Of a stretch of 25,086 nt of DNA, positions 1-25,086 are shown one piece after another. Both the position numbers and the translations under genes were made by a program. The notes below the pieces were generated by a model. That model did not search any database. It saw nothing but the letters and a program-made list of their open reading frames with translations, and had not been told where the DNA came from. How positions within the stretch are numbered: position 1 is the first letter of the stretch; each line of letters starts with the position of its first letter. Origin of the DNA: a virus; IMG/VR virus record IMGVR_UViG_3300020438_000257, positions 1 through 25,086 of that record; one strand, written 5' to 3'.

Positions 1-3000
1 ACTATACCTATGTGTACCGGTTGTGTCTGTAAGCAGTGAAGTTGAAAGATCAAGTCCAGAGTTGTTAATCCATTCACGCCATGGCTCAAGAGACTGTGTA
101 ACCGGTATAGGGTTAACAGCATTCATGATACGAAGCAAAGGATTATCAATTTCATTGACAGGAGTACCTGTCCACCAATCAATTTTATCAGGTACAGTCA
201 GATTGACACCTGGAATACGACTACCAATATAATTTTGGAGATCATTGTAAATCTCTTTATTAGCATTATCCAGTGATTTAGCAAGTACACCTTGAGCACT
301 AGACATAGGAATTGCCATACGCGCTGTATTAGTCAGGAAGCGTTGCATAGCAGCGTCATCACCTGAACCAACCCATGCCACAAGAGGTTCAATACCTGTT
401 AAAGGTGTAGAACTAGCAAAGGCTTGAGTAGTTGTCCAGATTAGCTTCTGCATTAAGTCCTGTTTAAATGGTTCAGAGATGTCACTAGCGTAATAACTAA
501 GGTCACCAATAATTGTAAGCATAGGATCAAGCGGAATAATACCTGCATATGAAACCCAGTTACCAGCAACATTAATTGTTTTAGGTTTCCAACCAGGAGT
601 ACTCATCAAAGCATTACGTGCCTTCTTATCTCTAGGATAATTACCACGGATATTACCTTGTAGACCATAACCTGCCATAGCAGATACGATCATTCCACCT
701 GTGGCTACACGACCAAGATATTCATTTCTTAGATTATCTACAATCCTAAGTTTATCAGGGTCATTAATATCAATATTATGTAGGGTCATTACTTCATCGA
801 TTTGCTCAGGAGTCTTAGCATAAAGAGTCTTGGCATATCGGTTACTATTAGGTAGCAAACTAAATGGTGTATAACTAATCATTTTCCTCATAGCATTCAA
901 TGAAGTACTAGGGAACATAATTGCATACTGCATAGCAGGATACTTACTAATTAATGCTCCAAGGTTTTGTGCTAAAGCATTTTCCTCATTAAGTGCTATA
1001 TCTCTAGCTTGGCTGTTTAAATAATCACTCTTAATTAGGTTAGTCTTAGGATCAAATACCTGTTCAAAGTTCTTACGTTGAGCTTCCAATACCTTGACAT
1101 CATTCATCCTCATACCTGCTGTATAAGCATCGTCGTATGTCTTAAATTTAGATGCCATTGATGCTGTCATGTACGTAGACATGGCATCAATACCAATCAT
1201 AAGATTAGTACCATAACGCATAAAAGGACTAAGAGAAGCTTGATAGTTACCTTGTGTCCAACGCAACATTGCAAGACTACCAAGATCATTTTTCTTGGTA
1301 AATTCCTCACCCATACGGTCAAGAACTTCCATCTTACCTCTTATAGAACGTGCATAATCATGATCCTTACGCATTAATTCAATAAATTGCTCAGGATTTC
1401 TACTAGCCTTTTTATAAGTCTGCCAACCATAGGTCAATGAACGACCAATAGTATCTCGTTCTACTGCAAAAGCGTAAGCACCTTTCCGTAGTGCACTAAA
1501 GTCACCACCTAAAGCACCACGTACTCCAGCACCAATCATATAATCAACAGGCTTAAGTGCAAGACTAGAGAAAGCACCAACAGCAGCTCTACCAGCAGAT
1601 AGACCAGACAGTACATTGTTATAAAGTACTCCCCATAGACCTTCACTAAAGGCATTACGTCCATCTTTACCGGACTTCAACATCCCCATAGGAGATAGTT
1701 GTTGCTTAGCCCATGCAGAAACAGCAACCATGCTATCAGTTTTACCATCAGTCAGGTCATAAGCCAACATCAATGTTTTAGCAGACTCAGGATCTGTATC
1801 CTTAAGTATTTTAAGCTCTCTATTAAAGTTAAGAGCAGACTCATGGTTCTTTTTAGTAAATTCAGTAAACTGTGCAGCTAATTGTTCTGCATTAGGTTTA
1901 CGTTCCCACCATTTAAAGTTACGAAGAGACCAACCAGCAGTGTATTTAGCAGTACCGTACTCTTCACTAAGGAAGGTAAGCTTATCAATAATAGTATCCA
2001 TTACTGCATCTTCATCTACTTGACCTTTAAAGACCTTCATAGCGTCAGTAAATACACTAATCTCTTTTGCTGTTGTCTCAATAGCACGTGCTGACATAGC
2101 AGCGACATCTTCACCAAGAAATTCTTTAGTAAGATATTTAATAGCTTTACCTACATCAGGTATAGCAGCATCATCAAGTTGATTTACACCCATTGAAGCG
2201 CTGAGCATCTTCTCGTATTTACGAGGAACCATAGCTTCTCTAAGCATATTTACGTCTCTAGCTTGAACAATCTCAGTAAATAGATCTAAAGCATTTTCAT
2301 CAATTTGTTTCTTGGTTAAGCGAGCACCATCAACAATTGCAGAATATTGACCAGCACCAGCATGGTCTTCTACTAATTCACGAACAACACGTCTAGAGTT
2401 TGATTCAAGCTCCAGACCGTCCTTCATCATTGGATAGGTAAGAAGAGGTGCAGGTACACCTTCAGCCACGCCTGAGCGGATTGCAGCGATGTCTGCGGCG
2501 TTCCTAGCGACGTTTGCACGTGGGATGGATTGCCTTGGTCTAGATGCAGCATCACCAAGTTTTGATTGAACATCAGGATCAAAGGTATCTAGATTTGGAT
2601 TCTGTTGTAACTTTTTAGCTCCAACTTCATCAGTTTGCCAAGTACGACTGGAATCCATTTCCTGTACATAACTAGCAAGTGGATCAGTTGTAGCGTTAGA
2701 CCTACCAGTATTAAAATATGCCTTATACAGAGCACCTTGCTCTTCCATTAGCATATCTCTACGTTCAATAAGATCATCTACACCATTACCAGCTACAGCT
2801 TCAATTTCATCTGTAAGCTGCATAATTTCCTCATCCAATTCCTGTGTACGAAACACAGTATCTGGATCAGGATTTTCTCTCATCTTGATTTGTTTGAAGG
2901 TAGCAGCCTGTTGATCTTGAGGTTCAAACCAACGCATAATTGGTTTACCAGCAGACAATGCATATCCAATAGCATCACCAATGATTGAAAGCCCACCAGC

Positions 3001-3720
3001 TTCCATCATCAATTTGCGCTTACGTACTTCAGGACTATCATCATCCATAATAGTAATAGCCTCTGGCATCTTTAGTCCAAGAGGTCTATTTATCTTTTCT
3101 AGAAAGTCATCAAGACCACGTACAATACCTTCATCACGTTCTGAATAATCAGAGAATCCAGCAATAGCAACGTCTAATGTGCCAGCAATACCAGCTGTAG
3201 CAAGACCTTGAGTGACTTTACCGCCATTAATAGCAGCAGTAGCTTTAGTACCAAGTGGTCCAGATACTACTGCAGCTGCAACACTAGGAACAATGACTGA
3301 AGCCATATCCCTAGCAGCTTGAGTATTAGGATTTTTAAACCTAGTTGCTTCGTCATAAGCATCATCAATCTTGGCACCAATGCCAGGAATGTTTCCGATG
3401 ACATCCATGCCAAAATCAACAAAAGCTCTTGGTACTAAGTTGTCAACAAAACCACCTAGTTCTTCAGCCTCTTCCATTGAGACACCCTTGAACTCAAGTT
3501 TATTGTTTTCAGTAGGTTGTTCTTGTGTAGGTGGTTGTTGTACTTGTTCTGTAGGTTGCTCAGGTGCCTCAGCAGGAGCCTCCGTAGAGGCTACCTTTCC
3601 ATCAGGACCTGGACGACCTTCTTCAACATTAGGTCCTTTATAAGTACCATCTGTTTGATTAGATCTATATTCCCTTAGTTGACGCTCGTCATCGTAAGTC
3701 GTATGGTCAAATGGGTCCAT
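1..3720 (-). CDS. Large internal virion (ejection) protein, T7 gp16-like; C-terminus cut by window edge
   Basis: Open from ATG at 3720 to the window edge, 1240 codons without a stop, so this is the N-terminal part of a very large protein. Position, size and placement as the last of three large proteins after the tail tube genes match T7 gene 16, an inner-core protein ejected into the cell to help genome entry. The first ~60 residues are acidic and rich in Pro, Gln and Glu, as in a disordered tail. Ala/Gly-rich hydrophobic stretches follow (about residues 100-160, and near 1000), which may suit membrane interaction. Most of the rest looks helical. I do not see the lytic transglycosylase domain that T7 gp16 carries at its N-terminus; cell-wall cleavage seems to sit in the neighbouring gene. 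The start is 2 nt after the stop of the preceding gene (TGACAATG), suggesting coupling. The role is inferred from synteny. Confidence 0.85.
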   Translation of the reverse strand, partial: MDPFDHTTYDDERQLREYRSNQTDGTYKGPNVEEGRPGPDGKVASTEAPAEAPEQPTEQVQQPPTQEQPTENNKLEFKGVSMEEAEELGGFVDNLVPRAFVDFGMDVIGNIPGIGAKIDDAYDEATRFKNPNTQAARDMASVIVPSVAAAVVSGPLGTKATAAINGGKVTQGLATAGIAGTLDVAIAGFSDYSERDEGIVRGLDDFLEKINRPLGLKMPEAITIMDDDSPEVRKRKLMMEAGGLSIIGDAIGYALSAGKPIMRWFEPQDQQAATFKQIKMRENPDPDTVFRTQELDEEIMQLTDEIEAVAGNGVDDLIERRDMLMEEQGALYKAYFNTGRSNATTDPLASYVQEMDSSRTWQTDEVGAKKLQQNPNLDTFDPDVQSKLGDAASRPRQSIPRANVARNAADIAAIRSGVAEGVPAPLLTYPMMKDGLELESNSRRVVRELVEDHAGAGQYSAIVDGARLTKKQIDENALDLFTEIVQARDVNMLREAMVPRKYEKMLSASMGVNQLDDAAIPDVGKAIKYLTKEFLGEDVAAMSARAIETTAKEISVFTDAMKVFKGQVDEDAVMDTIIDKLTFLSEEYGTAKYTAGWSLRNFKWWERKPNAEQLAAQFTEFTKKNHESALNFNRELKILKDTDPESAKTLMLAYDLTDGKTDSMVAVSAWAKQQLSPMGMLKSGKDGRNAFSEGLWGVLYNNVLSGLSAGRAAVGAFSSLALKPVDYMIGAGVRGALGGDFSALRKGAYAFAVERDTIGRSLTYGWQTYKKASRNPEQFIELMRKDHDYARSIRGKMEVLDRMGEEFTKKNDLGSLAMLRWTQGNYQASLSPFMRYGTNLMIGIDAMSTYMTASMASKFKTYDDAYTAGMRMNDVKVLEAQRKNFEQVFDPKTNLIKSDYLNSQARDIALNEENALAQNLGALISKYPAMQYAIMFPSTSLNAMRKMISYTPFSLLPNSNRYAKTLYAKTPEQIDEVMTLHNIDINDPDKLRIVDNLRNEYLGRVATGGMIVSAMAGYGLQGNIRGNYPRDKKARNALMSTPGWKPKTINVAGNWVSYAGIIPLDPMLTIIGDLSYYASDISEPFKQDLMQKLIWTTTQAFASSTPLTGIEPLVAWVGSGDDAAMQRFLTNTARMAIPMSSAQGVLAKSLDNANKEIYNDLQNYIGSRIPGVNLTVPDKIDWWTGTPVNEIDNPLLRIMNAVNPIPVTQSLEPWREWINNSGLDLSTSLLTDTTGTHRYS

Positions 3721-3722
3721 TG

Positions 3723-6700
3723 TCATGATTTATATCCGTGTAGAAATGAGAATCTTTTACCGTTTGGTATTTCAATAATTGCTTTATATCCAAATTCAGT
3801 CTGATAACCACCCACTACACGTGCACCACCTTTTAGATGTAAAGTAGAACCATTAGCGGTTGGATAATCCCATCCGAGGTGTGTACCATTACGATACTTC
3901 CTAGGTGCATAAAATTTCATATTTTCAGGACGATTACCTTTACCATAATGTAGATTAGTAAGTTCTTCTAAGCCAACTTTTCCGTACTGAGCATCAGCTA
4001 CTTCAACATACTGATCTAAGGCATCAGCCTCAAAGTATGCATTAGTTTCATCTTCCACAGTATTAGGATTGTCCATTTGTTTAACATCAGTATGTTCAGA
4101 AGGAGCCATACCAGGAGCCATTACATCACCAGTCTTATAGAATTCAGTTCTTAATGTTGGTGACATTGCATTAGGATTAGTAGCAGGATTACCTGTATAT
4201 TCTCTGATGGGATCATCAGCGTTATATCCCATATCCTTTAGTACACCGATAATTTTATCTGCATATTGTGGATCAGTTGCATATCCAGCCTTTGCAATAG
4301 CTTGAATAGCTTCTCCATAAGTTTTAGCTTCTGTAAAACCAGGAATGTTATTTATGTACTCAGTAAAAGCTTCTGCAGATTGCAGAGGAGTATCATAGTT
4401 CTCAAAAGTAGCAGAAACGCCTTCTACCCAACGTCCATTAAGAAACTCCTTTACGGGTCTAGTAGTACCTTGACCTGTTTTACTTTTAATATTAAATAAA
4501 GCATTGGATCCATGTACAGTTGCACCCCTACCAGTCTCTAAAGCCCACATAGCAGCAGCAATAGGAGGTGCTTTAAACTTAGAAAGGTGTGCTAATTGCA
4601 TCACATCTTGCTCACCATCCCTGCCTGAACGTACAGTTTTAGGTGCATTACCAGTACCAATAATCGCTGCATTTATCCTTGCAGCAGTAGGTTGTGCTAG
4701 AAGTTTTTTAAGTTTTGGACTTACCTCAGCAACTTCGACTAATTTATCAAAAGCACCTGGCTCAATTTTTTGGTCAATTTTTGCAGCTTGTAGTTGTTGG
4801 TTAATGACTTCATATGGCATTTTATTTGTCATTGAAGCTATTTGATTAACCCATGGTGTGTATTCAATCATTCTTCCATTTTTAATATCACCTTCGATGT
4901 CCGCTAAATACCTATTACTTAGGTATACGTTTGTGGACAAGAGGTTTGGATTTTGATTAATATCTTTTATTTGCTGTTGTGAATTAGTTGACTGAGCAAC
5001 AGAATAATTACCTGATCTAAATTGTTTTACATAACCTTGTTCTCCACTAGATTGTTCAGCAGTGATAACATAGAAAGGGTTATTTTCATCATTCATACCA
5101 TTACGTAAATAATCCATTGTATTCTTACGTGCCTCAACAGCTACTTTGTCTAAAGTTAATTTAGGATCAGATTGTAGCTTCTTAAATTCACCAACGTAAT
5201 AATCACCAACTTCAGAAACGGCCCAATTAACACTAGCGTCAACACCAGAACCAAGATCTAGTTCTCCTAACTTTGATCTAAACATAGCTAGTGCATCTTT
5301 TTCTATGTCCTTTCGTTTATAACCTTCTTGATCAGGACCAGATGGATTAAATTGATCCACAAGACCTAATAGTTCCTCACGTTGATCTTTAGACAACCAG
5401 TTCATGTTCTGCTGAACATCAATAGGATTAAGGTCTCCAGCGTTACCAGCTTTTTGTAATTCAAGGAAAGCAGATTCTTTATCAAGATTAGCACTATCAT
5501 CAACACCAAAGTTATCTACAATGTCATTCACTGCTTTTAAAACAGTAGGCTTACTTTTATAAGCATGTAGCATAGCTTGTTTGATTTGATTGGTTTCTGA
5601 TGCAGTCATTACACCATCTTCCAAACCAGCAGCCATTAACCTATTGACATCTTCTTTAGCAGCTGACATCTCCTCTTGTTCACGTTCAGCTTCAAATGTC
5701 CTCTGACGCTCCTTAATGGTTTTATTGAGGATATTCAGTGATTCACTGCTTTTAATTGATTGAAGAGGTACTGGTTTACCTGATGTATTTAATACAAGTG
5801 CTTGATCATTAAGGAAAGAAGCAACAGCATCGATATTCTTGTCAAAAGCTCCACTTTCTACCTGTGATTGTAGCTCAGGTAAAACGATACTATCCCTAAT
5901 AAAAGCATAGTCAGGTGTACCTTTTTCATTACTATACTTACCAGGGTTTTCAGCAGCCCATCTAGCAGTTAAAGTAGAAATAGTATTACGACTACGAGGA
6001 TCAAATGGTTTAACAACAGCAGAATAAAGCTCTTGCTGCATATATCTAGACTGCCTGGCATCTGCCATGACACCCCTCTCTTCATCCAGAGCAGCTTCAG
6101 AAGTTGCTAATGCTCGATTAGTATATGATTCAGCTACATCGTAGAAATTTCTAACGAGAAATTCAGCACTAATGCCGTTAGGCTTACCGTCTTTACCTTT
6201 ATTTAAACCAAGTTGTTCAACAGTTTCGTTGATTAATGCTTCAAAACCTTGAGCAGCAATTTCACCACCACGTTGTTTAGCTTCATCTAGAGTTAGTTTA
6301 AGTGGTTCCTTAGTTACAGGATCATATACTGTATATTTAAAATCTTTATTGACAGCAGCTATATCCTCTATATTTGCAGCATAATGGTTAAGTTTTACTC
6401 TTTGTAAACCAACACTATCGCTTCCAAAAGCGGATCGTCTTATTGGTTCGACAGCATTGTTACCAATATAAGGTGCTTGAGTATTAGCAATAGCATTTTG
6501 AGAAGCATCACTCCCACTTAGAGTGGCTTCACTTATATCCATAAAACCGTATTCAATACGTTTTTGTTCTGGTGTCATCCCCTTTAAACGTATAACTTCT
6601 GCCTTATTGGCATTATCTTTCTTTGTCTCCTCATCTTTCTTAGCTTTGTCAACAAATTTTTTCCCTAAAGTTTGGGAGAAATCTGACAAGCTTTTCATGA

Positions 6701-7007
6701 ACTCAGCAGATTGCTTTCTTTGAGCTTGAAGATTAGCAATATTAGTTTCATCATTTCTAAGAACAGCATCTTGATACTGTTGTCTGAATCCACTTTGAAG
6801 TTCAAAATTACTATTACGTTGAGCTTGTTCATCACGAAGCTTTTGCCTCATGACTTCCATATAGCTACGTTGTTGTTGCTGTAGTTGGTTGAAATAACGA
6901 TCTTCTCCTTGACGCTCCTCTTCTCTAGCTTGTAGAATCTTACGGGAGCGTCCTAAATCAGGAGTAAATTTAAAGGAGCCGTAGCTCCCGAATGATTGAT
7001 AAGACAT
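3723..7007 (-). CDS. Internal core protein with glucosaminidase domain and M23-like C-terminal module (T7 gp15 position)
   Basis: A 1094-residue protein. Residues 1-~130 are charged and Gln-rich and look like a long coiled coil. A helical middle follows, typical of ejection proteins. About residues 805-935 resemble the FlgJ-type mannosyl-glycoprotein endo-beta-N-acetylglucosaminidase family: an AAMWALETGRG segment with the likely catalytic Glu, then NALFNIK, then a YATDPQYADKI segment typical of the domain's end. About residues 1036-1094 resemble a LytM/M23 peptidase: THLGWDYP gives the HxxxD zinc motif and a G-rich beta region follows, but the protein ends at FLHGYKS, so the second metal HxH is not complete. 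In T7 this slot holds gp15, which has no such enzymes. The expected role is local peptidoglycan opening during DNA injection. The start at 7007 follows a 25-nt gap. The M23 activity is doubtful. Confidence 0.85.
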   Translation of the reverse strand: MSYQSFGSYGSFKFTPDLGRSRKILQAREEERQGEDRYFNQLQQQQRSYMEVMRQKLRDEQAQRNSNFELQSGFRQQYQDAVLRNDETNIANLQAQRKQSAEFMKSLSDFSQTLGKKFVDKAKKDEETKKDNANKAEVIRLKGMTPEQKRIEYGFMDISEATLSGSDASQNAIANTQAPYIGNNAVEPIRRSAFGSDSVGLQRVKLNHYAANIEDIAAVNKDFKYTVYDPVTKEPLKLTLDEAKQRGGEIAAQGFEALINETVEQLGLNKGKDGKPNGISAEFLVRNFYDVAESYTNRALATSEAALDEERGVMADARQSRYMQQELYSAVVKPFDPRSRNTISTLTARWAAENPGKYSNEKGTPDYAFIRDSIVLPELQSQVESGAFDKNIDAVASFLNDQALVLNTSGKPVPLQSIKSSESLNILNKTIKERQRTFEAEREQEEMSAAKEDVNRLMAAGLEDGVMTASETNQIKQAMLHAYKSKPTVLKAVNDIVDNFGVDDSANLDKESAFLELQKAGNAGDLNPIDVQQNMNWLSKDQREELLGLVDQFNPSGPDQEGYKRKDIEKDALAMFRSKLGELDLGSGVDASVNWAVSEVGDYYVGEFKKLQSDPKLTLDKVAVEARKNTMDYLRNGMNDENNPFYVITAEQSSGEQGYVKQFRSGNYSVAQSTNSQQQIKDINQNPNLLSTNVYLSNRYLADIEGDIKNGRMIEYTPWVNQIASMTNKMPYEVINQQLQAAKIDQKIEPGAFDKLVEVAEVSPKLKKLLAQPTAARINAAIIGTGNAPKTVRSGRDGEQDVMQLAHLSKFKAPPIAAAMWALETGRGATVHGSNALFNIKSKTGQGTTRPVKEFLNGRWVEGVSATFENYDTPLQSAEAFTEYINNIPGFTEAKTYGEAIQAIAKAGYATDPQYADKIIGVLKDMGYNADDPIREYTGNPATNPNAMSPTLRTEFYKTGDVMAPGMAPSEHTDVKQMDNPNTVEDETNAYFEADALDQYVEVADAQYGKVGLEELTNLHYGKGNRPENMKFYAPRKYRNGTHLGWDYPTANGSTLHLKGGARVVGGYQTEFGYKAIIEIPNGKRFSFLHGYKS

Positions 7008-7032
7008 AAAATTAAAAAGATAAGACTAACCG

Positions 7033-9228
7033 TCACCCCCAATCAACACCAGCTAAGTCACTTGCAAAGCTAGCAATAGCACCTGCAAATTGAACTCCAG
7101 AATGCTCACCTTTTATTGGTTCAGGTAACAGTTGCGGTTTATGGTCGTCGGTAAGTTCAGGATATAATGTTCTAGGATATGAAATAGGCTGTGGAGGATT
7201 AGGTGCTAGTACAGGTTCAGGCATTAAAGCCTTATCAGCTGTTACATCTGCTGAATATCTATCAAGAGTTATTTGTCCTTCACTTGCAAGTTTAGCTTGT
7301 TGAGCAGATTGAAGTGATGCCTGATATTGATCTTCAATCATCTGATCTTGTTTACCAAGACGAGCCCTTTCCCTTTCAACATCAGCTGCAGTATCATTAT
7401 ATTTACGCATTGCAGAGTCATGAACTTCTTGTGCAGCTTGATAGGCAACATTATAATTTTGGGTAGCAAAATCTTTCTGTTGATTAAGCTTCCCAGTTTC
7501 ACGACTATAGGAATTCAATTGTTGTTGTAAATTTTCTGCCAACAAATTCTGTTCAGCAGATAGTGAATTAAAAGCATTGGTAAATTTATCATTTACATAA
7601 ACAGCTTGTTGGTAAGCCTGATCATTACGCAAGGCTCTACCTTCAGTCAAGTCACCAATGGCTTGAGTAGATGATTGCTTGGTTTGACCAATAGTTAGAC
7701 CAGACATTTCACTAGCCTGATCAATCTTTCTTTGTGTATTAGTTTCTTCTTGAGCTAATTTACCTTGAGCTTGTGATGTTTCAGTAGTGAACATCTTTGT
7801 AAGTTGATCTTTTTCTTGACCTGACTGAGTAATTCTAAGATCCTTTGCTACTTCTGCTCTACCAAGCAAAGCCCTTTGCTCTAACTTTTTACGATTAGTA
7901 GTATCAGTCTGAAGACCAAAGCGTTTGTTTACATCACCTGTTTTACGGGTAATATCTGTAACTTTAGAATCGAAGTTTTTCTTGCCACGTAAAATAGCAT
8001 CAGTAAGTTGTGCACTTTGCCTACCAGCAGCAGATAATACATTATTAATTGATCTAGCAGCACTAGCTCCTTTTCGTCCTTGAGCATTAATCTGACCTGA
8101 TTTTAAAAGTTGATCAATACGATTAGCTTCTTGTTTAAAAGATTGAGCGGCACGGTTTTGTTCATATTGTAATCTTGTTTGTTCAAGTTCAAAGCCAAGA
8201 TCATTAATGCCAGAATCACGACTTAAAAGATTATATTGTTGCTCATCAGTAAGCTGAGCAATTTTTTGTTCAGTTTGTAATTTAGTACCAGAAAATTCAT
8301 CTTCAATCAAAGCTTTTTTTTGCTCAATAGATAAATTATCACCTTCATTTTTGATGCCAAGTCGTTCGATAAGTTGGCTAGTGGCTAATTCTTGATCACC
8401 TAAATCACCCTTAAGACTACCAGTAGTTTGCTGCAACCTTAGATTTTCAAGTGCAACCTGTTGGTTAGTTTGTAACTGATTGCGGTAGATATTATTATCA
8501 GTATTTAAATTATCTGTTGCTTTACCTTGATCCAACAGCATCAGCTGTTCATCACGACCAGTCCTTGATGTATTAACACGCTCTTGTATCTGAGCATTCT
8601 GTAGATCAGCAGTAGTCTGAGCTTCACCAGCCTGCTCTCTGATCATCTCTAAGCCATAGTTAGCACTGTCGTATGATTGATTCCTTACACGGAGGGCTTC
8701 GGTCTCCATCAAGGTCTCTCGCATCAATGCATCATCAATAGCAGTTTGGCTTTGGTCCAACCTAGTCACCATCGAATTATATTGACCCAATTGATTTAAC
8801 AGTTGTTCCTGATTTTGAAAACCAAGAGCAGTTTGTTGGTCATTATATTTCTGCTGAGTTTGATTTAAAGCTAGTGCTTCAAGATCTGCATTGATACTTT
8901 TTTGTGTTGCGTTATCTAGACCAGAAAGTCTATAAGCTTCCTTTCTAGCATCATAATCAGCAGTATTTTGTGCTACTTGAAAATTATAATTGGCTAAATC
9001 GTTTGACTCTCTGAATCGGAGTTCATTCTCATTGTTTGCTTTATTAAGATCAATAGTGGCTTTTTGCTGATTAAATTGACTTTCACGTTCAGTATTCTGA
9101 AACTCTGTATTCATTACAGCACTATCATGCTGAGCCTGAATAATGTCATCTGCATTAGCAGAGTCTGAAGCTCCTTGAAATAAATTTAGTCCGAGCGAAA
9201 TGCCTGCTAAAATTATACTTGGATCCAT
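7033..9228 (-). CDS. Internal virion protein, T7 gp14-like, enlarged and coiled-coil rich
   Basis: A 731-residue protein placed between the nozzle gene and the gp15-position gene, where T7 has gene 14. The N-terminus is a short hydrophobic segment (about residues 3-20) followed by Ala/Asp and then hundreds of residues of Gln-, Asn- and Glu-rich sequence that look like long helices or coiled coils. This N-terminal pattern fits gp14, which inserts in the outer membrane during ejection. T7 gp14 is about 196 residues, so this protein is more than three times longer. The last ~60 residues are Pro-rich and then end in an Ala/Gly/hydrophobic stretch. No enzymatic motif is visible. The gene starts 3 nt after the nozzle gene stop. 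Function is inferred from position and composition. Confidence 0.75.
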   Translation of the reverse strand: MDPSIILAGISLGLNLFQGASDSANADDIIQAQHDSAVMNTEFQNTERESQFNQQKATIDLNKANNENELRFRESNDLANYNFQVAQNTADYDARKEAYRLSGLDNATQKSINADLEALALNQTQQKYNDQQTALGFQNQEQLLNQLGQYNSMVTRLDQSQTAIDDALMRETLMETEALRVRNQSYDSANYGLEMIREQAGEAQTTADLQNAQIQERVNTSRTGRDEQLMLLDQGKATDNLNTDNNIYRNQLQTNQQVALENLRLQQTTGSLKGDLGDQELATSQLIERLGIKNEGDNLSIEQKKALIEDEFSGTKLQTEQKIAQLTDEQQYNLLSRDSGINDLGFELEQTRLQYEQNRAAQSFKQEANRIDQLLKSGQINAQGRKGASAARSINNVLSAAGRQSAQLTDAILRGKKNFDSKVTDITRKTGDVNKRFGLQTDTTNRKKLEQRALLGRAEVAKDLRITQSGQEKDQLTKMFTTETSQAQGKLAQEETNTQRKIDQASEMSGLTIGQTKQSSTQAIGDLTEGRALRNDQAYQQAVYVNDKFTNAFNSLSAEQNLLAENLQQQLNSYSRETGKLNQQKDFATQNYNVAYQAAQEVHDSAMRKYNDTAADVERERARLGKQDQMIEDQYQASLQSAQQAKLASEGQITLDRYSADVTADKALMPEPVLAPNPPQPISYPRTLYPELTDDHKPQLLPEPIKGEHSGVQFAGAIASFASDLAGVDWG

Positions 9229-9231
9229 AGG

Positions 9232-11421
9232 TTATCCTCTTTGATAGAATCTAGGTGCATATTGTCCTTCCCATGACATTTTGTTTAAAGAAGCAGGGAA
9301 GGGTGAATTACTAAAGATTCTAAATCTAAAGAATTCGTTTCTTCGGTAAATTGGTACTGTAAATAGTACTTTCTGAAAGATAGGTAAGTCATCAGTAAGA
9401 TAAGACTCTGAGTAAGTAACAGAACTAATATCAGTATAGTCAAAAGTATTATCAATATCAGTAATCTGAAAAGACACTGATCCAGAATCCTGGAAGGAAA
9501 ACTTATATCTTGAAATAATTAAAGATGCAGTATAATCAGATCCAGCTGCAGCTCTCATATAAGTAGTAGGTAAATCATAGATCATTTCATATCTATAGCC
9601 AAGAATAAAATTAGCTTGATCACCAGTACGATCACCAGGTGTTGTAAATGTACCGTTAGATTGAACAGTAAGTGGAAACAACATACCTCTACTATTTGCA
9701 GTAGAAGTACCAGAAACTGAACTAAGCACTATAATGGGTTCATACTTAGTACTATCTATAATCGGATAGTTAGAAGTAGGTGTAATAGTAGTTATATCTG
9801 TTGTTGCATTATAAGTAACTGAAGTTAAATCTTTTGTCCAAATATCTAGATAAGGACCAATACCCTTAAACGTAGCATTAGTTGTATCCTTATTTAGAAG
9901 TAGTTCAGCATCTGCTGATTCATTCAGAGGTGCACTTGTTACTACAAGCTTACCATCTGTTGATATAATAGTAAAAATATTATCAGCATTAAATACACAG
10001 CTAATGACATTGCCTGGAAGCTTCCATTTAAACCATGCATTCATAACCCTTTGTTGACCCTCTACATGAGTTTTAAAAAACCACATGTATTCTTGGTTGC
10101 TATCGGATAGAACTATAAATCTATTTTGTGGATTAGCATATAGGTTATTAACAGTAGACGGTACATACTCAGGAGCTAATTTACTGGCTTCAGTAACCAT
10201 GGGATCATTTTCCATACCTCTTGTTATCATCATCAAGGTACGTGTAAAGTTAGCTGACTTATTTATGTAATAAAATTCTTCTCCTAATTCAACTGGTGTA
10301 ACAACAGGATCTAACTCATAGTTACTAATTGATTTGATAATTGCAGTCTGTGGAGTAACAACACCTTGATCAGCAAAGAGGATGAACTGCTCATTATTAC
10401 TGAACAGAACTAACCCCTGAGGGGCTGGAAGAACGCTTGTAAGCAGGATTGACCGAACACTCACAGCGTTCAAATCAACAGGGTCAGAGGCGATTAGAAC
10501 CTGTGCAGACTTAGCGTAGAAATCAACAGCTTGATTACCAGCGTTAATATAATCAGGTCTAAGTGAAGATGATAAAATTACATTAGCATTAGATAGAAAC
10601 CCAATCCTATTAAAGTATGAGAAACAATCCTGAATAGTTTGATTAACAAAACTAGGATGTGGATTAGTTTCGTTATCTCCTACTGATCTATCAACATAAT
10701 TAGCTTCTTCAAAAGTAAATTCAGTAGCTGAAACTTTACGAAGAACATGAGGTGCAGTCCAGTTATCAAACCCAGCTGTAATACCAGGCTTAGCTACTTC
10801 AGTCCAAGCATTATTAATATATTGAACGTAGTAATCATCCTTATCAGTGTCTTTAGAATTGACAATCTGATAGACAATTGTAGTAGAAATAGTACCAGTC
10901 GGAAGATCTGCATAAGTAGATACACGTTCTACAGTTGCAGCAGGAATAGTTGTTGAACTTTCAGTAACTACCTTAGATCTATTTAAAAGAATGTTTGATT
11001 TTTCTACTGACAATACTTTGTAGTTATCTCTATTAGAACCGCTTAGGTATGTATTACCAGCAGATCCATCACTATGAGCAGGAAAATTAACTGTACATGC
11101 AGTTCCACTAAAATCCCATATTTTAATATTACCATAGGAAGTAATAGTACCACTTCCATCTACAGTAGCAGGTATAATTACACCAAAATATGGTTCATCG
11201 TCTTGTCTAATAATAGAAAACCAAAAACCATTTGCACCTTCTGCTGCTGTAATACCAGGAAGAGTGAATAGATATTGAGTTCCAACTCGTTTCTGTAGAC
11301 CGAAAGTAATATCCGGTACTCCATTTTGTATGTCATTCATAAAACCTGGAGCCATCTCGACTTCAGATTGTTGAGAGACACCAGGAATAAATGTTGGAAT
11401 AGTTTGTGTTACTGCTGCCAT
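9232..11421 (-). CDS. Tail tubular protein B (nozzle), T7 gp12-like
   Basis: A 729-residue protein. The N-terminus has the signature of T7-like nozzle proteins: a short IPTFIPGVSQQSE segment followed by NDIQNG and GLQKRVGTQYLF, equivalent to the GISQQP and EGLQKRP segments of T7 gp12. The rest is beta-rich with many Thr, Ser and Asn residues, as expected for a propeller-like tail nozzle. The protein would close the tail tube and anchor tail fibres. Its length is close to T7 gp12 (~794). Its start codon overlaps the stop of the tail tube A gene by one base (TAATG), a common arrangement for coupled translation, which also supports this start. Confidence 0.93.
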   Translation of the reverse strand: MAAVTQTIPTFIPGVSQQSEVEMAPGFMNDIQNGVPDITFGLQKRVGTQYLFTLPGITAAEGANGFWFSIIRQDDEPYFGVIIPATVDGSGTITSYGNIKIWDFSGTACTVNFPAHSDGSAGNTYLSGSNRDNYKVLSVEKSNILLNRSKVVTESSTTIPAATVERVSTYADLPTGTISTTIVYQIVNSKDTDKDDYYVQYINNAWTEVAKPGITAGFDNWTAPHVLRKVSATEFTFEEANYVDRSVGDNETNPHPSFVNQTIQDCFSYFNRIGFLSNANVILSSSLRPDYINAGNQAVDFYAKSAQVLIASDPVDLNAVSVRSILLTSVLPAPQGLVLFSNNEQFILFADQGVVTPQTAIIKSISNYELDPVVTPVELGEEFYYINKSANFTRTLMMITRGMENDPMVTEASKLAPEYVPSTVNNLYANPQNRFIVLSDSNQEYMWFFKTHVEGQQRVMNAWFKWKLPGNVISCVFNADNIFTIISTDGKLVVTSAPLNESADAELLLNKDTTNATFKGIGPYLDIWTKDLTSVTYNATTDITTITPTSNYPIIDSTKYEPIIVLSSVSGTSTANSRGMLFPLTVQSNGTFTTPGDRTGDQANFILGYRYEMIYDLPTTYMRAAAGSDYTASLIISRYKFSFQDSGSVSFQITDIDNTFDYTDISSVTYSESYLTDDLPIFQKVLFTVPIYRRNEFFRFRIFSNSPFPASLNKMSWEGQYAPRFYQRG

Positions 11422-12065
11422 TATCTTGCAAGTGCTTGGTAAGGTTCATAGCTTTGATACCAATTACCTTCATCGTTATAGCCATGAAAATAACGACGGA
11501 TCTGTTGGGTTTCATACTCAAGAGCAAAAGCTTTAACTTGTGCTTCTTGTTGTTGCAACATAGCAACTTGTGGTTGATCACCAGTAGTACGTTGAGCAAA
11601 CATTGTTGATGCTCTAGCAATAATATATGATTGAATAGTTACTGGAATGGTTACATAATCATTAAACCAGACGATGTCACAGCAAGGTCTAGATGTCCAA
11701 ATAAATGTATGACTGATAATATCATATAATTTTCTAACAACAGAACCTGTTGGAGAGATAGAATCTCTAGAACGTAGTACAGCTCTCTTATTAGCATTCT
11801 CTGCCTTATCAGGAGAAAGCATACATTGCAGCATACCTTCAGGTACATCAACAGTACCATCAGAATTTAAAGACATAGAATAGTGATATTCTTTATTGAA
11901 AGTCCATCCTTCAGCCTGCACATCCCTAGACACCTGCATAAGGGTGTCATAAGCAATTGCAACGTCCGGGTTGGATTGTTCAAGGGTTGTGACAGGAGCT
12001 TGCCCAATGCTTTGAAGCATTTGATTAACAGCATTTAGCTCGCTTTTAGATTTAGATAGAGTCAT
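11421..12065 (-). CDS. Tail tubular protein A (adaptor/gatekeeper), T7 gp11-like
   Basis: A 214-residue protein. The N-terminal SELNAVNQMLQSIGQAPV segment and the VSRDVQAEGWTFN segment match the hallmark of T7-like tail tube A proteins, which form the ring joining the portal to the nozzle. Length is similar to T7 gp11 (~196). The C-terminus ends in Tyr/Gln-rich sequence. It follows the terminator at 12092-12117, so it depends on terminator read-through or on an unidentified promoter. There is no clear Shine-Dalgarno sequence; a small hairpin lies directly before the ATG. Confidence 0.92.
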   Translation of the reverse strand: MTLSKSKSELNAVNQMLQSIGQAPVTTLEQSNPDVAIAYDTLMQVSRDVQAEGWTFNKEYHYSMSLNSDGTVDVPEGMLQCMLSPDKAENANKRAVLRSRDSISPTGSVVRKLYDIISHTFIWTSRPCCDIVWFNDYVTIPVTIQSYIIARASTMFAQRTTGDQPQVAMLQQQEAQVKAFALEYETQQIRRYFHGYNDEGNWYQSYEPYQALAR

Positions 12066-12066
12066 A

Positions 12067-12081
12067 TGAGATTGGGTCTCA
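12067..12081 (-). promoter_or_regulatory. Small hairpin directly before tail tube A start
   Basis: On the minus strand TGAGA-CCCAA-TCTCA can form a 5-bp stem with a 5-base loop, ending one base before the ATG at 12065. No Shine-Dalgarno motif is seen in this leader. The hairpin could affect initiation, but five pairs may arise by chance. Confidence 0.25.
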
Positions 12082-12091
12082 ATAAGGAATT

Positions 12092-12117
12092 AAAAAAAAA
12101 GGCTCCCGAAGGAGCCC
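12092..12117 (-). terminator. Intrinsic terminator after the capsid block (T7 T-phi position)
   Basis: The minus strand reads GGCTCC-TTCG-GGAGCC followed by nine T residues: a 6-bp GC-rich stem closed by the very stable TTCG tetraloop, with a U-tract. It lies between the two small genes that follow the capsid gene and tail tube A. T7 has its single major terminator, T-phi, at the same place, where partial read-through lowers expression of tail genes relative to capsid. This is the clearest terminator in the window. Confidence 0.92.
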
Positions 12118-12127
12118 GTTATTATTA

Positions 12128-12346
12128 TCAGGAACGATCCACAGCGGGAGCGTCAGCCTCTTGACCATTGCCATAGGCAAAGCGGAGACTCTTGGTGTAG
12201 CTGGATACAGAAGAAGCAGCTACAGCAGATCCATAGCCACTCTGAGAGCGTGCTACAGAAGCGCGAATGGCAGCATCGCCACCACTCACAGCAAAGTTAT
12301 TACCAGCGACACCATTGTCGCCAGCAGCAGATACAGGATTAGCCAT
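12128..12346 (-). CDS. Small Ala/Ser-rich protein of unknown function downstream of capsid gene
   Basis: A 72-residue ORF starting with MANPVSAAGDNGVAGNNF, rich in Ala, Ser and Gly, with no recognised domain, signal peptide or membrane segment. It lies between the capsid gene and the terminator, only 13 nt after the preceding micro-ORF, so it would be on the abundant capsid transcript. No Shine-Dalgarno sequence is visible before the ATG. Base composition is richer in G+C than the tail genes and similar to the capsid gene, which supports coding. A minor structural or head-decoration role is possible but is only inferred from position. Confidence 0.6.
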   Translation of the reverse strand: MANPVSAAGDNGVAGNNFAVSGGDAAIRASVARSQSGYGSAVAASSVSSYTKSLRFAYGNGQEADAPAVDRS

Positions 12347-12359
12347 AATGTATTTTTAA

Positions 12360-12509
12360 TTAAGCAGAACGTCCAGCTTCAATACCAAAGAAAGGATCTT
12401 GAGTAGATGAAGCAACTGGATTTGAAGGTTTTACATTTCGGTCCTTATCTTGACAAGCAACAGAAGGATCGATAACCTTACGTGCTGATGTTCCAGGAGT
12501 AGCAGGCAT
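12360..12509 (-). CDS. 49-residue protein of unknown function immediately after capsid gene
   Basis: Starts at ATG 12509 (MPATPGTSARKVIDPS) and ends at TAA 12360-12362. A GAGG Shine-Dalgarno motif lies six bases before the ATG, which is better than most genes here. The start is 8 nt downstream of the capsid stop. The protein is Pro/Ser/Ala-rich with a single Cys, with no membrane segment or recognised domain. Its place on the capsid transcript, ahead of the terminator, suggests a virion or assembly role, but nothing in the sequence identifies it. Confidence 0.6.
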   Translation of the reverse strand: MPATPGTSARKVIDPSVACQDKDRNVKPSNPVASSTQDPFFGIEAGRSA

Positions 12510-12517
12510 GATATACC

Positions 12518-13606
12518 TCAGCTATAAGAAACAGAATCAGCAGCCCACAGCTCAATAGCAGCGGCAGGGTTCAAGGTTCCAGCACCCATTGCAAGACGAC
12601 CAACAACGATGTCACCTTGATACATGGTGCGGACATCAGATCCAGTGGTCTGGACTTGAGGACCAATAGCTTCAACAACAGCAGCAGCATCCTTCTGATA
12701 AATCAGACCAGCGTGCTTACTGAAGTCACCACCATAGAAGTTGTTCTCACCAGCAACAGCAGTGACATTGCCACCACTCAGCATGAAGGGGAGGTTGTTA
12801 GAACGCTTGATAGAAATACCAGCGATCTCATACAGACCTTCACCACTGTTCAGGTTGCCCTGAGTGTTGCCATAGTCACGATTCAAGATGTTTGTATCAA
12901 CCTGAGATACGAGTGCGTAGTACTGACGTGGTGACAGTACAGCGAAACGACCTTCGCGGGGTACATTCTTTTCATCGAGGATTGACGCGGCTTCATAGAA
13001 ACCGTCAACCAGTGCCTGTGCATTGAACTCTTTATTAGCACCAAGAGCGATGGTAGAACCACCGGGCTCAGGACCAGGTGCAGCAGTCACAGGGTGAGCT
13101 TCGCGTGCAGCCAGAGCGACAGTACGGAAGATCTTTTTGTCATAAGCTTCAGCCAGAGCATATCCAATCTTCTTGGAGATCTCTGAACGGAGGCTGTAAT
13201 GAGCCAGAGTTTCATCAAGGTCATAAACGAAAGCTGAACTAATCAGCAGGTCATCCATGACAATTGTTTTCTCTGCCACCGGGGGATCACCAGATCCAAG
13301 AATCGGAGTTCCAGGAGTATGGTAATCAGCAGTCATGCGACCGGTGAAGATGAATTGCATGGACTTACCGTTACGAAGCTGACGGTTCTGAACCGTGCCT
13401 TTAGCGATACATGCAGATTCATAAGCCTTGAACATCTCACCACTAAAAAGCTTGAGATACAAGGCATACTTTCCAGTATCTACACCAGGCTGATAACCAG
13501 GAGTAGTAGCGTTAGTAGCTGTGGAAAGTGCAAGTTGTGGGCTAGAGTTAATCGAACCCAACGGAGTAGAAGTACTATTAGGAGGAGTACCAGCAGTAGC
13601 AGTCAT
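12518..13606 (-). CDS. Major capsid protein, T7 gp10-like (HK97 fold)
   Basis: A 362-residue protein. The first ~40 residues are Thr/Ser/Asn-rich and flexible. Then come the VDTGKYALYLKLFSGEMFKAYE region, the VQNRQLRNGKSMQFIFTGR segment and the EISKKIGYALAEAYDKK helix region, all typical of T7-like capsid proteins with the HK97 fold; length is close to T7 gp10A (345). It would form the icosahedral shell around the scaffold. It lies in the expected order after portal and scaffold. The gene is G+C-richer than the tail genes and uses more C-ending codons, consistent with high expression. No Shine-Dalgarno sequence precedes the ATG (the leader reads CCTCTTTAAAACA), and the leader contains several potential RNA structures described separately. 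No C-terminal frameshift extension (gp10B-like) is evident, as the next genes start within a few bases. Confidence 0.94.
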   Translation of the reverse strand: MTATAGTPPNSTSTPLGSINSSPQLALSTATNATTPGYQPGVDTGKYALYLKLFSGEMFKAYESACIAKGTVQNRQLRNGKSMQFIFTGRMTADYHTPGTPILGSGDPPVAEKTIVMDDLLISSAFVYDLDETLAHYSLRSEISKKIGYALAEAYDKKIFRTVALAAREAHPVTAAPGPEPGGSTIALGANKEFNAQALVDGFYEAASILDEKNVPREGRFAVLSPRQYYALVSQVDTNILNRDYGNTQGNLNSGEGLYEIAGISIKRSNNLPFMLSGGNVTAVAGENNFYGGDFSKHAGLIYQKDAAAVVEAIGPQVQTTGSDVRTMYQGDIVVGRLAMGAGTLNPAAAIELWAADSVSYS

Positions 13607-13635
13607 TGTTTTAAAGAGGTATAGTTAGCAAAGTT

Positions 13636-13653
13636 CCTCTATCGCGATAGAAG
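13636..13653 (-). promoter_or_regulatory. Palindromic hairpin in capsid gene leader, with a competing pairing
   Basis: A perfect 12-bp palindrome, CTATCGCGATAG (13639-13650), sits 33 bases upstream of the capsid ATG. In RNA the wider sequence can form CTTCTAT-CGCG-ATAGAGG, seven pairs including one G-U. The AGAGG in its 3' arm can instead pair with CCTCT at 13615-13619, just before the start codon. The two pairings exclude each other. A protein-binding operator is an alternative for a palindrome of this kind. Function is unproven. Confidence 0.4.
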
Positions 13654-13675
13654 GTATTCAGTTGTAATATGTTGT

Positions 13676-13695
13676 TTCGGTTATTACCCACCGAA
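13676..13695 (-). promoter_or_regulatory. 6-bp hairpin in capsid gene leader
   Basis: The minus strand can pair TTCGGT with ACCGAA around the loop GGGTAATA. The GGTGGGT inside this element also occurs in the short psbA leader (15681-15696). That makes a shared phage promoter core one possibility, but two copies of a 7-mer are weak evidence. It is not followed by a T-tract, so it is not a terminator. Confidence 0.3.
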
Positions 13696-13742
13696 CCGGT
13701 TGCGGCAGTAGACGTATCCTCGGAAGGGATCTAAAGCCAAAT

Positions 13743-13789
13743 ATTGACGGGAGGACTTGCACCTCCCTGTGAGCTTTTACTCAGCCAAT
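13743..13789 (-). ncRNA. Candidate structured RNA: compact three-way junction with T-arm-like hairpin
   Basis: On the minus strand ATTGGC pairs with GTCAAT (six pairs, one G-U). They enclose two hairpins: TGAG-TAAAAG-CTCA (4 bp) and GGGAGG-TGCAAGT-CCTCCC (6 bp, 7-base loop). The second resembles a tRNA T-arm: the loop TGCAAGT differs at its second base from the common TTCAAGT. A complete tRNA cannot be drawn, because only 47 bases are enclosed and there is no anticodon arm. The element overlaps the stop of the 35-residue micro-ORF. It could be a leader structure, a processing site or a tRNA-like remnant. No known riboswitch class was recognised. Confidence 0.3.
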
Positions 13790-13888
13790 TTCTTTATAAA
13801 TCACACCGCGATAGCGCAGAGCATCAACGTGATAACGATGAGCTTTCTTCTGCTGCTTAGCGAGAAAACGAATGAGATTCATAGACAT
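13781..13888 (-). CDS. 35-residue basic micro-protein with a YRGVxY motif (DUF4278-like)
   Basis: The ATG at 13888 opens MSMNLIRFLAKQQKKAHRYH, and the C-terminal part contains ALRYRGVIYKEIG before TGA at 13781. The LxYRGVxY pattern is the core of the DUF4278 family, short proteins known from cyanobacteria and cyanophages. The N-terminal half is basic and amphipathic. A weak AGGT motif lies eight bases upstream of the ATG; a second in-frame ATG is at 13882. The gene sits alone between two structured leader segments, just upstream of the capsid gene. Function is unknown, and a leader-peptide role cannot be excluded. The G+C-rich third positions support genuine translation. Confidence 0.6.
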   Translation of the reverse strand: MSMNLIRFLAKQQKKAHRYHVDALRYRGVIYKEIG

Positions 13889-13891
13889 AAT

Positions 13892-13960
13892 TAGTACCTA
13901 GTAATCCACGCCCCGTTCCATGCGTGGTAGATATGCGACCAATTAAGGTTGAACGTACTA
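13892..13960 (-). promoter_or_regulatory. Structured leader: outer stem with inner GC hairpin before the YRG micro-ORF
   Basis: TAGTAC at 13955-13960 can pair with GTACTA at 13892-13897 on the minus strand, enclosing the hairpin CCACGC-(10 bases)-GCGTGG at 13906-13927. The outer stem ends four bases before the ATG at 13888. This 77-nt gap after the small membrane gene is one of the few real intergenic spaces in the window, so a promoter or processing site here is plausible. No T7-type or sigma-70 promoter could be recognised with confidence. Confidence 0.35.
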
Positions 13961-13965
13961 GATAA

Positions 13966-14124
13966 TTATTCTGGAAGAATATTCTTTTTGACAAGTTCTA
14001 CTGCAGCATCGTCAAGACTGTTATCAGTAGACTTAGCGTAAGCACTAAGGAGATCAATAACAAGTTTCTTTACCGATGTAGAAGTTAGAAATGCAAACAA
14101 AATCGGTTTAATGATTGTAATCAT
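13966..14124 (-). CDS. Small protein with N-terminal hydrophobic helix, unknown function
   Basis: From ATG 14124 the protein is 52 residues, starting MITIIKPILFAFLTSTSVKK, with a hydrophobic first ~14 residues and then an amphipathic helix and an acidic C-terminal part ending NILPE. It overlaps the preceding gene by 17 nt. A longer form from a TTG at 14166 (66 residues) adds WTVLLIAIITM and would give a ~24-residue membrane segment. Neither start has a good Shine-Dalgarno sequence. Neighbouring a membrane-anchored coiled-coil gene, it could be a holin or lysis accessory protein, but no lysis family is recognised. Both the start and the function are uncertain. Confidence 0.5.
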   Translation of the reverse strand: MITIIKPILFAFLTSTSVKKLVIDLLSAYAKSTDNSLDDAAVELVKKNILPE

Positions 14125-14359
14125 GGTGATTATCGCAATTAGCAAGACGGTCCAGTTTATTTTCAATCCGAACCATATGACCTTCTACACGTTCCAATGC
14201 ACCAGCAAATTCTGATTTAGTTAGATAGTTTTCAGCCATACGTAATTCAGTTTTATCTAAACGTTGATCTAATTCATGGACTCGGGTGTAAAGACCACGA
14301 ATTAAAACACTGAACCCAGTTGCCATAGCAACACCCACGGGTATCAGTGCTTCTATCAT
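14108..14359 (-). CDS. Membrane-anchored coiled-coil protein (possible lysis/spanin-type or holin accessory)
   Basis: From ATG 14359 the protein is 83 residues: MIEALIPVGVAMATGFSVLI forms an N-terminal membrane segment, followed by a charged helix (RLDKTELRMAENYLTKSEFA, then RVEGHMVRIENKLDRL) with heptad-like spacing. The layout of one transmembrane helix plus a short coiled coil is common among phage holin-like and inner-membrane spanin proteins. The start is supported by an ATGA overlap with the stop of the preceding gene. An upstream extension would add a Cys-rich MCCCKPSCCRAS-type segment that looks like a shadow of that gene. The lysis role is an inference from topology and from the membrane-type gene next to it. 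Confidence 0.65.
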   Translation of the reverse strand: MIEALIPVGVAMATGFSVLIRGLYTRVHELDQRLDKTELRMAENYLTKSEFAGALERVEGHMVRIENKLDRLANCDNHHDYNH

Positions 14360-14544
14360 GCGACTCGCTCTGCAGCAGCTGGGCTTACAGCAACACATTG
14401 AGTGTTAGCTTCAACCTTAGCAGCTGTATAATCAGGTGAATCAGAACTACCAATGGTGCTATCAAACAATGCATCACCAGTAGTATTAACTGCATACGTT
14501 ACTGCACTAATTGCAGACGTATAGTTAGGAAGAGAAATAGCCAT
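14356..14544 (-). CDS. 62-residue protein of unknown function downstream of psbA
   Basis: The ORF begins MAISLPNYTSAISAVTYAVN and continues with Asp/Ser/Thr-rich sequence to ERVA. It has a mild hydrophobic stretch near the N-terminus but no clear membrane helix, and I recognise no domain. It starts 36 nt after the psbA stop and its TGA overlaps the next ATG (ATGA), indicating a co-translated pair. The leader is A+T-rich, with a 14-bp TTTTAATATTAAAA palindrome and no Shine-Dalgarno sequence. The regular coding composition and coupling support it as a real gene. Confidence 0.6.
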   Translation of the reverse strand: MAISLPNYTSAISAVTYAVNTTGDALFDSTIGSSDSPDYTAAKVEANTQCVAVSPAAAERVA

Positions 14545-14580
14545 TTTAATATTAAAATAAAGTTTAGGTGGTATAGATAC

Positions 14581-15660
14581 TCAACCAATAACTGGCGCTT
14601 TCAATGCAATAGGTACAATGTTATTAGCAGCCAGATCAAGCGGGAAGTTATGAGCATTACGCTCATGCATTACTTCCATACCAAGACTGGCACGGTTGAG
14701 AATGTCAGCCCACGTGTTAATGACGTGACCCTCACGGGAAACAATTGATTGGTTAAAGTTGAAACCATTGAGATTAAAAGCCATGGTGCTAACACCAAGA
14801 GCTGTAAACCAAATACCAACCACTGGCCAAGCAGCAAGGAAAAAATGCAAGCTACGGCTGTTGTTAAAAGAAGCGTATTGGAAGATAAGACGACCAAAGT
14901 ATCCATGAGCTGCAACAATATTGTATGTCTCTTCTTCTTGTCCAAACTTATATCCATTGTTATGAGATTCAAATTCAGTTGTTTCACGTACGAGTGAAGA
15001 TGTAACCAATGATCCATGCATAGCACTGAACAATGACCCACCAAAGACACCAGCCACACCCATCATGTGGAATGGATGCATCAGGATATTATGCTCAGCT
15101 TGGAACACAAACATATAGTTAAAAGTTCCAGAAATACCAAGCGGCATTGCATCCGAGAATGACCCCTGACCAAAAGGATATACCAGGAACACTGCAGAAG
15201 CTGCTGCCACAGGTGCGGAGTAAGCTACGAAGATCCATGGTCTCATTCCGAGTCGATAACTAAGTTCCCATTCTCTTCCCATGTAAGCATAGATACCAAT
15301 GAGGAAGTGAAAGACGACGAGCTGGAATGGTCCACCGTTGTAGAGCCATTCATCAAGACTTGCGGCTTCCCAGATTGGGTAAAAGTGTAACCCGATTGCG
15401 TTACTTGAGGGAACAACTGCTCCTGAGATAATGTTGTTTCCATAGAGGAGTGATCCTGCGACTGGTTCTCTAATGCCATCGATGTCTACTGGTGGTGCGG
15501 CTATGAATGCGATAATGAAACAGGTGGTGGCTGCGAGTAAACATGGAACCATGAGAACTCCAAACCAACCAACATAAAGACGGTTATTAGTGGACGTCAC
15601 CCACTTACAAAAAGACTCCCAGTTATCTGAGGACTTCTGTTGAATAGTTGTTGCGACCAT
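14581..15660 (-). CDS. psbA: Photosystem II D1 protein (viral psbA), Glu130 type
   Basis: An intact 359-residue D1. Numbering matches cyanobacterial D1 exactly: Tyr161 (YZ), Asp170, Glu189, His190, His198, His215, Ser264-region [13 protein letters not shown], His332, Glu333, Asp342 and Ala344 are all present, so the Mn4CaO5 ligands and chlorophyll, quinone and iron sites are kept. Residue 130 is Glu (MGREWELS), the form tied to high-light D1 in cyanobacteria. A 15-residue C-terminal extension after Ala344 is kept for CtpA processing. Known role of phage D1: it replaces fast-turning host D1 so that photosynthetic electron flow continues during infection. The gene sits between a secreted barrel-like protein gene and small membrane protein genes. 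It is not interrupted by an intron. There is no Shine-Dalgarno sequence, and the 45-bp leader has an unusual G-rich core. The 5' half uses more C-ending codons than the 3' half. Confidence 0.98.
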
Positions 15661-15671
15661 AATTAATAATG

Positions 15672-15705
15672 AAAGTTAAACCGACCCACCCACCACAAAG
15701 TTAAA
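15672..15705 (-). promoter_or_regulatory. psbA leader: G-rich core between 9-bp direct repeats
   Basis: The minus strand reads TTTAACTTT, then 16 bases GTGGTGGGTGGGTCGG, then TTTAACTTT again. The first repeat abuts the upstream stop codon and the second ends 11 bases before the psbA ATG. The core has four G-runs (GG, GGG, GGG, GG) separated by one or two bases, enough for a two-layer G-quadruplex. It occupies almost the whole leader and replaces any Shine-Dalgarno motif. It could be a promoter element, an RNA structure or a recombination scar. Confidence 0.45.
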
Positions 15706-16065
15706 TTAGAACTTGTAGGTTACACCTACTTTTGTACCAAAGTTAAGCTGATCAACAGCAAACTCTTTCTGTTCAGTAAGGAAAGCTACTTCACCATAAA
15801 GGTTCAGATCATTAGACAAATCAGTACCGAACCCGAGCTTACCGGAGTACTCAGTACTTCCAGCATTATCTTTTGAAGATAGGAAAGCAGGACCGCCTTG
15901 AACATAAATACCATTTCCAAATTCATAGCCAGCGTGAACTTCAGTGAGTCCAGTTCCAAATTCCGAATCAAGCCAGGAAGCATTGTTCTCAATATTTGCG
16001 TAGGGTCCAGCAACTGCAGGTGCAGCAGCGGACAGGAAGATACCAGCAGCAATAATAGTTTTCAT
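15706..16065 (-). CDS. Secreted outer-membrane beta-barrel-like protein
   Basis: A 119-residue protein with a clear Sec signal peptide: MKTII, then a hydrophobic core, then AVAG with likely cleavage after AVA (about residue 19). The mature part shows alternating beta strands (VHAGYEFGNGIYVQGGP, YSGKLGFGTDL, LNLYGEVAFL, FGTKVGVTYKF) and ends in Phe preceded by Tyr and Lys, the usual C-terminal signal of outer-membrane barrel proteins. About six strands fit, so it is small for a barrel on its own; it may be a partial barrel, an oligomer or a periplasmic beta protein. Similar short GPY...GYE proteins are found in cyanophages as I recall them. A role in envelope modification, lysis or superinfection exclusion is possible but unproven. 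It lies between the 25-residue micro-gene and psbA. Confidence 0.7.
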   Translation of the reverse strand: MKTIIAAGIFLSAAAPAVAGPYANIENNASWLDSEFGTGLTEVHAGYEFGNGIYVQGGPAFLSSKDNAGSTEYSGKLGFGTDLSNDLNLYGEVAFLTEQKEFAVDQLNFGTKVGVTYKF

Positions 16066-16084
16066 TTAAATAATTAGTTTGTGT

Positions 16085-16162
16085 TTACTTTTTTTTAGTC
16101 GTCGATTTTTTAACAGGAGGTCGTCCTTTTTTTGTTCCGTATGTACCAGGTCCGTAAGGCAT
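16085..16162 (-). CDS. 25-residue basic micro-protein, MPYGPGTYG type
   Basis: ATG 16162 to TAA 16085 encodes MPYGPGTYGTKKGRPPVKK plus a short Ser/Thr/Lys tail. The Gly/Tyr-rich start followed by a GRPP AT-hook-like core and a lysine tail is a pattern I recognise from tiny conserved ORFs of marine cyanophages. It begins 2 nt after the scaffold gene stop, so it is probably translated by coupling. The GRP core suggests minor-groove DNA binding, perhaps in DNA packaging or condensation, but that is inference. It is easily missed by gene callers because of its length. Confidence 0.6.
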   Translation of the reverse strand: MPYGPGTYGTKKGRPPVKKSTTKKK

Positions 16163-16164
16163 AA

Positions 16165-16932
16165 TTAAAAATCAATATTTGAACGTGAAAGTTTCTCCAT
16201 TACTTCCTGCCGATAAGCAGGATCAGAATCATACTTAGGGTCTTGCATAGCACGAACTACTGAAGCCTGACTCTTGAAAACATCTTTACTCTCAGGTCTT
16301 GGAGAACGACCTGTAAGCAACTTACCTTCAATACCTTCTGAACTCGAATAACGAGCTTGCAAGGCTTGAACAGCAAAGAAGATAGATGCTCGATCACCAC
16401 TCTCGATTACTCGATCAAACATGGAGATCTCTTGTTTGTTGAATGATTTTTGAGCCCACTCAACCATAGCCTTATATGATTTTTCACCACCAACCATTTC
16501 CTTGACACTACTAATATCAGCATCAGTAATATCACCTTGAGGTTTTTGATTTTGTTTACTGCGTGCTTCAAGGTAGGCGTCAGCCAGATCAGATTTACTC
16601 ATATCTTCCAATTTATTTTGGATAGAATCAGAGAATCCTTTTGAATCACTTTGGGATTCTTCCCACAAAGCATCAAAGAAATTTACTTCTTCTGCTTCTG
16701 GTTGTTCTTCAGCAGTTTCTTGTGGTGGTGCTTCTTCTCGTTCACCATTACTAAATTTAGATTGCAATTCAATATATGCTTTCTCTAAAGCTTCAGCATC
16801 TTTATATTTACCAGCAAGTAATTGTTCTTGCTGCTCTGCAATCCGTTCACCAACTGCAAGACTATCTTGTTCTTCTTCAGTTAGTCCTCCTCCTTCAGGA
16901 GCTTCAGTTGCATCATACGTCAGTGTAGCCAT
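16165..16932 (-). CDS. Capsid assembly scaffolding protein, T7 gp9-like
   Basis: A 255-residue acidic protein from ATG 16932 (MATLTYDATEAPEGGG). The sequence LLAGKYKDAEALEKAYIELQSKF near residue 50 is typical of T7-like scaffolds. A long acidic, Glu/Gln-rich disordered part and a C-terminal basic helical end (EVMEKLSRSNIDF), which in this family contacts the capsid shell, follow. It would guide procapsid formation and then leave the head. The start is chosen because AAGGAG lies five bases upstream; a GTG at 16938 is possible but weaker. It overlaps the 79-residue gene by 20 nt and sits between portal and capsid as expected. Confidence 0.92.
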   Translation of the reverse strand: MATLTYDATEAPEGGGLTEEEQDSLAVGERIAEQQEQLLAGKYKDAEALEKAYIELQSKFSNGEREEAPPQETAEEQPEAEEVNFFDALWEESQSDSKGFSDSIQNKLEDMSKSDLADAYLEARSKQNQKPQGDITDADISSVKEMVGGEKSYKAMVEWAQKSFNKQEISMFDRVIESGDRASIFFAVQALQARYSSSEGIEGKLLTGRSPRPESKDVFKSQASVVRAMQDPKYDSDPAYRQEVMEKLSRSNIDF

Positions 16933-17152
16933 TAGCACTCCTTACTTTCAAATTACCAAGTCCAACCGAATCCACATAATTGGTAGAACGTCCGAGGGTG
17001 GGGTTACCAATCTTTGGTTTCGGTGCATACTTATTAGGATTACCTGCATTACCAAGTGAACGTTCCTCTTGTGTAGGAGGAAGTTCTGCTTGACTTTGTT
17101 CAGGTGTTTTACTCTTACGAGTTCTTTTAGTTGGTTTAGTTTCTTCTGTCAT
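16913..17152 (-). CDS. 79-residue basic Pro/Thr-rich protein between portal and scaffold
   Basis: The N-terminal half (MTEETKPTKRTRKSKTPEQS) is Lys/Arg/Thr/Pro-rich and probably disordered; the C-terminal half has NKYAPKPKIGNPTLGRSTNYVDS and ends NGYTDV. I recognise no domain. The start overlaps the portal stop by four bases (ATGA), and its end overlaps the scaffold start, so translation of portal, this protein and scaffold is chained. T7 itself has no gene between genes 8 and 9. A head-assembly or minor virion role is likely from position only. Confidence 0.7.
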   Translation of the reverse strand: MTEETKPTKRTRKSKTPEQSQAELPPTQEERSLGNAGNPNKYAPKPKIGNPTLGRSTNYVDSVGLGNLKVRSANGYTDV

Positions 17153-18717
17153 TGTTGTGCTTGCATTTGCATTTGTTGTTGCTGCTGATCTATCTGTGCG
17201 AATTGTCCAGCTTGCTTAGCCATCTCCATATCAATGGCTGAGTTCTGTGCAGTCTGTTGTTCTTGCTGCTGATCTTGCATACTCTTAATTAGATTCAAAG
17301 TATCAATACCCATAGCAGCAGCCAGACGTTTGATGGCTTCATCACTATTGATAAATTTCATCATCGCTTCAGGTCCAACAGTTTGAGATACAGTAGTCAT
17401 GAAGTTAGTTAGTGCTTCACGATCCATACCTCTACCAACACCATTAAGACCAGCAATAATTGTAGGTTTTACAAAGTCTTTTGGAATTTTAGGAATTGAC
17501 TTTGCTTTAGTAAGAACTGACATCTTACGATTCAAATAAGGAACCAAGAACTCAACAGTAAGTAGACTAAATAATCCACCAAGTTGTTGCTCTAGTTCCA
17601 TCTGTGTCATGCGTACTTCTTCAGCAGTAGTACGTTCACTATTCCTTACCTGAAGAACCATAAATGCTTCAGCTAAGCGCTTCTCCAATACCTGCATTTG
17701 TTGTTGAGCAGTTTGGAAGTCAGCTCCTTTACCTACTTGAATTACACCAATGTCTTCAGGTCTACCCTGGACAATGGCACCATTCCTAGCTTGAGCTAGG
17801 GTCTGTGGTTTAGTAGTACTTGATGGTGATACAACGAAGACAACTTTAGCTGCTGCTGCAGAGCCTTCTACGAGTGCCTGAGAGAGTGCTTCGAGTGACT
17901 TAAGATCACCCATAAACTCTTCAACACGACCACGACCATAAGGTTCTTGGTCAACAGTATTGAATCTAAGTGCAATCCAAGGTGTGTTATCTACTGGTGC
18001 CTTACTGTAAGAACCCTCTAGTACATAACCTTGACATTCTTGATGCCATACAAATTGTTTTTCATCACGCAATACGTGAGTGTACACATCAACGTCATGA
18101 TCTGACGCATCACTATGTTCACCATCATCACCTACAGGATTAACTGCTTGTTTAAATTCAGCAGGCATCTGTTCCATTACTAGGTCACGATTAATTCGTT
18201 CACGTGTGACAATCTCAATTACATTACCTTCACCATCACGGTCGATAACATATCTATTCAACGGAAACAACTTAAGATGATCCTTACCCATGAAGATCAA
18301 AGCATTACCAGCAACCACAAGATGTTTCATGGCTTGATGGATAACAACTCTATCGTCAGAAGCAGAGATCAGTTCATTAATTGTTCTTTCAATCTTTGCA
18401 AAACTAAGATCTAGTTCTGTCCTTACTTGTTGATCCATATCCTGTTCAATCAACTTTGCTTCATCAAGTTGTAGTTTGAAGAAGCTAGTTTGAGCAGGCA
18501 TCAATGCAAGCATAAGTTTAGAAGCCAAGGTAACTACACCTTTAGCTCCTACACTTTGCCAGGGTGTAAGAAGAGATCTCCTAGATTTGACATTGTCTTC
18601 ATCATCCCAACGGATGAGATATGGAAGAGTAAGTTTAGCTGCTTCCATAGCAGTCTCTAGGTACTGATCTCTATCTGATCGCAGAAGAGAGTACCGACTG
18701 TAAGCTGTGTCTTTCAT
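17149..18717 (-). CDS. Portal (head-tail connector) protein, T7 gp8-like
   Basis: A 522-residue protein, the usual length for T7-like portals (T7 gp8 is 536). Recognisable parts are the YLETAMEAAKLTLPYLI N-terminal region, the PWQSVGAKGVVTLASKLMLAL segment and the PWIALRFNTVDQEPYGRGRVEE segment, then the ERTTAEEVRMTQMELEQQLGG helix region. The C-terminus is an extended Gln/Met-rich tail (about residues 480-522). It forms the dodecameric channel through which DNA is packaged and ejected. The start lies 6 nt after the preceding stop; the leader is A+T-rich without a Shine-Dalgarno sequence. Confidence 0.95.
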   Translation of the reverse strand: MKDTAYSRYSLLRSDRDQYLETAMEAAKLTLPYLIRWDDEDNVKSRRSLLTPWQSVGAKGVVTLASKLMLALMPAQTSFFKLQLDEAKLIEQDMDQQVRTELDLSFAKIERTINELISASDDRVVIHQAMKHLVVAGNALIFMGKDHLKLFPLNRYVIDRDGEGNVIEIVTRERINRDLVMEQMPAEFKQAVNPVGDDGEHSDASDHDVDVYTHVLRDEKQFVWHQECQGYVLEGSYSKAPVDNTPWIALRFNTVDQEPYGRGRVEEFMGDLKSLEALSQALVEGSAAAAKVVFVVSPSSTTKPQTLAQARNGAIVQGRPEDIGVIQVGKGADFQTAQQQMQVLEKRLAEAFMVLQVRNSERTTAEEVRMTQMELEQQLGGLFSLLTVEFLVPYLNRKMSVLTKAKSIPKIPKDFVKPTIIAGLNGVGRGMDREALTNFMTTVSQTVGPEAMMKFINSDEAIKRLAAAMGIDTLNLIKSMQDQQQEQQTAQNSAIDMEMAKQAGQFAQIDQQQQQMQMQAQQ

Positions 18718-18723
18718 AATAAT

Positions 18724-20493
18724 TTATTCCCAAGGTACAGGTTCAGTAGTTCCATCTGCATTGAGATACACCAGCTGACCATCCCTTACAGTTGCATTAC
18801 GTCTTCCACTTTGTTCGTTTCTAATGTGTTGTGGAGTCAGGTTATTTTTAGTCATGTCATCTAGATCATCCCACTCAACTGATTTACCGGTTGATTGATC
18901 TATAACATCATAGGTAAAATCACCATTTCTATTAGCGGTATAAGTATATTTGTATGAGGTTTCTTTGCCATCAGCATTTGTTGCTGAGATAGTTGTTCCA
19001 CCTTTAGCGGTTGTTTGATGTTTACCTCTAAACATACTTTCATCCCATTGAGGTCTCCAGTCTGTATTAATATCCAGCTCAGGTTCAGGTTCAGGAGTTA
19101 CTTCAGGTTCAGGAGTTACTTCAGGTTCAGGAGTTACTTCAGGTTCAGGAGTTACTTCAGGTTCAGGAGTTACTTCAGGTTCAGGAGTTACAATCTCCTC
19201 ATCAATAGGCGTACCCTCGGGAGTACCTAGGTCAGGATCATTACCTGGATATTCAGGATCAGGATTCTTACCATAGTCAGGATCATAAGGTTCACCAGGA
19301 TCAAGAGGTTCTAAAGGATCAGCAATAAATTCCTCACGTTCAGGCGCTTCATAGGTATATTCAGGTTGAACATATTCAGGCAATACTTGAACAGGTCCTT
19401 GATAAGACAAAGGATCAGGATTAAACCTAGCGCGTTCATCAAGCATCTGTTGTCTAGATGCGATGTCTCTCTTAAGTCCATAATCTTTTACTTCATATGT
19501 TTGAGGTTGAAACATATCAAGTATTTCTTTTACTGATTCATAGGATTTTGATAGTTCATTTTTAGAAATATCAATCATACCTGTAATATCAGATATTTCA
19601 CCAGCTATTCTATCCTGTTCTTGAGCATAGGTTTCACCTCCTTTTGCAGCATTGTATTCATCATTGGTCATGCCAGTTGCTTCCCTTTCTGCGGGAGTCA
19701 TGGCTGTCCAATTTTTACTGGTATCAATACCTTGAGGATTTAATTTACCTATATTTTCTGTAGCTAAATACTCAACCTTCCAAGGTTCAACATCAGCTAA
19801 AAAATCATACTCAATTGGGTCAAGATCATAATCTAGTTCTTCTTCTTCTTCCTCTACTTGAGGAGTTTGGGAATCGTCATAGTAGTTAAAAGATACACCA
19901 CCACTACTATCAGTCTGCCAATTGTAGTTACCAGCAACTTGACCACGTTTAATTCCTTCTAGAATTGTTAAACCATCACCATCTGTATCGTATAGGTACT
20001 CTTCTAGAGCATCTTTAAATTCATTCTCCCTCAAGACTTCGGGGTTTTTTATGTCACCAAGAAAACCAACGTTGACATCTACAGCATTACCTTCGTCATC
20101 AAATCCAGCTGAATTTAATTGTTGCCTCCAGCTATCCCATGCACCATCAATAAAATCTTCTAAACCTTGAGTCCAAGTATCTTCATCTAAATAACCAATA
20201 GCATTAATGTAGTAATCATTACCAGGTGGAGGTTGACTACCATCCCAACTAACGTCACCTGATGCATCGGTAACAGTTAGCCTACCGTCAAAATCACGAT
20301 TAGGTCTAGTAACGTATGTATCTATATCCTGCTGAACTGTAAGAAGTCCATCAGTTATAAATCCAGAGAAAGCAGCATCATCTACATTTGTTTTTGTACG
20401 TAGCTGTCTAATATCGTTCTGTGTTAATTGACCATCTGAAACTAGACCTTGAAAAATATCCCAAAAGTCTGAGTCTTCAATTCTGTATGCCAT
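18724..20493 (-). CDS. 589-residue acidic protein with VTPEPE repeat, unknown function, upstream of portal
   Basis: A long, very acidic protein. Residues ~1-75 look helical and globular, with a repeated theme (DGQLTQNDIRQLR and DGLLTVQQDIDTY). Residues ~170-180 contain DTDGDGLT, an EF-hand or type-3-like calcium loop. Residues ~210-225 are a run of Glu/Asp. Residues ~360-420 are rich in Pro, Asp, Tyr and Glu. Residues ~434-470 are six copies of VTPEPE. The C-terminal ~110 residues look globular and beta-rich (SYKYTYTANRNGDFTYDVID). I do not recognise the family. Position before the portal and the charge suggest a virion or head-tail accessory protein, perhaps a surface or calcium-binding one. 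It has the best Shine-Dalgarno site in the window. Start codon 20493 overlaps the preceding gene by 17 nt. Confidence 0.85.
   Translation of the reverse strand: MAYRIEDSDFWDIFQGLVSDGQLTQNDIRQLRTKTNVDDAAFSGFITDGLLTVQQDIDTYVTRPNRDFDGRLTVTDASGDVSWDGSQPPPGNDYYINAIGYLDEDTWTQGLEDFIDGAWDSWRQQLNSAGFDDEGNAVDVNVGFLGDIKNPEVLRENEFKDALEEYLYDTDGDGLTILEGIKRGQVAGNYNWQTDSSGGVSFNYYDDSQTPQVEEEEEELDYDLDPIEYDFLADVEPWKVEYLATENIGKLNPQGIDTSKNWTAMTPAEREATGMTNDEYNAAKGGETYAQEQDRIAGEISDITGMIDISKNELSKSYESVKEILDMFQPQTYEVKDYGLKRDIASRQQMLDERARFNPDPLSYQGPVQVLPEYVQPEYTYEAPEREEFIADPLEPLDPGEPYDPDYGKNPDPEYPGNDPDLGTPEGTPIDEEIVTPEPEVTPEPEVTPEPEVTPEPEVTPEPEVTPEPEPELDINTDWRPQWDESMFRGKHQTTAKGGTTISATNADGKETSYKYTYTANRNGDFTYDVIDQSTGKSVEWDDLDDMTKNNLTPQHIRNEQSGRRNATVRDGQLVYLNADGTTEPVPWE
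19087..19191 (-). repeat. 18-bp tandem repeat encoding VTPEPE
   Basis: Five complete copies and one partial copy of an 18-bp unit (plus strand AGGTTCAGGAGTTACTTC) repeat in frame with almost no divergence and encode six VTPEPE hexapeptides. The near identity at DNA level, including third positions, points to recent expansion by slippage or unequal recombination. The repeat is a good candidate for length variation between related phages. Confidence 0.95.
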
Positions 20494-20686
20494 TGGTCTC
20501 CTCCTCTATTTTATCTAGTAGCCACTCAACGACAGAACGTTGACCAGCTTTGTACATAATCATGTTCATGTCGTCAGTAGGACTAGGGTTAAAAGGTGGA
20601 AAATTATCATCTAATTGGTTGATGATTGCATTGAGTTCAATGCCTTTAGCTTCGAGTAGACTAAGCGTACGAGGGGAGGTTGACAT
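20477..20686 (-). CDS. 69-residue conserved small protein, unknown function
   Basis: From ATG 20686 the protein starts MSTSPRTLSLLEAKGIELNA and contains DDMNMIMYKAGQRSVVEWLL near the C-terminus, a segment I recall from small proteins near the portal of T7-like cyanophages. It looks entirely helical, with no membrane segment and no known domain. The ORF could be extended upstream, but that part lies inside the RNR small-subunit gene and looks like a shadow. The chosen start overlaps that gene by 26 nt. It also overlaps the next gene by 17 nt. Possibly a structural or assembly factor; unproven. Confidence 0.7.
   Translation of the reverse strand: MSTSPRTLSLLEAKGIELNAIINQLDDNFPPFNPSPTDDMNMIMYKAGQRSVVEWLLDKIEEETNGIQN
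20500..20505 (-). promoter_or_regulatory. Strong Shine-Dalgarno AGGAGG for the 589-residue protein
   Basis: AGGAGG lies six bases before ATG 20493, within a GAGGAGGAG stretch. It stands out because most starts in this window have weak or no ribosome-binding motifs. It fixes the start of the 589-residue gene and suggests high translation. Confidence 0.8.
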
Positions 20687-21377
20687 TACTGTGTTCAAAG
20701 AAAGCAGGCATACGTGCAGCTTTAGTAGCAGCAAACTCAGGAGCTTTACCCTGATACATTAGGTTGTCGCTACTATCAAGCCAAAATTTTTTATCCAAAT
20801 ATCTGGTCTCAGTATTACTTTCTAGTGGTTGCATAACCCAGTTAATTGTTGCCTTCCTGAGTTTATCCAGGGAAGGAGACGGTCTGAGTCCAAGTTCCGC
20901 ACACACAAGAGAGTTCGTTGCAACATGAATTTGCTCATCTCTGGAGATGTCAGCGGATACGGTACGCATTCCAGCATCACCATTCCACCGAAAAAAGGGG
21001 AGTAGTACAAAGAAAATTGCACGCTCGGCAACCATTGCTTTGAGCACCGTGTGATCTGGATGCGCCATCCACGCTTCTTTAAGTTTAAATGCTTCTGCTT
21101 CTGCTTTGTCATCCACACCGTAAGCATCGGCGATGTAATTGAGAGCCAAGTCATGGTTCTCTTCATCGGTGACGTTTGAGAGGAGTAACTTGCGTGCCAT
21201 AGACGGCACTTCAGTAGCCAAGGCATCAGTTATAAAATCTCCCACAGGTAGTTCCATATGTCTTAAGGCAAGAGCACGGTGGATTGTTTCCTCCGCGCCT
21301 TCCTTGCATGTACCAGCAATCGGTTTGACCGGTGTCCATTTGCGCTTCCGCGCCATTAGTTTTTCGTAAGGGTTCAT
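20661..21377 (-). CDS. nrdB: Ribonucleotide reductase small (beta) subunit, compact, apparently without the radical tyrosine
   Basis: A 238-residue protein from ATG 21377, whose ATGA overlaps the stop of the large-subunit gene. Ferritin-like dimetal ligands can be placed: Glu42 (less sure), Glu72-x-x-His75, Glu118 (AERAIFF) and Glu148-x-x-His151 in SRDEQIH, the equivalent of ARDEALH in E. coli NrdB. The residue four after His75, where E. coli has the radical Tyr122, is Leu79. The protein is far shorter than E. coli NrdB (376). It would assemble a dimetal cofactor that starts radical transfer to the large subunit for reduction of ribonucleotides. RNRs of this cyanopodovirus type were once called class II; a published reanalysis of P-SSP7 reassigned them to class I with a small beta subunit, which fits here. 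Cofactor type cannot be told from sequence. Confidence 0.8.
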   Translation of the reverse strand: MNPYEKLMARKRKWTPVKPIAGTCKEGAEETIHRALALRHMELPVGDFITDALATEVPSMARKLLLSNVTDEENHDLALNYIADAYGVDDKAEAEAFKLKEAWMAHPDHTVLKAMVAERAIFFVLLPFFRWNGDAGMRTVSADISRDEQIHVATNSLVCAELGLRPSPSLDKLRKATINWVMQPLESNTETRYLDKKFWLDSSDNLMYQGKAPEFAATKAARMPAFFEHSNVNLPSYA

Positions 21378-22750
21378 TCTGCACAATCACATTGAGGTTG
21401 ATTATCTCCTTCAAATAGGTTGGCAAGATAAATATCTACATCCTCCTCATCAAGAGCAGCATATGCATTAGACTTATCTTGTACATCACCCATTACCTGG
21501 AGACTATAATAAAGAGAGGTTTGTGGAGACTTAAGCCACTCTTCAATAAATCCCTCATCCATTGTTGCCAAATCTGACCACCAATTAAAAGAGTATCCGT
21601 GAAGAAGTCCACTGTTTTGGTATAAAGTAATAATACCATCAGCAACAGCTTTGTAATTATCCCATCCAACTTCGGATGCAATTTCTACTTCGCCATAATC
21701 ATATGTTTGGACACCAAAGGTGCCAGAATCACGGTCAACTGTCCGTGCAATAGGTGGTGCAATCTCAGGAGTACAAGTAAAGCCATCAACATCCTGTGAG
21801 CGGTAGCTACAAGACGCTGTAGGAGCGATTGCAAAGGCTCGAACCATATTGTATTGGAGAGCTATTTCAGAGGCTTCCTTGATCCCCTGAGCGATTCGAG
21901 CAACAAGCTCATAAGCTACTGTTGCTTTGGTTTCGTTGTTATTAAATTGTTCGAGTGCACGTCCAAACTGCTCATAACTAACGTTGTATCTCCGCAAGAG
22001 ATTTGAGAGACCCAATGCTCCAAGTCCAACCTGTCTATCAGTGGTAGAAGATAAGTACTCTCCTGTCTCTCCCACACCCGTTCTTGGATGTAACTCACAA
22101 AGTTCCTGCATCCCGACACGGAAAGCTTTTGGGATGTCTTCATATGTACAGGCTCCAAGATTGACGTGCTGTAGCAAACAGGTACCTCGGGAGGGCAAGT
22201 ACACTTCAAGACAAACGTTTCCACGTATTCTCTTTGTTCCTTCATACTTAACTTTATTCAGCCAGATGTCACCGGCTTTGATTGATTGTAGTAGATATTG
22301 TTTGACAAGTTTATCCATGTCATTCCACCACTCATCAGTGATGTTTACACATCGCTTGACCCATGGGAGTTGTTCTCGTGGTGTTCTAATGAACTCTTCA
22401 ATGTCTGGATGTGATGCGTCTAGATGGAGCACGCAAGCACCGTTCTTATAACGTCCACCACGTCTTAGTGTTTCGTTGAGGATGCTATAAATTCTTCCAA
22501 ACGAGACTGGACCACTAGCAATGAGTCCATTGCCATTATCGCTTCCTCGCGGTCGTAGTTTTGAAAGGTGGACCGCGACTCCAGCGCCATTACGGAGTGC
22601 ATGAGAGGCGAAACGCCATGAAGCTTCGATACCATTAGGACCCTCCATTGAGTCTTCAACAACAAATACTGTGCAGGACACTGGCAAGCGTCCTTCGGGA
22701 TCATCGATCCAAGATTGCACCCGTCCGGTGCGTGAGATGAAGTTAACCAT
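21374..22750 (-). CDS. nrdA: Ribonucleotide reductase large (alpha) subunit, short form
   Basis: A 458-residue catalytic subunit. Active-site Asn178-x-Cys180-x-Glu182 (NVCLE) matches Asn437/Cys439/Glu441 of E. coli NrdA. Cys26 (PVSC) and Cys191 (CLLQHVNLGA) match the redox pair Cys225/Cys462. Tyr414-Tyr415 (SLYYS) match the radical-transfer pair Tyr730/731, diagnostic for class I. The C-terminus CDCAE holds the swinging cysteine pair. The usual N-terminal ~200 residues, including any ATP-cone, are missing: an in-frame TAA lies immediately before the ATG, so no extension is possible. It therefore probably lacks the usual overall activity switch. It would make dNDPs from host ribonucleotides for phage DNA. 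The start overlaps the MazG-like gene by 8 nt, and the next gene is its partner. Confidence 0.9.
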   Translation of the reverse strand: MVNFISRTGRVQSWIDDPEGRLPVSCTVFVVEDSMEGPNGIEASWRFASHALRNGAGVAVHLSKLRPRGSDNGNGLIASGPVSFGRIYSILNETLRRGGRYKNGACVLHLDASHPDIEEFIRTPREQLPWVKRCVNITDEWWNDMDKLVKQYLLQSIKAGDIWLNKVKYEGTKRIRGNVCLEVYLPSRGTCLLQHVNLGACTYEDIPKAFRVGMQELCELHPRTGVGETGEYLSSTTDRQVGLGALGLSNLLRRYNVSYEQFGRALEQFNNNETKATVAYELVARIAQGIKEASEIALQYNMVRAFAIAPTASCSYRSQDVDGFTCTPEIAPPIARTVDRDSGTFGVQTYDYGEVEIASEVGWDNYKAVADGIITLYQNSGLLHGYSFNWWSDLATMDEGFIEEWLKSPQTSLYYSLQVMGDVQDKSNAYAALDEEDVDIYLANLFEGDNQPQCDCAE

Positions 22751-23126
22751 TTACTAGATCTTTCAAATTAGGTGGTTGATATTCTGGTCCCTTCAGGACC
22801 TTCCCATCAGCTCGTCGGATTGGTTTACCATCCAGACCAAGTTTTGATAGGTTTGATTTATGGACACGAACCAGCGCTTCCTCTAGATCCCATTCCATAT
22901 TTTCTGCGTACTGAAAGCAGACATACACAAGGTCTGCTAACTCTTTTAGTTCTTCTTCATAGCCTTCATTATCACAGGCATACTTGAATTCATTGCACTC
23001 TTCAGCGATCAAACCCAGTTGCATAGTCCGGTTCTCCGTCGAGTTCTGGATTCCATAAGCTTGTCGGAACTGAATTGCTTGGTCGGAGTGGGATCGGCTG
23101 TTGTGTAAAGGTGTGCTCAAGTTCAT
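22743..23126 (-). CDS. mazG: MazG-like nucleoside triphosphate pyrophosphohydrolase
   Basis: The core has IAEECNEF (the EExxE Mg-binding motif) followed by EELKELADLVYVCFQYAEN (ExxD motif) and an ALVRVHKSNLSKL segment, as in all-alpha NTP pyrophosphohydrolases. The upstream helix QAIQFRQAYGI also fits the family, so I take ATG 23126 (127 residues). That gives a 125-nt overlap with the DUF3310 gene in another frame. ATG 23024 (93 residues, GGAG nine bases upstream, 23-nt overlap) is the alternative but would lose the first helix. Phage MazG proteins are widespread in marine cyanophages and hydrolyse NTPs or dNTPs to monophosphates. Placed just before the RNR genes, it may feed precursors to dNTP synthesis. 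Confidence 0.75.
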   Translation of the reverse strand: MNLSTPLHNSRSHSDQAIQFRQAYGIQNSTENRTMQLGLIAEECNEFKYACDNEGYEEELKELADLVYVCFQYAENMEWDLEEALVRVHKSNLSKLGLDGKPIRRADGKVLKGPEYQPPNLKDLVNG

Positions 23127-23304
23127 TTTCAAGGTAGTGGATAGCTTTCTTAAGGTCCTCCGCTTTCGTTTGAGGAGACTTGTAACCGGCTCTGCAAATA
23201 TATTTAATAGCATTACCAAGATGATAGTTAAGGTCTTGATCTCTAATAAAATCCCAGACCTCAGTGGAACCACGGGTGTAGTGGCTAGGTGATTTAGTTA
23301 CCAT
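23002..23304 (-). CDS. DUF3310 protein (T7 gp1.7-related family)
   Basis: A 100-residue protein. The first ~60 residues fit DUF3310: SHYTRGSTEVWDFI, LNYHLGNAIKYICRAGYK and AEDLKKAIHYLENEL in the right order. The family includes T7 gp1.7, a nucleoside monophosphate kinase, so a nucleotide-metabolism role suits its place beside MazG and RNR. The last ~35 residues are Pro-rich and probably disordered; that part overlaps the MazG-like gene in a different frame. The start at 23304 overlaps the stop of the NblA-like gene (ATGGTAA). Confidence 0.8.
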   Translation of the reverse strand: MVTKSPSHYTRGSTEVWDFIRDQDLNYHLGNAIKYICRAGYKSPQTKAEDLKKAIHYLENELEHTFTQQPIPLRPSNSVPTSLWNPELDGEPDYATGFDR

Positions 23305-23447
23305 TGAGATAGTAAGTTTTTAACGTTGTTGCCTAAGACAAAACACTGACGTTGGAGAGCAAGCAAGATAATGATCATGTCTTCTCTACTTGCTTTCTCC
23401 AGTCCGTCTTCTAGTTGTCGTATTTTAAACTGTTGTTCCATCGTCAT
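23298..23447 (-). CDS. NblA-like phycobilisome degradation adaptor
   Basis: From ATG 23447 the protein is 49 residues. It starts MTMEQQFKIRQLEDGLEKAS and ends NLLSQW. It aligns without gaps over nearly its full length with the pattern of cyanobacterial NblA (LEQQFxIR, then a short acidic helix, SRE/SHD, a hydrophobic helix with RQ or EQ, and ending ELLKxQW). NblA is a small two-helix adaptor that directs ClpC-dependent breakdown of phycobilisomes. Phage NblA has been described in freshwater and marine cyanophages. The start is chosen because GGTGA lies just upstream and the ATG follows the exonuclease stop by one base (TGAAATG); upstream in-frame ATGs lie within the exonuclease gene. If correct, the host is probably a phycobilisome-bearing Synechococcus. 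Family assignment is by pattern only. Confidence 0.6.
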   Translation of the reverse strand: MTMEQQFKIRQLEDGLEKASREDMIIILLALQRQCFVLGNNVKNLLSQW

Positions 23448-23448
23448 T

Positions 23449-24165
23449 TCAGTCACCGGAAATGGTGGGACTGAAGAGGATTGGTTCTTTGTCATAGTCT
23501 TTAGAGGTAAGGATCTTTGCAAGACGTGCGTTTCGTAAAGCATCCTCTTCTGTCAGACCTTTTTGTTTGAATGCTTTGACAACACTATTCCAAGTGTATC
23601 CATTATCGGCAAAAAATTTTGCGCTAGTTTTTATACCGAATCCTGGTGCTCCTGAATAACCATCTGTACTGTCTCCTGCTAATGTTTGGATTAGGAACCA
23701 CTCCCATCCATCTTGTTCAGAGATTGTAAATGTTTCAGCTAGGTTATACAGAATACCAGGTATCTGTTTCATATCCTTGTCAGGTGACACGATAATGCAG
23801 TCATCATTCGATGTTGCATAAATACCCATAGCATCATCTGCTTCTAAGGTAGGCATCCTGATTAATGGATAGTTGTCAGCAAGCTTATTAATAACTCGCT
23901 TGTAGCCACATGGCTTCTTCCTATTGCGATGACCCTTATAGTCTGGATCCACAGTCTTACGGAAGTTAACGGAGTCACTAAAGAATAGAATTAGTTCTCC
24001 ATCAAAGTACTGATTCTTAATCTTGTTTAGCTCACGTATAGTGTTGCCATAAGCTTCCTTAAATGAACTTCCTACGACGATTACATCGTCACCATAGTCA
24101 ATATCATATTCAGCAGAGGCGCAGCTTTTATAGACAATAAAATCAGCATCTATTAATAGTTTCAT
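23449..24165 (-). CDS. 5'-3' exonuclease, T7 gp6-like (FEN/PIN superfamily)
   Basis: A 238-residue protein with the metal-binding acidic set of flap-type exonucleases: Asp6 and Asp8 in LLIDADFIVYK; FSDSVNFRK and DYKGHRNRKKP (DNA-binding arch); EADDAMG; IVSPDKDMKQI; and GDSTDGYSGAPGFGIKTSAK, which is the helix-hairpin-helix region. T7 gp6 removes RNA primers and degrades host DNA to nucleotides for phage use. Here it sits between the nuclease and the NblA-like gene, downstream of DNA polymerase as in related phages. It starts 3 nt after the nuclease stop. Length is slightly under T7 gp6 (300). Confidence 0.93.
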   Translation of the reverse strand: MKLLIDADFIVYKSCASAEYDIDYGDDVIVVGSSFKEAYGNTIRELNKIKNQYFDGELILFFSDSVNFRKTVDPDYKGHRNRKKPCGYKRVINKLADNYPLIRMPTLEADDAMGIYATSNDDCIIVSPDKDMKQIPGILYNLAETFTISEQDGWEWFLIQTLAGDSTDGYSGAPGFGIKTSAKFFADNGYTWNSVVKAFKQKGLTEEDALRNARLAKILTSKDYDKEPILFSPTISGD

Positions 24166-24168
24166 ACG

Positions 24169-24609
24169 CTAGTGGACGGTTTTATCCCAGAAAGTTTCAA
24201 AACCTTTGGGTGTTAATGATGGATGCCAAGAAATTGAATGGGTTTCTGGATTCACTGAAATACAATGAACACCTTCTGCAGTATGTGATTTCGGTGTATG
24301 ATAGTACTCCATACGTCCTGTTGCTAAATGACGTTGAGTCATAGTCTTTACATCGCAGTCTAAATGTTGATCATTGATTTTAATAATCAAGTCAATAGTT
24401 CCAGTACAAGTGCAATTAGGAAATACTTCAGCTCCACGCTGCAAAGCTTCTGTGATAACTAAATGTTCACTAATATCACCTAATCTACTTTTATTAGTGA
24501 ACTTCCGCCCAATTTGCTCCGTGCTTTGCTTCGGCGTCGATTCTAATTCGCATGTTGTAGTACTCTCCAGCAGCTGTTGCTGAGTATACCAAGGATGTTC
24601 GTAAGTCAT
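24169..24609 (-). CDS. PD-(D/E)XK-like nuclease domain protein, start uncertain
   Basis: The conserved part runs from LGDISEHLVITEALQRGAEV through TGTIDLIIKINDQHLDCDVKTM, matching the PDDEXK layout of an N-terminal Glu helix, an Asp before a beta strand, and D-x-K (DVK). The family is a divergent, single-strand-break-type nuclease group also seen in phages and intron endonucleases. The reading frame runs on into the DNA polymerase gene: no ATG, GTG or TTG codon lies near the polymerase stop (24494). The nearest in-frame ATG is 24609 (146 residues), a 116-nt overlap, so the real start may be a rare codon such as ATT close to 24500. A role in host DNA degradation or recombination is plausible. 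Confidence 0.6.
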   Translation of the reverse strand: MTYEHPWYTQQQLLESTTTCELESTPKQSTEQIGRKFTNKSRLGDISEHLVITEALQRGAEVFPNCTCTGTIDLIIKINDQHLDCDVKTMTQRHLATGRMEYYHTPKSHTAEGVHCISVNPETHSISWHPSLTPKGFETFWDKTVH

Positions 24610-25086
24610 TAATATGTTCTTCTGTACATTCGAACTGCAATTCGTCATGTACGAATGCAAGTTGTGATGCACAAATATTTGTTTGTTTAATAGTGTCTTG
24701 GTTGATAACCATCCAACGTTTAGCAATAACACCAGCTCCTGATTGGAGCAGATAGTTCAACGCTTTATGAGGAGAATCCACCGCAATTTGTCTTCCATCG
24801 ATAGATCGAATGGAACCTTGTTCCGCAACTTTCTTAATTGCTTCCAAGAGTTCACCGAGTCCTTCAATAGCTTCCACATACGCAGATCTAATCTCTTTAC
24901 CTTTCCGTTTAGCGGCTGATGTTGATAGTTGTGGGTCATAAGAATGTCCTAGTTTTTCATCACCCGCTCCATACAACATTGCGTAGCTGACGGTTTTTAC
25001 TTGCCGTCTTGATATACCAATCTTGTCGGCATTGACCTGGTGGATGTCATCTTCGAGTAAGATTTTTGCGTATCTGCCCTCGTCAT
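24494..25086 (-). CDS. DNA polymerase, T7 gp5-like family A, C-terminal part (N-terminus cut by window edge)
   Basis: The in-frame codons run from 25084 down to the TAA at 24494, giving the last 197 residues of T7-type DNA polymerase. DDIHQVNADKIG, RRQVKTVSYAMLYGAGDEKLG (fingers O-helix with the conserved Lys and the Tyr equivalent to T7 Tyr526), RSIDGRQIAVDSPHKALNYLLQSG, FVHDELQFEC (motif C with the catalytic His-Asp-Glu), and the end GANWAEVH match T7 in order. The complete polymerase would copy the phage genome with host thioredoxin in T7; whether thioredoxin is used here cannot be seen, since the thumb lies outside the window. Its end overlaps the nuclease frame. Confidence 0.97.
   Translation of the reverse strand, partial: DEGRYAKILLEDDIHQVNADKIGISRRQVKTVSYAMLYGAGDEKLGHSYDPQLSTSAAKRKGKEIRSAYVEAIEGLGELLEAIKKVAEQGSIRSIDGRQIAVDSPHKALNYLLQSGAGVIAKRWMVINQDTIKQTNICASQLAFVHDELQFECTEEHINDLRTSLVYSATAAGEYYNMRIRIDAEAKHGANWAEVH

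Follow-up and report, generated by a model that had tools for sequence, protein, structure and literature searches.

A class Ø ribonucleotide reductase in a T7-like cyanophage genome carries leucine at the radical-tyrosine site of its small subunit

We analyzed the ribonucleotide reductase (RNR) genes of IMG/VR record IMGVR_UViG_3300020438_000257, positions 1 to 25,086 of which are referred to here as the window. Taken over the whole window, the gene order of this 25-kb virus record is that of a T7-like cyanophage, with genes for DNA polymerase, an exonuclease, a DUF3310 protein, a MazG-type protein, RNR alpha, RNR beta, a small ORF, a 589-aa ORF, portal, scaffold, psbA, and capsid and tail proteins, all on the minus strand. 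Over the RNR genes, DNA identity to the best named relative, Synechococcus phage S-RIP1, is 73%. The 589-aa ORF (18724-20493, minus strand), which contains a PEVTPE repeat and separates the RNR block from the portal gene, belongs to no PHROG family and had no match among 50,697 phage records; P-SSP7 has short ORFs only at this place. The coordinates and strand of the RNR pair given in a preliminary description, made from the sequence alone, hold:

21374-22750, minus strand: RNR catalytic subunit alpha, 458 aa, class Ø / Cyano SP, no ATP-cone (Pfam PF02867, E 2.8e-21)
20661-21377, minus strand: RNR ferritin-like radical-generating subunit beta, 238 aa from ATG (phrog_6799, E 2.3e-133; AlphaFold2 model matches class I R2)
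21374-21377, minus strand: ATGA overlap of the alpha stop and beta start, read from the sequence

The -3 gap between alpha and beta recurs in 140 loci compared, and the ATGA overlap may couple the translation of the two subunits. Over residues 4-448, the window alpha matches the 470-aa alpha of Synechococcus phage S-CBP4, solved by cryo-EM (7URG), with an E-value of 1.4e-211. An ATP-cone is absent, as only 25 residues lie ahead of the first active-site Cys and PF02867 is the sole domain found. The catalytic elements of alpha are as follows:

22673-22675, minus strand: Cys26, active-site reducing Cys (C30 of 7URG by alignment), invariant in 200/200
22205-22219, minus strand: finger-loop motif N-V-C180-L-E, residues 178-182, a class Ø signature recognized in the sequence
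22178-22180, minus strand: Cys191, active-site reducing Cys (C196 of 7URG by alignment), invariant in 200/200
21506-21511, minus strand: Tyr414-Tyr415 radical-transfer dyad (Y420-Y421 of 7URG by alignment), invariant in 200/200
21383-21391, minus strand: C-terminal C454-D-C456 pair, invariant as a pair in 200 distinct alphas

The NVCLE motif has been described for the finger loop of class Ø (PMC9669993), and its C180 is presumably the Cys that becomes the thiyl radical. The C-terminal Cys pair takes the form C-x-C in 139 and C-x-x-C in 61 of the 200 distinct alphas, and in the window protein it would serve to re-reduce the active site. Both the dyad and the Cys pair had been noted in the preliminary description, and the conservation just given bears this out.

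The main claim of that description concerned beta, where a by-eye alignment of E72-x-x-H75 to E115-x-x-H118 of the E. coli protein had put Leu79 at the position of the radical Tyr122. Sequence similarity between beta and class I R2 proteins is weak (best E 0.028); a single-sequence search of beta against class I R2 gave nothing meaningful, and the window's own record, when searched with PF00268, yielded none either. The register was upheld, without hand placement, when a profile of 38 class Ø betas was aligned to a profile of 8 class I R2 proteins (NrdB and NrdF of E. coli plus six phage proteins): E72/H75 pair with E. coli E115/H118, L79 with Y122, E118 with E204, and D147-E148-x-x-H151 with D237-E238-x-x-H241 of class I R2. 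This alignment, made with hhalign and in the expected register, has a low probability value (10%) but a P of 0.003. The metal site is laid out as follows:

21252-21254, minus strand: Glu42, first metal ligand (D84 position; Glu as in Ic/Id) from conservation and table 3 of Harrison et al., followed by invariant Pro44 and Gly/Lys46
21153-21164, minus strand: E72-x-x-H75, helix 2 metal ligands, preceded by the second-sphere residue D71 (260/260; profile alignment)
21141-21143, minus strand: Leu79 at the radical-Tyr (Y122) position (profile alignment)
21024-21026, minus strand: Glu118, metal ligand at the E204 position (260/260; profile alignment)
20925-20939, minus strand: D147-E148-x-x-H151, the Asp237-like residue and helix 4 metal ligands (260/260; profile alignment)

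We gathered 260 distinct betas from IMG/VR, GTDB genomes and named phages; 258 of them have Leu at site 79, two have Phe, and none has Tyr. The radical-site Tyr is missing, as first observed. All six ligands (E42, E72, H75, E118, E148 and H151) are invariant in the same set, in agreement with the earlier view that the dimetal site is intact; the pattern is E-E-H-E-E-H with a D/D second sphere, Asp71 being found in 260/260. The word "Tyr-free", which had also been applied to this beta, is right for the radical site but not for the chain, which has six Tyr residues. Y4, Y81, Y86, Y193 and Y208 vary, and because Y237 is the sole invariant Tyr, no other conserved Tyr of beta can hold a stable radical. 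A second placement had been offered on an ETIH at residues 30-33. This register was rejected, since neither residue is conserved (E30 in 136/197, H33 in 52/197); the motif sits at the start of the E42-bearing helix (residues 29-53 of the model), and it rescues no Tyr because Ala37 would fall at the Tyr position (Ala in 249/260).

In the AlphaFold2 model of beta (mean pLDDT 88.6, pTM 0.85), four core helices carry the four ligand groups. All 50 structural matches listed for it are R2 proteins (Z 18.3-20.1 over 213-223 residues, rmsd about 3 A), including the class Ic R2 of Chlamydia trachomatis at Z 19.7, and no R2lox is among the 50, an absence that does not count against R2lox. As all R2 structures tie in Z, the fold cannot discriminate between R2 classes. 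Compared with class Ia/Ib R2 (E. coli NrdB/NrdF), the window beta has the same fold, ligand order and Trp/Asp/Tyr transfer residues, but it has Leu for the radical Tyr, Glu for Asp84 and a much shorter chain. The residues likely to serve radical transfer, and the tail, are:

21336-21338, minus strand: Trp14, probable E. coli Trp48 equivalent from its position (260/260; model residue 1 onward aligns to E. coli 33 onward)
20694-20702, minus strand: F226-F227-E228, resembling DFFE of class I R2 tails (260/260)
20667-20669, minus strand: Tyr237, penultimate residue and probable Y356 equivalent (260/260)

The spacing FFE-x8-Y is kept in the 258 sequences that fit the pattern, and the chain stops right past the terminal Tyr (Y237-A238). 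Several class I R2 tails have FFE five residues ahead of the Y356 equivalent, and E. coli has Glu350 at that spacing; the comparison suggests that the class Ø tail may be of the class I kind, its spacer lengthened and its last stretch removed. Closer to the metal site, Pro44, two residues past ligand E42, is invariant, and position 46 (E42+4; window 21240-21242, minus strand) is, with few exceptions, Gly in betas that accompany C-x-C alphas (128) and Lys in those that accompany C-x-x-C alphas (46). In class Id the helix is unwound right behind the corresponding ligand, and a Lys stands at the equivalent distance; this likeness is a lead and not a test. As far as the accessible portions of the published class Ø descriptions extend, the FFE-x8-Y tail, Pro44 and the Gly/Lys46 split are absent from them.

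The window RNR is a new copy of a published kind, class Ø / Cyano SP, and our finding is an independent rediscovery, since the same family and its Tyr loss were described in 2019 and 2022. Harrison et al. recognized this beta in P-SSP7 and noted that it lacks Tyr122; they tabulated the E-E-H-E-E-H ligands with a D/D second sphere (tables 3-4) and suggested "If" as the name of a new subclass (Harrison et al., 2019; PMC6370689). Burnim et al. placed the alpha in a clade of its own, class Ø, noted that the beta has Phe or Leu in place of the Tyr, carries the terminal Tyr and lacks the tail, and reported that class Ø betas may be unstable when metal is absent (Burnim et al., 2022; PMC9531940). The window has each hallmark: alpha homology, NVCLE, no ATP-cone and a C-x-C tail, and directly downstream a 238-aa R2-fold beta with Leu79, the ligand pattern and the terminal Tyr. 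Subunit sizes, NVCLE, Tyr dyad, C-x-C tail, Leu at the Tyr site, ligands, Asp/Asp second sphere and terminal Tyr are the same in P-SSP7 and S-CBP4, and nothing of substance differs; the window beta is 74% identical to that of P-SSP7, about 76% to that of S-CBP4, and 74-81% to those of the closer named phages. The label "class I" used in the preliminary description is disputed, as the alpha falls in the separate class Ø clade of Burnim et al. (PMC9531940). We found no biochemistry on class Ø beta after 2022 in the openly accessible literature, and no activity, metal content or EPR data on any class Ø member in the literature.

Taken together, we consider it likely that the locus encodes a class Ø RNR of a T7-like cyanophage in which a minimal alpha with a class I-type dyad works with a 238-aa beta whose stored oxidant is metal-centred. 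Lacking the radical-site Tyr, beta probably fires the chemistry from the metal pair alone. O2, H2O2 or superoxide would convert the dimetal centre into a high-valent cluster, either Mn/Fe on the class Ic model or Mn2 on that of class Id, and this cluster would itself be the stored oxidant. In each turnover it may draw an electron from C180 by way of W14/D147 and Y237 of beta and Y415/Y414 of alpha; the resulting C180 thiyl radical would start ribonucleotide reduction, after which the C-terminal Cys pair of alpha would re-reduce C26-C191. The enzyme would supply dNTPs to phage replication. Classes Ic and Id offer precedent for a high-valent dimetal cluster as oxidant (PMC8463856), and the same source counts against the idea in that the class Id cofactor still needs a Tyr at that position for activity. 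A further point against the scheme is that it gives no part to the invariant W103 and W180. The metal-only oxidant proposed in the preliminary description is therefore well supported and already in the literature (PMC6370689; PMC9531940), though we infer it and the metals are putative. No NrdI, thioredoxin or glutaredoxin is annotated in P-SSP7; the enzyme would therefore depend on the host or on free oxidants for its activation and re-reduction. The co-occurrence of class Ø alpha and beta in Microcystis phage Mic1, despite the distance between the genes, favours their pairing. A benefit in low-iron ocean water, also suggested at first, is not supported: Harrison et al. link the enzyme to the intracellular conditions of the host (PMC6370689), and a preprint reports that Cyano SP abundance tracks the distribution of the cyanobacterial hosts (PMC12918982).

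The nature of the oxidant can be read in several ways. A Mn(IV)/Fe(III) cofactor of the class Ic type, built with O2 or H2O2 and with the site 1 metal in place of the Tyr, is a serious candidate that stops just short of being probable in our judgement. The window beta shares with C. trachomatis NrdB (Mn/Fe) the R2 fold, Glu as first ligand (E42) and a redox-inert residue at the Tyr site (L79; Leu/Phe in the family, as in NrdBzc), and that protein is among the best structural matches listed. Against this, beta lies outside the class Ic group in the trees of Harrison et al. (PMC6370689), and the second-sphere residue before the first ExxH is Asp71 in 260/260, not Glu. The window beta is also about 100 residues shorter and lacks a C-terminal binding tail past the Tyr, and its alpha has no ATP-cone and belongs to a different clade. 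A dimanganese cluster activated by free superoxide without NrdI, as in class Id (Flavobacterium johnsoniae, Mn2), seems doubtful. Glu as first ligand, the lack of an annotated NrdI in P-SSP7, and invariant Pro44 together with Lys46 (E42+4) in the C-x-x-C branch, which bring to mind the unwound helix 1 of class Id and its Lys71 (Glu67+4), all speak for it; yet the conserved second-sphere Tyr that is essential in class Id is Leu79 here, the window's own branch carries Gly46, and helix 29-53 is unbroken in the model. It is possible, if unlikely, that class Ø beta is a distinct subclass, with a Tyr-less metal-only cofactor that is neither the Mn/Fe of Ic nor the Mn2 of Id. In such an enzyme the Id-like Lys at E42+4 would serve superoxide in the C-x-x-C branch, with Gly in the C-x-C branch of the window, and the radical would exit via the chain-end Tyr without the usual alpha-binding tail.

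Two other readings dispense with a metal-centred oxidant in an RNR subunit. A radical stored on another residue of beta, such as a Trp or Tyr81, is decidedly unlikely: W14, W103 and W180 are invariant and site 81 is Tyr in 239/260, but Phe or Leu takes its place in 21/260, and we know of no stable Trp radical that acts as resting oxidant in R2. Least credible, and in our view highly improbable, is that beta is a ferritin-like oxidase of the R2lox type and no RNR subunit, alpha being a B12-dependent class II enzyme. The alpha sequence is as close to class II as to class I, and old annotations label it class II. Yet class II has neither a beta nor a Tyr dyad in the active site, whereas alpha carries the class I dyad; in 7URG this dyad stacks next to the catalytic Cys, at the place of the class II adenosyl pocket (PMC9531940). 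The beta gene overlaps that of alpha, and the protein has the invariant FFE-x8-Y tail at its end.

The Tyr-less class Ø finding itself repeats the publications of 2019 and 2022; the survey of 260 betas makes the missing Tyr a fixed family trait and no quirk of one phage. Among the RNR architectures described, that of class Ø is the most minimal, and its placement close to the root of classes I and II gives its cofactor a bearing on the origin of ferritin-based and B12-based radical generation. In our sample, class Ø is phage-borne. When genomes were scanned, 18 contigs from bacterial or archaeal assemblies (MAG/SAG; L156-L173) proved to carry beta; cyanopodophage genes lie beside beta in 17 of them, and the remaining one (L169) is flanked by phage-family matches. 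As all 18 look like phage, caution is needed in reading class Ø as a bacterial gene.

Several relatives show peculiarities of their own. Microcystis phage Mic1 has its class Ø alpha and beta genes about 12 kb apart (L086:2483-3250, L353:1360-2871), and its alpha is longer, at 503 aa, with a C-x-x-C tail. The beta of phage S-B28 (MK016662.1 28914-29627) is annotated as a periplasmic thiol:disulfide oxidoreductase, likely a misannotation. An apparent frameshift near residue 200 of the S-CBP4 beta gene (L082:2501-3213), present in both GenBank genome records, truncates the annotated protein at 205 aa; a sequencing error is possible. Finally, on one cyanophage contig (L167:3707-4654) a group I intron (Rfam RF00028, 86.5 bits) splits the class Ø beta gene, separating the D147 codon from that of the metal ligand E148; this is the sole such case among the loci compared.
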